Source: Glutamicibacter soli (lineage in GTDB: Bacteria; Actinomycetota; Actinomycetes; Actinomycetales; Micrococcaceae). From it: a DNA stretch of 64,000 bases. The notes beneath the pieces were generated by a model. The model searched no databases. It was given only the letters and a program-made list of their open reading frames with translations, and had not been told where the DNA came from. Where the stretch lies: NCBI RefSeq assembly GCF_003309065.1, contig NZ_POAF01000002.1:1-64000 (forward strand), written 5' to 3'. Each line of letters begins with the position of its first letter. The stretch's first letter is position 1. Made by a program: the position numbers and the translations under genes. Below, in pieces: positions 1 to 64,000 of the stretch.

Positions 1-206
1 GGTGATGAAATCCTGGCGAATAAAAACACTCGGAACAACACACGGGGGTGCATCATCCCAAGCAAAATGTTTCGTATTCACCAAACAAAAAATAATTTGG
101 TATCAACAAACTTGGCACACTATTGAGTTCTCAAACAACAAACACTCTCGACACCGCATTCCGAACCCGAAGGGTTCGAGCTGCTTCGCTCCGGAGCAAC
201 TTTTCA
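1..206 (-). other. rRNA operon leader region (16S gene expected left of the window)
   Basis: Read on the minus strand, 112-134 carries the segment TTGAGAACTCAATAGTGTGC followed by CAA, which is typical of the leader just upstream of 16S rRNA in Arthrobacter relatives. It is preceded by T-rich sequence and followed by AT-rich sequence. No open frame here looks real. The 16S gene itself is not in the window, so its presence at lower coordinates is inferred from this leader and the promoters to its right. Confidence 0.65.
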
Positions 207-234
207 AGCTTACCACCTCGTTGACCAGTGTCAA
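207..234 (-). promoter_or_regulatory. Probable rRNA operon promoter (proximal)
   Basis: On the minus strand a perfect -35 hexamer TTGACA (229-234) is separated by 16 bases from TAAGCT (207-212), a good actinobacterial -10. It points towards the rRNA leader at 112-134. This is the best promoter match in the first 500 bases. Confidence 0.65.
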
Positions 235-313
235 CTCGGCGTTCCAAGCCTGTTCGCTTCGCGTTGACTTCCCGTCCGTTTCCGTTCGGTCCGTGTCAGC
301 GGCACGAGATAAA

Positions 314-342
314 ACTTTACACGCCCTGTACCCCCACGCAAA
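314..342 (-). promoter_or_regulatory. Possible second (upstream) rRNA operon promoter
   Basis: On the minus strand TTTGCG (337-342) and TAAAGT (314-319) are spaced 17 bases apart. Ribosomal RNA operons often have tandem promoters, and this one sits about 100 bases upstream of the stronger TTGACA promoter. The -35 match is weak. Confidence 0.4.
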
Positions 343-412
343 ATCCGCCTAGTACTCCCGGAAACTAACCCATTTACCAGTCTGACTAGGTATTTCATGT
401 TTCGGGTACAAC

Positions 413-459
413 AAAACCGCCAAAAAAGTGTGGTGGTTCACAGATTCTTTGGCGGTTTT
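413..459 (-). terminator. Rho-independent terminator after tyrS
   Basis: A 12-base inverted repeat, AAAACCGCCAAA (413-424) with TTTGGCGGTTTT (448-459), lies directly after the tyrS stop. The outer A/T run gives a U-rich 3' end on the minus strand. It separates tyrS transcription from the rRNA promoters. Confidence 0.8.
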
Positions 460-468
460 GCTTGGTTT

Positions 469-1788
469 TTACTTAGTCAGTTCGACGACAGCCATGTTCT
501 TCTTGCCGCGGCGAACGATGGCGTAGCGGCCATGGAGGAAGTCGGCTTCAGACAGTTCGCTGTCGATGCCCTCGACCTTTTCGTTGTTCACGTAGGCGCC
601 GCCCTCGCCGACGGTGCGTCGCGCAGCAGACAAGCTCTCGCTGAGGCCCGAAGCGTGCAGCACGTTCAGGATGCCGAGGTCGTCGGCCGCCACCTGGACG
701 ATTGGCAGTTCGGCAATCACTGCCTGCAGGGTCGACAAGTCGATCTCGCCCAGTTCACCATTGCCGAAGACCGCGGCGGAAGCAGCGATCACCTTGGTGG
801 TGGCGTCTTCGCCGTGCACCAGGCTGGTTACCTGCCAGGCAAGCTCGCGCTGGGCCTGGCGCTTGAACGGACGCTCGGCAACTTCCACAGCCAAGGCCTC
901 GATCTGTTCGCGCGACATGAAGGTAAAGACCTTCAGACGGTCGATCACATCTGCATCGGCGGTGTTCAGCCAGAACTGGTAGAAGGTGTACGGGGAGCAC
1001 ATCTCCGCATCCAGCCAAATCGCGTTGCCCTCGGACTTGCCGAATTTGGTGCCGTCCGAGTTGGTGATCAGCGGGGTACCGTAGGCGTAGGCGGACTTGC
1101 CCTCCACCTTGCGGATCAGGTCGGTGCCGCTGGTCAGGTTGCCCCACTGGTCCGAGCCACCAGTCTGCAGGGTGCAGCCGTACTGGCGGTACAGCTCCAG
1201 GTAGTCGTAGCCCTGCAGCACCTGGTAGGAGAACTCGGTGTAGCTGATGCCCTCGTCGGAGTTCAGGCGCGCGGCCACGATCTCCTTCTTGATCATCGTG
1301 CCCACGCGGAAGTACTTGCCCACGTCGCGCAGGAAGTCCAGGGCGGACAGCGGCGCGGTCCAGTCCAGGTTGTTGACCAGGCGCACCGCGTTCTCGCCCT
1401 CATTGGACAGGAAGCGCGAGACCTGAGCCTGCAGCTTGGCAACCCACTCGGTGACGGTCTCCTTGGTGTTCAAGGTGCGCTCGGCTGTCTGGCGCGGATC
1501 ACCGATCAGACCGGTGGAACCGCCCACCAGTGCCAGCGGCTTGTGGCCTGCCAGCTGCAGGCGGCGCATGTTCAGCAGCTGCACCAGGTTGCCTAGGTGC
1601 AGCGACGGCGCGGTGGGGTCAAAGCCGCAATAGTAGGTAATGGTCTCCTCGGACAGCGCCCGCTCCAGCTCGGCCTCGTCGGTGGACACGTGCACCAGGC
1701 CGCGCCACTTCAGCTCCTGCCAGACATTCGCGAAGGAGGAATCATTACTCTGTCCCGCAATAACGGGATTCTGATTGGTTTCAGACAT
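469..1788 (-). CDS. tyrS: Tyrosyl-tRNA synthetase
   Basis: Class I aminoacyl-tRNA synthetase charging tRNA-Tyr in the cytoplasm. With the start at 1788 it has 439 residues, normal for bacterial TyrS. Visible signatures are the HIGH-like segment PSLHLGN in the N-terminal Rossmann fold, the tyrosine-binding region GGSDQWGN, and the KMSKS-like loop KFGKSEGN. The C-terminal S4-type RNA-binding tail ends in RRGKKNMAVVEL. An upstream ATG at 1803 adds five residues and a longer frame runs to 1893. The start MSETNQN is preferred by length, since none has a strong ribosome binding site. It follows argH on the same strand, a common actinobacterial order. Confidence 0.95.
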   Translation of the reverse strand: MSETNQNPVIAGQSNDSSFANVWQELKWRGLVHVSTDEAELERALSEETITYYCGFDPTAPSLHLGNLVQLLNMRRLQLAGHKPLALVGGSTGLIGDPRQTAERTLNTKETVTEWVAKLQAQVSRFLSNEGENAVRLVNNLDWTAPLSALDFLRDVGKYFRVGTMIKKEIVAARLNSDEGISYTEFSYQVLQGYDYLELYRQYGCTLQTGGSDQWGNLTSGTDLIRKVEGKSAYAYGTPLITNSDGTKFGKSEGNAIWLDAEMCSPYTFYQFWLNTADADVIDRLKVFTFMSREQIEALAVEVAERPFKRQAQRELAWQVTSLVHGEDATTKVIAASAAVFGNGELGEIDLSTLQAVIAELPIVQVAADDLGILNVLHASGLSESLSAARRTVGEGGAYVNNEKVEGIDSELSEADFLHGRYAIVRRGKKNMAVVELTK

Positions 1789-1947
1789 GCTAACTTTGAC
1801 CATTTTTCTGTCTATGTTCTGCCCCTTTGCTCCCGCTGCTTCCAGCGGAAGTTCACTACGGCGCAGCCAGTTGGGGTTTCCTGGCGTGCGCACTTCCTAG
1901 ATTATCGGTTCGCGGCGGCTGTATGCCAGTTCGCGCGGCCGACGCTC

Positions 1948-4254
1948 CTAGGCTTCCATCCCCTCGGGCAGCTCGCCGGTGTAAACCACGCGCAAGCGCT
2001 GGGTGGTGCGGGTCATCGCCACGTACAGGTCCCCCACTCCCCCGTCGACCTCGGCCACCAGCTGCTCGGGTTCCAAGATGATCACGCTGTCGAATTCAAG
2101 GCCCTTGGATTCGCGGGCGGAAATCACCACGATGTCCTGGCTCAACCCGCCGGAGCCTTCCCCGACACGGTCCCCGTAGGCTGCGGAAATCACGTCGCGC
2201 GTATGGGCCAGCTGGTCCTGCGGGACGATGACCGCCTGCAGGCCTCCGGCGGAATACTCCAATTCCTCGGCCAAGGCCGCGCGCAACGTGTCATCCAGCT
2301 GCGCGCCCGTGGTCTTGGTCAGCAGCGGAGGCCAGTCGCCCTCGCGCACGGCGCGCGGGGTGGTGATGTTCAGCCCGGCGGCCTGGGCCACGCGCACCGC
2401 GGCGTCGGCGATCTGCGCCGGCGTGCGATAGTTGACCGTCAGCTCCTCCAAGGTGAAGCGTTCGCCGAAGAACGGCGACAGCGCCTGCGCCCAGCTGGTC
2501 GCGCCCGAGGCCGCGGAGGTCTGGGCGATGTCCCCCACGATGGTGAAGGACTTGATCGGGCAGCGGCGCAGCAGCAGGCGCCACTGCATGGGCGAGAGCT
2601 CCTGCGCCTCGTCCACCACGATGTGCCCGTAGGCCCAGGTGCGGTCGGCGACCGCACGCTCGGCTGCGGTCTGGCGGGCGGCGGTCTCCTGGTTGACGCC
2701 GGCGACCTGCTCCGCGGTGACCACCCCGTCGATGCCTGCGTTTTCCAGCATGGTATGCATGTTCACCAGCGCGGCCTGCGCGTTTTCCACGTCGCGGTCG
2801 TACTGGGCCTGGTTGCTGGCGGCGTGCGGGTCCTCGAACTCGCCCAGCAGCTCGGCGGCCTCGTCAAGAAGCGGCACGTCGGCCTCGGTGAACGGCGCAT
2901 CGACGCGGCGGTAGAGCGCGTCGCGGTCGGCTTCGGAAAGCTTCGGCGCGGCGGCGGCCAGCAGGTGCGGGTTGGCGAACAGCTCGCGCACCAGCTTCTG
3001 CGGGGTCATCGGCATCCAGCACAGGTTCAGCGCCACGCGCACGTCCCAGGACTCGCGCACTTCCTGCGGCAGGTAGGAGCGGTCGGTGGTCGAGGACTGC
3101 CCGGCCGATTCCTCCAGCTTGCGGCGCAGCTGCTCGGCCAGGTCCCCCACGAGCACCTTCACGAAGGTTTCGCGGGCCTGGTTGTACGGCTTGTGGGTGT
3201 GGCGGGCGCGTTCGCGCGCGTTGAGCACCATCTTGCGGGTCAACGTCAGCCGCGTGCCTTCGACCACCACGGTGCGGTCCTCGGGAAGCACGCGCTGGCG
3301 GTTGCGCACGGCGGCGGAGATGACCCGGGCCATGGAGGGCCGGCCCTTGAGCCGGGCCACGGTGCGGTTGGTTTCCGGCACTGCCTGCACCCCGTGGTAC
3401 AGCTCGCCCACGGAGGACATGACCACGCCGGTCTCGCCCAGCGAGGGCAGCACGCGCTCGATGTAGCGCATGAAGGAATTCGAGGGCCCGACGATCAGCA
3501 CGCCGGTGTTCTTCAGCCGTTCGCGGTATTCGTAGAGCAGGAAGGCGGCGCGGTGCAGCGCCACGGCGGTCTTGCCGGTGCCCGGCCCGCCCTGGACCAC
3601 CACTGCCCCGGGCAGCGGCGCGCGGATAATGGCGTCCTGCTCGGCCTGGATGGTGCCCACGATGTCGCCCATGCGGCCGGTGCGCTTTTCGCGCAGCGCC
3701 GCCATGAGCGCGCCTTCCCCGTGGTGGGTGTGGCCCTCGTCAAGCCAGGTCTCGTCCAGCACGTCGTCCTCGATGCCTGCCACGGTGCGCCCGGAGAGCA
3801 TCAGGTGGCGGCGGCGGCGCACGCCGCGCGGGTTCAGCGCGGTCGCCTGGTAGAACGGCGCGGCCTCGGCGGCGCGCCAGTCGATCATCAGCCGGTTGAG
3901 GTCCTCGTCGCTCAGGCCGATACGCCCGATGTAGCGGATGCGGTTCTCCTCCGCCTGGGGATCCCCGTTGGAGCCGTTGGCCGCGGCCATGTCCAGGCGG
4001 CCGAAGACCAGCCGGTCCTGCACTGCATCCAGCTGCGCGATGCGGTCCTCGTACAGGGTCGCGAAGGAGTCGCGCTCGGACATGTTCTGGAAGCTGCCCA
4101 CGGCGCCCTGCGCCCGGGTGCGTCCGAGCTGCTCCACCTTTTCGGCGCGCAATTCATCAAGCCTTGCGTACAGTTTCCCCACGTACTCGGTCTCGACGGA
4201 CAGATCCTGTTCGATCGTTTCGGACAACCCAGTTTCCCCTTGCGCTAAATTCAC
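1948..4254 (-). CDS. HelD/HelR-type RNA polymerase recycling ATPase (UvrD-like superfamily 1)
   Basis: 768 residues with the architecture of actinobacterial (class II) HelD. It has a charged coiled-coil N-terminal arm (about residues 1-80), Walker A GGPGTGKTAVALH (about 220-232), a long insertion, a DEAQELSPMQW Walker B, and C-terminal helicase motifs including ESKGLEFD and YVAMTRTTQRL. Known members bind RNA polymerase and use ATP hydrolysis to strip it from nucleic acid; some displace rifamycins. The start is GTG with TAGAAT (minus strand, 4265-4270) ten bases upstream, so the mRNA leader is very short. It stands alone between apt and tyrS. No obvious rifamycin-associated element was seen upstream. 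Ordinary UvrD-type helicase is the alternative. Confidence 0.8.
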   Translation of the reverse strand: MNLAQGETGLSETIEQDLSVETEYVGKLYARLDELRAEKVEQLGRTRAQGAVGSFQNMSERDSFATLYEDRIAQLDAVQDRLVFGRLDMAAANGSNGDPQAEENRIRYIGRIGLSDEDLNRLMIDWRAAEAAPFYQATALNPRGVRRRRHLMLSGRTVAGIEDDVLDETWLDEGHTHHGEGALMAALREKRTGRMGDIVGTIQAEQDAIIRAPLPGAVVVQGGPGTGKTAVALHRAAFLLYEYRERLKNTGVLIVGPSNSFMRYIERVLPSLGETGVVMSSVGELYHGVQAVPETNRTVARLKGRPSMARVISAAVRNRQRVLPEDRTVVVEGTRLTLTRKMVLNARERARHTHKPYNQARETFVKVLVGDLAEQLRRKLEESAGQSSTTDRSYLPQEVRESWDVRVALNLCWMPMTPQKLVRELFANPHLLAAAAPKLSEADRDALYRRVDAPFTEADVPLLDEAAELLGEFEDPHAASNQAQYDRDVENAQAALVNMHTMLENAGIDGVVTAEQVAGVNQETAARQTAAERAVADRTWAYGHIVVDEAQELSPMQWRLLLRRCPIKSFTIVGDIAQTSAASGATSWAQALSPFFGERFTLEELTVNYRTPAQIADAAVRVAQAAGLNITTPRAVREGDWPPLLTKTTGAQLDDTLRAALAEELEYSAGGLQAVIVPQDQLAHTRDVISAAYGDRVGEGSGGLSQDIVVISARESKGLEFDSVIILEPEQLVAEVDGGVGDLYVAMTRTTQRLRVVYTGELPEGMEA

Positions 4255-4333
4255 AGGACAGACAATTCTACGCGTGCCGCGGCGGCGGCCGGTAATCCGC
4301 TTCGCGGGCGGCGTAACCAGCCGACGTGTTACT

Positions 4334-4873
4334 TCAGGAGTGCACCAGCTGCAGCGAGACGACCTCGTGCCCGTCCAGCTTGGCGCGGCCGTCTAAGCCG
4401 TCGAGTTCCAGCACCACGCCGATGCCCGCGACCACGGCGCCGGTCAGCTCGACCAGGCGCACCGCCGAGCCCACGGTGCCGCCGGTGGCCAGCACATCGT
4501 CCAGAATCAGCACCCGGGTGCCCGGGGCGATCTCGTCGCGGTGCATTTCCAGGCAGCCGGAGCCGTATTCCAGGGTGTATTCGTCGCGGTAGACCTCGCG
4601 CGGCAGCTTGCCTGCCTTGCGGATGGTCAGCATTCCCTTGCCGGAGGCGTAGGCGGCCGCCGCGGCGAGCACGAAACCGCGGGCCTCCAGCCCTGCCACG
4701 ATGTCGAACTGGCCCTCGAACGGGGCGATCAGTTCGTCGACCATGCGGCGCAGGCCCGTTGGGTCCGCGAAGACCGGAGTCAGGTCCTTGAATGAAATTC
4801 CGGGCTGCGGGTAGTCGGGGACAATCGCGCACAAACGGTCCAGCAGGTCGGTAATGCTCTCAGTAGTATTCAC
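4334..4873 (-). CDS. apt: Adenine phosphoribosyltransferase
   Basis: Purine salvage enzyme making AMP from adenine and PRPP. The 179-residue length fits the family. It has the early PGISFKDLTPVFADP segment and the PRPP-binding loop VLILDDVLATGGT (about residues 120-132). The start is GTG, with the -10-like TAAAAT (4882-4887) eight bases upstream and no convincing ribosome binding site, so a leaderless or nearly leaderless mRNA is likely. The next gene upstream is separated by the hairpin at 4930-4959. Confidence 0.93.
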   Translation of the reverse strand: MNTTESITDLLDRLCAIVPDYPQPGISFKDLTPVFADPTGLRRMVDELIAPFEGQFDIVAGLEARGFVLAAAAAYASGKGMLTIRKAGKLPREVYRDEYTLEYGSGCLEMHRDEIAPGTRVLILDDVLATGGTVGSAVRLVELTGAVVAGIGVVLELDGLDGRAKLDGHEVVSLQLVHS

Positions 4874-4929
4874 GCCTCACAATTTTAGCCGTACTCGGGG
4901 CTCTTCGAACCACGCGGCTTAACTGCCTC

Positions 4930-4959
4930 GGCCGCAGTTCCCGGAAGGGAACTGCGGCC
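4930..4959 (-). terminator. Stem-loop after the 4980-5720 gene
   Basis: Perfect 13-base inverted repeat, GGCCGCAGTTCCC with GGGAACTGCGGCC, around a 4-base loop, 20 bases past the stop of the mycothiol-type gene. There is no U-run, which is common for actinobacterial hairpin terminators. Confidence 0.65.
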
Positions 4960-4979
4960 TCGGTTTCGGCGGCCCGGCG

Positions 4980-5720
4980 CTAGCGGTTCATCAGCCGGTC
5001 GCTCGGCCAGGGCAGCAGCTCGGGGTAGTCGGCGGCGTCCGCGGCCGCGGTGGCCTGCACCGGACCGGCGGCCGGACGGCCGGCAAGCCATGCTGCCAGA
5101 TCAAACTCGGTTCCGGAGAGCACCCAGGAGTTCTCCCCGGCGCCCAGCACCACCGGGGACTTGCCGTGGGGCTGCAGCACCAGGCGGTCCTCGGAAGGCA
5201 CCCGGGCGGCCAGCGCGCGGAAGAGATGCTCAGAGAATTCGGCCGGCCAGCTGGAAGCAGGGCGCACGAACTCGTCAAGGTCGGTGGCGTGGATCAGCAT
5301 CTCTCGCCAGGTGGCGTACATCATGTCCGCAACCTTCGCGCCGGGGCGGTAGCCCACCGATTCCTCCCACTTGCCGGCGGCGGAAGGCAGCACCTCGCGC
5401 AGCTCGGCCAGCGCGGTGTTGGTCAGCTCCAGCAGCGCCTCGGGGCGCATCAGCGCTGTCATGTTGATGGACTCGATGCGGCCGGCCGCTCCCCCGTCGT
5501 ACATTTCCAGCGGCGGTTCCTGCCCGGCGCGCTCGAACTGGCGGCGGGCTGCCTTCGCGAAGGAGGCCAGGTGCGCAATGAGCTGGGCGGTGCTCCAGCC
5601 CGGCAGCGAACTGGCCTTGGGGTAGTTCTGGAAGTCGACGCCGCGCACCTGTTCGCGCAGCTCATCCAATGCGGTGGTGACCTGAGAAATGAGTGCGTCC
5701 GGCGCCAGTATCTGTGTCAT
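4980..5720 (-). CDS. Maleylpyruvate isomerase family mycothiol-dependent-type protein
   Basis: 246 residues from the ATG at 5720 (an in-frame ATG at 5729 is possible). The N-terminal half is a DinB-like four-helix domain, with the segment SSLPGWSTAQLIAHLASFAKA (about residues 40-60) carrying the conserved LPGW...H pattern, and a later REMLIHATDLDE histidine motif typical of metal-binding mycothiol-dependent maleylpyruvate isomerase relatives. The C-terminal part resembles the sterol-carrier-like tail of these proteins. Its substrate is unknown. It is a monocistronic gene between apt and argH. Confidence 0.75.
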   Translation of the reverse strand: MTQILAPDALISQVTTALDELREQVRGVDFQNYPKASSLPGWSTAQLIAHLASFAKAARRQFERAGQEPPLEMYDGGAAGRIESINMTALMRPEALLELTNTALAELREVLPSAAGKWEESVGYRPGAKVADMMYATWREMLIHATDLDEFVRPASSWPAEFSEHLFRALAARVPSEDRLVLQPHGKSPVVLGAGENSWVLSGTEFDLAAWLAGRPAAGPVQATAAADAADYPELLPWPSDRLMNR

Positions 5721-5818
5721 GACCCACACTGTATCGCGAGTAGGGCTTAAATGCGTAGGCGGCCGGATCCGCGCCGCATGATTCCTGCGGTGCGGCTCCG
5801 GCCACCGGCCGGTCCAGG

Positions 5819-7327
<1,509 letters not shown>

Positions 7328-7335
7328 CTAGCAAA

Positions 7336-7368
7336 GGTTTATGCAATGTTGCTCATAAATATGCATCA
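7336..7368. promoter_or_regulatory. Tandem ARG boxes (ArgR operator) upstream of argH
   Basis: Two ATGCA half-sites start at 7341 and 7361, 20 bases apart. The right one lies in CTCATAAATATGCAT (7352-7366), which matches CTAATAAATATTCAT upstream of argC at 13 of 15 positions. The same 20-base phasing occurs at argC. This fits the known ArgR/AhrC pattern of paired AT-rich boxes about 21 bases apart. It is about 100 bases upstream of the argH start and 165 bases from the divergent macrodomain gene. Confidence 0.7.
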
Positions 7369-7532
7369 ACCGCAGGTGAGTTCCCCCAGGCCTTGCGAAA
7401 CCACTCCTGTGGAAAGTGGAAGAAGTCCCGTCGCGCTCGCCAACAGTTGGCGGCTTCCCTCTTCCACGAAGCATGACCCCGGCGTAAGGTGAAGCCATAG
7501 TCGTATACGGATACGTCGTTGGAGGAAATCAA

Positions 7533-8084
7533 ATGGATATCCAGTTGTTCCGCGGTGACATCACCACCCTGAGCGTGGACGCCATCGTCAACGCAGCCAA
7601 CCCGTCCCTGCTCGGCGGCGGAGGCGTGGACGGTGCCATCCATGCAGCCGCGGGTCCGGCCTTGCTGGCCGCATGCCGCGAAGTCCGCGCCAATCGCTAT
7701 CCTGACGGCATTCCCTCGGGTGTCGCCGTGGCAACCAAGGCGGGAAACCTCAAGGCCAAGTGGGTCATCCACACGGCAGCCCCGAACCTGGCCCTGATCA
7801 AGCCGAACCCCAAGATCCTGGCCGATTGCTTCAAGAACTCCTTGTATGTGGCAGCCCGCCACGAGGCGCATTCGATCGCCTTCCCCGCGCTGGGCGCCGG
7901 GGCATTCCGCTGGGATCCCAAGCAGGTTGCGCAGATCGCCTTCACGGCCATCAACGAGTGGGTCCAGACCAACAAGCACATCTCCCCGATCCACCGGATC
8001 GTCCTGGTCGCCTACAACGACGAAGTGCAGGCGGCCTTCGAGGAAGCCTTCACGCTGAACGCCGTCGAGGAGCTGGCAGCCTAG
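7533..8084 (+). CDS. Macrodomain protein (YmdB-like O-acetyl-ADP-ribose deacetylase family)
   Basis: 183 residues, essentially a single macrodomain. The N-terminal FRGDITTLSVDAIVNAANPSL segment, the glycine-rich GGGGVDGAIHAAAG loop that binds ADP-ribose, and a later FPALGAGAF loop are all present. The NAAN and GGGGVDGAIH residues match the hydrolase subgroup that removes ADP-ribose or acetyl groups. A strong GGAGG lies seven bases before the ATG. It is transcribed divergently from argH and sits where argG often lies. Its cellular role here is not evident. A GC-rich hairpin (8122-8153) follows. Confidence 0.88.
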   Translation: MDIQLFRGDITTLSVDAIVNAANPSLLGGGGVDGAIHAAAGPALLAACREVRANRYPDGIPSGVAVATKAGNLKAKWVIHTAAPNLALIKPNPKILADCFKNSLYVAARHEAHSIAFPALGAGAFRWDPKQVAQIAFTAINEWVQTNKHISPIHRIVLVAYNDEVQAAFEEAFTLNAVEELAA

Positions 8085-8121
8085 CAGCGCGCGGCTCCCA
8101 AAGCCGCTCATGATGCACAAT

Positions 8122-8153
8122 AGCCGCCGCGGACCGCAAGGTGCGCGGCGGCT
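8122..8153 (+). terminator. Stem-loop after the macrodomain gene
   Basis: AGCCGCCGC (8122-8130) pairs with GCGGCGGCT (8145-8153) across a 14-base loop, followed by TCGCTGTCTTGG. Placed 38 bases after the macrodomain stop. Confidence 0.6.
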
Positions 8154-8331
8154 TCGCTGTCTTGGCAGCGCGATTGCCGGGCACCGCCCGGGCGCACCGG
8201 CCGCGCTTGGGGGATGCTGCGGCGCGGGCCCGGACGGCTAGGACGGCCGCGCCGGGCAAGGCGCCCGCGGTACCGCGGGCAGGGCCGCGGCCGCCCATGC
8301 ACCGATGATGGCGCACCGAGCGCGGGCGCAA

Positions 8332-8376
8332 CGATGCCGGGCGCAGAATGTGGATAACATTCCGCGCCCGGCATCG
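8332..8376 (-). terminator. Terminator of the arg operon (after argR)
   Basis: Long inverted repeat: CGATGCCGGGCGC on the left and GCGCCCGGCATCG on the right, extended inward by GAATGT/ACATTC. It lies about 30 bases beyond the argR stop on the minus strand. Confidence 0.75.
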
Positions 8377-8405
8377 TCATTGGGCTGCGGAGGATCCGCC
8401 GTGTT

Positions 8406-8909
8406 CTAGCTCGGCTCGGCCAGCTGCAGGAAGCGGGCGGCCACCTCGGCGCCGCCGTCCACCTGGCGGGTGGTGACCATGATGGTGTCGTCCCCGGCGA
8501 TGCAGCCGAGGATGGAAGGCATCTGCGAGTGGTCGATGGCCAGGGCCAAAAGGTTCGCGGCGCCCGGAGGGGTGCGCAGCACCACGATGTTCCCGGAGGC
8601 CTCGGCGGTGACCAGCTGCTCGGCGCAGATCTTGGCCAGCCGGGCGTCCAGCACCTCCTGGGTGATGGCGGTCTGCGGAGAGCGGTCCCCGCCTTCCTGC
8701 CGCACCGCGTAGATCAGCTGGCCCAGGTTGTCGCGGATGCGCACCGCGCCGATTTCCACCAGGTCGCGCGAGAGCGTGGCCTGGGTGACTTCCAGCCCGT
8801 CGTCCTTGAGCAAGCCAAGCAGCTCGGCCTGGGACTTGACCGAGTTGTTGCCCAGGAATGCGCGGATGCGCGCCTGGCGGGCGGTTTTAGTACTGGGCTG
8901 CGAAGCCAT
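8406..8909 (-). CDS. argR: Arginine repressor
   Basis: 167 residues. The N-terminal winged helix has the signature segment QAELLGLLKDDGLEVTQATLSRDL (about residues 26-49). The C-terminal arginine-binding hexamer domain ends in ILGCIAGDDTIMVTTR. ArgR binds ARG boxes as an arginine-loaded hexamer and represses arginine synthesis. The ATG at 8907-8909 lies two bases after the argF stop, and a longer frame reading back through argF is only a shadow. It is the last gene of argC-J-B-D-F-R, so it is probably autoregulated. Confidence 0.95.
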   Translation of the reverse strand: MASQPSTKTARQARIRAFLGNNSVKSQAELLGLLKDDGLEVTQATLSRDLVEIGAVRIRDNLGQLIYAVRQEGGDRSPQTAITQEVLDARLAKICAEQLVTAEASGNIVVLRTPPGAANLLALAIDHSQMPSILGCIAGDDTIMVTTRQVDGGAEVAARFLQLAEPS

Positions 8910-8911
8910 GT

Positions 8912-9871
8912 TTACAGCTCCACCCTGGGGTCTTCGGCCAGGCCGGAGGCGACCATGAGCCAGGTCATGACCGCCTTCTGCGCGTGCACGCGGTTCTCGG
9001 CCTCGTCGAAGACGACCGACTGCGGGCCGTCGATGACCTCTGCCTCGATCTCGTAGCCGCGGTAGGCCGGCAGGCAGTGCAGCACAATGGCGTCGTCCTT
9101 GGCGTGCTTCATCGCCGCGGAGGTGACCGAGTAGTCGGTGAACAGCTTCAGGCGCGCTTCCTTCTCCTCTTCCTGGCCCATGGAGACCCAGGTGTCGGTG
9201 GCGACCACGTCGGCGTCCGCCAGCGCGGCGGCGGCGTCGGTGGTGATGGTGACCGAGCCGCCGGTCAGCGCGGCGCGCTCCTGCGCCGCGGCGACGATGG
9301 AGGCCGCCGGCAAGTAGCCTTCCGGTCCGGCGATGGCCACGTGCATGCCCGCGGTGACCCCGGCCAGCAGGTAGGAGTTGGCCATGTTGTTGGCAGCGTC
9401 GCCCAGGTAGGCCATCTTCAGGCTTGCCAGCGCGCCCTTGTGCTCGCGCACGGTGAGCAGGTCGGCGATCAGCTGGCAGGGGTGGTAGTCGTCGGAGAGC
9501 GCGTTGATCACCGGCACCGAGGAGTTCGCCGCCATTTCCTCCAGGCCCGACTGGGCGTAGGTGCGCCACACGATGGTGGAGACCATACGCTCGAGCACCT
9601 TGGCCGAGTCGGAGATGGACTCCTTGTGGCCCAGCTGGGACTCGGCGGAGTTGATGATCAGCGGGGAGCCGCCCAATTCGGCGATGCCGGCGTGGAAGGA
9701 GACCCGGGTGCGGGTGGAGGTCTTGTCGAAGAAGACCGCGACGGTCTGCGGGCCGGCGTACGGGGTGAAGCCGTACTTGTCGGCCTTCATGGCCAGTGCC
9801 AGGTCCAGCACCTTGGTCTGCTCGGCCTGGGTGAAGTCCAGGTCGGTCAGGAAGTGGCGGGTTGCGCTCAT
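8912..9871 (-). CDS. argF: Ornithine carbamoyltransferase
   Basis: Converts ornithine and carbamoyl phosphate to citrulline. 319 residues. The carbamoyl-phosphate loop STRTRVSF (about residues 51-58) and the ornithine-site HCLPAYRGYEI motif are present. AAGGA precedes the ATG at good spacing. It lies 29 bases after argD and two bases before argR in the same operon. Confidence 0.96.
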   Translation of the reverse strand: MSATRHFLTDLDFTQAEQTKVLDLALAMKADKYGFTPYAGPQTVAVFFDKTSTRTRVSFHAGIAELGGSPLIINSAESQLGHKESISDSAKVLERMVSTIVWRTYAQSGLEEMAANSSVPVINALSDDYHPCQLIADLLTVREHKGALASLKMAYLGDAANNMANSYLLAGVTAGMHVAIAGPEGYLPAASIVAAAQERAALTGGSVTITTDAAAALADADVVATDTWVSMGQEEEKEARLKLFTDYSVTSAAMKHAKDDAIVLHCLPAYRGYEIEAEVIDGPQSVVFDEAENRVHAQKAVMTWLMVASGLAEDPRVEL

Positions 9872-9900
9872 GGTGTGTTCCTTAAAGTCTGAGGTGGTTC

Positions 9901-11169
9901 TTAGGCTGCGGCAGCGGCCAGCAGGCCGGGCAGCGCCGCGATGAAGGTGGCCAGCTGCTCGCGGGTGATGACCAGCGGCGGGGCCAGGCGGATGGTGCGC
10001 TCGTCGGTGGCGTTGATGATGAAGCCGGCGTCCAGCGCGGCGGCGACCATCTTCGGCGCCGAGCCGTTCAGCAGCTCGAAGGCGTTGAGCAGGCCGGCGC
10101 CGCGCACCGCGCCCACGCCGTGAACGCCTGCCAGCTGCTCGCGCAGCCAGGCGCCGGTCTCGCGCACGTGGGCCAGCAGGTTGTCCTTTTCGATGGTGTG
10201 GATGACCGCCAGGCCGGCGGCGCAGGCCACCGGGTTGCCGCCGAAGGTGGTGCCGTGGTCGCCCGGGGTCAGCCAGGAGGTGTTGGCCTCGCCAAAGACG
10301 ATCATCGCGCCGATCGGGAAGCCGCCGCCCAGGCCCTTGGCCAGAGTCATCACGTCCGGAATCACCGGCGCGGAAGCGAAGAACTCGCCGGTGCGGCCCA
10401 TGCCGGTCTGCACCTCGTCGAAGACCAGCAGCGCGCCGGCCTCGGTGGTGATCTCGCGGGCCGCCTGCAGGTACTCGGCGGACAGCTCCAGTACACCCGC
10501 CTCGCCCTGGATCGGCTCGATGAACACTGCCGAAACGGTGTGGTCCACCGCCTCGCGCAATGCCTGGATGTCCCCGGCGGGGATCCAGGTGACGTTCTCG
10601 GGCAGCGGCGCGAACGGGGCGCGGTACTTCTCCTTGTAGGTCAGCGACAGCGCACCCAGGGTACGGCCGTGAAAGGCATGCTCCAGTGCGATCACCTTGG
10701 TGCGCGGCGCCTGCTCGGTGCCCGCGTTGCGGCGGGTGAGCTTCAGCGCCGCCTCGTTGGCCTCAGTGCCGGAGTTCGCGAAGAACACCTTGGAGCCGGC
10801 CGGGGCGGCGGAGATCTGCAGCAGCTTCTCGGCCAGCGCGATCTGCGTGGGCGAGGTGAAGAAATTGGAGACATGCCCCAACGTGGCAAGCTGCGAGGTG
10901 ATCACGGAAGTCAGCAGCGGGTTGCTGTGGCCCAAGGTGTTCACCGCGATGCCGCCGAGCAAATCCAGGTACTGGTTGCCGTCGGCGTCCCACACGTGGC
11001 AGCCGGCCCCGCGCACCAGCACGCGCTGCGGCGCGCCGAACACGCCTAGCAGGCTGTTGGAGTAGCGCTCGGCCAGCGCGGCCGATGACTGGTTGCCCAA
11101 TCCGGCCAGGTCGGCGGCCTGGGAGTTCCCGCTCGGTGTTGCTTCGGTTGCGGCGGCGCTCTCGCTCAC
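9901..11169 (-). CDS. argD: Acetylornithine aminotransferase
   Basis: PLP-dependent class III aminotransferase converting N-acetylglutamate semialdehyde to N-acetylornithine, probably also acting in lysine synthesis. 422 residues including a 30-residue Ala/Ser/Thr-rich N-terminal extension. The PLP region [15 protein letters not shown] and the lysine segment [15 protein letters not shown] are intact. Its ATG overlaps the argB stop by four bases, indicating translational coupling. Confidence 0.95.
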
Positions 11170-12104
11170 TTCTGGTCCTTCTGGTTTGTTGGTGCGGCGG
11201 GGACCACCTGGGTACCCACGCCGGCGGTGGTGAAGATTTCTAGCAGCATTGAATGCGGTTCGCGGCCATCCACGATGTGGGCCTGGCCCACGCCGGAGTC
11301 CACGGCGTCCAGGCAGGCGCCCATCTTGGGGATCATGCCCGATTCCAGGGACGGCAGCATCTCGCGCAGCTCGTCGGTGCTCAGCGAGGTGATCAGCGAG
11401 GACTTGTCGGGCCAGGCGCTGTACAGGCCCTCCACGTCGGTGAGGATCACCAGCTTGGAGGCGCCCAGCGCGGTGGCCAGGGCGCCGGCGGCGGTGTCGG
11501 CGTTGACGTTGAGCACCGCTCCGGTCGGTTCGCCCTCGGCGTCGAATTCCGGAGCCACGGTGGAGATCACCGGGATCATCCCTGCGTCGATGAGCGAGTC
11601 CACCTGGTCGGTGCGCACGCGGGTCACCTCGCCGACCAGGCCCAGGTCCACGGGCAGACCGTCGATGATGGTGCCGGTGCGGATGGCCTGCAAGGTGGCG
11701 CCGTCCTCCCCTGACATGCCCACCGAGTAGGGGCCGTGCGAGTTGATCAGGCCGACCAGGTCGCGCTGGACCTGGCCGGTGAGCACCATGCGCACCACGT
11801 CCATGGCTTCGGGGGTGGTCACCCGCAGCCCGCCGCGGAATTCCGACTCGATGCCCAGGGTGTCGAGCATCTTGTTGATCTGCGGGCCGCCGCCGTGCAC
11901 CACCACCGGGTTGATCCCGGCGTGGCGCAGGAACACGATGTCCTCCGCGAAGGCGCGGCGCAGCTGCTCGTTGACCATGGCGTTGCCGCCGTACTTGATG
12001 ACCATGGTGGTGCCGGCGAAGCGCTGGATCCAGGGCAGGGCCTCGATCAGCGCCTCGGCCTTGCGCTGGGCCAATCCGACGTCGGTGCGGGTGTTCTCAG
12101 GCAT
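11166..12104 (-). CDS. argB: Acetylglutamate kinase
   Basis: Phosphorylates N-acetylglutamate, usually the arginine-inhibited step. 312 residues. The N-terminal VIKYGGNAM and [10 protein letters not shown] segments bind ATP and substrate, and [20 protein letters not shown] is the conserved C-terminal kinase segment. An N-terminal helix (about residues 8-30) of the kind used for arginine-sensitive hexamer assembly is present. AAGGA lies before the ATG. It is 33 bases after argJ and overlaps argD. Confidence 0.96.
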
Positions 12105-12137
12105 GTGCTCTTCCTTTGTCCTCGTCGAGGGACGGGC

Positions 12138-13352
12138 CTAGCTGGAGTAGGCGGAGTTCTCGTGGACGTAGTCGTGGGTCAGGTCGTTGGTCAGCACCGT
12201 GGCCTGCGCGGTGCCCGCGTTCAGGTCGATGTCGATGGTGACGTTGCGATCTTCCAGCGAAACCAGCGAGCGGTCCTCGCCCACGCCGCCGTTCTTGCAG
12301 ACCCAGACGCCGTTGATGGCGACATTCAGCTCGTCCGGTTCGAAGGCGGCCTGGGTGGTGCCGACCTCGGAGAGCACGCGTCCCCAGTTCGGGTCCTTGC
12401 CGAAGACCGCGGTCTTGACCAGGTTCGAGCGCGAGACGGCCTTGGAGACCTCCAGGGCGTCGGCCTCGGTGGCGGCGTTGAAGGTGCGGATCGCGATGGT
12501 GTGCTCCGCGCCCTCGGCGTCGTCGATCAGGCGGGCTGCCAGCTCCTGGCAGGCGTCGGTCAGCGCGGCGGTGAATTCGGCGGCGTCCGGGGTGATGCCC
12601 GAGGCGCCGGAAGCCAGCAGCAGCACGGTGTCGTTGGTGGACATGCAGCCGTCGGAGTCGGCGCGGTCGAAGCTCATCGCGGTGGCGCTGCGCAGCGCGG
12701 CGTCCAGCTGCTCGCTGGTGAGCGCCGCGTCGGTGGTCAGCACGACCAGCATGGTGGCCAGCGCCGGGGCGAGCATGCCCGCGCCCTTGGCCATGCCACC
12801 GATGATGACCTGGCCGGTGGTGGAATCCCCCACCACGCGGCTGACCTGCTTGGAGACCGAGTCCGTGGTCATGATGCCGGCGGCGGCCTGGTCGGAGGCG
12901 TCCTGGGTACCGGCCAGCGCGGCGGCGGCCGCGGCGATGCCCGGCAGCAGCTTGTCCATCGGCAGCTGCTGTCCGATCAGGCCGGTGGAGGCCACTGCGA
13001 CGTCGCCGGCGGAAACCTTCAGCAGGTCCGCCACGTATTCGGCGCTGCGGTGGGTGTTGCCGAAGCCCTCGGCGCCGGTGCAGGCGTTGGCGCCGCCGGA
13101 GTTCAGCAGCACCGCGTCGATGCGGCCGTCGGCCAGCACCTGGCGGGACCACTTGACCGGGGCGGCTGCCACGCGGTTGGAGGTGAAGACGCCGGCTGCG
13201 GCGAAGTCGGGTCCGAGGTTGCGCACCAGGACCACGTCGTTCTTGCCGGTGGACTTCAGGCCCGCCGGCACGCCGGCGGCGGTGAAGCCCGCCGGGGCGG
13301 TGACGCCCAGGGCGTTGGCGGATGGGTGGGTATTGGTGTGGGCGAGGCTCAC
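12138..13352 (-). CDS. argJ: Bifunctional glutamate N-acetyltransferase/ornithine acetyltransferase
   Basis: Recycles the acetyl group from acetylornithine to glutamate. 404 residues from a GTG start that overlaps the argC stop as GTGA. The autoproteolytic site is visible as KGAGMLAPALATMLV, with cleavage expected before the threonine in ATM, which becomes the catalytic nucleophile. The presence of argJ and absence of argA/argE here indicates the cyclic pathway. Confidence 0.95.
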   Translation of the reverse strand: MSLAHTNTHPSANALGVTAPAGFTAAGVPAGLKSTGKNDVVLVRNLGPDFAAAGVFTSNRVAAAPVKWSRQVLADGRIDAVLLNSGGANACTGAEGFGNTHRSAEYVADLLKVSAGDVAVASTGLIGQQLPMDKLLPGIAAAAAALAGTQDASDQAAAGIMTTDSVSKQVSRVVGDSTTGQVIIGGMAKGAGMLAPALATMLVVLTTDAALTSEQLDAALRSATAMSFDRADSDGCMSTNDTVLLLASGASGITPDAAEFTAALTDACQELAARLIDDAEGAEHTIAIRTFNAATEADALEVSKAVSRSNLVKTAVFGKDPNWGRVLSEVGTTQAAFEPDELNVAINGVWVCKNGGVGEDRSLVSLEDRNVTIDIDLNAGTAQATVLTNDLTHDYVHENSAYSS

Positions 13353-14380
13353 GGGGCGACTCCTTGCATGAGCAATCCGGTGTTTTCTTCCAGTCCCAGC
13401 GCGATGTTCATCGACTGGACTGCGGCACCTGCGGTGCCCTTGGTCAGGTTGTCCAGCGCCACCGAGACGATCACGCGGTTGGCGTGGGTGTCGAAGGCCA
13501 GCTGCAGCTGGACGTGGTTGCTTGCCTGCACCGCGCCGGTGGTCGGCCACTGGCCCTCGGGCAGCAGGTGGACGAACAGCTCGTTGTCGTAGGCCGCGGC
13601 CCAGGCCTCGCGCAGCTGCGCTTCGGTGACCCCGGGCTTCACCTTGGCGGTGGCGGTGGTCAGGATGCCGCGCGGCATCGGGGCGAGCGTCGGGGTGAAG
13701 GAGACGGTCACCGGTTCGCCGGCCAGCTTGGAGAAGCCCTGTTCCATCTCCGGGATGTGGCGGTGCACGCCGCCCACGCCGTAGGTGCTCATGGAGCCCA
13801 TGACCTCGGCGCCCAGCAGGTGGGTCTTGGCGCTCTTGCCGGCACCGGAGGTACCCGAGGCGGACACGATCACCACGTCGTCCGGTTCCAGCAGATTGGC
13901 CGCGAAGCCGGGAGCCAGCGAGAGCTGGCCACCGGTCGGGTAGCAGCCGGGCACCGCGATGCGCTTGGCGCCGACCAGCTTTTCGCGCTGTCCGGGCAGC
14001 TCGGGCAGGCCGTAGGGCCAGGAACCGGCGTGCTTGGTGCCGTAGAACTTCTCCCAGGCCTCGGCGGATTCCAGGCGGAAGTCGGCTCCGGCGTCGATGA
14101 CCAGGGCGGATTCGGGCAGCTGCTCGGCCACGGCGGCGCTGGCGCCGTGCGGCAGGGCCAGGAAGACGACGTCGTGCCCGGCGAGGTTTTCCACGGTGGT
14201 GTCCACCAGGACGCGGTCGGCGAGCGCGTGCAGGTGCGGGGCGATGCCGCCCAGGCGCTGCCCGGCCTGGGAATGCGCAGTGATGGCGCCAATTTCTACG
14301 TCGGGGTGGGCGGCCAGGATGCGCAGAACCTCGCCACCGGCGTACCCGCTGGCACCGGAGACAGCAACTGAAATCGTCAT
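13349..14380 (-). CDS. argC: N-acetyl-gamma-glutamyl-phosphate reductase
   Basis: NADPH-dependent reductase, third step of arginine synthesis. 343 residues. The N-terminal GASGYAGGEVLRIL nucleotide-binding loop and the catalytic-cysteine segment VPGCYPTGGQL are intact. It is the first gene of the arg operon, whose upstream region carries the ARG boxes. No clear ribosome binding site precedes the ATG. Confidence 0.95.
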   Translation of the reverse strand: MTISVAVSGASGYAGGEVLRILAAHPDVEIGAITAHSQAGQRLGGIAPHLHALADRVLVDTTVENLAGHDVVFLALPHGASAAVAEQLPESALVIDAGADFRLESAEAWEKFYGTKHAGSWPYGLPELPGQREKLVGAKRIAVPGCYPTGGQLSLAPGFAANLLEPDDVVIVSASGTSGAGKSAKTHLLGAEVMGSMSTYGVGGVHRHIPEMEQGFSKLAGEPVTVSFTPTLAPMPRGILTTATAKVKPGVTEAQLREAWAAAYDNELFVHLLPEGQWPTTGAVQASNHVQLQLAFDTHANRVIVSVALDNLTKGTAGAAVQSMNIALGLEENTGLLMQGVAP

Positions 14381-14390
14381 GACCAGAGCT

Positions 14391-14428
14391 TACCGCAAAA
14401 TATGCATACAGGCTAATAAATATTCATA
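14391..14428. promoter_or_regulatory. Tandem ARG boxes (ArgR operator) and arg operon promoter region
   Basis: ATGCA at 14402 and ATTCA at 14422 lie 20 bases apart in AT-rich DNA. The right box CTAATAAATATTCAT (14413-14427) fits the ARG consensus (AAT-four A/T-ATTCA) and nearly repeats the box upstream of argH. The boxes lie 11-48 bases upstream of the argC ATG, over AT-rich sequence that must contain the promoter. They are also between argC and the divergent oxidoreductase gene. Confidence 0.75.
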
Positions 14429-14558
14429 ACTTAGTTTGTCATGAAGTCCGACATGGGCGCTTTCGACCAACCACCATGCAGGCTCGAGTCATAGACTGGG
14501 CCTAGCAGTGGCCCGGGCGATGCGGGCCGACGTCAATCTTCCACAGGAGCGCTCCCCC

Positions 14559-15527
14559 ATGCAGCAGCAAGCCATACTCGTTGCCGAACCCTCGGATGCC
14601 AAGGGGCTGGTTCTGGGACAGGCGCCCATTCCGTCCGCGGGGCCGGGGCAAGTGCAGGTGAAGGTCGCCGCCGCCGGAGTCAACTTCATCGAAACCTACC
14701 AGCGCAGCGGCGTCTACAAGGTCGACTACCCGTTCACCCCGGGCTCGGAGTTCTCAGGAGTCGTCACCGAAGTCGGGCAGGGAGTGCAGAACTTCGCCGT
14801 CGGCGACCGGGTCGCGACCGCCTCCGGCACCGCCGGCTACGCCCAGTACGCGGTAGTCGATGCCGCACGGGCGGGCCACGTTCCCGCCGGCGTAGACCTG
14901 CAGGTGGCCGCCGCGCTGCCGCTGCAGGGCATGACCGCCCACTACCTGGTGAATTCGAGCTACATCGTGCGCGAGGGAGATGTCATCCTGACCTACGCCG
15001 GCGCCGGCGGCGTGGGACTGCTGTTGACCCAGCTGCTCAAGCTCAAAGGCGCTACGGTGATCACCACCGCCAGCACCCAGGAGAAGAAGGACTTGGCCAA
15101 GGCGGCCGGTGCGGACTACGTGGTGGACTACGGCCAGGTGGCTCAGACCGTCGAAAAGGTCACCGACGGCCAGGGGGTGCATGCGGTCTACGACGGCATC
15201 GGCAAGGACACCTTCGAGACCTCGCTGACCGCGCTGCGCCGCCGCGGCACCCTGGTGCTGTTCGGCGGAGCCAGCGGCCAGGTGCCGGACTTCAACCTCC
15301 AGCGGTTGAACGCCGGCGGCTCGCTGACCGTCACCCGACCGAAGCTCGACGACTTCATTGCCACCGAATACGAAATGCACTGGCGTTTCGGCGACATCTT
15401 CCGCTGGGCCTCCGAAGGCAAGCTGGATGTGCGCATCGGCGCGAGCTTCCCGCTGTCCGAGGCCGCGGCGGCCCACACCGCATTGGAGTCCCGCAGCACC
15501 ACGGGCAAGGTGCTGCTCGTTCCCTAG
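14559..15527 (+). CDS. Quinone oxidoreductase-like zinc-less medium-chain dehydrogenase
   Basis: 322 residues. GroES-like N-terminal half with TPGSEFSGVV and the AGVNFIETYQRSG segment typical of NADPH:quinone reductases, then a Rossmann domain with TYAGAGGVGLLLTQLLK (about residues 145-161). The cysteine and glutamate ligands of zinc alcohol dehydrogenases are not evident. The ATG at 14559 is preferred to an upstream in-frame ATG at 14508 because CAGGAG precedes it and the protein then matches family length. Divergent from argC. Confidence 0.88.
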   Translation: MQQQAILVAEPSDAKGLVLGQAPIPSAGPGQVQVKVAAAGVNFIETYQRSGVYKVDYPFTPGSEFSGVVTEVGQGVQNFAVGDRVATASGTAGYAQYAVVDAARAGHVPAGVDLQVAAALPLQGMTAHYLVNSSYIVREGDVILTYAGAGGVGLLLTQLLKLKGATVITTASTQEKKDLAKAAGADYVVDYGQVAQTVEKVTDGQGVHAVYDGIGKDTFETSLTALRRRGTLVLFGGASGQVPDFNLQRLNAGGSLTVTRPKLDDFIATEYEMHWRFGDIFRWASEGKLDVRIGASFPLSEAAAAHTALESRSTTGKVLLVP

Positions 15528-15593
15528 CCTCGGCGCCGCGGCTGCGGGGCCTGTGCCCCCCCGGCAGGCGGCCTCCCGCCATAATCGACTACC

Positions 15594-15890
15594 TTGAATG
15601 AGCTGTTGGCTTCACTGGCGATGTCCTGGCTCCTGGGTGCGGGCCTGTTCCTGCTGTTGTTCTACGCAGTGTTCAGTGCCAAGTCCGAGAATTCGGATGG
15701 CGGCCACGGCCGCCACGTGCATCGGAACCGGCAAAACTCGGCGCGGGCCAAGGCCATCCAGCGCACCAGCATGCGCCAGCGCTTCGCCAATGACTTTTCC
15801 TCCTTCGGCGTCGTCGACTGGGCACTTTTTGCCGGAGCGCTGTGCTTCCTGGCTTTCGCCGTCGCCCGGACCGCGGCGCTGCTGGACTGA
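15594..15890 (+). CDS. Small two-helix membrane protein of unknown function
   Basis: 98 residues from a TTG start. Hydrophobic helices at about residues 6-26 and 74-95 flank a basic, histidine- and arginine-rich loop (HGRHVHRNRQNSARAK). No ribosome binding site is visible, and ATAAT-like sequence lies just upstream, so the message may be leaderless. An ATG four bases downstream opens a different frame with a cysteine- and proline-rich product that looks non-biological. No function can be assigned. Confidence 0.55.
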   Translation: MNELLASLAMSWLLGAGLFLLLFYAVFSAKSENSDGGHGRHVHRNRQNSARAKAIQRTSMRQRFANDFSSFGVVDWALFAGALCFLAFAVARTAALLD

Positions 15891-15952
15891 TCCGGCCTCC
15901 GGCCCGCGGCCGGCCCTCATTTCCCCGTACCGACAACCCACGGAGTTCACCA

Positions 15953-16870
15953 GTGGAACATCTTCCCCGGGAGCAACGAAGCCCCGCCAATGATGCCGAG
16001 ATCAAGGACTACCTGCACCGACTGGGCCTTCCGGGGCTGATCGACCTGCATGTGCATTTCATGCCGCAAAACGTGCTGGACAAGGTCTGGGCATTCTTCG
16101 ATGGCCGCGAAGCGGATGGCGACCTGCCGTGGCCGATCAGCTACCGCACCGACGAGGCGCAACGCGTCGCGACCCTGGAGCAGCTGGGCGTCGCCCGGTT
16201 CAGCACCCTGAACTATGCGCACCGCCCGGGCATGGCCGACTGGCTGAACGAGTACTCGAAGAACTTCGCGGCGCTCCATCCGCAGGCCATCGCCTCCGGG
16301 ACCTTCTATCCCGAGGAGGGCACCGAACAGCAGGTCAGGGACTGCCTCGAATCGGGCGTCGAGGTCTTCAAGATCCACGTCCAGGTCGGAAACTTCGATC
16401 CCAACGATCCGCAGCTGGATCGGGCCTGGCAGCTGGTGGCCGAAGCCCGCACCCCGGTCATCATCCACTGCGGCAACGGCCCGCACAAGGGGCAGCACAC
16501 CGGCATCGAGCCCATCCGCCGGCTGCTGGCGCGCCATGAGGACTTGGTGCTGGTGATCGCCCATGCGGGGTTGCCTGACTACAGCGAGTTCGCCGAGCTG
16601 GCGCTGGAGCACCCGAACGTCTATCTCGACACCACCATGCTGGCCACCGATTTCACGGAGCAGTTCGCGCCGATGCCCGAAGGCTACCGCGCACTGCTGG
16701 CGCAGCTGGCAGGCAAGGTCGTGCTCGGCACCGACTTCCCCAATATCCCCTACCCCTACAGCCACCAGCTCCAGGCCCTCGACGCCCTGGGCCTGGGCGA
16801 GCAGTGGATGCGCGAGGTCCTCTGGGAAACGCCGCAGCGCCTGCTGGCCCAGGTGCGCGCGGCGGTCTAG
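15953..16870 (+). CDS. Amidohydrolase 2 family metal-dependent hydrolase
   Basis: 305 residues from the GTG at 15953, which has CACGGAG seven bases upstream. TIM-barrel hydrolase with the N-terminal metal pair LIDLHVHFMPQ (about residues 25-35), VIIHCGNGP, the third histidine in VIAHAGLPD, and the final catalytic aspartate in VLGTDFPNIPY. Relatives include decarboxylases and lactonases; the substrate is not predictable. An upstream in-frame start at 15842 would overlap the preceding gene and is rejected. Confidence 0.82.
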   Translation: MEHLPREQRSPANDAEIKDYLHRLGLPGLIDLHVHFMPQNVLDKVWAFFDGREADGDLPWPISYRTDEAQRVATLEQLGVARFSTLNYAHRPGMADWLNEYSKNFAALHPQAIASGTFYPEEGTEQQVRDCLESGVEVFKIHVQVGNFDPNDPQLDRAWQLVAEARTPVIIHCGNGPHKGQHTGIEPIRRLLARHEDLVLVIAHAGLPDYSEFAELALEHPNVYLDTTMLATDFTEQFAPMPEGYRALLAQLAGKVVLGTDFPNIPYPYSHQLQALDALGLGEQWMREVLWETPQRLLAQVRAAV

Positions 16871-16938
16871 CCAGCTCGGGCGACCGGCGCAGATCGAGCC
16901 GGTGCGGCCACCTGCTCGACAACTTCGGGTGCAGCGCC

Positions 16939-18453
16939 CTAGAAACGGGAGGAACCGCCGGCGCCGGAGAAACTGCCGCCTCCGGAGTAACCGGTGGAGA
17001 CTCCGGAGGACGAGCTGGCCGCCTGGCGGGAACTGTCCACTGCCTTGACCGCGGATTGATAGCCGATGTTGAAAGCACTGACCCGCCAGAAGAATTCTGC
17101 CGGGCTGGTGACGTCCAGGATCGACCCGCCGCTGCGGGTTCCGGTGGAGGCGTAGCGTTGCTTGCGCAGCTTCGCGCGCATTTGCTTTTCTTCGGCCTCG
17201 GACTTGGCGTAGGCGCCGATCCGCGCGGCCGCGTAGGCGTCGAGGCGTTTGGTTAATTGCTTGCGCAGTTCGCTGAGCCGGTCCAGGGCGGTATCGACAT
17301 CGATCACCTGCGCGGCCAAGTCCGTGCCGACGGCCTGCACTTCCTGCTGCGCCGTGTCGGCGAATGAGCGCAGCGCGCTCCCGGCCGGGCCCAGCTTCTT
17401 GTCCGGGCCGCCGAGCAACTCGGGGAGTTCCGCCAGGTCTTCAAGGATCGGAGCCGTCTGCGCCCGCCAGGCCTCTTGCCACGTGGCAGACCTGGTGTAG
17501 AGCGCTGCGGCGGCGATGATCGCGTCATCGGTCGCGTCCAGCTGCTGGGCGGTATCGATGAAGTCCTTGGACAGGGCGACACCGGAGCCGGAGGAGCGGG
17601 TTTTCTTCGTCGCGGCTTCAAGCTCCTGTTGCCGGGCGAACAACGTGCGGTACTTGGCCATGAAATCGGCGAAACGACGTTCCAGATCCGCCGCATGGCG
17701 CGAGCCGGTCGGCAAGGTACGGGCGGACAGCTCGGTGGTATCTAAATCCATGGTCACATTGCTTAGATGCTCCCGTCCGGTGCTGAGGTTCGCTTCGAAC
17801 TCCTTGCGCCGTGAAGCCCTGACACCGAGAACCACCAAACCCGTCGCTCCCGCGGCGCCGCCGGCGACACCGGTGGTGATCCACAGGGCGGGGTTCTTGT
17901 ACCATGGTCGGTTCATGATCTTCGCGCCCTTGGCGCCAACGGCGATCACGCCGTCGGTCCAGCGCGAGAGGTTGAAGTCCTCATATCCTGCCTCGTGGAT
18001 GGATTCCATCTGGCTCGTTGAAACCTTGCGGTCTTCGCCGAAGTAGGTTCCGATCTGGCCGTCGCCGTGTCCCTCAACCGAGAGTGTGATGATGAAGTAT
18101 CCGTCGGCCCAATAGTCGCCGTAGTCCTCGGCATCTTGCGAGATCCATTCAGGATGCTCCTCCCGGGCGAACGCGAGTGTTTCGCTGTTGATGTCGTCGG
18201 AGTATTCGCCTTGGCGGGAGAAGACCGCAACCTTTGTAGGCTCGTTGAAATCGATGCTTGAGAGGGCGTCCTTGATCTTCTCATCATTGAGGACATCGGC
18301 CGTGTCGTAGACGCTGATGCCCTCCAGATTCGCTCCGGCGGCGACGCCGATCGTTGAACTGCTGGCAGCAGCTGCCGGCAGTCCCGGGGCTAGCCCCAAC
18401 AGGACCACGGCCGCCGCGGCAGAGCATCGAGTCAAAGAGTGGCGAAATTGCAT
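16939..18453 (-). CDS. DUF5129-type membrane protein with signal peptide and Gly/Ser-rich tail
   Basis: 504 residues. Signal peptide (about 1-30, cleavage near PAAAAS), an extracytoplasmic domain (about 35-185) resembling TPM/YgcG-type domains, one transmembrane helix (about 190-212), a long cytoplasmic coiled-coil-like region (about 215-450), and a tail ending in GYSGGGSFSGAGGSSRF, as often seen at the C terminus of TPM-domain proteins. Assignment to DUF5129 is from recall of the family, not a search. Function unknown, probably envelope-associated. No terminator is obvious at its 3' end. Confidence 0.65.
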   Translation of the reverse strand: MQFRHSLTRCSAAAAVVLLGLAPGLPAAAASSSTIGVAAGANLEGISVYDTADVLNDEKIKDALSSIDFNEPTKVAVFSRQGEYSDDINSETLAFAREEHPEWISQDAEDYGDYWADGYFIITLSVEGHGDGQIGTYFGEDRKVSTSQMESIHEAGYEDFNLSRWTDGVIAVGAKGAKIMNRPWYKNPALWITTGVAGGAAGATGLVVLGVRASRRKEFEANLSTGREHLSNVTMDLDTTELSARTLPTGSRHAADLERRFADFMAKYRTLFARQQELEAATKKTRSSGSGVALSKDFIDTAQQLDATDDAIIAAAALYTRSATWQEAWRAQTAPILEDLAELPELLGGPDKKLGPAGSALRSFADTAQQEVQAVGTDLAAQVIDVDTALDRLSELRKQLTKRLDAYAAARIGAYAKSEAEEKQMRAKLRKQRYASTGTRSGGSILDVTSPAEFFWRVSAFNIGYQSAVKAVDSSRQAASSSSGVSTGYSGGGSFSGAGGSSRF

Positions 18454-18669
18454 GTGCAGAACTCCGGTCCAATAGCAGGTCGATCATCGCAACAATGGCT
18501 TTAAGCCATCGTATCGGCTATTTCAAACGAAGTCTTGAACCTCAATTGCATTCCCAACTGACCACGCAGTTCGGATGGCCGCCGCGGGCCACGCTGAGGA
18601 TGAAGCGGCCGGACCCAAGCGGCGCGAAGCCATTGTCCCGGATCGCTCGTCTCGCGAACGGCAATCGCA

Positions 18670-19050
18670 CTACGAGACTCGGGCAGGCCGGAAGTAGTCC
18701 ACCAGGAATCCAAGGAGCAAACCCGCGGCGATGACGGCGAGCGCTGGCAGGATCACCAGAGGGCCGACATAATCCCGGATATCGATCCCCGCGAGCGGTT
18801 TGCCGAAGAAGGCGAAAAGCAGGTACACGATCGCCAGCACCATGCCGACGCTGGCAATGGCCCGGCCCTGCGTGCGCCGCTTTCGTTTCGGGAACTGCTT
18901 GGCGTACTCCTCGGCAGGGCCGAATTCCGTCTCGACGGAGGTTCCCGCTGTGTTCTCATAGGACCGAACCTCTTTGAGCGTCTCAGCGATCTCCGCTTCA
19001 GTCATGCCCTGCATCCGCAGGTTGAAGGCCAGCTTCCGTTCGTAGTTCAT
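18670..19050 (-). CDS. HAAS-like (DUF1700-type) two-helix membrane protein, partner of PadR
   Basis: 126 residues. The N-terminal soluble part (about residues 1-62) has the spacing of HAAS/DUF1700 domains: a helix with MTEAEIAETLKEVRSY followed by VETEFGPAEEYAKQFP. Two transmembrane helices follow (about 66-90 and 94-118). The ATG overlaps the stop of the upstream PadR gene as ATGA, so the two are translationally coupled. PadR/HAAS pairs commonly control envelope-stress or transporter genes; the target here is unknown. Confidence 0.7.
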   Translation of the reverse strand: MNYERKLAFNLRMQGMTEAEIAETLKEVRSYENTAGTSVETEFGPAEEYAKQFPKRKRRTQGRAIASVGMVLAIVYLLFAFFGKPLAGIDIRDYVGPLVILPALAVIAAGLLLGFLVDYFRPARVS

Positions 19051-19391
19051 GATTTCTCCTGGCTGGTCGTTCGGATGCTGGTCAAGGCCCGGGTCATGCC
19101 GGTCCACGCGGCTTCAGCACGCAGAAGTTCCGCCTCGCCCTGCGGCGTGAGCTTGAAGAGCTTGCGCGGAGGTCCCGCGTGCTCGTGCGTCCACAGGTGC
19201 TGCGTAAGCTTCTGTTCGTCCAACCGCTTCAGCAGCGGGTACAGCGTCCCACCCTTGATCCGCGCAAAACCGTGCTGGCGAAGCTTCTCGGCAATGGCGT
19301 ACCCGTGGTTCTCCCCATGGCTCAGCACCGCAAGCACCGCCTGCGGCAGCGCGGCCCGCGTCAGTTCCGGATAGTCTTCAAAATCTTCCAT
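19047..19391 (-). CDS. PadR family transcriptional regulator
   Basis: 114 residues, a compact PadR winged helix. The helix-turn-helix region AVLAVLSHGENHGYAIAEKLRQHGFARIKGGTLYPLLKRLDEQKL carries the hallmark GTLYPLLKRLD, and a C-terminal dimerisation helix is rich in Leu, Ala and Glu. It starts at ATG right behind GATATCTAAGG, with TTGTAA about 18 bases further upstream on the minus strand, suggesting a leaderless or very short leader. Coupled to the HAAS-like membrane protein downstream. Confidence 0.88.
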   Translation of the reverse strand: MEDFEDYPELTRAALPQAVLAVLSHGENHGYAIAEKLRQHGFARIKGGTLYPLLKRLDEQKLTQHLWTHEHAGPPRKLFKLTPQGEAELLRAEAAWTGMTRALTSIRTTSQEKS

Positions 19392-19722
19392 CCTTAGATA
19401 TCCTCACTAGCCAGGTAGCCTTACAACCCAATTCGCTGAATATAGCTCTCAGGGATGATCAGCTCCCCACTGCCCTGCGCCACTCGGCGCAAGACTCCCC
19501 GTGCCCCGCCGGCAGCTCGGACTCGCACGCGGGAGCGCAGATCGACGGTATATCAGAGATGCGGGTAACACTTCGTCCGGAACCGATGGCCTTGCAGACT
19601 TTCGAATTCAACGCTTCGTCGCATATCAGACCAGCAATAATGATGGGAGAAGAACCAAGAAATCCGAAAGGATGAAACCCTTTCATGTCAATGCGTGTTA
19701 CAAGTGGTTGTAAAATCGGAGG
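19392..19722. other. Intergenic region between padR and the phosphoribosyltransferase gene
   Basis: 331 bases with no convincing gene. It holds the padR promoter area at its left end and, at its right end, a perfect inverted repeat ATGAAA-CCC-TTTCAT (19672-19686) overlapping the expected -35 region of the phosphoribosyltransferase promoter. Short open frames in the middle have no recognisable features. Confidence 0.6.
19711..19722 (+). promoter_or_regulatory. Leaderless -10 element of the phosphoribosyltransferase gene
   Basis: TAAAAT (19711-19716) is followed by six bases and then the ATG at 19723. That places the transcription start at or one base from the start codon. The GGAGG directly touching the ATG is too close to act as a normal ribosome binding site. 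Confidence 0.55.
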
Positions 19723-20247
19723 ATGACTAGCATTGACGATTCCGGCGCAGCCGTACTTCCTGAAGCCGAACGCGAAGTTCTCACCTGGGACACCTTCGGT
19801 GTGGCATCCCGCGAACTGGCACAGACCGTTGTCGACAGCGGTTTCGAGACCGACGTAGTCGTGGCCATCGCCCGCGGCGGACTGCTGTTGGCCGGTTCCA
19901 TCGCCTACGCCTTGGGCGCCAAGGCCTGCGGTGCCCTGAACGTGGAGTTCTACACCGGCATTGGCACGGTTCTTGAGGAGCCAGTGGTGCTTCCTCCGAT
20001 GCTGGACGAGGGCGCGCTGCACGGCAAGAACGTGCTGCTCGTTGACGACGTCTCGGATTCCGGCCGCACCCTTGCCAAGGTCGTCGACCTCATCTCCGAA
20101 TGGGGCGCAAACGTCAAGACCGTTTGCCTCTACACCAAGCCGCGCACCATCATGGTTCCCGACTACGAATGGCGCCGCACCGACAAGTGGATCACCTTCC
20201 CATGGTCGGATTTGCCACCTGTCGAGAAGACCGTATCCGGCAGCTAG
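19723..20247 (+). CDS. Phosphoribosyltransferase (hypoxanthine/xanthine-guanine type, Gpt-like)
   Basis: 174 residues. The PRPP loop VLLVDDVSDSGRTLAKV (about residues 104-120) is intact, as are the early VVAIARGGLLLAG segment and the WITFPWSD motif near the C terminus typical of Gpt-like enzymes. It most likely salvages a purine base to its nucleotide, but a regulatory or other substrate role is possible. Start fixed by the -10 element six bases upstream. Confidence 0.78.
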   Translation: MTSIDDSGAAVLPEAEREVLTWDTFGVASRELAQTVVDSGFETDVVVAIARGGLLLAGSIAYALGAKACGALNVEFYTGIGTVLEEPVVLPPMLDEGALHGKNVLLVDDVSDSGRTLAKVVDLISEWGANVKTVCLYTKPRTIMVPDYEWRRTDKWITFPWSDLPPVEKTVSGS

Positions 20248-20329
20248 AACCGGCAAAGCACTCTGCTGACATGCCGAGGAATGCGAACCCTTCGTTCCAT
20301 TCCTCGGCATTCACTTTTAAACTTGTCCC

Positions 20330-20837
20330 ATGACAGAACCCGTGCGTTTGATGCCCTTTTCCACAGCGGATCATGATTTCCTGGCCAAGCTCGCCAGTGA
20401 TCCGCGTGTCACGGCCTTTACCGGCGACGGCAGGCCGTGGACGGGCCCCTATCTTTCGCGACGAATGGAGCAGGCGCTGCAGGATCCGGGCGTCCAATGG
20501 TTTATCGCTTGGCAGGGAAAGGACTCCGGTGGGATTCTTCACCGCAACGCGCAAGCCTGAAGCAAGTGAAATCGGCTATTGGGTTGACCCGCAGTTCTGG
20601 GGACGGAGCATCGCCGGCCACATGATCCCCCAAGGCGTGTCATTGCTGGCCGACCAGGGCGCCACGGCGTTTATCGCCAGGGCATTAAGGAACAATACCG
20701 GTTCGCTCAAGTTGCTGGAGCGCTACGGATTCACCACGCAGGGCACCGATGCCGAGGACCTGGTCACCCTGGCCCTGCGGATCGCCCCGAATACCTACCG
20801 CTCGGCAGACTCCGAAGTTTCGGAAGACGGCTTGTAG
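20330..20837 (+). pseudogene. GNAT acetyltransferase broken by a frameshift
   Basis: The N-terminal half reads in one frame from 20330 (MTEPVRLMPF...WFIAWQGKDS). Near 20525-20535 the coherent protein continues in the +1 frame (VGFFTATRKPEASEIGYWV...LKLLERYGFTTQG) to the stop at 20837. The downstream part has the acetyl-CoA region EIGYWVDPQFWGRSIAG and the NTGSLKLLERYGF motif of RimJ/RimL-type acetyltransferases. Removing one base from the CCGGTGGG tract restores a continuous protein of about 168 residues. This is either a real one-base insertion or a sequencing error. TAAACT (20318-20323) six bases before the ATG suggests a leaderless mRNA. Confidence 0.75.
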
Positions 20838-21013
20838 CCGTCCCTGAATTCTTGTTCGCGCTGCTGGTCCTGCGCTGGTTCGTCCAGATGCGTTCCCGCA
20901 CCGCGCTGGATCAGCAGCACCGCGCCCCACGCAATGGCGATAGCCGCCACGACAGCCATCGCTCCCAAAACCACAACGAGCAGGCAAGCCCCCGTTTTCC
21001 GCGCAGCAGACAT
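20795..21013 (-). CDS. Small single-pass membrane protein, unknown function
   Basis: 72 residues. One strong hydrophobic helix (about residues 9-35) precedes a charged, hydrophilic C-terminal tail rich in Gln, Glu, Arg and Ser. GGGGAA lies before the ATG. It is convergent with the frameshifted acetyltransferase and overlaps its last 43 bases. Coding potential is supported only by the sensible hydrophobic pattern. Confidence 0.45.
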   Translation of the reverse strand: MSAARKTGACLLVVVLGAMAVVAAIAIAWGAVLLIQRGAGTHLDEPAQDQQREQEFRDGYKPSSETSESAER

Positions 21014-21159
21014 GGGTTCCCCTTTCGCACCGAATCAACCCAAGCCACAAGTCTAGCCCGTGGACAAGGCCGGCCGTTCACGCGTTCGCATCCTAGCTAG
21101 GACGGGCTTCCTGGGATGATAATGCTCTGCATACCTCAATTACGGCGGAGGGGATCACC

Positions 21160-21765
21160 ATGGAAATCAACTACGGCTTGTATTACCGCTTGGGCTTGCA
21201 CCCCTGGGAACACTACGCCAAGCTCCACCTCGCCAACTTCGAGCATCAGCTGCAGGTCGAAATCGAGCAGCATGCAGGTGCATCCCCTGGTGTTCTCCCC
21301 CGGGCCATTGATCTCGGCTACGGCAGCGGGATCCACTGCCGCCGCATGGCCGCGGCAGGTTTCGAGGTAGTCGGCGTGGATGCGCAGCAGCGGGCCCTGG
21401 TCCGTGCCCGTGACCAGGCCGGGCCGCACGAGACCTACGTACAGGCCGACGTGACAGACCTGTCCGAGCTGACGCCTGGGTTCAATTTCTTCCTGGATTC
21501 CGGGTGCCTGCAAGGTCTGGTAGGCGAAGCCCGCAGCCGCTACGGGCATGCGGTCGGCCGGCTGGCCGCGCCAGGCGCGACGTTCCTGGCCTTGCAATTC
21601 GGCAACTCCCGATTCAACTCGTTCATCGGAGGGATCTCCCGCGAAGAGCTGCAGGACGTCCTTCCCCAGTGGGCGCTGATCGACGACTACCCAGCCGAAA
21701 CCCGCGAGCTGGGCTGGTTCCAGAAGCAATCCCGGCCGCACTGGTACCGATTCCTGTACCGCTAG
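21160..21765 (+). CDS. Class I SAM-dependent methyltransferase
   Basis: 201 residues. SAM motif I reads AIDLGYGSGIHCRRMA (about residues 49-64), motif II VVGVDAQQRALVRAR, and a post-I acidic ADVTDLSE. The N-terminal WEHYAKLHLANFEHQL and C-terminal LGWFQKQSRPHWYRFLYR resemble small-molecule thiol or tellurite-type methyltransferases (TehB/UbiE-like), but the substrate is unknown. A GGAGGGG motif lies before the ATG. A bidirectional hairpin separates it from pheT. Confidence 0.8.
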   Translation: MEINYGLYYRLGLHPWEHYAKLHLANFEHQLQVEIEQHAGASPGVLPRAIDLGYGSGIHCRRMAAAGFEVVGVDAQQRALVRARDQAGPHETYVQADVTDLSELTPGFNFFLDSGCLQGLVGEARSRYGHAVGRLAAPGATFLALQFGNSRFNSFIGGISREELQDVLPQWALIDDYPAETRELGWFQKQSRPHWYRFLYR

Positions 21766-21777
21766 CGGGCAAGGGAA

Positions 21778-21815
21778 ACGCCCCGACTCTCCGGGGGTCC
21801 GGGGAGTCGGGGCGT
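21778..21815. terminator. Bidirectional terminator between the methyltransferase gene and pheT
   Basis: ACGCCCCGACTC pairs with GAGTCGGGGCGT around a short C/G-rich loop. It lies 13 bases after the methyltransferase stop and 17 bases after the pheT stop, between convergent genes. Confidence 0.75.
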
Positions 21816-21831
21816 GCTGCGCTGTTGCGTC

Positions 21832-24372
21832 CTAGCGCTGGACGGCGCCGAACTTCTCGGCGGCCACGGCCACCGCGGCGGCACGCGCCTCGGAAGCCTC
21901 GTCAGCGGTCAGGGTGCGGTCGGTGGCGCGGAAACGCAGGCCGAAGGCCAGCGACTTCTTGCCGTCCTCGATGCCCTTGCCCTCGTAGACGTCGAACAGC
22001 GCGACGTCTTCCAGCAGCTCGCCGGCGCCTTCGCGCAGGGCAGCCAGCACGTCGCCGGCCACGACCTCGCGGTCGACCACCAAGGCCACGTCCTGGGTGG
22101 CCAGCGGCTGGGTGGACAGGTGCTCGGCGACCACTACTGCGGGGGCGGCGTCCATCACGGCGGTGGCGTTCAGCTCGAAGGCTACGGTGCGCGCCGGAAG
22201 ATCGGCATCCTTCAGCAGGGCCGGGTGCAGCTCGCCGGCGTAGCCGACGATCTCGCCGTTCAGCTTCAGCGCCGCGGCACGGCCCGGGTGGAACGCCTGG
22301 TGGCTGCCCTGGACGATCTCCAGCTCGGTGCCCAGGATGTCGGCGACGGTGCGCGCGGCATCCAGTGCGTCGGCCCAGTCCCAAACGCGCGGGGCGAACC
22401 CGGCGGCGGCCGGAGCCTCATGGCCGGTGAACACGCCGGCGATCTGCCATGGCTGGTTCGGCACGCCGGCGAAGAGCTCGGCCAGCACCTCGTCGCTCGG
22501 CTTGGCGCCCAGCGGGGGAAGCACACTGGAACCCAGCTGCACGCCCGGAAAGAAGACCAAGCCGCCCTCGTACAGGGCCAGGTCGCGGAAGCCGCGGCCG
22601 TTGTTGCGGCGGGCGGTGTCCAGCAGGCCCGGCAGCAGCGAGGTGCGCAGGAAGCGGAATTCCTTGGAGATCGGGTTGGCCAGGGTGATGGCCTTGACCT
22701 GGTCCCCGGCCTGCGCCGCGCCGAAGGTGTTGTTCTGCGCCTCGGAGACGAACGGGTAGCAGAGCACCTCGGTCATGCCGAAGTCGGCCAGGCCCTGCAG
22801 CACGCGGCGGCGCTGGGACTGGGAACGGCTCAGGCCGCGGCCTGGAGGGGCTACCGGCAGGGTGGCAGGGATCTGGTCGTAGCCGATCACGCGGGCGACC
22901 TCTTCGACCAGGTCTTCCTTGATGGCCAGGTCCGGGCGCCAGCTCGGGGCGGTCACGGTGAAGCCGGCGGCGTCCTGCGACACCTCGGCGCCGATGCCCT
23001 CCAGCGCGGAGATGATCTGCGCATCGGTGTAGTCCACGCCGATCAGCGCCGAGGCGAAGCCTGCGGGCAGCACGATCTGCGCGGCCTGCGGCACGGCTCC
23101 GGCGTCGGTGATCTTGGCGGTCTCGGTGCCGCCGGCCAGCTCGACCAGCAGGTCCACGGCGCGCTGCGCGGCGATCTGCATGATGCGCGGGTCCACGCCG
23201 CGTTCGAAGCGCTTGGAGGCTTCGGAGGGCAGCTTGTGGCGGCGCCGCGAGCGGGCGATGGACACCGCGTCGAAGTGCGCGGCCTCGATCAGCACGCGGG
23301 AAGTCGCATCCGACACCTCGGTGCTGGCCCCGCCCATGACGCCGGCGATGCCGATGGCGCCGGACTCGTCGGTGATCAGCAGGTCCTCGACCGACAGCTC
23401 GCGTTCCTTCTCATCCAGGGTGGTGAGCTTCTCGCCGGCTGCCGCGCGGCGCACGGTGATGGCGCCGGAGAGCTTGTCCGCGTCGTAGAAGTGCAGCGGG
23501 GAACCCAGCTCCAGCATCACGTAGTTGGAGATGTCCACTGGCAGGGAGATCGAGCGCATCCCGGCCAGCTGCAGGCGCGAAGCCATCCAGCGCGGGGTCG
23601 GACGGGTCGGGTCGATGCCGGTCACCTCGCGGGTCACGAAGCGGGTGCAGCCCGCCACGCCGTAGATCGGCGCGTCATCGGCGAGCACCACCGGGTGCCC
23701 GGCTTCGGCGGCGTCCGTGACCTGGACCTTGGAGGCCGGATCGGTGAACGCGGTGCCGGTGGCCAGCCCGTATTCGCGGGCCACGCCGCGGATCGAGAAG
23801 CAGTAGCCGCGGTCAGGGGTCACGTTGATCTCCGCGGCCTGGTCGTCCAGGCCGAAGAGCTCGAGCACGTCGGTGCCCAGCTCCGGGTCCAGGCCCAGGC
23901 GGGAGAGCACGATGATGCCGTCGTGGTCGTCGCCGATGCCCAGCTCGCGGCTGGAGGCGATCATGCCGGCCGAGGTGTGGCCGTAGGTCTTGCGCGGGGA
24001 GATCTTGAAGTCGCCGGGCAGCACGGCGCCCGGAAGGGTGACGACCACCTTGTCGCCCTCCACGAAGTTGTGCGCGCCGCACACGATGCCCTGCACGCCG
24101 GAGGGGTCGATGCCCTTGCCGGTCAGGGTCTGCTCGGCGCCCTCAGGCACCACGCGGACCTGGCACCAGTTGATGGTCTTGCCGTTGGAGGCTTCCTCCT
24201 TGACCAGCGAGAGCACCTGGCCGACCACGATCGGCCCTGAAAGCTCGTCGGAGGGGCGGTGGACGTCTTCTTCCTCCAAGCCGACCTTGACCAGGTCCGC
24301 CATGAGGTCTTCGGCCGAGGCATCGGCAGGAAGCTGCGTGTACTCGCGCAGCCATGACAGTGGAATACGCAT
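21832..24372 (-). CDS. pheT: Phenylalanyl-tRNA synthetase beta subunit
   Basis: 846 residues, typical length. The N-terminal MRIPLSWLREY start and an EMAP/OB-type tRNA-binding region (about residues 50-150, ending in YGHTSAGMIASSRELGIG), B3/B4 editing domains in the middle, the B5 region, and a C-terminal anticodon-binding (FDX-ACB) domain ending in RTLTADEASEAR are visible. Functions as an alpha2-beta2 enzyme with PheS. It starts three bases after the pheS stop. Confidence 0.96.
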   Translation of the reverse strand: MRIPLSWLREYTQLPADASAEDLMADLVKVGLEEEDVHRPSDELSGPIVVGQVLSLVKEEASNGKTINWCQVRVVPEGAEQTLTGKGIDPSGVQGIVCGAHNFVEGDKVVVTLPGAVLPGDFKISPRKTYGHTSAGMIASSRELGIGDDHDGIIVLSRLGLDPELGTDVLELFGLDDQAAEINVTPDRGYCFSIRGVAREYGLATGTAFTDPASKVQVTDAAEAGHPVVLADDAPIYGVAGCTRFVTREVTGIDPTRPTPRWMASRLQLAGMRSISLPVDISNYVMLELGSPLHFYDADKLSGAITVRRAAAGEKLTTLDEKERELSVEDLLITDESGAIGIAGVMGGASTEVSDATSRVLIEAAHFDAVSIARSRRRHKLPSEASKRFERGVDPRIMQIAAQRAVDLLVELAGGTETAKITDAGAVPQAAQIVLPAGFASALIGVDYTDAQIISALEGIGAEVSQDAAGFTVTAPSWRPDLAIKEDLVEEVARVIGYDQIPATLPVAPPGRGLSRSQSQRRRVLQGLADFGMTEVLCYPFVSEAQNNTFGAAQAGDQVKAITLANPISKEFRFLRTSLLPGLLDTARRNNGRGFRDLALYEGGLVFFPGVQLGSSVLPPLGAKPSDEVLAELFAGVPNQPWQIAGVFTGHEAPAAAGFAPRVWDWADALDAARTVADILGTELEIVQGSHQAFHPGRAAALKLNGEIVGYAGELHPALLKDADLPARTVAFELNATAVMDAAPAVVVAEHLSTQPLATQDVALVVDREVVAGDVLAALREGAGELLEDVALFDVYEGKGIEDGKKSLAFGLRFRATDRTLTADEASEARAAAVAVAAEKFGAVQR

Positions 24373-24375
24373 AAC

Positions 24376-25455
24376 TTAGATCTCCATCCCGAAGTGCTGG
24401 CTGAAACGTACGTCGCCCTCGATCATGTCGTGCATGTCCGGGACGTCGTTGCGGAACATGAGCGTGCGCTCGATGCCCATGCCGAAGGCGAAGCCGGAGT
24501 ATTCCTCCGGATCGATGCCTGCGGCGCGCAGCACGTTCGGGTTGATCATTCCGCAGCCGCCCCACTCAATCCAGCGCGGGCCGCCTTTGGCGCCCGGGTG
24601 CCAGATGTCGAGTTCGGCGCTCGGTTCGGTGAACGGGAAGTAGGCAGGGCGCAGTCGGATCTGCGCTTCGGCGCCGAACATCTGCCGTGCGAAGTGCTCC
24701 AGGGTTCCGCGCAGGTCGGCCATGGTCAGGCCCTTGTCCACGGCCAGGCCTTCGAACTGGTGGAAGACCGGGGTGTGGGTTGCGTCCAGCTCGTCGGTGC
24801 GGAAGGTGCGGCCCGGGCATAGCACGTAGACCGGGACTTCGCGTTCAAGCATGGAGCGGACCTGCACCGGGGAGGTGTGGGTGCGCAGCACCAGATGGGC
24901 GTCTGCAGGCTCGATGAAGAAGGTGTCCTGCATTTCGCGGGCCGGGTGGTCCGGCTTGAAGTTCAGCGCGTCGAAGTTGAACCACTCGGATTCCACCTCG
25001 GGGCCTTCGGCGATCTCCCAGCCCATGCCCACGAAGATGTCCGAGACGCGGTCCTGCAAGACCGACAGCGGGTGGCGGGCTCCGGCGCGGCGGCGGCGCG
25101 GGGCGGCGGTGACGTCGACGGTTTCCTCGACGAGGATGCGTGCGGCTTCGGCTTCTTCCAGCACCACGGTGCGGGCGGCCAAGGCCTTGTTGACCCGTCC
25201 GCGGGCGCCGCCCACGAGCTTGCCGGCGACGGCCTTTTCCGACTTGTCCAGCTTGCCGATCTGGCGGTTGGCCAGCGACAGCGGCGACTTCTCGCCGGTG
25301 TGCGCCAGACGCGCTTCCTTCAGCTCGGTCAAGTCCCCGGCGGCTTCGATGGCCGCCAGGGCGGCTTCTACTGCCTGGGAAATCGCGGCTTCATCGGTGG
25401 GGTGCGGAATGTTCGGCTCCGCGTCCGGAGCCGTTGATGGTGTCTGATCAGACAT
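24376..25455 (-). CDS. pheS: Phenylalanyl-tRNA synthetase alpha subunit
   Basis: 359 residues. N-terminal coiled coil (about 15-95), then the class II catalytic core with [20 protein letters not shown], motif 2 [19 protein letters not shown] and motif 3 [19 protein letters not shown]. The alanine in GFAFGMG is at the usual phenylalanine-specificity position. The start codon region is unusual: two perfect 14-base palindromes flank it (25441-25454 and 25457-25470). Confidence 0.96.
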
Positions 25456-25470
25456 GGGATCGATCGATCC
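25441..25470 (-). promoter_or_regulatory. Twin palindromes spanning the pheS start codon
   Basis: TGTCTGATCAGACA (25441-25454) covers most of the start codon and codons 2-5. GGATCGATCGATCC (25457-25470) lies two bases upstream and contains part of the AAGGAT ribosome binding site. Both are perfect 14-base palindromes. They could fold into small hairpins in the mRNA or be protein sites. Confidence 0.5.
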
Positions 25471-25524
25471 TTACTCTTATCTTGTAATTACTCGTTCAAG
25501 CACTTTGCTTCTATTCTATTGCCA

Positions 25525-25558
25525 AGGGCCCGTCTTCGTTTCAACGATGACGGGCCCT
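25525..25558 (-). terminator. Terminator after the lipoprotein gene
   Basis: AGGGCCCGTC (25525-25534) pairs with GACGGGCCCT (25549-25558), followed on the minus strand by TTGGC. It ends the lipoprotein unit and separates it from pheS. Confidence 0.7.
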
Positions 25559-25597
25559 GAGCGTGGCACTGCTTACGCAGCTGCGGTGAAATCCGCG

Positions 25598-26242
25598 TTA
25601 GTGGGATTCCTTGGCGGCCTTGGGGCTGAAGGCGAGCACGAAGACCAGGGTCAGCACGAGCAGCGCGCCGCCGAAGATCGTCGAGTAGAACAGCGAGAAA
25701 TCTGCCTTGCCGGTCGCCTGGTAGGTCTCGGCGCCCTGGATCAAGTCGAAGGTCACGGTGTGGTGGTCGACCTCGCCGGCGGTGGTGGAAACGATCGCGC
25801 CCGGGAAGGTCACCGCGAAGTTCGCCTCGGTGAAGCTGGAGTCCACGGCGGTCTGGCCGGTGCCCGGCATCGAGAAGCTGAACTCCTGGCCGTTGCCGGA
25901 GATGGCGACCGGGAAACCGAAGACGGTGAAGGCGTCGGCAAGCTCCGTGAAGGTCATGGTCTTGGCGGTGGTGAAGGCCAGTCCGACGTTTGTGCCGTCA
26001 TCGATGTCGGTGGTGGTCCAGACGCCGGCCAGCTGGGAGTTCAGCTGGTCCATGTTGACCTGGGTGGCCAGCAGATCCTGGAAGTCCAGGCCCTGGAGCG
26101 CGTCCTTTTTCATGGTGACCTCGACGGTACCGGTGGCCTTGTCGTCGCCCTGGATGCTGACGCCGGCGTTCATGCTGACGCAGCCGGACAGGGCCAGCAC
26201 GGCAGCGAATGCCAGCGCAATGACGCTAATGAGTCTCTTCAC
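25598..26242 (-). CDS. LppM-like (DUF3153-type) lipoprotein with C-terminal membrane anchor
   Basis: 214 residues from a GTG with AAGGAG upstream. Lipobox LSGC with the acylated cysteine at about residue 21, a beta-rich domain starting VSMNAGVSIQGDDKATGTVEV, and one C-terminal transmembrane helix (about 184-206) followed by a short basic tail. This two-anchor layout matches mycobacterial LppM and relatives, which affect lipomannan and envelope properties. Function here is inferred by resemblance only. Single-gene unit between a NUDIX gene and pheS. Confidence 0.7.
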   Translation of the reverse strand: MKRLISVIALAFAAVLALSGCVSMNAGVSIQGDDKATGTVEVTMKKDALQGLDFQDLLATQVNMDQLNSQLAGVWTTTDIDDGTNVGLAFTTAKTMTFTELADAFTVFGFPVAISGNGQEFSFSMPGTGQTAVDSSFTEANFAVTFPGAIVSTTAGEVDHHTVTFDLIQGAETYQATGKADFSLFYSTIFGGALLVLTLVFVLAFSPKAAKESH

Positions 26243-26305
26243 GGAGACGCTCCTTGAATTCTTGGGGACGTGGCTAGCTAGCCACTGTTGACGCTATATA
26301 CCAGT

Positions 26306-26755
26306 CTACGGGTGTCCGGCCAGATGGCCGATTCGGCTCAGATTTAGACAGGCCCGGACGATCGGCGCATCGGCGGGAATCCACTCAACCGCTTCGCCCA
26401 GCGAATCGTCCAGGTCGAGCCACGCCAGTTGGTCGTGGCCGTCCAAAGGCTGTGGTTCCCCTTGCGTGATGACGGCGAACCAGACGCGCATCGCTGCCTT
26501 GTCGTTCAGTTGCCAGCCCTGCGCCAGCGGACCGGTAATTTCGGCCCCGAGGCTCAGCTCGACACCCAGTTCCTCGCGCAGTTCGCGGTGCACCGCTGAG
26601 GTGTCGGACTCCCCCGGTTCGACCTTGCCGCCGGGGAATTCCCACAGGCCGGCCAAGGCTTCGGGACGGTTGCGGCGCGCGGCGAGCATCCGGGTCGGCG
26701 AGGTGAGGTCGTCGACGATCGCCACCGCGACGATCTGCTTCAGTGGGGTATTCAT
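26306..26755 (-). CDS. NUDIX hydrolase, MutT/8-oxo-dGTP type
   Basis: 149 residues. The NUDIX box is complete as GGKVEPGESDTSAVHRELRE followed by ELGVE (about residues 41-65), and the N-terminal IVAVAIVDD and LAARRNRPEALAGLWEFPG segments are typical of MutT. It probably hydrolyses oxidised nucleoside triphosphates. Lies 35 bases after the rRNA methyltransferase gene, with GAGGGA upstream, so the two may be co-transcribed. Confidence 0.85.
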   Translation of the reverse strand: MNTPLKQIVAVAIVDDLTSPTRMLAARRNRPEALAGLWEFPGGKVEPGESDTSAVHRELREELGVELSLGAEITGPLAQGWQLNDKAAMRVWFAVITQGEPQPLDGHDQLAWLDLDDSLGEAVEWIPADAPIVRACLNLSRIGHLAGHP

Positions 26756-26790
26756 TCAGGTTTGCTTCCCTCGGGGTCGATTGCGGTCGG

Positions 26791-27669
26791 TCAGCGCTGC
26801 GCGCGGGCCGAGCCGTAGAGGCAGACCGTGGCCGCGGTTCCGACATTGAGAGACTCGGCGACACCGTACAGCGGAACTGCGACGCGGAAGTCGGCCGAGG
26901 CTTTTTCGTGGTCGTCCAGTCCTTGGCCTTCGTTGCCGAACAGCCACATGGTGGCAGATTCAAGCACGGGTTCGGTTCCCTCGGAAGGGGTGGCGCTTCC
27001 AGCGTGGGCGCGCAGCACCGCCTGGTCCTGCAGGGTGTCGAGGTTGTGGGCTGCATAGCCGTCGGCTGCCAGCACCTGGACGCCGGTAGCCTTGGCAGCC
27101 GCCGCGAGGTGGTCGAATTCGATGTTGCTGAGCACCGGGAGGTGGAACAGCGAGCCCACCGTGGAGCGCACGGCTTTCGGATTGTAGATATCCACGCTGC
27201 CCTTGGTCAGCACCACCGCGTCCGCGCCGGCGGCGTCGGCTGCGCGCAGGATGGTTCCGGCGTTGCCCGGGTCCTGGACGCGGCAGAGCACAGCAATCAG
27301 TTTCGGCTTGGCTTCCAGCACCTCGCTGAGTTGCGGCTGGCTCATGGCCACCACCCCCAGGATCCCCTGCGGGCTCTGCGTATCCGCCATGGCGAGCAGC
27401 ACTTCCCCGGTGACGAGGCGAGGTGTCAGCTTGCTGTCGGCCAGCAGCGCGTTGAACTCGGGGTGGCTTTCAAGGAATCCGGGAACCGCATAGATGTCCT
27501 GGATGAGGTTGTCGTTGTGCCGGTGCGCCAGCAGCGCTTCCCGCACGGCCTGCGGGCCTTCGGCGAGGAACTGACCGGTGGCTTCACGTCCCTTGCGGCT
27601 GGCAAGCCGCGCGACGGCCTTGACCCTGTCGGCGCGTGGATTGGACATGAGCTCGGGCGAATAGGTCAT
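26791..27669 (-). CDS. TrmH/SpoU family RNA 2'-O-methyltransferase
   Basis: 292 residues from the ATG at 27669 (an internal ATG at 27648 is also possible). SPOUT knot features are present: VQDPGNAGTILRAADAAGADAVVL (motif 1), LFGNEGQGL (motif 2) and VPLYGVAESLNVGTAATVCLY (motif 3). The N-terminal substrate-binding domain has RKGREATGQFLAEG. Probably a 23S rRNA or tRNA ribose methylase. It lies downstream of rplT, behind a strong terminator, as in many actinobacteria. Confidence 0.9.
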   Translation of the reverse strand: MTYSPELMSNPRADRVKAVARLASRKGREATGQFLAEGPQAVREALLAHRHNDNLIQDIYAVPGFLESHPEFNALLADSKLTPRLVTGEVLLAMADTQSPQGILGVVAMSQPQLSEVLEAKPKLIAVLCRVQDPGNAGTILRAADAAGADAVVLTKGSVDIYNPKAVRSTVGSLFHLPVLSNIEFDHLAAAAKATGVQVLAADGYAAHNLDTLQDQAVLRAHAGSATPSEGTEPVLESATMWLFGNEGQGLDDHEKASADFRVAVPLYGVAESLNVGTAATVCLYGSARAQR

Positions 27670-27693
27670 GATTCGAGAATACCGGTAGAAACG

Positions 27694-27736
27694 CCAAAGG
27701 GCAGGATCCGCACCTAGTGCGGATCCCACCCTTTGG
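27694..27736 (-). terminator. Terminator of the infC-rpmI-rplT operon
   Basis: CCAAAGGG (27694-27701) pairs with CCCTTTGG (27729-27736), with an inner GGATCCGCA/TGCGGATCC stem, giving a long hairpin. On the minus strand GCGTTTCT follows. Placed 30 bases after the rplT stop. Confidence 0.85.
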
Positions 27737-27766
27737 TGTGATCTCTCCAATAAAGAGGAAGTAGAT

Positions 27767-28447
27767 TTACTTCATCTTCTGGCGGGCTTCGCCGCCGGCA
27801 GGCTCGAAGCCTGCGGCCTTGGCAGCCTCGATGGAGTTGAACCAAACTTCAGCGTCAGTCTGCTCGTACCAAGTCGAGCCCGGTACGTGGTACTTGTTGG
27901 AGCCTGCATTGCCCTTGATGATGAAGCCCTCTGGGACCTCAGCACCTTCAACTACCTTGAAGACGCCGTTTGCTTGCGTAGCCTCTGCGGCTGGGGCCTT
28001 TGCGGCCTCTGGAGCAGCGGCAGCAGCCTTAGCAGCAGCCTTTGGGGCTGCAGCGGCTACTACCTTAGGCGCTTTTGGGGCGTTGACGTCAGCCGGCAGG
28101 GCACCCTTTGCTACCTGAACCAGAGTGGCGAATGCGTTGGAGTCCGAGACAGCCAGCTCGGCAAGCATGCGGCGGTCAACCTCGATCTCAGCGGCCTTCA
28201 GGCCCTGGATCAGACGGTTGTAGGTCAGACCGTTGGCGCGGGATGCAGCGTTGATGCGCTGGATCCACAGGCGGCGGAAGTCACCCTTGCGCTTGCGACG
28301 GTCGTTGAAGCTGTAAACGAACGAGTGGAGCAGCTGCTCCTTGGCCTTGCGGTACAGGCGCGAACGCTGACCGCGGTAGCCCTTGGCGCGTTCCATTACG
28401 ACGCGACGCTTCTTGTGGGCGTTTACTGCCCGCTTCACACGTGCCAC
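27767..28447 (-). CDS. rplT: Ribosomal protein L20 with an Ala-rich linker and extra C-terminal module
   Basis: 226 residues, against about 118-130 for most L20. Residues 1-118 are standard L20 ([15 protein letters not shown] start, [19 protein letters not shown] core). Residues 122-160 are an Ala/Pro/Lys-rich linker. Residues about 163-216 form a small module with [18 protein letters not shown] and [16 protein letters not shown], resembling the short sunset-type motif found at the ends of unrelated proteins. GTG start with GAAGGAG upstream. L20 is needed for 50S assembly and often represses its own operon. No frameshift or stop separates the module from L20. Confidence 0.93.
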
Positions 28448-28546
28448 GTGTGTTCTCCTTCAAGTTGGTTCCCCAGGCCGCGGTGGCGGAATGGGAGAAG
28501 TCTATGGGTGGTGGGGTGATGCTTCCCCGAATTGCGAAAGGGAGGC

Positions 28547-28741
28547 TCAGAGGCCCAGCATCCGCTTGATGGTCTTCACATCAGCCTTTGCGACCAGCTG
28601 GTCAGAAGCCAGGCGACGGGTCAGTCGCGAGGACTTGTGCTCCAGGTAGTGACGGCGGTTAGCCTGCTGGCGGACGAGCTTACCGCTGCCGGTAACCTTG
28701 AAGCGCTTCTTGGCGCCACTGTGAGTCTTGAACTTCGGCAT
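28547..28741 (-). CDS. rpmI: Ribosomal protein L35
   Basis: 64 residues from the ATG at 28741, with AAGGAG upstream. The sequence opens with [17 protein letters not shown] and is highly basic, as expected for L35. An upstream in-frame extension to 28768 is not used by the family. It lies between infC and rplT in the conserved translation operon. Confidence 0.96.
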
Positions 28742-28910
28742 AGCTGCCGTTCTCCTTACGTGCTCCACACGGCAATTGAATGACGTGTAGGGATCATCCG
28801 AAGCGGGCCCCTTGCGAAAGGTGACCGCTGCTGTTCTCTTGTAGTTGGATCTTCCAAGGAAGTTCCTTCACCGTCTAGCGGTGACGGGCTCGAAAGCCCA
28901 ACAGGCTTGG

Positions 28911-29594
28911 CTAGGCGTCGCCTTCAGCTGCTTGGCGTGCCTGCTCCAGCTTGGCGCGAGATTCCTCGTCCATCGCTGCTGCGACATTCTGGCCTTCGGT
29001 CTCGGCTGGAGCGTCGGTGCGGATCTTGCGCTTGGCCGAATCACGGCCACCCGACTTCTGCTGCTGTTCGCGGCGAGCCTCGGCCTTGTTCTTCAGCGGA
29101 CCTACAACCATGACCATGTTTCGGCCATCGATGCGCGGGCTGGATTCAATGACGCCAACCTCGGCGACATCCGCTGCAAACTTCTCCAGCAGGCGGATAC
29201 CCATCTCGGGACGCTGCTGTTCACGACCACGGAACTGGATCATGGCCTTGACCTTGTCACCGGCGCCCAGGAAGCGCAGTGCGTGGCCGACCTTGGTCTG
29301 GTAGTCGTGGGTGTCAATCTTCAGGCGGAAGCGAACTTCCTTCAGGACCGTATTGGTCTGGTTCTTGCGAGCTTCGCGAGCCTTGACAGCGGCTTCGTAC
29401 TTGTACTTGCCGAAGTCCATCAGTTTGCACACTGGAGGCTTGGCGTTGGGTGCCACCTCGACCAAGTCCAGATCGGACTCGTGAGCCAGTCGAAGCGCGT
29501 CCTCGATGCGGACGATGCCTACCTGCTCACCATTGGGGCCGACGAGACGTACCTCTGGCACGCGAATGCGCTCATTAATGCGTGGATCGCTGAT
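28911..29594 (-). CDS. infC: Translation initiation factor IF-3 with ATC start codon
   Basis: 227 residues if translation begins at ATC (29592-29594). Starting there gives [17 protein letters not shown], the conserved N terminus of IF-3, whereas the first ordinary start (GTG, 29561) removes the conserved RINERIR. AGGAG lies exactly six bases before ATC. IF-3 is known to start at rare AUU/AUC codons in other bacteria, which lets the protein repress its own synthesis. The N domain (about 1-75), linker and C domain (about 90-175) are intact, and an acidic/Gln-rich actinobacterial tail follows. First gene of infC-rpmI-rplT. Confidence 0.93.
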
Positions 29595-29800
29595 GTGTCA
29601 CTCCTGAAATCCTAAGTTCCATACCCGCAAACGAAGAAGGCCTCCGGCTGCGATTGCAGGCGAAGGCCACAGTGACGACACAATGGATCTGCGGAAATTT
29701 CCGAGTTCCATCTTGGATATGCTCAGGCATATCCTGCCGAATTACCCGGAAGCCTCAAAACGGCGACAGCGGGTGGGAGTTGGCCTCCACTTGCTTGGCT
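29595..29800 (-). promoter_or_regulatory. Hairpin-rich 5' leader of the infC operon
   Basis: About 200 bases of non-coding leader. On the minus strand it contains a GTGGAG/CTCCCAC hairpin (about 29772-29790), a perfect 8-base stem GGATATGC/GCATATCC (29715-29734), the palindrome CGGAAATTTCCG (29692-29703), and GGCCTTCG/CGGAGGCC (29639-29668) followed by TTCTTCGTTTG, which resembles an attenuator. Leaders of infC-rpmI-rplT operons in other phyla bind L20 or IF-3; a similar role here is an inference. Confidence 0.5.
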
Positions 29801-29885
29801 CAATACTAATACGATCCGTCCGCCCGGCGCGAACCGGTGGACCCTGACTGCATGTATCGAGTCGGTCTGTGACAAGCTTAGCAGT

Positions 29886-30251
29886 ATGAGTACCGAAGAC
29901 ACCAACTCGCATCAGCACTCCGTCGACCAGCAGGTGCGTGACATCGCTGAGGTCGCTGCAGTAGAGATCATCACGACCGCTGCCGTTCACCTGATGAGCG
30001 CCGCCGCCGTCAAATGCGGCCTGGCCGAAGGCGATGACGCAAATGAACTGAAGGATTTGGACGAAGCCCGCAAGCTGATCACCGCCCTCGCCGGCCTAGT
30101 CACCGCGGGTGCACCTGAGATTGGTTCGCAGCATGCAGCGCCGCTGCGCGACGGCCTGCGTAGCCTGCAGCTGGCCTTCCGCGAAGCCTCGCTGATCCCC
30201 GACGCACCAGGCAACGGCCCGGGCGAAAAGTTCACCGGACCGGTCAACTAG
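29886..30251 (+). CDS. DUF1844 family protein
   Basis: 121 residues. The core VDQQVRDIAEVAAVEIITTAAVHLMSAAAVKCGL followed by DLDEARKLITALAGLV matches the conserved actinobacterial DUF1844 pattern, mostly helical and cytoplasmic. Family function is unknown. It is divergent from infC, its usual neighbour. The ATG has no ribosome binding site and may be leaderless. Confidence 0.85.
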   Translation: MSTEDTNSHQHSVDQQVRDIAEVAAVEIITTAAVHLMSAAAVKCGLAEGDDANELKDLDEARKLITALAGLVTAGAPEIGSQHAAPLRDGLRSLQLAFREASLIPDAPGNGPGEKFTGPVN

Positions 30252-30282
30252 GCTTCGATCCGAAAAAATATTAGAGATTAAG

Positions 30283-30329
30283 ATCATCCTCGGTCCGGCA
30301 CATTGTGCCGAACCGAGGATGATTTTTTT
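30283..30329 (+). terminator. Rho-independent terminator after the DUF1844 gene
   Basis: ATCATCCTCGGT and CCGGCAC pair with GTGCCG and ACCGAGGATGAT around a short loop, followed by TTTTTTTG. It is a textbook intrinsic terminator on the plus strand. The A-rich left flank also gives U's on the minus strand, so it may serve the MFS gene as well. Confidence 0.9.
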
Positions 30330-30371
30330 GTTCTTGTAACCGAAGATCCGCGTAAACGGTATCTACGCCAT

Positions 30372-31706
30372 CTACGCCGCGATGCGGGTACGGGTGCGCT
30401 GCCGGCGGACCCGGCGGCGAATCTGCTGGGCAAGCAATGCCAGGACAACAACGATGATGGCCAGCGAACCGATGCCGACGAATGCCAGCGGGGGGCCGAA
30501 ATTGTCGACCATCACGCCGGTCATCGGGGACCCCAACGCCGTGCCGCCGGTCATGGCCGACCCGTACCAGCCCATGGCCTCGCCACGGCGCTTTTCAGCC
30601 ACCAGGTCGGTCAGCCACTCCGAGGCGGCGGACAAGGTCGGTGCGCACATGAAGCCAGGCAGCGCGGAGAAGATCGCCAGAGACAGCGGATCCCAGGCGA
30701 AGAACATCGGGATCGTCAAGATCGCCATGAGCAGCAGCAGGACAAGGGGCGAAATATTGCGGCGCATGGCACCGTACAGCAGGCCGCCAATCAAGGATGC
30801 GCCGCACCAAAACAGGAACACGAGACCAAGCTGTTCGCTGTTCCCGCCAGCTTCAAGTTCAGCCACGATGGATACCTCGGTGCCGGTCAGCAGCATTCCT
30901 GCTCCGGAGGCCGCGATGAAGACCGCGAGCACCGAGGCGCTGACCCAGCTGAAGCGGTTTTTGAAGTTCTTGCCGCGCTTCTTGATCCTGGCACGCGCAG
31001 ATTTCATACCGGCCAGAATCAATTCGCCTTCAACTTCCGGCACGCCTACCGGAGCCGCGGCGATGAAGCTCGCCTCGGCGCCGAGCCGTTCTTCGTGGGC
31101 GTTGGACTTGTTTGCCGACGCCTTGGGGTCGGCGCTGCTGGTCGGAGGGTTCAAGAGCATCATGGCCAATCCGGCCGCCGAGGCCGTCACGCCGATGACG
31201 CTCAGCCCGATGGTGCTTGAAATCTGCGTTGCCACGATACCTGCGGCTGCCGGGCCGACGATGAACACCAGTTCGGTGGCGGTGGCATCCAGGGCGAACG
31301 CGGTGCGCCGTTGCTCGCCGGTGGTCATCACGCCCAAGGCGGTTCGGACCACGGAGAAGACCGGCAGGGCGAAGAGCCCGCCGATGAAAGCCAGCGGATA
31401 GATCCATACCAGCGGGACGTGCGGGACTGTGCACCAGACCGCTGTTTCGACGATGACCGAGGGAATCAGCGCCCTGCGCAGACCCCACATGTCTACGCGG
31501 GCACCGCGCCAAGGTGCGCCGATCGCGATGCCAATGGTCATCAGGGCTGTCACCAAGCCGGCGGAAACCCAGCTCTGGTCCAGGTTCGTGACCAGATGGA
31601 GCAAAAGCAGCATGCCCAACGCCGAATGAGGAAGCCGAGCGACCATGCCGATAACCATCAGCGAAGCGATCTGAGGCTGACGCAGGATCTGCCAGTAGTT
31701 CTTCAT
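30372..31706 (-). CDS. Major facilitator superfamily transporter
   Basis: 444 residues with about twelve hydrophobic helices and a long, charged central loop (about residues 195-250, containing ADPKASANKSNAHEERLGAEA) between helices 6 and 7. The GAPWRGARVDMWGLRRALIP segment after helix 2 is the MFS motif A region. Substrate is not predictable. GAGGAA lies eleven bases before the ATG. It is downstream of the SseB-like gene with a 34-base gap, possibly one transcript. Confidence 0.85.
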   Translation of the reverse strand: MKNYWQILRQPQIASLMVIGMVARLPHSALGMLLLLHLVTNLDQSWVSAGLVTALMTIGIAIGAPWRGARVDMWGLRRALIPSVIVETAVWCTVPHVPLVWIYPLAFIGGLFALPVFSVVRTALGVMTTGEQRRTAFALDATATELVFIVGPAAAGIVATQISSTIGLSVIGVTASAAGLAMMLLNPPTSSADPKASANKSNAHEERLGAEASFIAAAPVGVPEVEGELILAGMKSARARIKKRGKNFKNRFSWVSASVLAVFIAASGAGMLLTGTEVSIVAELEAGGNSEQLGLVFLFWCGASLIGGLLYGAMRRNISPLVLLLLMAILTIPMFFAWDPLSLAIFSALPGFMCAPTLSAASEWLTDLVAEKRRGEAMGWYGSAMTGGTALGSPMTGVMVDNFGPPLAFVGIGSLAIIVVVLALLAQQIRRRVRRQRTRTRIAA

Positions 31707-31740
31707 GACGCGGAGTATTCCTCTTCGTGTAGGCCCCTCC

Positions 31741-32622
31741 CTAGCTGGATGAGCTGAGCAAGCTGATTTCTATCGAGTCCACCGCCTCGGCGAACTCGGG
31801 TTTTCGAGCCAATAGCCCGTGAATATTTGTCGCGATCTCTCGCGCATCGTTTTCGCTGGTTCCTGCCGCGAAAACGAACTGCAGGTTCAATTCCGGTCCG
31901 GAGCCGCCTCCGGGCACTGCGTTGCCCTGCGCATCTCGTGAACCAACTCCTCGGCCTGGTGCTAGCTGCACTTTGCGAAGCTGGGCGTAGCCACTCGTCG
32001 CGTCCTGGACGATTTCAGCAATGCCCTGGTTCAGATAGCTCGGTGTCCATTCGATCTGCTTGGCAAGGTTCCACATGCCCGGTCGTCGAAGGACGAACGT
32101 GTAGTCGCCGCCCGGATCCAGCACCAGTAATTGGCATTCTTCGCTGACCGCAGACAACGCGGCGCGCGGGGCGTAGACCGCGACTGGTCTCGCTTCGTTG
32201 TGCCAGGCCTGGAGCCGCTCCACGGTGGTGAACACCGGCAAGGCCATGCGTCCGTCCGGCCCCTTGATCTTGACCAGGGCCATGTCGGCTTCCTTGTCGG
32301 AGGCGAAGCCGTGCTCGGTCATCGCTTCTTCGCCAAGCTGGGCTACTACTGCAACGAAAACCCGGGCGTTGGCCAGCGACTGGTGGACGCCGGACTCGCT
32401 GCCGTTGCCGGCTCGCAGATCAGCCAGCGCCTGCATCACCGCCTCATCTGCCAGTCCGTCGTCCTTGTCGAACTTGTGCAGCGGGTTTTCATCACCGGCC
32501 AGGTCCCGTCCTTCCCAGCTTTGACCTGCGGAATCAGTCGGGGAACCTGCCTGCGCCAGTGCCGCGGCGATATGTCCGGGCAGGTGGCGCTTGGGTGCGG
32601 ATTCAGGTTGCGCGGTGCTCAT
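31741..32622 (-). CDS. SseB family protein
   Basis: 293 residues. The N-terminal 60 residues are hydrophilic. An SseB N-terminal-like domain follows (about 65-185, including LPVFTTVERLQAWHNEARPV), then a second alpha/beta domain (about 195-290) resembling the SseB C-terminal domain. Found singly in many actinobacteria; role unknown, not a type III secretion factor here. TAGCAT (minus strand, 32629-32634) lies six bases before the ATG, suggesting a leaderless mRNA. Confidence 0.78.
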   Translation of the reverse strand: MSTAQPESAPKRHLPGHIAAALAQAGSPTDSAGQSWEGRDLAGDENPLHKFDKDDGLADEAVMQALADLRAGNGSESGVHQSLANARVFVAVVAQLGEEAMTEHGFASDKEADMALVKIKGPDGRMALPVFTTVERLQAWHNEARPVAVYAPRAALSAVSEECQLLVLDPGGDYTFVLRRPGMWNLAKQIEWTPSYLNQGIAEIVQDATSGYAQLRKVQLAPGRGVGSRDAQGNAVPGGGSGPELNLQFVFAAGTSENDAREIATNIHGLLARKPEFAEAVDSIEISLLSSSS

Positions 32623-32976
32623 AGATCCATGCTATCTGTGAGAACCCCGGTGGAAGAACAAGTTTCAGGGACTCGGGCATGAGCTTGCCCACGAGACCTT
32701 GGGCACACTTCAGATATTCGGGCCTGGCCACAACGCGGCGGATGTGGCATCTTGAAATGATAATGCGCAAGGACACGGAATCCGAGAGCCTGTTTGCCAC
32801 GGCAATGCCGGGCTATGTCCCGCAGGGCGCAGTTCGCGGCCTGGGCGGGGGCTCATCCGTCCCCCGCCGTTGGCCACAGACGCCGCAGGAGGTTCATATT
32901 CGGCTTCATAAAAAATCGTGGACCGGCTGGATTTTTCCAACCGATCCACGACTTCAAAGGTCTGGCTCAGACCTAT
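32623..32976. other. Intergenic region between sseB-like gene and hisA
   Basis: 354 bases. The left end is the SseB promoter, and the right end carries the hisA terminator (32915-32952). The middle has only short frames with no recognisable features. Confidence 0.6.
32909..32952 (-). terminator. Rho-independent terminator of the his operon
   Basis: On the minus strand TCGTGGATCGGTTGG pairs with CCAGCCGGTCCACGA around AAAAAT, followed by TTTTTTATG. It lies 24 bases past the hisA stop. Confidence 0.9.
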
Positions 32977-33714
32977 TTAGCGACGGCCTGCCACATCAAG
33001 CGCCTCGGGCAGCGTGAACTGCCCCGAGTACAGGGCCTTGCCCATGATGGCGCCTTCGATGCCTTCCGGCACCAACGCACGCAGAACACGCAGGTCTTCG
33101 AGGGAAGAGATACCGCCCGATGCGACAACCGGCTTGTTGGTTTTCGAGGCGATCTCGCGCAGCAATTCAACGTTGGGTCCACGCAGGGTTCCGTCCTTCG
33201 TGACGTCAGTGACGACGTAGCGCGCACAGCCGGCATCCTCCAAGCGGGCAAGCACCTCCCAGAGGTCTCCCCCGTCCTTGGTCCAGCCATGGCCGGAGAG
33301 CGTAGTGCCACGCACATCCATGCCCACGGCGATCTTGTCGCCGTGGCGGGCAATGGCCTTGCGGGTCCACTCCGGGTTCTCCAGTGCGGCCGTCCCGAGG
33401 TTCACGCGGGTGGCGCCGAATTCCAGTGCGCGATCTAGTGACGCGTCATCACGGATTCCGCCGGAGAGCTCAACCTTGATGGACAGCTCCTGGGCGATTC
33501 GCTGGACGATCTCGATGTTGCTGCCGCGACCGAAGGCGGCGTCGAGGTCGACCAGGTGCAGCCATTCTGCACCGTCGTTCTGCCAGGCCAGCGCCGCTTC
33601 CAGAGGGTCGCCGTATCCAGTTTCGGATCCGGCTTCACCCTGAACCAGGCGAACCGCCTGTCCGCCGGCGATATCTACTGCGGGAAGCAGTTCGAGAATT
33701 GGTTGCTCACTCAT
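32977..33714 (-). CDS. priA: Phosphoribosyl isomerase HisA/PriA
   Basis: 245 residues, a TIM barrel. [15 protein letters not shown] carries the first catalytic aspartate, and [14 protein letters not shown] carries the second. [10 protein letters not shown] and [10 protein letters not shown] are the two phosphate-binding half-barrel motifs. In actinobacteria this enzyme usually serves both histidine (ProFAR isomerase) and tryptophan (PRA isomerase) synthesis; the dual role is inferred from the lineage. Last gene of the his operon. Confidence 0.93.
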
Positions 33715-33739
33715 GTTGTCCTTCTTCGAAAGTTTGAAA

Positions 33740-33889
33740 CTAGAGGGTCAAGACCCATGCTGCGATGACACAACCAGCTGCCAGGCCCCACGCGGCAATG
33801 ATCCACGACAGGTGCGCTTTCTGGTTCTTCAAGGAGATTGCTCCGCCGGCAAGAAATGCGCCGACCCCGAGGAGTGCGATCGACCACAT
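33740..33889 (-). CDS. Small two-helix membrane protein between hisH and priA
   Basis: 49 residues, starting [16 protein letters not shown] and ending IAAWVLTL. Two hydrophobic segments (about 3-18 and 28-48) flank a short basic loop containing LKNQKAHLS. The ATG lies one base after the hisH stop, and the stop is 26 bases before priA, so it is within the operon. No recognised family and no obvious role in histidine synthesis. Support comes from exact operon fit and a coherent membrane pattern. Confidence 0.6.
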
Positions 33890-33890
33890 T

Positions 33891-34526
33891 CTAGAGAGTC
33901 TCCAGCCAGTTGCTCAGCAGCTTCTTGCCAGCTTCGCCAGACTTCTCCGGGTGGAATTGCACTGCCGACAAGGCACCGTTTTCAACGGCTGCGATGAATG
34001 GGGTTCCGTGGGTGGACCAGGTAACCTGCGGCGGAGTCATTGCCGGCTGGGTGACGTCGAATTCCCACTTCTGCACTCCATATGAATGCACGAAGTAGAA
34101 GCGCTCGTTTTCAATACCTGCAAAGAGCTTGGTGTTTTCCGGCGGACGAACGGTGTTCCAGCCCATATGCGGGATGACATCAGCCTGCAGCCGCTCTACG
34201 GTGCCTGGCCACTCGCCAATACCCGCCGTCTTGACGCCGTGTTCCACGCCTTCGTCGAAGAAGACCTGATGTCCAACGCAGATTCCGAGCACGGGCTTGC
34301 CGCCGGCGATACGGCGACCGATCCAGCGCAGTGCACCGAGCTTGGTCAGCTGGTCCATGACCGATGCGTAGGCGCCGACGCCGGGAACGACCAGACCGTC
34401 AGCCGCTTGGACCTTGTCCGCGTCTGCGGTCAGCTCTACCTCGGCTCCGGCTGCTTCAAGCGCACGCACTGCCGAGCGAACGTTGCCCGAACCGTAGTCC
34501 AGGACAACAACTTTCTTTTTTGCCAC
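33891..34526 (-). CDS. hisH: Imidazole glycerol phosphate synthase glutaminase subunit
   Basis: 211 residues. Class I glutamine amidotransferase with the nucleophile in [12 protein letters not shown] (cysteine about residue 83) and the His-Glu pair in [10 protein letters not shown] near the C terminus. The GTG start directly abuts the hisB stop. Its cyclase partner hisF is not in the window. Confidence 0.95.
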
Positions 34527-35147
34527 TTAAAGGGCACCCTTCGTGGATGGAATCTTGTCGCCCATGCGTTCGTCGTGCTCGACGGCTTCGCGCAAGGCAC
34601 GGGCGAAGGACTTGAACTGCGCTTCGACGATGTGGTGCGGGTCGCGGCCCGAGAGCACCTCGATGTGGGCACAAATCTGCGCGTGGAACGTGATCGCCTC
34701 GAAAACGTGACGGGTCATCGAACCGGTGAAGTGTCCACCGATCAGATGGTATTCCTGGCCGGCCGGCTCGCCGCCGTGCACGAGGTAGGGGCGCCCGGAG
34801 ACATCTACAACGGAGCGGGCTAGTGCTTCGTCCAGCGGTGCGTAGGAAGTGCCGAAGCGGCGGATACCCGCCTTGTTGCCCAGGGCAACACGCAGCACCT
34901 CGCCGATGGTGATCGCGGTGTCTTCCACTGTGTGGTGTACGTCGATATGGGTGTCGCCGGTTGCACGCACGGTGAGGTCGATCAGCGAGTGCTTGGACAG
35001 GGCAGTGAGCATATGGTCGAAGAACGGCACGGTGGTGCTGATCTCCGAGACGCCTGAGCCATCGAGATCCAATTCAACGAATACCGAGGATTCGCTGGTG
35101 ACTCGTTCCATACGGGCGCGACGTGCGCCAATCAATTCGGCAGACAT
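34527..35147 (-). CDS. hisB: Imidazoleglycerol-phosphate dehydratase
   Basis: 206 residues, monofunctional form without the phosphatase domain. The metal-binding repeats [16 protein letters not shown] and [11 protein letters not shown] are followed by the matching pair around [19 protein letters not shown] and [22 protein letters not shown] lies before the ATG. Second gene of the his operon. Confidence 0.95.
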
Positions 35148-35168
35148 GTCTTCCTTCGCTTGTCTTTT

Positions 35169-36275
35169 CTACTTCTGTGCGCTGAGCAGTTCGGTCAGCC
35201 GCTCCAAGAAGGCGGTGGTTTCGGCCTCAGTTCCCGCGGTGACTCGCAGGGTGCCGGCGATTCCGTTGTCACGGATGATGATTCCAGCGTCCAGAAGCCC
35301 CTGCCAAATGGCGTGGGGGTCGTCCAGGCCGCCGAAAAAGACGAAGTTCGAGTCTGAAACCGAAGGCTTCAAACCCAGCTCGGTCAAGGTGCTCACGATG
35401 CGGTCGCGTTGGGTCTTGATTTCTTCGACCTGTGCCAGCAGAAGGTCAACGTTCTTCAGCGCGGCAATGGCGGTCGCCTGGGTCACTGCAGAGAGGTGGT
35501 AGGGCAGGCGGACAAGCCGAATCGCATCGGTGACTTCCGGTGCCGCAGCCAAGTAGCCCACTCGGGCGCCAGCCAGGCCGAAGGCCTTGGACATCGTGCG
35601 GCTGACAATCAAGCGCTGGCGACCTCCGAGGAGGCTCAGTGCCGACTTGGTATTGGCCAGTGAAAATTCAGCGTAGGCCTCGTCGACGATGACCATGGCG
35701 TTGGTCTCGGAGGCTGCCTCGTAGACAGCCTCGATGACGTCCAATCCCAATGCCGTGCCGGTTGGGTTGTTCGGAGAGCAGAGGAAAACGATATTCGGTG
35801 TGTGCTCGCGTACCTGCGCGGCAGCAGAGTCGGCCGAGAGAGTGAAATCATCGGCGCGTTGGCCGGCGATGTATTCGGTATCGGTTCCGCTGGCCAGCAG
35901 CGGGTACATGGAATAAGTGGGGCCGAAACTCATGACGCTTCGACCGGGGCCGCCGAAGGCTTGCAGGATCTGCTGCAGGATCTCATTGGAACCGTTCGCG
36001 GCCCAAATGTTCTCGCGATCCAGATCGTGGCCCAGGTACTTGGCTAGGAGTTCACGCAATTCCACGAATTCACGATCCGGGTAGCGATTCAGCGTGGCCG
36101 CTGCCTTGGAGACTTCTTGAGCGATTGCATCAATCACGGTCTGCGGAAGCGGATGGGTGTTCTCATTGACATTCAGCTGAATTGGTACGTCAATTTGTGG
36201 CGCACCGTAAGGGGACAGCCCGCGGAGATTCTCACGCAAGGGCAGCTGACTCAATAGTTCACTGCGGACATTCAC
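35169..36275 (-). CDS. hisC: Histidinol-phosphate aminotransferase
   Basis: 368 residues, class I/II PLP aminotransferase. LNVNENTHPLP near the N terminus, the VDEAYAEFS segment and the PLP lysine in SRTMSKAFGLAGARVGY are intact. The start is GTG with TAGACT (36283-36288, minus strand) seven bases upstream, consistent with a leaderless mRNA. It appears to be the first gene of hisC-B-H-orf-A. hisD, often found upstream, is absent. Confidence 0.94.
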   Translation of the reverse strand: MNVRSELLSQLPLRENLRGLSPYGAPQIDVPIQLNVNENTHPLPQTVIDAIAQEVSKAAATLNRYPDREFVELRELLAKYLGHDLDRENIWAANGSNEILQQILQAFGGPGRSVMSFGPTYSMYPLLASGTDTEYIAGQRADDFTLSADSAAAQVREHTPNIVFLCSPNNPTGTALGLDVIEAVYEAASETNAMVIVDEAYAEFSLANTKSALSLLGGRQRLIVSRTMSKAFGLAGARVGYLAAAPEVTDAIRLVRLPYHLSAVTQATAIAALKNVDLLLAQVEEIKTQRDRIVSTLTELGLKPSVSDSNFVFFGGLDDPHAIWQGLLDAGIIIRDNGIAGTLRVTAGTEAETTAFLERLTELLSAQK

Positions 36276-36314
36276 GTCATTAAGTCTAATGGCGCAGTCG
36301 TCGGTTCAAGAATT

Positions 36315-36346
36315 GGCGACAAACCTTGGTAACAATACCTGTCGCC
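36315..36346 (-). terminator. Stem-loop after the LysM gene
   Basis: GGCGACA (36315-36321) pairs with TGTCGCC (36340-36346), with an inner ACCTTGGT/ATACC mismatch region. It lies 20 bases after the LysM gene stop and upstream of the hisC promoter. Confidence 0.5.
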
Positions 36347-36365
36347 ATTTTGAGGGTTTGACCGG

Positions 36366-36719
36366 CTAGTTGGCCAACACCGGGATCTCCAAGGTGTCGC
36401 CAACGCGGATCTCGCTGGAGTCCAGTGCGTTGATCTCCGCGATATGCTCCATGGCCGCATTCACGTCGTAGCCTACGGCGTATTCACGGGCGAGATCCCA
36501 CAACGAGTCGCCCGGGATGACGGTCACGGCCACGGTTTCAACACCTTGCGGCGAGTTGGACGCCGCCTGGGCACTTGAAGTGAACATGGTGATCAGGAAT
36601 GCGGCGGCGATGGTCAGAATGAACACCGGGACCCCAACCAGCACGGCCCAGCCGCGACGATTGATGCGGATCTTCATGTGTTCTTTGGTGCGTTTCGAGT
36701 CAAGTGCGGCGGTTGCCAT
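36366..36719 (-). CDS. LysM membrane protein, probable SOS-induced division/cell-wall factor (YneA/ChiZ-like)
   Basis: 117 residues from the ATG at 36719 (GAGGAGAA upstream; an ATG 24 bases earlier is less likely). Basic N terminus, one transmembrane helix (about 24-47), and a C-terminal LysM domain (about 66-115) with VTVIPGDSLWDLAREYA and EIRVGDTLEIP, which should lie outside the membrane and bind peptidoglycan. It is divergent from lexA with LexA boxes between. In Bacillus YneA and mycobacterial Rv2719c the same context marks an SOS gene that delays division or trims the wall; that role is inferred. Confidence 0.82.
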   Translation of the reverse strand: MATAALDSKRTKEHMKIRINRRGWAVLVGVPVFILTIAAAFLITMFTSSAQAASNSPQGVETVAVTVIPGDSLWDLAREYAVGYDVNAAMEHIAEINALDSSEIRVGDTLEIPVLAN

Positions 36720-36758
36720 GACTATTCTCCTCAACAGTGGCATGATGCGAACCTGTCT

Positions 36759-36787
36759 TCGAATACTGTTTTCGAAGATGTGTTCGA
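36759..36787. promoter_or_regulatory. LexA box(es) upstream of the LysM gene
   Basis: On the minus strand TCGAACACATCTTCGA (36772-36787) matches the actinobacterial SOS consensus TCGAAC-N4-GTTCGA at 11 of 12 fixed positions. An imperfect overlapping copy, TCGAATACTGTTTTCGA (36759-36775), is one base too long. Confidence 0.75.
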
Positions 36788-36837
36788 TTCTCGTATATCT
36801 TTTCTAACAGAACTTCGCGGAAATTGTCCAGACACTT

Positions 36838-36878
36838 TCGAACAAATCTTTGAAAGACTCCCTCACATCGACTAAGAT
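36838..36878 (+). promoter_or_regulatory. lexA promoter with overlapping LexA box
   Basis: -35 TTTGAA (36849-36854) and -10 TAAGAT (36873-36878) are 18 bases apart. The box TCGAACAAATCTTTGA (36838-36853) matches 10 of 12 consensus positions and overlaps the -35, so LexA binding would block its own promoter. Confidence 0.6.
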
Positions 36879-36975
36879 TTCGAAGTAGAAGAGGAACGAA
36901 TACATAACATCACTGGCTTCCGACAGTTAGGCATCCGCCCAGCTCACGACCGGTGATTAGGGAAGGCTAAAGGTC

Positions 36976-37695
36976 ATGTCAGCTTCAGAGCGCACTCCCC
37001 GATCGAATGCACGTTCGCTGACGATCCGCCAGAAGAAAATTCTCGAGACCATCCAGCGCTCGATCGGAAAGAACGGCTATCCGCCGTCGATGCGCGAGAT
37101 CGGCGACACCGTGGGGCTCAAGAGCCTGTCGAGTGTCACGCACCAGTTGAGCCAGCTTGAAAAGCTCGGCTACCTTCGTCGTGATCCACGCCGACCTCGT
37201 GCCATGGAGATCCTGCTGCCGCTGCAGCTCAGCGAGGATGCCGCAGCGGCCGAGGCGCCCAAGCCAGCGGAAGAGGCCGGCAAGGAAGATGCGAAGATCA
37301 TTGAGCTGAGCACCTCCGCGGACACCACTATGGTGCCGCTGGTTGGCCGTATCGCCGCTGGTGGACCGATCCTTGCAGATCAGACGGTAGAGGACGTGTT
37401 CGCGCTTCCGCGCCAGCTGGTGGGCCACGGAGAGCTGTTCATGCTTCGAGTCTCAGGAGACTCGATGGTTGATGCTGCGATCTGCGACGGTGACTGGGTT
37501 GTTGTGCGTCGCCAGCAAACTGCGAACAACGGCGACATCGTGGCTGCATTGCTCGATGAAGAAGCTACCGTGAAGACGTTCCGGCAGCGCGACGGTCATA
37601 CCTGGTTGTTGCCGCAGAATTCTCGGTACGAGCCGATCCTCGGTGATGCAGCGACCGTCATGGGACGCGTTGTATCGGTCATGCGTTCGCTCTAA
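36976..37695 (+). CDS. lexA: SOS repressor LexA
   Basis: 239 residues. N-terminal winged helix (about 12-80) with [35 protein letters not shown] linker with an acidic stretch follows, then the self-cleavage site in GRIAAGGPI (Ala-Gly about 125-126). The C-terminal protease has the serine in VSGDSMVDA (about 162) and the lysine in ATVKTF (about 198). RecA filaments trigger cleavage. Divergent from the LysM gene; LexA boxes lie between them. Confidence 0.97.
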
Positions 37696-37707
37696 TCCGA
37701 CAAATCG

Positions 37708-37753
37708 AAGAGCGCTGGGGTGCAGTTCAATATGACTGCGTCCCAGCGCTCTT
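37708..37753. terminator. Bidirectional terminator between lexA and dinG
   Basis: AAGAGCGCTGGG (37708-37719) pairs with CCCAGCGCTCTT (37742-37753), with additional pairing in the loop (GCAGT/ACTGC). It lies between the convergent ends of lexA and dinG, with TTTGC on the plus side. Confidence 0.85.
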
Positions 37754-37807
37754 TGCTTCGATACGGGCTCAGCCGTGCCGGCTTCCGCGGAATGAACCAA
37801 TACCGAT

Positions 37808-39805
37808 CTAGCGGTTCGGGTCCATCCGCTTGAGGACACCGGTGATGGTCTTCTTGTCCACGGTGGGCCACATCGGCGGCAACGAGGCCTTGAGGAAACT
37901 GCCGTAGCGTGCGGTAGCCATGCGTGAGTCGAGGATTGCCACGACGCCCTTGTCCGACACGGAACGAATCAACCGGCCAGCGCCCTGGGCCAGACGGATC
38001 GCGGCGTGGGTGGCCGAAACCTGCATGAAACCGTTGCCGCCGTGCTTCTGCACGTCTTCGGTGCGGGCCTTGGAGATCGGATCGTCCGGACGCGGGAACG
38101 GGATCTTGTCGATAATAACCAAACGGCAGGAGTCGCCCGGCACGTCTACGCCCTGCCAGAGAGTCATGGTGCCGAAGAGACAAGTGTCCCGTTCCTCGGC
38201 AAACTGCGCTACCAGAGACTTCATGCTCGCATCACCCTGGCAGAGGATCTCGACGTCGAGGCGCTCGCGCAAGATCGCCGCCGCTTCTTCGGCAGAACGC
38301 TTCGAGGTGAACAGCGCCAACGCGCCGCCGCCCGAAGCCTTGATCAGATCCTCGATTTCGTCCAGGGTCTCGGCGGCAAGCTGCCTGCCGGGTTTGGGCA
38401 GGTGCTTGGCGACATACAAGATGCCCTGCTTCGGATAATCAAATGGGCTGCCGACGTCGATGCCTGTCCATGACGGTGCACCGGCACCCATGAGCCCCAG
38501 TGAACCGGCCACCGAGTCGAATTGCGCGCCGATGGCCAAGGTGGCGCTGGTCAAGATGACGGTACGACCGTCAAAGAGTCCTTCGCGCAGTTTTCCGGCC
38601 ACGGACAGCGGTGCCACGTTAAGTGTCGCCGGCTGGTTGTCATCCGCCTCGACATAGCCGCGGCCTTCGACAAATTCTCGCGGACGGGTCGTGTAGAGCA
38701 CCTCCCGGCGGTCTTCGGCTTCGAGCATGCGGATGGCGTCATCCATGACGGCCTGCATTTGCGACCTGGCGGTCTGGCGACCACCATCGGCCGGCGCGTT
38801 GGCTTCAGGCTTCGTCAATGCGAGAATGAGCCGGGCCTGTTCCACGATGTCGTTCAGGGCGATTCCCATGTCCTCGCGCAGGCCGGTCTGCAACAACCCG
38901 GTCGGTACGCCGGTCAAGGCCTTTTCAAGTCTGTTGGTGGCTTTGACCAATTCGTCAACGTTGACGGCGCAATGGCGCTTGGCCCCGCCCGCTGCGGTGA
39001 GCACCATACGAGCCGACAGCGCCCCTGAGACCGAGCTGGTGACGCGGTCCTGGAGCTCGTGGGCCTCATCGATGATGGCGACGTCGAAGTCCGGGAGCAC
39101 CGACAGCCCTTCGAAGGCGGAGACCGCCAGCAGGGCGTGGTTGGTAATCACCACGTCGGATTCGGCGGCCCGGGCGCGGGCCATCTCCGAGAAGCATTCA
39201 TCGGCCATAGGGCATTTCTGGGAGCCAAGGCACTCCATGGCGGACACCGAAACCTGTTTCCATGCCTTGTCGCTGACTCCGGGGACCAGTTCGTCCCGGT
39301 CCCCTGTGTCGGTGCGCTCGGCCCATTCGCGAAGCTTCATGACTTCGCTGGCCAGTGGGGAAAATGTCTGTCCCCTGGGCGCGGCGGGCTCATCCATGGA
39401 GAACAACGTGCCTTCGTCGTCTTCCGGGTATCCGCCGCCGAGCTTGTACTGGCAGAGGTAGTTGGAGCGGCCCTTGAGCAGGGCCACGTCCATGGGTCGC
39501 GAAAGCTTGCCTTTGAGAGACTCCAGGAGCCGAGGTACGTCACGTCCGACGATCTGCGACTGCAACGCCAAGGTTGCAGTCGATACGATTACCGGTTTGG
39601 CGCTGGTCTGGGCGTGTGCCAGTGCCGGGATCAGGTAGCCCATGGACTTGCCCGTACCGGTTCCTGCTTGCACCAGCAGATGCTCTTCGTCTTCCAGCGC
39701 CGATACAACGTGCTTGACCATTTCCTGCTGGCCGGCGCGCATGGCGCCGCCCATGGAAGTTACTGCGGCTTCCAGCAGGTCAAGGGCCTGCTCTTGCTTA
39801 TCCAT
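37808..39805 (-). CDS. dinG: DinG-family ATP-dependent DNA helicase
   Basis: 665 residues. Walker A VQAGTGTGKSMGYLIPAL (about residues 40-57), a cysteine cluster region around YLCQYKLGG and GSQKCPMADECFSEM that fits an XPD/DinG iron-sulfur domain, Walker B IIDEAHEL (about 245), and the C-terminal motifs LFGTMTLWQGVDVPGDSC and AIRLAQGAGRLIRS. Such helicases unwind forked and R-loop structures. The ATG overlaps the hflX stop by eight bases, so it is probably translated from the hflX transcript. Confidence 0.9.
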   Translation of the reverse strand: MDKQEQALDLLEAAVTSMGGAMRAGQQEMVKHVVSALEDEEHLLVQAGTGTGKSMGYLIPALAHAQTSAKPVIVSTATLALQSQIVGRDVPRLLESLKGKLSRPMDVALLKGRSNYLCQYKLGGGYPEDDEGTLFSMDEPAAPRGQTFSPLASEVMKLREWAERTDTGDRDELVPGVSDKAWKQVSVSAMECLGSQKCPMADECFSEMARARAAESDVVITNHALLAVSAFEGLSVLPDFDVAIIDEAHELQDRVTSSVSGALSARMVLTAAGGAKRHCAVNVDELVKATNRLEKALTGVPTGLLQTGLREDMGIALNDIVEQARLILALTKPEANAPADGGRQTARSQMQAVMDDAIRMLEAEDRREVLYTTRPREFVEGRGYVEADDNQPATLNVAPLSVAGKLREGLFDGRTVILTSATLAIGAQFDSVAGSLGLMGAGAPSWTGIDVGSPFDYPKQGILYVAKHLPKPGRQLAAETLDEIEDLIKASGGGALALFTSKRSAEEAAAILRERLDVEILCQGDASMKSLVAQFAEERDTCLFGTMTLWQGVDVPGDSCRLVIIDKIPFPRPDDPISKARTEDVQKHGGNGFMQVSATHAAIRLAQGAGRLIRSVSDKGVVAILDSRMATARYGSFLKASLPPMWPTVDKKTITGVLKRMDPNR

Positions 39806-41366
39806 GAAGGTTGAAAGTCTCCAACTCTGCTGCCAACGATTCTCGTACCTTGACGATTAATCTGGTTCCGTTCTCCAGATGCTCGCTTTCAAGGATTTCA
39901 GACTCACTCTGATGAAGTTTCGCGATCAGATCCCCGCGGTTATATGGGATCAGCACTTCCATCTGCACTCCCGGGCGCGGAATTGAAGAGCTGACCTTCG
40001 CCAGAAGCTCCTTGATTCCCTCACCGGTGTGTGCCGAGACAACCACGGTGTTGGATTCGCGGTTTCGGACCCTTTCAATAACAAATGGGTCAGCCACATC
40101 AGCCTTGTTCAGCACGATGATCTCGGGAATGTTCAGCGCATCGACTTCGCCCAGCACCGTACGCACTGCCTGGATCTGGCCTTCCGGATCCGGATGCGAG
40201 GCATCAACAACGTGAAGAATCAGGTCGGAATCCGCAATTTCCTCCAGCGTCGAGCGGAAAGCCTCCACCAGCTGCGTTGGCAGGTTGGACACGAAACCCA
40301 CCGTATCCGCCAGCGTGTAGGTCAGCCCGTCCTCGGTGGCCGCCTGCCGCACCGTGGGATCCAGGGTGGCGAACAGCGCGTTCTCCACCAAGACCCCGGC
40401 ATTGGTCAGTCGGTTCAGCAGGGAGGACTTCCCGGCATTGGTATAGCCGGCAATGGCGACCGCGGGAACTTCGTTGCGGCGGCGGTTTGCGCGCTTGGCT
40501 TCTCGGGCCGGCTTCATCGCCTTGATCTCACGGCGCAATTTTGCCATGCGGTCGCGAATGCGGCGGCGATCCATTTCAATCTTGGTTTCACCCGGGCCAC
40601 GCGAACCAATGCCGCCGCCCGCGGCGCCCACCCGGCCGCCGGCCTGGCGGGACATGGATTCGCCCCAGCCACGCAGACGCGGAAGCAGGTATTCCAGCTG
40701 GGCCAGTTCGACCTGGGCCTTGCCTTCACGGGACTTCGCATGCTGCGCGAAGATGTCCAGGATCAAACTGGTGCGGTCGATGACCTTGACCTTGACAACG
40801 TCTTCCAGCGCACGGCGCTGCGACGGGGCCAGTTCGGCATCGACAATCACGGTATCGGCGCCAGTGGAGGCTACGATCTCGCGCAACTCCATGGCCTTGC
40901 CCGAGCCCAGATACGTCGACGGGTCTGGCTTGCTGCGGCGCTGCACAACACCGTCGAGTACTTCCGAGCCTGCGGTTTCCGCTAGCGCTGCCAATTCGCG
41001 CAGCGAATTCTCCGCTTCGGTGACGCTTCCATCGGTCCAGACTCCGGCCAGCACCACACGCTCAAGGCGCAGCTGGCGGTATTCCACCTCGGTGACGTCT
41101 TCGAGCTCCGTAGAGAGGCCTGCAACGCGTCGCAGGGCGCGACGCTCGGCCAGGTCGTCCTGCTCACCGTCATAGGTGGAATAGCCGGAGGAAAAACGGT
41201 TCAGGGCGGTCGCCTGACCAGAGAAAATGGATTCATCATCGGATGCGAAATGCTGCACCTGAGGCCCCTGGGCCTCGTCTGCCGCAAGGATGCGGTCGAT
41301 GGCGGCCTGAATCTGGGCGTCGTCCATCGACGATGAATCGTGTTCGTGTGACTCGGAGTTAGTCAT
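39798..41366 (-). CDS. hflX: GTPase HflX
   Basis: 522 residues from the ATG at 41366, which has AAAGGAG five bases upstream. N-terminal HflX domain (about 75-290) with SKPDPSTYLGSGKAMEL and GGGIGSRGPGETKIEMDRRR, then the G domain with G1 GYTNAGKSSLLN (about 305-316), DTVGF, and NKAD. HflX splits or rescues stalled and heat-damaged ribosomes. A second in-frame ATG at 41459 also has a good AAAGGA site and would add 31 residues. Co-transcribed with dinG. Confidence 0.9.
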   Translation of the reverse strand: MTNSESHEHDSSSMDDAQIQAAIDRILAADEAQGPQVQHFASDDESIFSGQATALNRFSSGYSTYDGEQDDLAERRALRRVAGLSTELEDVTEVEYRQLRLERVVLAGVWTDGSVTEAENSLRELAALAETAGSEVLDGVVQRRSKPDPSTYLGSGKAMELREIVASTGADTVIVDAELAPSQRRALEDVVKVKVIDRTSLILDIFAQHAKSREGKAQVELAQLEYLLPRLRGWGESMSRQAGGRVGAAGGGIGSRGPGETKIEMDRRRIRDRMAKLRREIKAMKPAREAKRANRRRNEVPAVAIAGYTNAGKSSLLNRLTNAGVLVENALFATLDPTVRQAATEDGLTYTLADTVGFVSNLPTQLVEAFRSTLEEIADSDLILHVVDASHPDPEGQIQAVRTVLGEVDALNIPEIIVLNKADVADPFVIERVRNRESNTVVVSAHTGEGIKELLAKVSSSIPRPGVQMEVLIPYNRGDLIAKLHQSESEILESEHLENGTRLIVKVRESLAAELETFNLHG

Positions 41367-41659
41367 GGTCTCCTTTGAAGTACTTCGCTTTCCAGAATAG
41401 TGCGGGGCACCCCCACTTCGCGACGTGGCGCGGTCGGTTTCAAGGTGTTCGTTGGTCATTGAGTATCCTTTGCAGAAATCGGTAGCAGCATTCGGTGCTG
41501 ATGGTGATGCGGTTACGCAAACGCAAAGGCAAGGTGAAGACCCCAACACACCTGGGAGTCTGGAAAGTAGAAAAGACTTTGCCGCCTGCGGATTCCGCCG
41601 TCCGGGCGCGCAAGACCAGCGCCGGGGATTCGGGAATCACGGGTAACCGTGTGGGCTAC

Positions 41660-41689
41660 GTATTAGACGAAGAACAAAGTCATAGACAA
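41660..41689 (-). promoter_or_regulatory. Candidate hflX-dinG promoter
   Basis: On the minus strand TTGTCT (41684-41689) and TAATAC (41660-41665) are 18 bases apart, giving a long leader (about 190-290 bases) before hflX. Confidence 0.45.
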
Positions 41690-41750
41690 AACTCTATCAG
41701 TCTTGTGCGGCCTGGTACATATTGGCTTTGTCACGTTGCCTCCGCCCATA

Positions 41751-41779
41751 TTTGGCCCGTGCGCACGCAACGATAAACT
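41751..41779 (+). promoter_or_regulatory. Leaderless promoter of the 41787 methyltransferase
   Basis: TTTGGC (41751-41756) and TAAACT (41774-41779) are 17 bases apart. The ATG follows seven bases after the -10, and there is no ribosome binding site. Confidence 0.6.
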
Positions 41780-41786
41780 TTGCAGT

Positions 41787-42395
41787 ATGAGCTCGGATCA
41801 CTACTTCAGCGCCAGCCCCGCCTCGGCCGATGAACGCCGCACGATTTCAGTCGAGTTGAACGGCACCGTTCGCAAGATCCAGACCGCAGCCGGCATCTTC
41901 TCGCCTTCCGGTTTGGACAAGGGCACCGAGGTGCTGTTGAAGAACGTTCCGGCGCCGCGTGGCCGCATCTTGGACATCGGCTGCGGCTGGGGACCCATCA
42001 CAATTACCGCGGCCGAGCAAAGCCCCGGTTCGGAAGTCTACGGCGTCGACGTCAACGAGCGTTCCATCGAGCTGGCCCGCCTGAATGCGCAGAGCTTGGG
42101 CCTGGACAACGTGGTGGTCGGCCGGCCGGAAACTGTGGACCCGGAGCTTGAATTCGACACGATCTGGTCGAATCCGCCGATCCGCATCGGCAAGGAAGCC
42201 CTGCATGAACTTCTGCTGCTTTGGCTGCCGCGGCTGGCGCCGGGTGGCGAGGCCTGGATGGTAGTGCAGAAGAACTTGGGCAGCGATTCCCTCCAGAAAT
42301 GGTTGGTCGAGCAGTTGCCAAACGACTGGCGCGTCACCCGTGAAGCCACGGCAAAGGCCTTCCGCGTTTTGAAGGTTTCACGCCCGGCCCAGTAG
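41787..42395 (+). CDS. RsmC-like class I SAM-dependent RNA methyltransferase
   Basis: 202 residues. Motif I RILDIGCGWGPITITAA (about residues 59-75), VYGVDVNERSIELARLNA, and the catalytic NPP in IWSNPPIRIGKEALHELLL (about 132-150), typical of N2-guanine methylases of the RsmC/RlmG type (single-domain form). Target rRNA base not predictable. The start is chosen by the -10 element seven bases upstream. Confidence 0.87.
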   Translation: MSSDHYFSASPASADERRTISVELNGTVRKIQTAAGIFSPSGLDKGTEVLLKNVPAPRGRILDIGCGWGPITITAAEQSPGSEVYGVDVNERSIELARLNAQSLGLDNVVVGRPETVDPELEFDTIWSNPPIRIGKEALHELLLLWLPRLAPGGEAWMVVQKNLGSDSLQKWLVEQLPNDWRVTREATAKAFRVLKVSRPAQ

Positions 42396-42429
42396 GTTCG
42401 CCGTGCCAGTTGGCTGTGTGGCCCGCCTG

Positions 42430-43359
42430 CTAGTCCCGGCTGATGATCCCGCGCGCGACCAGTTCCGCCGGCCCGCTCAGGATGGTATCTTCCCGATCGC
42501 CGTTGGCAAGGAATGCAACCCCGACCGTGCCTCCGGGAACTTCAACCGACCAATCATTGATCAAGGCGGTGCCGCGCGCCCAGTAGCGCATCGCAGCGGC
42601 GGCCGCGCAAGCTCCGGTGCCGCAGGACAGCGTCTCCCCTACCCCGCGTTCGTGGACGCGCATCTTCACTCTGGCCCGGCCGTCTTCGATCAGCGGCTCG
42701 GCGGGAACCACGAATTCCACGTTGGTTCCGTGGGGCGGGGCCGGCGAGACTTCCGGGGCGACAAAGAGCTCCAGATCTTCCAGCATGCCTTGGTCCGGAA
42801 GCGCTACCACGGTGTGCGGATTGCCCATCGTGATGCTCAGCGCCGGCAACGCCTGTTCCCAGCCGCTGGGGCGGACCATCGAATCCACCGAGTCGGCGGC
42901 GGCCTGGTCCTCATGGATCAGGCCCCATGGCCCCAGATTGGCTGCGTACCCGTCCGCCAGCCGGGTGACTTCCTTGACGCCGGCACGGCTGCCGATCTGC
43001 AGGCTCTGGCCGACCGCTAGATTGACCAGGCCTTCGGCGATGAGGAAATGCACGAACGCGCGCACTCCATTGCCGCACATCTCGGCGATGGAGCCGTCGT
43101 TGTTGCGGTAGTCCATGAACCAGTAGGCCTTGGGATGCTCGATGAACTGCTGCTCATAACCGGACACCTGGGAGGTCGGCACCGCACGGATCAGCCCGTC
43201 GCCACCGATGCCGAAATGCCGGTGGCACAGGGCCGCCACCTGTTCAGCGGTGATTTGAAGTGCTCCCGTGGGATCCGCGAGCAAGACGAAGTCGTTTCCG
43301 GTTGCATGGCCCTTGGCAAATGCCTGGCCTGCAAGCTGCTGAAGTTCGCTGCGGTACAT
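42430..43359 (-). CDS. dapF: Diaminopimelate epimerase
   Basis: 309 residues. Interconverts LL- and meso-diaminopimelate for lysine and peptidoglycan. Both catalytic cysteines are visible, in AEMCGNGVRAFVHFL (about residue 94) and LSCGTGACAAAAAMRYW (about 242). The N-terminal FAKGHATGNDFVLL is the family start region. GAGGAG precedes the ATG. Last gene of the miaB-miaA-dapF run. Confidence 0.95.
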   Translation of the reverse strand: MYRSELQQLAGQAFAKGHATGNDFVLLADPTGALQITAEQVAALCHRHFGIGGDGLIRAVPTSQVSGYEQQFIEHPKAYWFMDYRNNDGSIAEMCGNGVRAFVHFLIAEGLVNLAVGQSLQIGSRAGVKEVTRLADGYAANLGPWGLIHEDQAAADSVDSMVRPSGWEQALPALSITMGNPHTVVALPDQGMLEDLELFVAPEVSPAPPHGTNVEFVVPAEPLIEDGRARVKMRVHERGVGETLSCGTGACAAAAAMRYWARGTALINDWSVEVPGGTVGVAFLANGDREDTILSGPAELVARGIISRD

Positions 43360-43398
43360 CCGTGCTCCTCGTGTTTCGTGCTTCGTTCGCTAGTTGCG

Positions 43399-44316
43399 TC
43401 AGTTCCGCTGGGTCCGGGCCACCAGCTCCAGCGCCTGGTCGAGCAGACCGGGCTTGGTCGGGTCGAGCCAGGAGACGCGTTCGTCCGCATTGAACCAGGT
43501 GATCTGGCGGCGGGCGAACTTCCGGGTGGCGACCACGGTCTGCTCTATGGCCTCGGCACGTTCGATCTTCCCGTCCAGGAAATCGATGTACTGCTGATAG
43601 CCGATGGCCCGCGAAGCGGTCTTGCCTTCGCGCAGTCCCGAATCCAGCAGTCCTGCGACTTCCTGGGCCAGCCCCTTGGAATCCATTTTATGGACCCGGG
43701 CTTCCAATGCTTCATGCAACGCGGAGCGCTCGTAATTTAGTCCGATCTGGACTGCAGGCTGGAAGTACTGGCGCTGGGGCATATAGGAGCTGAACGCCCG
43801 GCCGGAGATTTCGTAGACCTCCAGGGCGCGGATGGCGCGCCGCTGGTCGAGGTTCCTCGCCGCGGAGACCGGATCCACCTCCGCCAGACGGCGCCGCACC
43901 TCTCCGTCTCCATGGGCTTTGACCTCGGCTTCGAGCCGTGCCCGCACCTGTGGATCGGTTGGCGGGAAGTCGATGACGTCCAGCGCGGCACGAACGTACA
44001 GTCCGGATCCGCCGACCATGACGGGCACCTTGCCCTTGGCCCGGATCGCCTCGAAGCGTTCGCGGGCCTGAGCCTGGAAGGTTGCGACGGATGCCTCTTC
44101 CCGTACGGACATGATGTCCATGAGGTGGTGTTCGATTCCGCCTCGCTCGTCGACGGCGAGTTTGGCGGTACCGATGTCCATGCCCCGGTAGAACTGCAGC
44201 GCGTCGGAATTGACGATCTCGCCATTCAAGTTCTGGGCCAGGGCGATGGCCAGATCCGATTTGCCGGTTCCGGTCGGACCGACCACGGCAATGACCGGAA
44301 GGTGCGTGGCTTCCAT
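43399..44316 (-). CDS. miaA: tRNA dimethylallyltransferase
   Basis: 305 residues from the ATG at 44316. P-loop AVVGPTGTGKSDLAIALA (about residues 11-28), the DALQFYRGMDIGTAK substrate segment, VGGSGLYVRAALDVIDFP, and the C-terminal FARRQITWFNAD motif. Adds dimethylallyl to A37 of tRNAs reading UNN codons, the substrate for MiaB encoded just upstream. The start is within a few bases of the miaB stop. Confidence 0.95.
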   Translation of the reverse strand: MEATHLPVIAVVGPTGTGKSDLAIALAQNLNGEIVNSDALQFYRGMDIGTAKLAVDERGGIEHHLMDIMSVREEASVATFQAQARERFEAIRAKGKVPVMVGGSGLYVRAALDVIDFPPTDPQVRARLEAEVKAHGDGEVRRRLAEVDPVSAARNLDQRRAIRALEVYEISGRAFSSYMPQRQYFQPAVQIGLNYERSALHEALEARVHKMDSKGLAQEVAGLLDSGLREGKTASRAIGYQQYIDFLDGKIERAEAIEQTVVATRKFARRQITWFNADERVSWLDPTKPGLLDQALELVARTQRN

Positions 44317-44320
44317 CAAG

Positions 44321-45850
44321 CTAGCTGCGCACCTTCAGGGTCGGCATCCCCAAGTTGGTGCGTCCCGGCTCGCTGCTGGCGCCGGGAGCCGGCACGCCGC
44401 AGCTGTCGGCCTGCGAGCGGTCCCAGGCATCCCCTGCCCGTGAACGGCGCAACTGGTATTGCTCCGCGGTCGGGTCAGAAACCAGGTGGAAGGCGGCTAC
44501 TTCGGTGATCGGCAAGGTGACCAGGTCGCCGGGGCGCGGCGTCTGGGCGCCCTCGGGAACCGAGAAGTGCACGAGGCGCTGATCCTGCGAACGGCCGGAG
44601 AGCCGATGGGTCGTTTCAGCCTTGCGACCGGCATGCTCGGTGACCATGACCTCGACGGTGCGTCCCAACTGCTTGGCGTTTTCCTCCTTGGCAATCCGGT
44701 CCTGCAGTGCAGTCAGTCGCTCGTAGCGTTCCTGGACAACGGCCTTGGGCAGTTGCTCGTCCATGGTCGCCGCCGGCGTGCCCGGGCGCTGGGAGTACTG
44801 GAAGGTGAATGCCGAGGCAAAACGTGAAGCTTCCACGACGTCCAAGGTGGCTTGGAAGTCTTCTTCGGTCTCTCCGGGGAACCCGACGATGATGTCGGTG
44901 GTGATCGCCGCATGCGGGATGCGCTCGCGCACCTTGTCCAGGATTCCGAGGAATTTCTTTGAACGGTAGGAACGGCGCATCTGCTTGAGCACGCGGTCCG
45001 ATCCGGACTGCAGCGGCATGTGCAGCTGCGGCATGACATTCGAAGTTTCGGCCATGGCTTCGATGACGTCGTCGGTGAATGCCGCCGGGTGCGGGCTGGT
45101 GAAACGCACGCGTTCAAGGCCTTCGATTTCACCGCAGGCGCGCAGCAGCTTGCCAAAGGCCAGACGGTCGCCGAATTCGACGCCGTAGGAGTTCACGTTC
45201 TGGCCCAGCAGCGTCACTTCGATGGCGCCGTCGTCGACAAGTGCCTGGATTTCGGCAAGGATCTCCCCCGGCCGACGGTCGCGTTCCTTGCCGCGCAGGG
45301 AAGGAACAATGCAGAACGTACAGGTGTTGTTGCAGCCAACCGAGATCGACACCCAGCCTGCGTAGACGGACTCCCGGCGGGTGGGCAGCGTCGATGGAAA
45401 GACTTCGAGGGATTCGAGGATCTCCAGTTCGGCCTTCTTGTTGTGCTGGGACCGGTTCAGGAGTGCCGGCAGCGAGCCGATGTTATGGGTTCCGAAAACC
45501 ACATCAACCCAAGGAGCCTTCTTGAGAATGGTGTCGCGGTCTTTCTGCGCCAGGCAGCCGCCGACAGCGATCTGCATTCCTGGCCGGGATTCCTTGACCC
45601 CCTTCAGGATGCCGAGGTTGCCATACAGCTTGTTGTCAGCGTTTTCACGCACGGCGCAGGTGTTGAACACCACGACGTCTGCGACCTCTTCAGTCAAATC
45701 TTCCGGCTTCCGCGCAAGCCCGGCATCTTCAAGCAGGCCGGAGAGCCGCTCGGAGTCGTGGACGTTCATCTGGCAGCCGAAGGTGCGCACTTCGTAGGTG
45801 CGCGGAAGGCCTTCGGACTGGGGGCTGGAAATCGGTTGTTGCTCGCTCAC
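44321..45850 (-). CDS. miaB: tRNA-2-methylthio-N6-dimethylallyladenosine synthase
   Basis: 509 residues from a GTG. N-terminal MTTase domain with the three cluster cysteines in [19 protein letters not shown] and VGGCLAQ. The radical-SAM motif CNNTCTFC lies within [20 protein letters not shown] (about residues 172-191). A TRAM domain follows (about 375-450). About 45 residues after the TRAM domain are a low-complexity extension without a recognised domain. Adds the methylthio group to i6A37 made by MiaA. Confidence 0.94.
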
Positions 45851-45914
45851 CTTATAAGGTTACCGAATCCGCCGGGACCCTGAAACGAAGGCAATCCTCG
45901 GCGCGCGACGATCC

Positions 45915-46751
45915 TCAGTATTGCCCCTCGTGCCGTCCGAAGCGTTCATCCCATTCTTCGCGGGCCACCTTGAAAGCCATGCCGCCGTTATAGCCCTTGC
46001 GCCCCAGCATGCCGACCAGGCGCCGCAGCGCCCTGTCCCGGTCCGCTCCCATTGATTCTGGCCGCAGTTTGGCGCGGACCAGTTCCCGTGCGCGCTGCTC
46101 TTCGGTTTCGTCGTCGATCTGTTCCAGCGCTTCGGCTGCGGTTTCGTCGTCGACGCCCTTGGTGCGCAGCTCACGTTTGATCGCGCCGCGCGCCAGTCCG
46201 CGGGAACGAGCCCTTGCGGCGACCCACGTCTTGGCAAAACGTTCGTCGTCAACGAGGTTGATTTCTGCGTAGCGCTCGATCACCTCATCGGCGATCTCTT
46301 CGGGACAGTCCTTGTCAAGGAGCTTGTCCTTGAGCTGTTTCGCGGTTTTGTCGCTGGCCGTCAGTTGCCGCAGCAGGATCCCGCGGGCTTTTTCACGCCA
46401 TTGGTCGTCGCTGAGTTCGCCGGTTTCCCCTGACTCACGCGCCGCGCGCCTGGCCTCGCGGGCATCCTTGCGCTCTTTCTTGGTGGGCGCCGCCGGAGCC
46501 GGAGACGAAAGGATTTCGTACATCGCCGCACGCAGTTCATCGACGCTTTCCGGCTTCTTCTTTTCCTGTGCCGGGAGGCTGGCGATGATCCGGCGGTTGG
46601 TTGGTGCCAACGTGTCGGAGGAAGCCTTCCTTGCGCCGGCTTCGCCGGTGCCCGGCTTCGCCGGTTGGGACGCTTCTGGCTCGGCCGGGTCTGGCCGGGC
46701 CCACTCGGGCATGTCTTCCAGGTCTCCCTGAAATTCATTGGAAACGGACAT
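45915..46751 (-). CDS. recX: RecX, RecA regulator
   Basis: 278 residues from the ATG at 46751. About 100 acidic, Pro/Ala/Glu-rich N-terminal residues, then the three-helix RecX repeats: RGILLRQLTASDKTAKQLKDKL, YAEINLVDDERFAKTWVAARARSRGLARGAIKRELRTKGVDD and LRRLVGMLGRKGYNGGMAFKVAREEW. RecX inhibits RecA filaments. An alternative GTG that overlaps the recA stop would add about 20 residues. Directly downstream of recA, as usual. Confidence 0.9.
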   Translation of the reverse strand: MSVSNEFQGDLEDMPEWARPDPAEPEASQPAKPGTGEAGARKASSDTLAPTNRRIIASLPAQEKKKPESVDELRAAMYEILSSPAPAAPTKKERKDAREARRAARESGETGELSDDQWREKARGILLRQLTASDKTAKQLKDKLLDKDCPEEIADEVIERYAEINLVDDERFAKTWVAARARSRGLARGAIKRELRTKGVDDETAAEALEQIDDETEEQRARELVRAKLRPESMGADRDRALRRLVGMLGRKGYNGGMAFKVAREEWDERFGRHEGQY

Positions 46752-46810
46752 AGCGTCCGACCCGGAATTGAATCCGGATCGAACGCTACGTCGTTTGAAG
46801 CCTGAGCTCA

Positions 46811-47863
46811 CTACTGATCGCCCTCGACGACTCGCAGTTCTGTCTCGTCTTCTTCCACTTCTTCTGCTGGCAAGACGCCGAGCTTCTGCAGGATCTGGCG
46901 CTCCAGTTCGGTAGCCAGATCCGGGTTGTCGCGCAGGAAGCGGCGGGCGTTTTCCTTGCCCTGGCCCAGCTGGTCGCCGTCGTAGGTGAACCAAGCGCCG
47001 GACTTCTTGACCAGGTTGTGCTCAACACCCATGTCGATGAGCGAGCCCTCGCGGGAAATGCCGTGACCGTACAGGATGTCGAATTCTGCCTGCTTGAATG
47101 GAGGCGCCATCTTGTTCTTCACGATCTTGGCACGGGTGCGGTTGCCGACCGGGTTGGTTCCCTCCTTGAGGGTTTCAATACGGCGGATATCGATGCGAAC
47201 CGAAGCGTAGAATTTCAGGGCTTTGCCACCGGTGGTGGTTTCCGGGCTGCCGAAGAAGACACCGATCTTCTCGCGAAGCTGGTTGATGAAGATCGCGGTG
47301 GTCTTCGAAGCCGAGAGGCGGCCGGTGATCTTGCGCAGCGCCTGGGACATCAGTCGGGCCTGCAGACCCACGTGGCTGTCACCCATTTCGCCTTCAATTT
47401 CCGCACGCGGCACCAGAGCGGCCACGGAGTCGATGACGATGATGTCCAGCGCGCCGGAGCCGACAAGCATATCCATGATTTCCAGAGCCTGCTCACCGGT
47501 GTCCGGCTGGGAAACCAGCAGGGCGTCGGTGTCCACGCCAAGCTTCTTGGCGTATTCGGGATCCAAAGCGTGTTCAGCATCGATGAATGCTGCAATGCCG
47601 CCGTTGCGCTGGGCGCTTGCCACGGCGTGCAGTGCAACGGTGGTCTTACCGGAGGATTCAGGACCGTAGATCTCCACGACACGACCGCGCGGAAGTCCGC
47701 CAATGCCCAGAGCCACGTCCAGCGCAACCGAACCGGTAGGAATTACTTCAATGGGAGCGCGGGTTTCATCACCCAGGCGCATGACCGAGCCCTTGCCGAA
47801 GGCCTTGTCGATCTGGCCCAGGACAGACTCAAGTGCCTTTTCCCGATCATTATTTGCTGCCAT
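46811..47863 (-). CDS. recA: Recombinase RecA
   Basis: 350 residues. Walker [15 protein letters not shown] (about residues 66-79), Walker B region [11 protein letters not shown], and loop L2 [32 protein letters not shown]. Central to homologous recombination and to LexA self-cleavage in SOS. The C-terminal tail is acidic ([11 protein letters not shown]). The promoter about 170 bases upstream contains a LexA box between -35 and -10. Confidence 0.98.
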
Positions 47864-48029
47864 GGTTCACCTTTGCTCATGCAAGCCATTAATCGACCTG
47901 CTCACGATTTCTTGTCCTGCATTAGACAGTATGAGCGCCTACCGACACTTTGGACCCGTGGATCCGGTAAGTGTGGACAAACTCAGAGTTTAAGTTTTCG
48001 CGGGCGGTGTTCCGCCTCGTTCACAAACG

Positions 48030-48059
48030 ATTCTATCCGAATAGATGTTCGAAAATCAA
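48030..48059 (-). promoter_or_regulatory. recA promoter with LexA box between -35 and -10
   Basis: On the minus strand TTGATT (48054-48059) and TAGAAT (48030-48035) are 18 bases apart. The spacer holds TCGAACATCTATTCGG (48037-48052), which matches the SOS consensus at 10 of 12 fixed positions. A bound LexA would cover the promoter. A further partial element, TTCGAGTATTCGAA, lies about 20 bases upstream. Confidence 0.75.
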
Positions 48060-48097
48060 TGTGGATGTTTCGAATACTCGAAACTGCCCGCCGTTGT

Positions 48098-48322
48098 CTA
48101 GGACTGCTTGGGCTCGATATCTACACCAAGCCAGCGGTCCACCGGCACATCCTGCGCACGGCACAACGCTTCCCACACCTGCTTCGGCTTGATGCCTTTC
48201 TTCAGGGCATCGCTCGCTGTCAGGCTGTCCAATTCGGACAGGGCCATGGTATCGGCCAGAACATGGGAATATCGCTGGCCGAATTCATTCTCCATGTTCC
48301 GCCAGAAGTCGCTAAGTCTCAC
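48098..48322 (-). CDS. DUF3046 family protein
   Basis: 74 residues from the GTG at 48322, with GGGAGGA seven bases upstream. The sequence RLSDFWRNMENEFGQRYSHVLADTMALSELDSLTASDALKKGIKPKQVWEALCRAQDVP has the conserved actinobacterial DUF3046 pattern. It is nearly always found next to recA in actinobacteria; function unknown. A longer frame to 48361 runs into the upstream terminator and is rejected. Confidence 0.88.
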   Translation of the reverse strand: MRLSDFWRNMENEFGQRYSHVLADTMALSELDSLTASDALKKGIKPKQVWEALCRAQDVPVDRWLGVDIEPKQS

Positions 48323-48345
48323 TGGAATATCCTCCCACGAATGAG

Positions 48346-48377
48346 GCGAGGGCCCACGCATTTGCGTGGGCCCTCGC
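48346..48377 (-). terminator. Terminator of clgR
   Basis: Perfect 14-base stem, GCGAGGGCCCACGC with GCGTGGGCCCTCGC, around a 4-base loop. It lies 46 bases after the clgR stop and just upstream of the DUF3046 gene. Confidence 0.8.
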
Positions 48378-48423
48378 CCGTCGGACCACCCACCTACCGA
48401 GGCCTGGTAAGTAGTGGTGAAGC

Positions 48424-48744
48424 TTAGACCGAGGCCAGCGGCTTGTCGTTGCGGGTTGCAGCGAACTCGTTGGCCATATCGGTTGGAACGGTGTCCGGGA
48501 TCGCGATGCCTTCGGCCAGTGCGACGCGCTCGGATACTTCGCGCAGCATGAGCGAGAGCGGAATCTCCAGTGCGGAGCAGATGGAGGAGAGCAGCTCGGA
48601 GGAAGCTTCCTTCTGTCCACGCTCGACTTCCGACAGGTAGCCCAATGAGACACGGGCGCTATGGGAAACCTCGCGGAGGGTTCGGCCCTGGCGCTGGCGG
48701 ACGTCTCGCAGGACGTCACCGATTTCATGACGGAGTACTACCAT
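48424..48744 (-). CDS. clgR: ClgR-type XRE transcriptional regulator
   Basis: 106 residues from the ATG at 48744, which follows AAGGAGGAG at good spacing. The frame stays open upstream to 48837 and 48864, and longer annotations are possible. The helix-turn-helix is in [57 protein letters not shown], the strongly conserved ClgR core. In related bacteria ClgR activates clpP1P2, clpC and other protease or DNA-repair genes and is itself degraded by Clp. Located between pncC and the DUF3046/recA genes. Confidence 0.88.
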
Positions 48745-49032
48745 TTTGTGCTCCTCCTTCACGGGCTGGACCATATGGGCTTCTCCCATATCGCGCCAAC
48801 GGACAACACCATTGACTGTGACGGGTTGCTTGACCATAAATTTAGCCTTTGCTCCTAGGTCCATCTCGAAGATCTGTTCATAACGGGGGCCGTCCTTGCA
48901 GCCCTACAATTCGTACAACGGCATGTCATTCGAATTTGTTCCCGTGCTATCACCCTAATCATAAATTTGCGACGTACGCCACAAATCGATGATTCATTGC
49001 GGAAATTCCCGGGAAAAGTAGTATTCCGCTCT

Positions 49033-49515
49033 TTACTGTGAAGAAGCTTTACCCAATATGGCAGCCAGCTGGTTGATGGCTGCGTTGGTGCTCTGCTCGC
49101 GGATCTGCGCGCGGTCCCCCACAAAATGGTGCTCCCTGGCTCCGGACTCGCTTCCGGACGCCCAGCCGATGTACACGGTGCCCACGGATTTGCCGTCATG
49201 CGGTTCGGGGCCGGCGACACCAGTGGCCGAAACGGCAAGATCCGCCCCGCATGCTCGCTGGGCTCCCACTGCCATCTGGCGTGCTACCTCGGGATCAACG
49301 GATCCCTTTTCCGCCAGCAGCTTCTGGTCCACGCCCAGCACCGAGGCCTTGACGTCGCTGGAGTAGCTGACCACCCCGCCGCGCAGCACCGCAGAGGCGC
49401 CCGGCACCTCGGCCAAGGTGGCAGCGATCAGCCCGGCGGTCAGTGATTCGGCGGTGGCAAGCTGGAGCTTGTGCTCGCTGGCCATGGAAATCACCGCTGG
49501 TGCCTGGTGCCTCAT
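49033..49515 (-). CDS. pncC: Nicotinamide-nucleotide amidase (CinA C-terminal domain)
   Basis: 160 residues, the stand-alone CinA C-terminal domain. The segments ATAESLTAGLIAATLAEVPGASAVLRGGVVSYS and DLAVSATGVAGPEPHDGKSVGTVYIG are diagnostic. It deamidates NMN to nicotinic acid mononucleotide. GGGGAG precedes the ATG. Follows pgsA with an 80-base gap. Confidence 0.92.
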   Translation of the reverse strand: MRHQAPAVISMASEHKLQLATAESLTAGLIAATLAEVPGASAVLRGGVVSYSSDVKASVLGVDQKLLAEKGSVDPEVARQMAVGAQRACGADLAVSATGVAGPEPHDGKSVGTVYIGWASGSESGAREHHFVGDRAQIREQSTNAAINQLAAILGKASSQ

Positions 49516-49594
49516 GTGTCACTCCCCTGGATATGGATGGTGCGCACGGGAATGTCTCCGATGCGCACCGATGCTCGTCGGTTGCCGGAATGCG

Positions 49595-50203
49595 CTAGTT
49601 CTGTGCGTTCTTCTTGTACGCGCTGCGCAGGGCGATGGCCTTGAAGATGTACTCGACACCAGTCACCACGGTTACCGCCACGGTCAGCAGCATCAGGGCC
49701 CAGGCCACCGCGTGCAGCCAGCCGACGGTATGGGTCAGTGGCAGCAGGTACAGCCCGATGACCACAGCCTGCAGCACGGTCTTGATCTTCCCACCCATGT
49801 TCGCGGCGATCACGCCGTAGCGGATGACCACCACGCGCAGCAGGGTGATGCCCCATTCGCGCACCAGGATGGTCACGGTGACCCACCATGGGAGCTCGGC
49901 CAGGATGGACAGGCAGACCAGCGCCGAGCCGGTGAGCAGCTTGTCCGCAATCGGGTCGGCGATCTTGCCGAAATTGGTGATCAGCCCGCGGCTGCGGGCC
50001 AGGTCGCCATCCAGCTTGTCGGTGTACATGGCCACCACGAAGATGGCCAGCGCCACCCAGCGCCAGGTGCCCTGGGTGCTGTCGTCCGCAAACAGCGCCC
50101 AGATGAAGAACGGAACCATGATGATGCGGATCGTGGTCAGCACGTTGGCGATGTTCAACGTCGGCACCGGATTCGGCGGCTCGTGCGAAGCTTGCTCACT
50201 CAT
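49595..50203 (-). CDS. pgsA: CDP-diacylglycerol-glycerol-3-phosphate 3-phosphatidyltransferase
   Basis: 202 residues, several transmembrane helices. The CDP-alcohol phosphotransferase motif is complete as DGDLARSRGLITNFGKIADP followed by IADK. It makes phosphatidylglycerol phosphate; the paralogous phosphatidylinositol-phosphate synthase is less likely given the ftsK-pgsA-pncC context. Lies six bases after ftsK. Confidence 0.9.
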   Translation of the reverse strand: MSEQASHEPPNPVPTLNIANVLTTIRIIMVPFFIWALFADDSTQGTWRWVALAIFVVAMYTDKLDGDLARSRGLITNFGKIADPIADKLLTGSALVCLSILAELPWWVTVTILVREWGITLLRVVVIRYGVIAANMGGKIKTVLQAVVIGLYLLPLTHTVGWLHAVAWALMLLTVAVTVVTGVEYIFKAIALRSAYKKNAQN

Positions 50204-50208
50204 TCGGG

Positions 50209-53200
50209 TCAGTTTCTCCCTGTCAGGTCCCAGGCGTCCTCGCCGGAGCCCTCGTCGTCGGAGCCGTCGAAGTAGTCGACGGCCTGCGGCCGGTCATCCA
50301 GGTCCTTGGCAACCAGGTCCTCGGCAAATTCTGCCACCGGATCCGCGTGGTTCACATTCGCCTCGTCCACCAGCGCCTGCTCGGCGGCGGTGGCCTGCGT
50401 GCTGGACGGATCGTCGCCACGCATGGCGGCCAGCACCATCGGCAGGTCGTCCGGCTTGATGAGCACGTCGCGGGCCTTGGAGCCCTCCGACGGGCCCACT
50501 ACGCCGCGCGACTCCATCAGGTCCATCAGGCGGCCGGCCTTGGCGAAGCCCACACGCAGCTTGCGCTGCAGCATCGAGGTGGAACCGAACTGGCTGGTGA
50601 CCACCAATTCGGTGGCCTGCAGCAGCAGCTCCAGATCGTCTCCGATGTCCTCGTCGATCTTCTTCTTTTCCGCGACCGGCATGACGTCGTCGCGGTATTC
50701 GGGCTGCAGCTGGGCCTTGACGTGCTCCACCACGCGGTGGATCTCCGACTCGGTGACCCAGGCGCCCTGCACGCGCATCGGCTTGGAGGTGCCCATGGGC
50801 AGGAACAGGGCGTCGCCCTGGCCCAGCAGCTTCTCCGCGCCCGGCTGGTCGAGCACCACGCGGGAGTCGGTGACCGAGGAGGTCGCGAACGCCATGCGCG
50901 ATGGCACGTTGGCCTTGATCAGGCCGGTGACCACGTCCACGGACGGGCGCTGGGTGGCCAGCACCAGGTGGATGCCGGCGGCGCGGGCCAGCTGGGTGAT
51001 GCGGACGATCGAGTCCTCGACGTCGCGCGGGGCGACCATCATCAAGTCGGCGAGCTCGTCGACAATCACCAGCAGGTACGGGTAGGGCTTGAGCACGCGC
51101 TTGGAACCCTCGGGCGGGTGCACCTTGCCGGCCTTGACCGCCTTGTTGAAGTCGTCGATGTGCTTGAAGCCGAAGTTGGCCAGGTCGTCGTAGCGGGTGT
51201 CCATCTCGCGCACGACCCAGCCCAGCGCCTCGGCAGCCTTCTTCGGGTTGGTGATGATCGGGGTGATCAGGTGCGGCACGCCCTCGTAGGCGGTCAGCTC
51301 CACTCGCTTGGGGTCCACCATGACCATGCGGACCTGGTCAGGGGTGGAGCGCATCAGGATCGAGGTGATCATGGAGTTCACGAACGAGGACTTGCCCGCA
51401 CCTGTGGCGCCTGCCACCAGAAGGTGCGGCATCTTGGCCAGGTTCGCCACGACGAACCCGCCTTCGACGTCCTTGCCCACGCCCATGACCATCGGGTGCT
51501 CGGTCTTGCGCGCATTCTGGCTGCGCAGCACGTCGCCCAGAGCCACAACTTCCTTGTCGGTATTCGGGATCTCGATGCCGATGGCGGACTTGCCCGGGAT
51601 CGGGGACAGGATGCGCACGTCGGAGGAGGCCACCGCGTAGGAGATGTTCTTGGACAGCGCGGTGACCTTCTCCACCTTGGTGCCCGGGGACAGCTCGATC
51701 TCGTAGCGGGTCACCGTCGGCCCGCGGGAGAACCCGGTGACCTGGGCGTCGACCTTGAACTGCTGCAGGGTGTTGGTCAGCGCGTCGACCACGACCTGGT
51801 TGGCTTCGGAGGCTTCCTTGGCCGGAGGGCCCGGCGGCAGGAAGTCTGCCGAGGGCAGGGTGTAGGTGATGTCCCCGGAAAGCTGCAGCTGCTCGGTGCG
51901 CGCAGGGATGGGCGGCTGCGGGGCGCCGGAGAGCCCGGCAGCGCGCGAGGAGACCTGGTCCATGGCGCTGGTGGCGGCTTCAGGCTCGGCCTTCAGCCCG
52001 ATGCTCTCCATGATCTGGGCCATCTCGGCCTCGGCCTTTGTCGGGCGCTTCACGCCCGGAGGCGGGGTCTGCGGATCCGGCTGGGCGTCCTGGTCCGGTT
52101 CGATGTCCACCGCGCGGTGCGCGACGGTCGGGTGCTCAGAGGCCAGCTGCTCCCGCGAGAAGGCCTGGGTGGCCGCCTCGTCGGCGTCGAAGACCTCCGA
52201 GGAGCGGTTGCGGTGGACCGCTGGCAGCGAGGTGGTGGCGGCTTCGGCCGGCTCGGCCGAGTCCTCGTCGATGACCGCCTTGTCGTAGGCGACGTCGCCG
52301 CTGCGCTCGGAGTCCTCGTGGCCGTCCACGTCGTAGACCTCGGTGACCTTGCGGGCCGCGGCGCGGCGCTCGAAGAAGCCGGGCTTCTTTTTCTTCGGCG
52401 CCTGAGTTTCCTCTTCCTGCGGGTAGAGGTAGGACTGGTCGTGGTCCTCGGTCTCGGCGTTCAGCTCGCCGCCGCGGGCGCCAGCGTGCGATGAAGCGCG
52501 GGCCGGGCGTTCGGCATCGGGGTCCTGGCCCAGCAGCCGGTTGTAGCCGGCGCGGATGCGCGTCGGGATCTGGGTGATCGGGGTGGCCGTGACGATCAGC
52601 AGCGACATGAACACCAGGAAGATGAAGACGGCCATGGCTCCGGGGACCGAAATCAGCAGACCCAGCGGGGTGCCCAGGATGGAACCGGCCATGCCGCCGG
52701 CATTCCAGAGCACGTCGAAGTCCTCGGACACCGCCGGCGAGCCATTGGCCAGCGAAGCGATGGAGGACCCGGACAGCGTCATGATCAGCAGGCCGATGCC
52801 GATGCGGTTGTTCTCGGTCACCGCCTCCGGGTAGCGGAACAGGCGGAAGGCGCCCACGAAGAGGATGATCGGCAGCAGCACGGCCATGAAGCCGAGCGTG
52901 CCGCCGACCACCGCGTGCACTCCGGTTCCGAACCAGCCCGCGTCGCGCAGCCCCCACCATTCGATGATCGCCACGACGATGGCGATCAGGGCGAGGAAGA
53001 GTCCCGTGCCGTCGCGCCGCAGCTCGTACTCGGGCTTGACGGTGCCGCCGATGCGTCGGAAGGCGCCACCGAAGATCCGGGCGATGCCCATCCACACGCT
53101 GCGGATCATGCGCAGCGGCAGGGGCAGTTCCTGTTCCGGATTTTCGGTGGGTTTCTTGGAGGACGAGGTGCCGGACGCCTTGGGTTTACGCGTCGTTGGC

Positions 53201-53235
53201 TTCTTCGCCCCCTGAGACTGGGTACGTGGGGCCAT
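50209..53235 (-). CDS. ftsK: DNA translocase FtsK
   Basis: 1008 residues. A Lys/Pro-rich N terminus precedes four to five transmembrane helices (about 75-220). A long acidic, low-complexity linker follows (about 235-470). The RecA-like motor has Walker [17 protein letters not shown] (about 600-615) and [15 protein letters not shown]-terminal winged-helix gamma domain has [37 protein letters not shown]. It pumps chromosome ends through the division septum and positions dif sites. Its ATG has no obvious leader element. Confidence 0.95.
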
Positions 53236-53265
53236 GATTCTAGGGTATCGCCCTCCGCTGGGAAC

Positions 53266-53293
53266 GCACCGAATTTACACGTGAACTCGGTGC
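53266..53293 (-). terminator. Stem-loop after the betaine ABC operon
   Basis: GCACCGA (53266-53272) pairs with TCGGTGC (53287-53293), extended outward by GGGA/TCCC-like pairing. It lies 42 bases after the substrate-binding protein stop and upstream of ftsK. Confidence 0.55.
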
Positions 53294-53334
53294 TCCCCCG
53301 GCGCTAGAGAATAATCACGCCCCGTCAGGCAGGC

Positions 53335-54246
53335 TCAGCCGTTGCTACCCAACCACGCGCTGGCAATGTCCTGCGCGGACTTCTGGTCCACGGTGCTCTG
53401 GACATTCAGGTTGACCAGTTCCTCGGCGGAGAGCTTGGCGCTGATCGGGTTGATCACTGCCGCGAGCTCTTCGGACTTGTCGGCTTCGACCACCGGGACC
53501 ACGTTGGAGGCGAGGAACAGCGCCTTCGGGTCGTCCAGGACCACCAGCTTGTCCGTCTTGATCCGCGGGTCGGCGGTGAACACGTTGGCCACGTTCACCG
53601 TTCCGGCGTTCAGGTCTTCCACGGTGGTGTCTCCCGTGGCCGAGAATGCCACGTCGACTCCGTACGTCTTGCTCAGGCCCTTCGGGCCGTAAGGCCGCTC
53701 GGCCAGCTCCGGCGGACCTCCGAGAGTGAGCTTCTGCGACACCTTGGCCAGATCCTCGATCGACGAGACGCTGTTGTCCTTGGCGAACTTCTCGGTGACC
53801 GTGTACGAATCCTGGTCCGAGGCCTGGGCCTGGTCCAGCACCGCCAGGGAGTCGGGCAGCGCCTTGCCGAGCTCGTCATACACGTCTTCCGACGCGCGGG
53901 CTGAGGTTTTCGGCTCGAAATACTGCAACAGGTTGCCGGTGTATTCGGGCATGATGTCGATGCTGCCGTTCTCCAGCTGCGGCATGTACGCATCGCGCTG
54001 CCCGATGTTGAACTTCCGTTCCACGGTGAAACCTGCCTTCTCCAGCGCCTGGGCGTAGATCTCCGCGATGATCTCATTCGAGTAGTACGCCTGCGAGCCC
54101 ACGACCACGCTCTTGTCCGATTCCCCGGAGGCTCCGGCGCTTGGCTCGTTGGCCAGCGGATCGCTGGAACCGCATCCGGCCAGCGCCAGCATTCCGGCCA
54201 GCGCCAGGACCGAGGCCGCCCGGGCCTTGTGCATTGGGAACTTCAT
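53335..54246 (-). CDS. Glycine betaine/choline-type ABC transporter substrate-binding lipoprotein
   Basis: 303 residues. Lipobox LALAGC (cysteine about residue 25), then an OpuAC/OsmX-fold domain with VVVGSQAYYSNEIIAEIYAQALEKAGFTVERKFNIGQRDAYMPQLENGSIDIMPEYTGNLLQYF, the typical opening of quaternary-amine binding proteins. Likely ligand is glycine betaine, choline, carnitine or a related osmolyte. The ATG overlaps the upstream permease stop as ATGA. Last gene of a four-gene operon. Confidence 0.9.
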   Translation of the reverse strand: MKFPMHKARAASVLALAGMLALAGCGSSDPLANEPSAGASGESDKSVVVGSQAYYSNEIIAEIYAQALEKAGFTVERKFNIGQRDAYMPQLENGSIDIMPEYTGNLLQYFEPKTSARASEDVYDELGKALPDSLAVLDQAQASDQDSYTVTEKFAKDNSVSSIEDLAKVSQKLTLGGPPELAERPYGPKGLSKTYGVDVAFSATGDTTVEDLNAGTVNVANVFTADPRIKTDKLVVLDDPKALFLASNVVPVVEADKSEELAAVINPISAKLSAEELVNLNVQSTVDQKSAQDIASAWLGSNG

Positions 54247-55010
54247 GTTCGCGTCCTTTCAACGGGGCGATCTATCTGTAACTCAAGGGTGTTTCCGTTA
54301 CCCGCGCCGTGCCCGCCGGGTGCGTCGCGGTCCCCGGCACGGGTGCTGCGCAGCCCGCGGGGAACCGACATCTTCTGGGCCAGGGCCATCAGCAGCTCCA
54401 GGATGAGCGCGAGCGCCGCGACCAAGAGCGCGCCGCCGAGCACCATGTCGTAGCGCCTGAGGTTCAGGCCGGTAATGATCGGCAGGCCCAGTCCCCCGAG
54501 GTTGACGTAGGCGGCGATGGTGACGGTGGCTGCCACCTGCAAGATGGCCGAACGCAGGCCGCCCACCAGCAGCGGCAGGCCCAAGGGAATCTCGACCTTG
54601 GCCAGGATCTCGCGTTCGGTCATGCCCATGGCGCGGGCGGCGTCGATGGTTTTGCGGTCGATGGATTCAAGCCCGGTATAGGCGCCGGCCAGAATGGACG
54701 GGATGGCGAGCAGCACGAAGGTGATGACCGCGGCTTCCGGCTTGTGCAGCACGCCGGCCAGCAGCACCAGCAGGATCAGCAGTCCGAAGGAGGGAACGGC
54801 CCGGGCCAGCCCGGAGACCGCCACCGCGATTTCGCGGCCGCGTCCGGTATGGCCGATGGCCCAGCCGGCGGGGATGGCGATGACCGCGGCGATCGCGACG
54901 GCGAGCGCCGTGTACATCAGGTGCTGTCCGAGCAGGAGCAGCAGCGAGTTCGGCCCGCCCCACTGGGCGGGGTCGGTGAGCCAGGTGAAGGCTTCGCGCA
55001 GCAGGTTCAT
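54243..55010 (-). CDS. ABC transporter permease, betaine/choline type (second permease)
   Basis: 255 residues from the ATG at 55010, which overlaps the upstream permease stop by four bases; a longer frame to 55088 is a shadow. Five to six transmembrane helices. The EAA-type loop AARAMGMTEREILAKVEIPLGLPLLVGG is the contact site for the ATPase. C-terminal 30 residues are hydrophilic. It pairs with the 55007-55705 permease, as OpuCB/OpuCD do. Confidence 0.88.
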   Translation of the reverse strand: MNLLREAFTWLTDPAQWGGPNSLLLLLGQHLMYTALAVAIAAVIAIPAGWAIGHTGRGREIAVAVSGLARAVPSFGLLILLVLLAGVLHKPEAAVITFVLLAIPSILAGAYTGLESIDRKTIDAARAMGMTEREILAKVEIPLGLPLLVGGLRSAILQVAATVTIAAYVNLGGLGLPIITGLNLRRYDMVLGGALLVAALALILELLMALAQKMSVPRGLRSTRAGDRDAPGGHGAGNGNTLELQIDRPVERTRT

Positions 55011-55705
55011 CGGGTGCCCACTGCCTGCGGGGCGCGGTTCCGTGCGCGGCGTGCGCGCCGTGCGCGCCGCGGCTGCGCGGCGGTCCATGGCATAAGCCAG
55101 CGCCCGGCCAGCACCAGCAGCAAGTCGATGATCAGCGCGATCAGCGCCACCGCGAGGACGCCGGCGAGCACCTCGGGGATGATGCGCCGCTGCAGGCCGT
55201 TGGTGAACAAGTAACCCAGGTTGGTCACGCCGACCAGGATGCCCACGGTGGCCAGCGAGATGGTGCTGACCGAGGTGACGCGCAGCCCGGCGAGGATCAC
55301 CGGGCCGGCCAGCGGAAGCTCCACCGCGGCGAAGCGCCGGCCGGGGCCGTAGCCCATGGCCGTGGCGGCCGAGCGGGTCTGCGGATCAACCGAGTCCAGG
55401 CCGTCCACCACGCAGCGGACCATGATGGCCAGCGCGTAGATGGTCAGCGCCACGATGAGGTTCGCTTCGCTGATGGCGCTCATTCCGGTGACGACCGGCA
55501 GGATCATGAGCAGCGCCAGCGAGGGGATGGTGTAGAGCAGGCCGGTGCCGGTCACCACCAGTCCGCGTAGCGCCTTGTAGCGCCAGGCGGCCCAGCCCAG
55601 GGGCAGCGAGACCAGGAAGCCGGCGGCGATCGCCCACAGGCTTTGGCGCAGGTGCTCCAGGGCCAGCGTCCCGATCAGGTCGAGGTTCTCCAGGATCCAG
55701 TTCAT
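55007..55705 (-). CDS. ABC transporter permease, betaine/choline type (first permease)
   Basis: 232 residues with about six transmembrane helices and the EAA-type loop SAATAMGYGPGRRFAAVELPLAGPVILAG. The C-terminal tail is very Arg-rich (RRARRARRARNR). ATGA overlaps join it to the ATPase gene before and the second permease after. Confidence 0.88.
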   Translation of the reverse strand: MNWILENLDLIGTLALEHLRQSLWAIAAGFLVSLPLGWAAWRYKALRGLVVTGTGLLYTIPSLALLMILPVVTGMSAISEANLIVALTIYALAIMVRCVVDGLDSVDPQTRSAATAMGYGPGRRFAAVELPLAGPVILAGLRVTSVSTISLATVGILVGVTNLGYLFTNGLQRRIIPEVLAGVLAVALIALIIDLLLVLAGRWLMPWTAAQPRRARRARRARNRAPQAVGTR

Positions 55706-56535
55706 GCCCGGTCCAGGTCGTTCTCGTCGATCAGGCGTCCCTGGGTCCTGCCCTGGGGGTCCACCAGCACCGTGCCGGTAGGCGTCTGCTTCAGGCGCAG
55801 GGCGCGCTGCCCGCGTTCGGCCCCGATGAACGAGGCGACAAAATCGTTGGCCGGCGATTCGATGATCTGGCTGGGGGTTCCCACCTGCAGCTTCCGGGCC
55901 TGCTCGGAGAGGATGACCACCTGGTCCCCCAGCAGGAACGCCTCGTCGATGTCGTGGGTGACGAAGATGATCGTTTTGCCCAGCTCCCGCTGCAGCCGCA
56001 GCAGCTCCTGCTGCAGTTCGGTGCGCACGATCGGGTCCACCGCGCCGAAGGGCTCGTCCATGAGCAGGATGTTCGGTTCCGGGGCCAGCGCCCGTGCGAC
56101 GCCGACGCGCTGCTGCTGGCCGCCGGAGAGCTGGTGCGGATACCTGTCGGCCAGGCCGGAATCCAGTCCCACCGTCGCCATCAGTTCAAGTGCCCGGTGG
56201 CGGGCCTTGCCGCGGGAAGTTCCCTTGAGCCTGGGTACCGTGGCGATGTTCTCCGCGACGGTGAAGTGCGGGAGCAGCCCGGCGTTCTGCATGACATAGC
56301 CGATGCTGCGGCGCAGCTGGACCGGGGACCCGGAGCCGATGTCCTGCCCGTCGATCCTGATGCTCCCGGCGGAGGGCTCGACCATTCGGTTGACCATGCG
56401 CAGCAGCGTCGTCTTGCCGCACCCGGAGGATCCGACGAACACCGTGGTGCGGTGCGCTGGCACTTCGAGGGAGAAATCGCTGACCGCCGTGGTGCCGCCC
56501 GGGTAGCTCTTGCTGACTGCGTCGAATTCGATCAT
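55702..56535 (-). CDS. ABC transporter ATP-binding protein, betaine/choline type (ProV/OpuCA-like)
   Basis: 277 residues from the ATG at 56535. Walker A GSSGCGKTTLLRMVN (about residues 37-51), signature LSGGQQQRVGVARALA, Walker B ILLMDEPFGAVDP and the switch histidine in FVTHDIDEA. Relatives carry C-terminal CBS domains that sense ionic strength; here only about 70 residues follow the switch, too short for a CBS pair. First gene of the operon, which probably imports compatible solutes. Confidence 0.9.
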   Translation of the reverse strand: MIEFDAVSKSYPGGTTAVSDFSLEVPAHRTTVFVGSSGCGKTTLLRMVNRMVEPSAGSIRIDGQDIGSGSPVQLRRSIGYVMQNAGLLPHFTVAENIATVPRLKGTSRGKARHRALELMATVGLDSGLADRYPHQLSGGQQQRVGVARALAPEPNILLMDEPFGAVDPIVRTELQQELLRLQRELGKTIIFVTHDIDEAFLLGDQVVILSEQARKLQVGTPSQIIESPANDFVASFIGAERGQRALRLKQTPTGTVLVDPQGRTQGRLIDENDLDRA

Positions 56536-56722
56536 GGGCGGACACCGTCCGCATCCTGGATCTGCAGCGCACGGTGCGACGCTGGCCTCAGGGGATTCGT
56601 CAGGGCGTTCATTTGCCCCATTCTGCCTAATCCGAGGCTTCCTGCACAGTCCCGCTCGCAAATCTTCAGCATTAGTTCAGTTTGTCATCCCAGATCAGGA
56701 ACGTATAAGTGATCGCAAAAGA

Positions 56723-56762
56723 ATGACCCCGCGAAATTCTCTGCGAGATTTCACGGGGTCAT
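56723..56762 (-). terminator. Rho-independent terminator after the TM2 gene
   Basis: ATGACCCCGCGAAAT and ATTTCACGGGGTCAT form a long stem, and TTCTTTTG follows on the minus strand. Placed just after the TM2 gene stop, in the 237-base gap before the betaine operon, where nothing else is seen. Confidence 0.85.
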
Positions 56763-56772
56763 CGACAGCTCT

Positions 56773-57177
56773 TTAGAAGGACTGCCACTGATCGAGGTAG
56801 TCCGGGGCGTTCACGCTGCCGAAACCAATTCCGAGGACCAGCAGAATGATCGAAATGATCCATGCGGTCTTCTTGTGCTCTTCGTACCCGGCCAGACGGT
56901 AGCCGTACTTGTCGCGCATGCCGCCGGCAAGGATCAAGATGATGTCCACGATGAGCCAGATGCCGAAACCGCCGAGGGTGATCAGCTTGAGGATTCCGGT
57001 GCCGATCTTCCCGAGGTAGAAGCGGTCGATGCCCAGACCTCCGAGGAACCACGAGAGCAGCCACGTTGCAATGAAGCTCTTGTGGCCTTCACCGTTGTTG
57101 TGCTGCTCGTAAGGGTTGGACGGATACGAGCTGGTGGAGTTGGCGTAGTAATTCGGCGGGTTTGGCGGAACTGACAT
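56773..57177 (-). CDS. TM2 domain membrane protein
   Basis: 134 residues from the ATG at 57177 (GAGGAT upstream). A Pro/Tyr/Asn-rich N-terminal segment of about 35 residues, then a TM2 domain with FIATWLLSWFLGGLGIDRFYLGKIGTGILKLITLGGFGIWLIVDIILIL (two helices joined by the DRFYLGK loop), and a third hydrophobic helix near the C terminus. Function of TM2 proteins is largely unknown. Monocistronic. Confidence 0.88.
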   Translation of the reverse strand: MSVPPNPPNYYANSTSSYPSNPYEQHNNGEGHKSFIATWLLSWFLGGLGIDRFYLGKIGTGILKLITLGGFGIWLIVDIILILAGGMRDKYGYRLAGYEEHKKTAWIISIILLVLGIGFGSVNAPDYLDQWQSF

Positions 57178-57339
57178 GAGGAATCCTCGCGATGCGGTTG
57201 ATGGTGGTGAGGCGCTGGCCTCGATGAGGATGGGAGACCAATGTTTAAGCACAACTGATCTAGAGATTCCTCGGGATCCACACTAGTGAATAGCGGCATC
57301 TCCTACCAACTACACATGGATTCACAACGGGTTGGCCTC

Positions 57340-57822
57340 TCAGGCCGCTGATTCGGCATTGCGTCCGGACAACCTTGGAGTGATCATCCAAACGCTTGAC
57401 ACGGACAGTGCGAGGTACCCTGCCGCACTCCAGATCCAGAACCCTGCAGGTGCGCCCGGCAAGAGAAGCAGCAATCCGGCGTCGGAAACAAGCATGGTCG
57501 CCACGGCCCCGGTGGCCGCCGCACCCCGCGGGGTTGCCGCACTGCCCGGATTCCGGCGACGAGCCTGGAGCACCATTCCAGCGAGGGCGCCCAACCCGGG
57601 AATCAGCTCGGCGCCGGCACCGAGCATGGCTCCGTTGGCCAGTGCGCCGAAAGCTATGGCGAACGAATCCGTCGGCCGTCCTGCGGTTGTCGACGTTTCG
57701 ACCAGTAGACCCCGGTGGTTCAGTATTACCAGCAAAGCGCCGAGCGCTGCGCCGACAAGCACCGTTCCGGCCAGCAAGCGAAGCGAAATCCGTTGAACTT
57801 CCGGTGCGGGAGCGTGTGACAC
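57340..57822 (-). CDS. Four-helix membrane protein, unknown family
   Basis: 160 residues from the GTG at 57822. Four hydrophobic helices (about 14-35, 52-80, 95-118, 122-145), with a basic loop QARRRNPGSAATPRG between helices 2 and 3 and a short basic C terminus. It lies 46 bases after a gene of similar size and topology, so the two may encode partners. No recognised domain. Confidence 0.6.
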   Translation of the reverse strand: MSHAPAPEVQRISLRLLAGTVLVGAALGALLVILNHRGLLVETSTTAGRPTDSFAIAFGALANGAMLGAGAELIPGLGALAGMVLQARRRNPGSAATPRGAAATGAVATMLVSDAGLLLLLPGAPAGFWIWSAAGYLALSVSSVWMITPRLSGRNAESAA

Positions 57823-57868
57823 GTGGGCAGAATCTTTCCTTGGGCAAATAATATGCTGGTACGGGCTG

Positions 57869-58366
57869 TCATGTCGCGGGCCCTTGGCTGGCATCCGTGC
57901 GGTTCAACACCAGCAGGGTTCCGAAGGCCAAGATGAAGCACCACGCCAGCAGGCCGAAGGTGATGGCGTAGACGAATCCTAGATTTGGTTCCTCGCTGAG
58001 AACGGTTGAGAAGATCAGCAATGCGGGAATCAGCCCGCCGGCCATTGAGCCCATGCCACCGGCGGCTGCTTGCTGAAGTACCGTCGCTTCCGGGCGTCGG
58101 GCTTCGAGGATTCCCAAGGCCGCATAGGTCGCAGACCACGAGAGTATTCCCAGCGCCAAGCCGCAGAGCATCGCGGCCGGAAGCACCACCAATGCCAGAT
58201 CCAGGAGGTAGCCGCCATCAAGCATCTCCTCCGGTGCTGTCCCGATGAATTGGGGTCCCCACCAAGCGGCGACGGAAATCGTTCCGGACAGTACCCCGAG
58301 GCCCGCGGCTGTCCAGAACAGCCGTTTGCCCATGGTGCCGAGGTCGCGTGCTCGTTGACGGATCAT
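57869..58366 (-). CDS. Four-helix membrane protein, unknown family (upstream partner)
   Basis: 165 residues. A basic N terminus (MIRQRARDLGTMGKR) precedes four hydrophobic helices (about 15-36, 54-80, 98-122, 128-152). The loop after helix 2, ILEARRPEATVLQQA, resembles in position and charge the QARRRNPGSA loop of the downstream protein. No recognised domain or motif. Probably co-transcribed with it. Confidence 0.6.
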   Translation of the reverse strand: MIRQRARDLGTMGKRLFWTAAGLGVLSGTISVAAWWGPQFIGTAPEEMLDGGYLLDLALVVLPAAMLCGLALGILSWSATYAALGILEARRPEATVLQQAAAGGMGSMAGGLIPALLIFSTVLSEEPNLGFVYAITFGLLAWCFILAFGTLLVLNRTDASQGPAT

Positions 58367-58476
58367 AGGCCAATCCTAGCCCGGGGGCTTCGCGGGCGAC
58401 GCCGAGGAATCCGGAGATGACGCCTTGTTCCGCAAACCTGCTCAGATTCGACTCGACGAGGCCTGCGGACGGCGCA

Positions 58477-58517
58477 AAGCCTGCATCTTCCCCTGGCTGG
58501 CGGGACGATGCAGGCTT
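58477..58517 (-). terminator. Stem-loop after the secreted tyrosine-rich protein gene
   Basis: AAGCCTGCATC (58477-58487) pairs with GATGCAGGCTT (58507-58517), 11 perfect base pairs. On the minus strand TGCGCC follows, without a U-run. Located 37 bases past the stop. Confidence 0.75.
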
Positions 58518-58553
58518 CTGAGCAACCGGTCCGCTACGGCATCGCGGATAAGA

Positions 58554-59288
58554 CTACTTGGTCACGGTCTTGGTTGTGGTGGGCGCGGCCCATGTTGCTG
58601 TCGGGATCGTCAGCCTGTAGCTCTTCTTCTTCGGCTGCTTCACGGTAATCTTCGCCGTGCCCTTCTTGAGGTCAACGGTCTTCAAGGTCTTCCAGGTGTT
58701 GCCCGACTTCACCTGGAACTTGGCCTTCTTGCCGTTGTACTGGGCGTAGCGGTACTTCTCCGGCGAATAAACCTGTGCCGTGGCCGTCAAGGTGACCTTG
58801 CTACCCGAGCGGGTCGCTTTCAGCGTGCTCTTGGTCTTGCCCCGCACATAGAACGTCTTGCTGCTGTAGTCGGTGTAATCGCTGTAGTCGGAGAAGTATT
58901 CGCCGAAGTACGAATCCCAGTAGTCGTACTCGGCGAAGATGTCAGCCGGTCCAACCTTGTAGGCACCCAAGCCGTAAAGGCTCGGGCAGACAGAGGCCCT
59001 GTCCGATACGCGACGTCCCTCCATCCACAAGGCATCAACCACACCGCCGTTTCGCGTGACGTCGATAATCCCATAGGAATCGACGTAGTCGCCTTTGATC
59101 TTGGTGCTGGCAGACACCGGAATATTGCGGCAGCTCGAGTCCCCGACGGTGATCGACGACACCGAATAGCCGGTGATGTCGATCGGGCGTTCGCTGGCCT
59201 GCGCCGGAGCCGCGGCCACGGCGAGGGCCCCGACCAAGCCCATCGTTGCCAGCGCGCCCATGGCGCGTGATAGTGCAGTTTTCCTCAT
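58554..59288 (-). CDS. Secreted tyrosine/aspartate-rich protein with Ig-like C-terminal domain
   Basis: 244 residues. Signal peptide (about 1-31, cleavage near AQA-S). An N-terminal domain has two cysteines (about residues 53 and 101) that could form a disulfide. An unusual Tyr/Asp/Ser/Phe-rich stretch follows (about 120-147, with YDYWDSYFGEYF and SDYSDYTDYSS). A lysine-rich beta domain (about 148-240) contains KSTLKATRSGSKVTLTATAQ and resembles bacterial Ig-like repeats of surface proteins. Function unknown; a wall-surface or matrix role is a guess. Confidence 0.65.
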   Translation of the reverse strand: MRKTALSRAMGALATMGLVGALAVAAAPAQASERPIDITGYSVSSITVGDSSCRNIPVSASTKIKGDYVDSYGIIDVTRNGGVVDALWMEGRRVSDRASVCPSLYGLGAYKVGPADIFAEYDYWDSYFGEYFSDYSDYTDYSSKTFYVRGKTKSTLKATRSGSKVTLTATAQVYSPEKYRYAQYNGKKAKFQVKSGNTWKTLKTVDLKKGTAKITVKQPKKKSYRLTIPTATWAAPTTTKTVTK

Positions 59289-59488
59289 GAGGTCCCCCAG
59301 AATGCGTGTGAGTGCGATGCCGTTGCGACATCGAGCTCAACAAAGCATCTGGGAGGCATCGGAAATTTTTACTGGTTTTCCCCGGAATATTTCGCCCTGG
59401 CTCGACATCACGAATAAATCGTTGGGGTGCGGCCCTTGCCGCGCGACGGACTGGGAGACCCGCGGATCGCACAACGCCGGGTTAAACA

Positions 59489-59518
59489 GCGGAACCCCGC
59501 CCGGGGGCAGGGTTCCGC
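59489..59518 (-). terminator. Terminator after rnj
   Basis: GCGGAACCC (59489-59497) pairs with GGGTTCCGC (59510-59518) around a C/G-rich loop, 20 bases past the rnj stop. On the minus strand TGTTTAACC follows. Confidence 0.75.
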
Positions 59519-59537
59519 GGTTCGGTGTTCCAGAAGC

Positions 59538-61244
59538 CTAGGCTTCGAGCACCACAGGTACGATCATCGGGCGGCGGCGCAGCTTGCGCGAAACCCACGA
59601 GCCGATCACGCGGCGCGTGATCTGCTGCAGCTGGTGCGTGGTGTGGTTCGGGTTGTTCGCAACCGCCTCCACGATCGCGGCGGCGATCTTCGGCTTGATC
59701 TCGTTGAAGACCGAGTCCTCTTCGGCCACGCCGCGGGCGTGGATGTCCGGGCCGGAGATGATGGTGCCGTTCTGGCGGTTGATCACGGTGATGACCGAGA
59801 TGAAGCCCTCCTCGCCCAGGGTGACGCGGTCCTTCAGGTCGTCGTCGGTGATGGTGCCGACCTTGGAGCCGTCAACGTAGACGTATCCGCATTCGACCTG
59901 GCCGACGAGCTTGGCCACGCCGTCCTTGAGGTCGATGACCGAGCCGTCCTCGGCCAGCAGCACGTTCTCCTCCGGCACACCCGACTGCGCGGCCAGGCGG
60001 CCGTTGGCGATCAGGTGGCGGGTTTCGCCGTGCACCGGCAGCACGTTCTTCGGGCGCAGGATGTTGTAGCAGTACAGCAGCTCGCCGGCCGAGGCGTGCC
60101 CGGAGACGTGGACCTTGGCCATGCCCTTGTGGATGACCTCGGCGCCCAAGCGCATCAGGCCGTTGATCACGCGGAAGACCGAGTTCTCGTTGCCCGGGAT
60201 CAGGCTGGAAGCCAGGATCACGGTGTCGCCCGGGTTGATCTGCACCTTGTGCTCGCCGTTGGCCATGCGCGAGAGCGCGGCCATCGGCTCACCCTGCGAG
60301 CCGGTGGACATCAGCACGACCTTGTGGTCCGGCAGCTGGTCGATCTGCTTCAGGTCGACCAGTACGCCCGGCGGGATGTCCAGGTAGCCCAGGCGTTCGG
60401 CGATGCCCATGTTGCGCACCATCGAGCGGCCGATGAAGGCCACCTTGCGTCCGTGCATGGCCGCGGCGTCCAGCACCTGCTGCACGCGGTGCACGTGCGA
60501 GGAGAAGGAAGCGACAATGATGCGGCGGCGGGCGCGGGCGAACTTGGCTTCGAGCACCGGGCCGATTTCGCGTTCGGCGACGGTGAAGCCCGGCACCTCC
60601 GCGTTGGTGGAGTCCGGCAGGAACAGGTCCACGCCTTCCTCCCCGAGGCGGGCGAAGTGGCGCAGATCGGTGATGCGGCCGTCCAGCGGCAGCTGATCCA
60701 TCTTGAAGTCGCCGGTGTGCAGCACGGTGCCGGCCTCGGTGCGCAGGAAGACCGCCAGGGCGTCCGGGATGGAGTGGTTGACCGCGACGAATTCGCATTC
60801 GAAGTTGCCGACCTGGGCGATCTCGCCCTCCACCACGATGTTGCTGTTGGCCTTGATGCGGTGCTCGGCCAGCTTGGCTTCGACGAAGGCCAGGGTCAGC
60901 TTGGACCCGTACAGCGGGATGTCTTCGCGAAGGCGCAGCAGGTACGGCACCGCACCGATGTGGTCCTCATGGCCGTGGGTGAGCACGAGGCCCACCACGT
61001 CGTCCAGGCGGTCCTTGATGTATGAGAAGTCCGGCAGGATCAGATCCACGCCAGGCTGGTGCTCCTCGGGGAAGAGCACGCCGCAGTCCACGATCAACAG
61101 CTTGCCGTCGAGCTCGAACACTGTCATGTTTCGGCCGACTTCGCCCAAGCCTCCGAGGGGGACGATGCGCATGGTCCCCTTCTTCACCTTGGCCGGGGTC
61201 TGCATGCGTGCAGAATCGGCCTTTCCTACTGAACTCTCAGTCAT
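59538..61244 (-). CDS. rnj: Ribonuclease J
   Basis: 568 residues. Metallo-beta-lactamase fold with the HGHEDHIGAVPYLL motif (about residues 90-103), the beta-CASP segment with SFSSHVHRVQQVLDAA, and LPVHGETRHL near the C-terminal third. A C-terminal domain follows. Acts in mRNA decay and rRNA processing as endo- and 5'-exonuclease. Directly downstream of dapA (19-base gap), a conserved actinobacterial pair. Confidence 0.95.
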   Translation of the reverse strand: MTESSVGKADSARMQTPAKVKKGTMRIVPLGGLGEVGRNMTVFELDGKLLIVDCGVLFPEEHQPGVDLILPDFSYIKDRLDDVVGLVLTHGHEDHIGAVPYLLRLREDIPLYGSKLTLAFVEAKLAEHRIKANSNIVVEGEIAQVGNFECEFVAVNHSIPDALAVFLRTEAGTVLHTGDFKMDQLPLDGRITDLRHFARLGEEGVDLFLPDSTNAEVPGFTVAEREIGPVLEAKFARARRRIIVASFSSHVHRVQQVLDAAAMHGRKVAFIGRSMVRNMGIAERLGYLDIPPGVLVDLKQIDQLPDHKVVLMSTGSQGEPMAALSRMANGEHKVQINPGDTVILASSLIPGNENSVFRVINGLMRLGAEVIHKGMAKVHVSGHASAGELLYCYNILRPKNVLPVHGETRHLIANGRLAAQSGVPEENVLLAEDGSVIDLKDGVAKLVGQVECGYVYVDGSKVGTITDDDLKDRVTLGEEGFISVITVINRQNGTIISGPDIHARGVAEEDSVFNEIKPKIAAAIVEAVANNPNHTTHQLQQITRRVIGSWVSRKLRRRPMIVPVVLEA

Positions 61245-61263
61245 ATGCGGTTATACCCTTTCG

Positions 61264-62175
61264 TTACAGATCCCATCCGCCTTCACGTAGGTCCGCGCGG
61301 ATGGCATCGAGTTCTGCGTCCGACGGTGCCAGCAGCGGCAGTCGGACGACGGTGTTCGGCAGGACACCCTGCCAGTGAAGTCCATATTTTGCGGCGACCG
61401 CGCCCTGGATGTGGCTCATGATGCCGCGCTGGATCGGGTCCAGCTCGAAGTGTGTAGCGCGTGCAGTGGCCAGATCCCCGGCATGCATTGCATTAACCAG
61501 CGTACGGTATTTGGCGGCCGCGACGTGAGCGGAGACCGAAACCACGCCGACGGCGCCCGCGGCCATGAGCGGCAGGGTCAGCCCGTCGTCGCCCGAGTAC
61601 ACATGCAGGTTGGTCTTGGCCAGCACGGTGGTGGTGGACTGGTAATCGGCCTTGGCGTCCTTCAACGCGATCACCTGCGGGATCTTCGCCAGTTCGATGA
61701 TCGTCTGCGGGGCCAGCGAGATGCCGGCCCGGCCGGGGATGTCGTAGAGCATGATGGGCAGTTCCACGGCTTCGGCGATCGCCTTCACGTGGGCGATGAC
61801 ACCTGCCTGGCTCGGCTTGTTGTAGTACGGGGTGGTGACCAGGATGCCGTCAACGCCGGTTTCCTTGGCGGCCAGCGACAGTGCGATGGAGTGGCGGGTG
61901 TCGTTCGTGGTGGATCCGGCGAGCACCGCGGCGCGGTCTCCGACGGCCGCGACTACTGCGCGGAACAGGCCCACGTTTTCCTCGTCGGTCAGGGTCGAGG
62001 TCTCGCCGGTGGTGCCGGTGACGACCAGGCCGTCGCAGCCATCGTCCACGAGCTTGGCGGCCAGCTTGGCGGCCATTTCATAATCGACCTCACCAGCGTC
62101 GGTGAAGGGCGTGACCATCGCGGTCAGCACCGTGCCAAAGGGGAACGCCTGATTATCAATTGCACTTGTAGCCAT
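61264..62175 (-). CDS. dapA: 4-hydroxy-tetrahydrodipicolinate synthase
   Basis: 303 residues from the ATG at 62175; the open frame extends upstream to 62328 but the conserved start is FGTVLTAMVTPFTDAGEVD. Contains GTTGETSTLTDEE, the tyrosine in TTPYYNKPSQ, and the Schiff-base lysine in VIALKDAKAD (about residue 170). First committed step of lysine and diaminopimelate synthesis, complementing dapF at 43 kb. dapB is not in the window. Confidence 0.95.
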   Translation of the reverse strand: MATSAIDNQAFPFGTVLTAMVTPFTDAGEVDYEMAAKLAAKLVDDGCDGLVVTGTTGETSTLTDEENVGLFRAVVAAVGDRAAVLAGSTTNDTRHSIALSLAAKETGVDGILVTTPYYNKPSQAGVIAHVKAIAEAVELPIMLYDIPGRAGISLAPQTIIELAKIPQVIALKDAKADYQSTTTVLAKTNLHVYSGDDGLTLPLMAAGAVGVVSVSAHVAAAKYRTLVNAMHAGDLATARATHFELDPIQRGIMSHIQGAVAAKYGLHWQGVLPNTVVRLPLLAPSDAELDAIRADLREGGWDL

Positions 62176-62242
62176 GGGATTAAATCTACACTCGCGCCTG
62201 TCGCGATGGCATCTTCCGACAATTCCGTGATGCGATAACTCC

Positions 62243-63430
62243 ATGGACCAATCGAGCAAACCGTCACGGCTGCTGGGGGTGGATGCGGCACGTCTTGCCG
62301 CCATCCTAGGCATGTTCGCGGCCCACATTTTCAGCCTGTACGAAAGGGGGCCCGAAGGAGCCTACTCCCCTACGTTTACCGGGGCTGTAGCCGCGGGGCG
62401 GGCTTCGGTTTTGTTCATGGTTTTGGCCGGAGTTTCGCTGACGCTGCTGACGCGTTCGCTAGCGCGCAGGGGCTTTTCCAACCCCAAGGTTTACTCAGTC
62501 CTTGCCCTGAGAGCATCAATTATTGCCGTGCTCGGAATGCTGATTGGACCGTCAAATGAAGGCATTGCGGTCATTTTGGTTCACTATGGCCTACTTTTCC
62601 TGTTGCTTCCTCTGGCCCTGAGGCTCTCAAGAACAACAATTTGGGTAGTCTCAGCCCTATGGCTGCTGATCATGCCTATACTGTGGCGGCCCTTGGCGCA
62701 CGCCTGGGAGGGCCAGACGCTCGGGCACAACCCGACCTTTCTCGACCTGCTCACCCCAGAGCTGCTGCTCAAGGACATCTTGGTCACCGGCTACTACCCG
62801 CTGATGGTCTGGGTCGGATTCGGGCTGCTGGGCATCGCGCTGGGGCGCACGTCCCTGGCTTCGCCGGCGACCGCCGCAAAGCTCGCCGCAGGCGGGGCGG
62901 CGGCGGCCCTTACGACGCTCGCGCTCGGCTGGGCGGCTACGAGCCGGTTTACCGAGCAGATCGCAGCCGCCGTACGGATCCCCCTGGACGACGTGGGCGC
63001 ACTGGTGGCCGCCGGCCGTCTGCCGCGAGTCAGCCTGGATCCGTTGTTGGCGGACCCCTCCTACATCTGGCTGCCCACCGCGCACAGCACCTCACTGGTC
63101 TTCACCCTCCATGCGGCCGCCTGCGCCGTCACGGCGATCGGCCTGATGCAGCTGGTCGTTCCGTTGCTGGGCCTGGTGGGCTGGTTCCTTGCCGGGGCGG
63201 GACGGGCCCCGTTGACGCTGTACGCGGGGCATATTCTGGTCCTGCCCCTGATGCAGGACTACCTGCCGCCGATGGCGATCTGGTGGATCCTGTGCGCGGC
63301 TACCGCGGCGCTGGGGCTCTGGCTCGGATTCACCAAGTCCACCGGCCCTCTGGAATACGTGGTGCGGGTCCTGAGCGGCGCCGACTCCGAGCCACCCGGC
63401 AGGGGCGCTTCGGCCCCGCCGTCCCGCTGA
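62243..63430 (+). CDS. Multi-pass membrane protein of the DUF418/DUF1624 (acetyltransferase-like) group
   Basis: 395 residues with about ten hydrophobic helices. The N-terminal RLLGVDAARLAAILGMFAAHIF is the conserved opening of DUF1624/heparan-N-acetyltransferase-like proteins, and the C-terminal GRAPLTLYAGHILVLPLM matches the DUF418 pattern. Probably transfers or transports an acyl or sugar-linked group in the membrane; exact role unknown. Divergent from dapA with a 67-base gap. Confidence 0.75.
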   Translation: MDQSSKPSRLLGVDAARLAAILGMFAAHIFSLYERGPEGAYSPTFTGAVAAGRASVLFMVLAGVSLTLLTRSLARRGFSNPKVYSVLALRASIIAVLGMLIGPSNEGIAVILVHYGLLFLLLPLALRLSRTTIWVVSALWLLIMPILWRPLAHAWEGQTLGHNPTFLDLLTPELLLKDILVTGYYPLMVWVGFGLLGIALGRTSLASPATAAKLAAGGAAAALTTLALGWAATSRFTEQIAAAVRIPLDDVGALVAAGRLPRVSLDPLLADPSYIWLPTAHSTSLVFTLHAAACAVTAIGLMQLVVPLLGLVGWFLAGAGRAPLTLYAGHILVLPLMQDYLPPMAIWWILCAATAALGLWLGFTKSTGPLEYVVRVLSGADSEPPGRGASAPPSR

Positions 63431-63466
63431 GCCGGTGGCGCCGGCTCCCGACGAACACCCAAAAGA

Positions 63467-63498
63467 TCCCCGCCTTCCTTGGTCGAGGAAGACGGGGA
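63467..63498. terminator. Bidirectional terminator between convergent genes
   Basis: TCCCCGCCTTCCT (63467-63479) and AGGAAGACGGGGA (63486-63498) form a 13-base stem with one mismatch. It lies 36 bases after the plus-strand membrane protein stop and 31 bases after the stop of the minus-strand gene. Confidence 0.8.
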
Positions 63499-63529
63499 CC
63501 TGTGCTGTCGTAGGCAATGCGCCGCAGGA

Positions 63530-63985
63530 TTAGACCGCTCCGGTCTTCTGCTCCTGGCGCCAGAAGCCGATGGACGTGCGCATCGAGTTGCGCGCCCGGC
63601 GCTTGTCGCCGCAGGCCTCGTAGGCCAGGGCCAGACGGTACCAGGACTTCCAGGACTCCGGGTTTTCCTCCACATCGCGTTGGTGGTTGGGGAAGTCGGC
63701 ATCCGCGGCTTCACGCACGAACCGTCCCGACGGCATGCGCGGCAGGTCCTCGGGCAGTTCGCCCAGCGTGGCCAGGGTCTTGCCCATGGCTTCGGTGCGC
63801 AGTCCGAACAGGACTTCGCGGATCAGGATCCAGACGCCGAACGCGGGAACCACCAGAATGGCGACACCCATGATCTTTGCCGTCAGCGAATCGGTACCCA
63901 TGAAGCGGAACGCCTGGGTGAATGCCATGCCGATATACAGGGCGAAGAGAATGAGGATTCCGCCGACCCAAAGTTTTGTTTTCAC
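63530..63985 (-). CDS. Conserved membrane protein with two helices and a TPR-like tail
   Basis: 151 residues. Two transmembrane helices (about 5-27 and 36-62) are followed by a cytoplasmic region with RFVREAADADFPNHQRDVEENPESWKSWYRLALAYEACGDKRRARNSMRTSIGFWR. The WYRLALAYEACGDKRRARNSM part fits one TPR repeat. This layout recurs in Micrococcaceae; function unknown. The start lies close to the window edge and looks complete. Confidence 0.75.
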   Translation of the reverse strand: MKTKLWVGGILILFALYIGMAFTQAFRFMGTDSLTAKIMGVAILVVPAFGVWILIREVLFGLRTEAMGKTLATLGELPEDLPRMPSGRFVREAADADFPNHQRDVEENPESWKSWYRLALAYEACGDKRRARNSMRTSIGFWRQEQKTGAV

Positions 63986-64000
63986 TGGCCCAGCTCCAGG

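Follow-up and report, generated by a model that had tools for sequence, protein, structure and literature searches.

Genes of the locus and architecture of the L20 protein

The window analysed here (positions 1 to 64,000 of contig NZ_POAF01000002.1 from Glutamicibacter soli, 64 kb) carries infC, rpmI and rplT in this order, which is the usual one for bL20 (Table 1). The rplT gene starts with GTG and runs through 226 codons without interruption, confirming the original prediction of a single fused frame for L20 and a long tail. Family profile scans matched the L20 core above both curated cut-offs (TIGR01032, residues 1-114; PF00453, residues 3-109) and the C-terminal part by the sunset model NF051437 (71.1 bits, cut-off 27). 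The whole protein, residues 1-226, aligned to positions 1-219 of the 219-position model NF051450, "50S_L20_sunset" (score in Table 1, cut-off 375). The proposed sunset-type module on a linker was thereby identified as such, and both strings quoted for it earlier ([16 protein letters not shown]; [13 protein letters not shown]) occur in the protein. The accompanying statement that L20 normally ends near residue 120 had to be corrected, as family members without the module mostly reach about residue 129-131, and in some of them an Ala/Lys-rich tail follows.

The same fused frame scores above the NF051450 cut-off in 47 of the 149 Micrococcaceae genomes sampled, among them all 8 from the genus, the G. 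soli genome being one of these, which makes a frameshift or joined-reads artefact very unlikely. One further genome, G574 (L206, G574:C291; a 350-contig draft), has L20 and the sunset segment in different frames, possibly by sequencing error or decay, and was left out of the 47 carriers. No ribosomal leader RNA was detected in the 64-kb window at the Rfam gathering thresholds.

The infC start is apparently ATC at 29592-29594 (minus strand), in the context …AGGAG-tgacac-ATC AGC GAT CCA CGC. A TGA in the same frame lies two codons upstream, and the ORF lists give only a later GTG. A rare infC start codon is known in other bacteria.

Table 1. Features of the infC-rpmI-rplT locus, in window positions
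Feature	Position	Strand	Evidence or remark
rplT, bL20 sunset-domain variant, 226 aa	27767..28447	minus	Stop included; NF051450, 424.6 bits
bL20 core, residues 1-118	28094..28447	minus	TIGR01032 and PF00453; genus dN/dS 0.08
Ala/Pro/Lys-rich linker, residues 119-160	27968..28093	minus	Length, dN/dS, pLDDT
C-terminal module with entry segment, residues 161-226	27770..27967	minus	dN/dS; AlphaFold
Sunset domain proper, residues 177-218	27794..27919	minus	NF051437, 71-74 bits, cut-off 27
rpmI (bL35), same operon as rplT	28547..28741	minus	TIGR00001, 85.5 bits
infC (IF3), probable ATC start	28911..29594	minus	TIGR00168, 218.7 bits

Selection and predicted fold of the tail

The module is under purifying selection and the linker is not. 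Across the 8 genus members the linker had a pooled dN/dS of 0.39, against 0.08 in the core and 0.11 in the module; the family values were 0.44, 0.10 and 0.21, respectively (42 rows from 41 genomes, G474 being used twice, of the 47 available). In these 42 rows of relatives the linker varies between 25 and 54 residues and the module between 61 and 66. Mean identity of the linker is 0.48, and H27, Y34, T37, E40 and W42 (module numbering) are among the conserved residues of the module. The AlphaFold model of full-length L20, with a low mean pLDDT of 66.4, gave values <50 for linker residues 122-159 and about 72-80 for the module, and the module modelled by itself reached a mean of 81.5. Behind its L20 core and a disordered linker, the protein carries a sunset domain of the cytosolic type that folds on its own and is maintained by selection.

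The flexible protrusion of the tail, proposed earlier, is supported by these pLDDT values and by the one solved ribosome with a sunset domain, that of C. acnes, whose uL4 tail has no density and is called likely disordered (PMC10085706). A tail invisible by cryo-EM is what is expected for a flexible tether without its partner. This L4 (8crx and others) was the one sunset chain from the PDB among 10 structures or names checked; a PDB match to the mitochondrial ATP synthase delta chain (E 0.21) was weak and was taken as chance.

Two states of the sunset domain

An alignment of 71 sunset domains (A1) revealed two states and no intermediates. Both Cys columns are filled in 25 rows, whose proteins, thermonucleases among them, begin like secreted proteins with a signal peptide or like lipoproteins (recognised by eye); the remaining 46 rows have neither Cys, and have Trp (44) or Tyr (2) at the second column. 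The secreted-type domains are basic (+2.0 to +4.0), while the mean net charge of the cytosolic type is -3.7 on L20, -6.0 on L17, -1.9 on L4 and -4.4 on the non-Cys "other" proteins, with the four NuoE rows near neutral (-0.2). Domains on membrane anchors are acidic as well. A Cys pair with basic charge on apparently secreted proteins and Trp/Tyr with acidic charge on apparently cytosolic ones are strictly separate states, and the acidic character of the latter is in keeping with cytosolic binding of proteins, not of nucleic acids. The domain ends close to the stop codon on L20, L17 and L4 (median distance 9-13 residues).

By the sunset model, the G. soli genome encodes only L20 and one secreted-type protein with this domain. 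The latter (L031, G000:C23:171336-171473) has the Cys pair, begins like a signal peptide and carries its domain, which ends in RASKR, at the C-terminus. A single-sequence search gave a third hit, which was weak (E 0.518) and belongs to a different protein. Tethering of one cytosolic sunset protein to another within a cell is thus not general. In phages, a sunset-like stretch was found only in gp605 of Bacillus phage G (48.8% identity, E 1e-3).

Remote relation to the Ada zinc-binding domain

The module of this L20 matched no Pfam family at E<=1 or <=5. A Foldseek search with the module placed N-Ada (1u8b, 1wpk) first but weakly (E 2.8; Z 3.7 and 3.4, ranks 1 and 2 by Z), followed mainly by p53-type matches taken as chance. 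Profile-profile comparison of sunset with four Ada-type segments gave a probability of 98%, a value not fully independent because the segments were chosen via their match to the sunset model; two of the four were scanned, and both scored above the Pfam Ada cut-off. PF02805 (Ada_Zn_binding) itself matched 14 of the 71 sunset rows weakly (best E 0.0012), the best row scoring 19.3 bits, below the cut-off of 23.

The Ada ligand positions C16 and C44 (alignment A2) correspond to S31 and A57 in this module, and C47 falls on E60 if the alignment is extended. In all 71 rows the Ada cysteine ligands are absent: the 46 cytosolic-type rows have no Cys, and both Cys of the other 25 stand elsewhere. The profile probability, beside the weak fold matches, suggests that the sunset domain is a remote, probably metal-free relative of Ada_Zn_binding; it is not a member, lacking the conserved cysteines of that family and, in this module, any Pfam match.

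Carriers of the domain in Actinobacteria and beyond

The sunset model matched 85 of 297 genomes in the order sample and none of the proteins of the other 212. Carriers were classified for 83 of the 85, leaving out two genomes with partial matches (G424 and G466): L17 in 31, L4 in 14, L20 in 8, L17 with L4 in 8, L17 with L4 and S16 in 2, L17 with S16 in 1, and only other proteins in 19. A single ribosomal protein bears the domain in 53 of the 64 genomes with any ribosomal carrier, and two or three do so in 11/64, so that one per ribosome is not a rule. The class sample (50 of 296 genomes with a match, carriers taken from the loci returned with the search) added two S2 carriers, and the phylum sample (21/198) two L22 carriers and one L20 carrier outside the class. 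The domain is dispensable, because 42 of the 149 family genomes and the 212 order genomes are without a match.

In Actinobacteria, the cytosolic-type domain lies near the tail ends of L4, L17, L20, L22, S2, S16, the complex I subunits NuoE and NuoC, and membrane-anchored proteins. One NuoE carrier (L205) was confirmed by NCBIfam with 384 bits, the others being assigned by motif, and the NuoC carrier (L200) matched its family with 99.3 bits, under the model cut-off of 122. No carrier-specific sunset model scored above its cut-off in the scans of L22 (2/2: L005, L006), S16 (two of L059, L079 and L098), NuoE and NuoC. In the membrane-anchored carriers a single hydrophobic segment at the N-terminus precedes basic residues, suggesting that their domain should face the cytosol. 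One of these carriers, an ArfC protein (L257:1159-1905, 273.8 bits), has two tandem sunset domains. On a Tsukamurella plasmid (NZ_LR134464.1, 210512-210646) the annotated rplQ (L17) ends in a sunset-like stretch. Thermonucleases, an endonuclease/exonuclease/phosphatase-family protein and a DNA/RNA non-specific endonuclease bear the domain outside Actinobacteria and in its secreted forms.

Exchange of carriers

L20 carriers (47) and L17 carriers (29) do not overlap among the 149 family genomes. Counted by genus, the L20 form occurs in 12/32 and the L17 form in 6/32, with overlap 0 (hypergeometric 0.043, relatedness ignored); with relatedness considered, this exclusion is weak. L4 and L17 replace each other as carriers in Brachybacterium, where the 38 genomes comprise 27 with the L4 form and 8 with the L17 form: 4 with both, 23 with L4 only, 4 with L17 only and 7 with neither. 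Of these 7, two are without any L4 match and a third (G631) has a sunset piece beside L17; four of the 38, at 99% completeness, have neither the L4 nor the L17 form.

On the domain tree (171 rows) the carrier has to change 21 times, the minimum being 7. The tree has few columns and little resolution, leaving 87 of its 162 inner branches open, and its starred branches force only 2 changes for L20 and 3 each for L17 and L4. That carriers were exchanged is well supported; the number of exchanges is not.

Discussion

NCBIfam already lists the L20-sunset architecture (NF051450, 50S ribosomal protein L20, sunset domain variant), which is ordinary as a domain-fusion finding; we found no difference in whole architecture, and the protein described here is a plain member. 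The sunset variants of L17 (NF051448), L4 (NF051449), S2 (NF051451) and ArfC (NF051433) share the C-terminal domain behind a linker and differ in being carriers other than L20. C. acnes uL4 likewise has a ribosomal protein tail ending in a sunset domain, with the difference that the carrier is uL4 and that its tail is reported without density (PMC10085706). Our analysis adds the remote Ada kinship, the two-state domain, the carrier set, which L22, S16, NuoE and NuoC widen beyond the carriers named by NCBIfam, and the carrier exchange. No paper on the function of the L20 sunset tail or the sunset domain was found in the literature searched (sunset domain, L20 C-terminal extension in actinobacteria, ArfC/Rv0901).

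We suggest, at about even confidence, that the module is a protein-docking domain derived from an Ada-like zinc domain by loss of the metal site, of which one per ribosome would matter and the bearer protein would be exchangeable. The linker would hold the sunset domain off the 50S subunit on its solvent side, from where the domain could bind a single shared partner in the cytosol, or a domain of its own kind, and thereby bring ribosomes to a factor or a factor to ribosomes. One module per ribosome, and not its site, would count, and carriers could have been exchanged among L20, L17, L4 and others during evolution. Because the module persists through changes of carrier, selection probably acts on its being on the ribosome. 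It is also found at the ends of complex I subunits and membrane anchors, for which a shared putative partner is the simplest link. That Actinobacteria have a single interchangeable docking domain, a metal-free Ada descendant on ribosomal, complex I and single-pass anchor tails with a common partner, is a wider and more tentative proposal that we regard as somewhat doubtful.

L20 is an early assembly protein and autorepressor in other bacteria, and the module is kept within L20; the tail could accordingly be a structural or regulatory part of L20 that aids 50S assembly, subunit stability or autoregulation. We consider this unlikely: an L20-specific role leaves unexplained the same module on L17, L4, L22, S2, S16 and non-ribosomal proteins, no Rfam leader was detected in the window at gathering thresholds, and the tail of C. 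acnes uL4 is reported to lack density on the ribosome (PMC10085706). The presence of the module on other ribosomal proteins of related genomes argues against L20-specific assembly or autoregulation and for a tether-like role. A stability or turnover tag, either a folded cap against C-terminal proteases or a handle for an adaptor, would fit the position of the domain, which in ribosomal carriers is always near the C-terminus of long, disordered and otherwise exposed tails; many sister genomes, however, do without it and leave their L20 or L17 tails bare, and the sequence appears to be conserved beyond the needs of a cap, so that a tag is likewise unlikely.

Retention of an ancestral Ada-like nucleic-acid role, with binding to mRNA, rRNA or nucleoid DNA, would agree with the remote relation to Ada_Zn_binding and with the nucleases that bear the domain outside Actinobacteria and in secreted forms. 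It is an improbable reading of the cytosolic domains, which are acidic where the secreted ones are basic, and the Ada cysteine ligands are missing from every aligned row. The carrier changes on the domain tree, and the Ala/Lys/Glu-rich tails of carriers without the module, could also reflect a nearly neutral mobile C-terminal segment spread by recombination in low-complexity tails, but the purifying selection on the module (dN/dS 0.11-0.21) disfavours this and the tail is kept in all 8 sampled genomes of the genus, and we regard it as very improbable.

The role of the sunset domain is of interest since neither the literature searched nor the solved structures say what it does. The natural exchange of L20, L17 and L4 would, with interchangeable carriers, provide a ready genetic test of carrier independence. 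If the carrier is interchangeable, as the docking-domain reading proposes, many actinobacterial ribosomes would bear a general-purpose handle that E. coli ribosomes are without.
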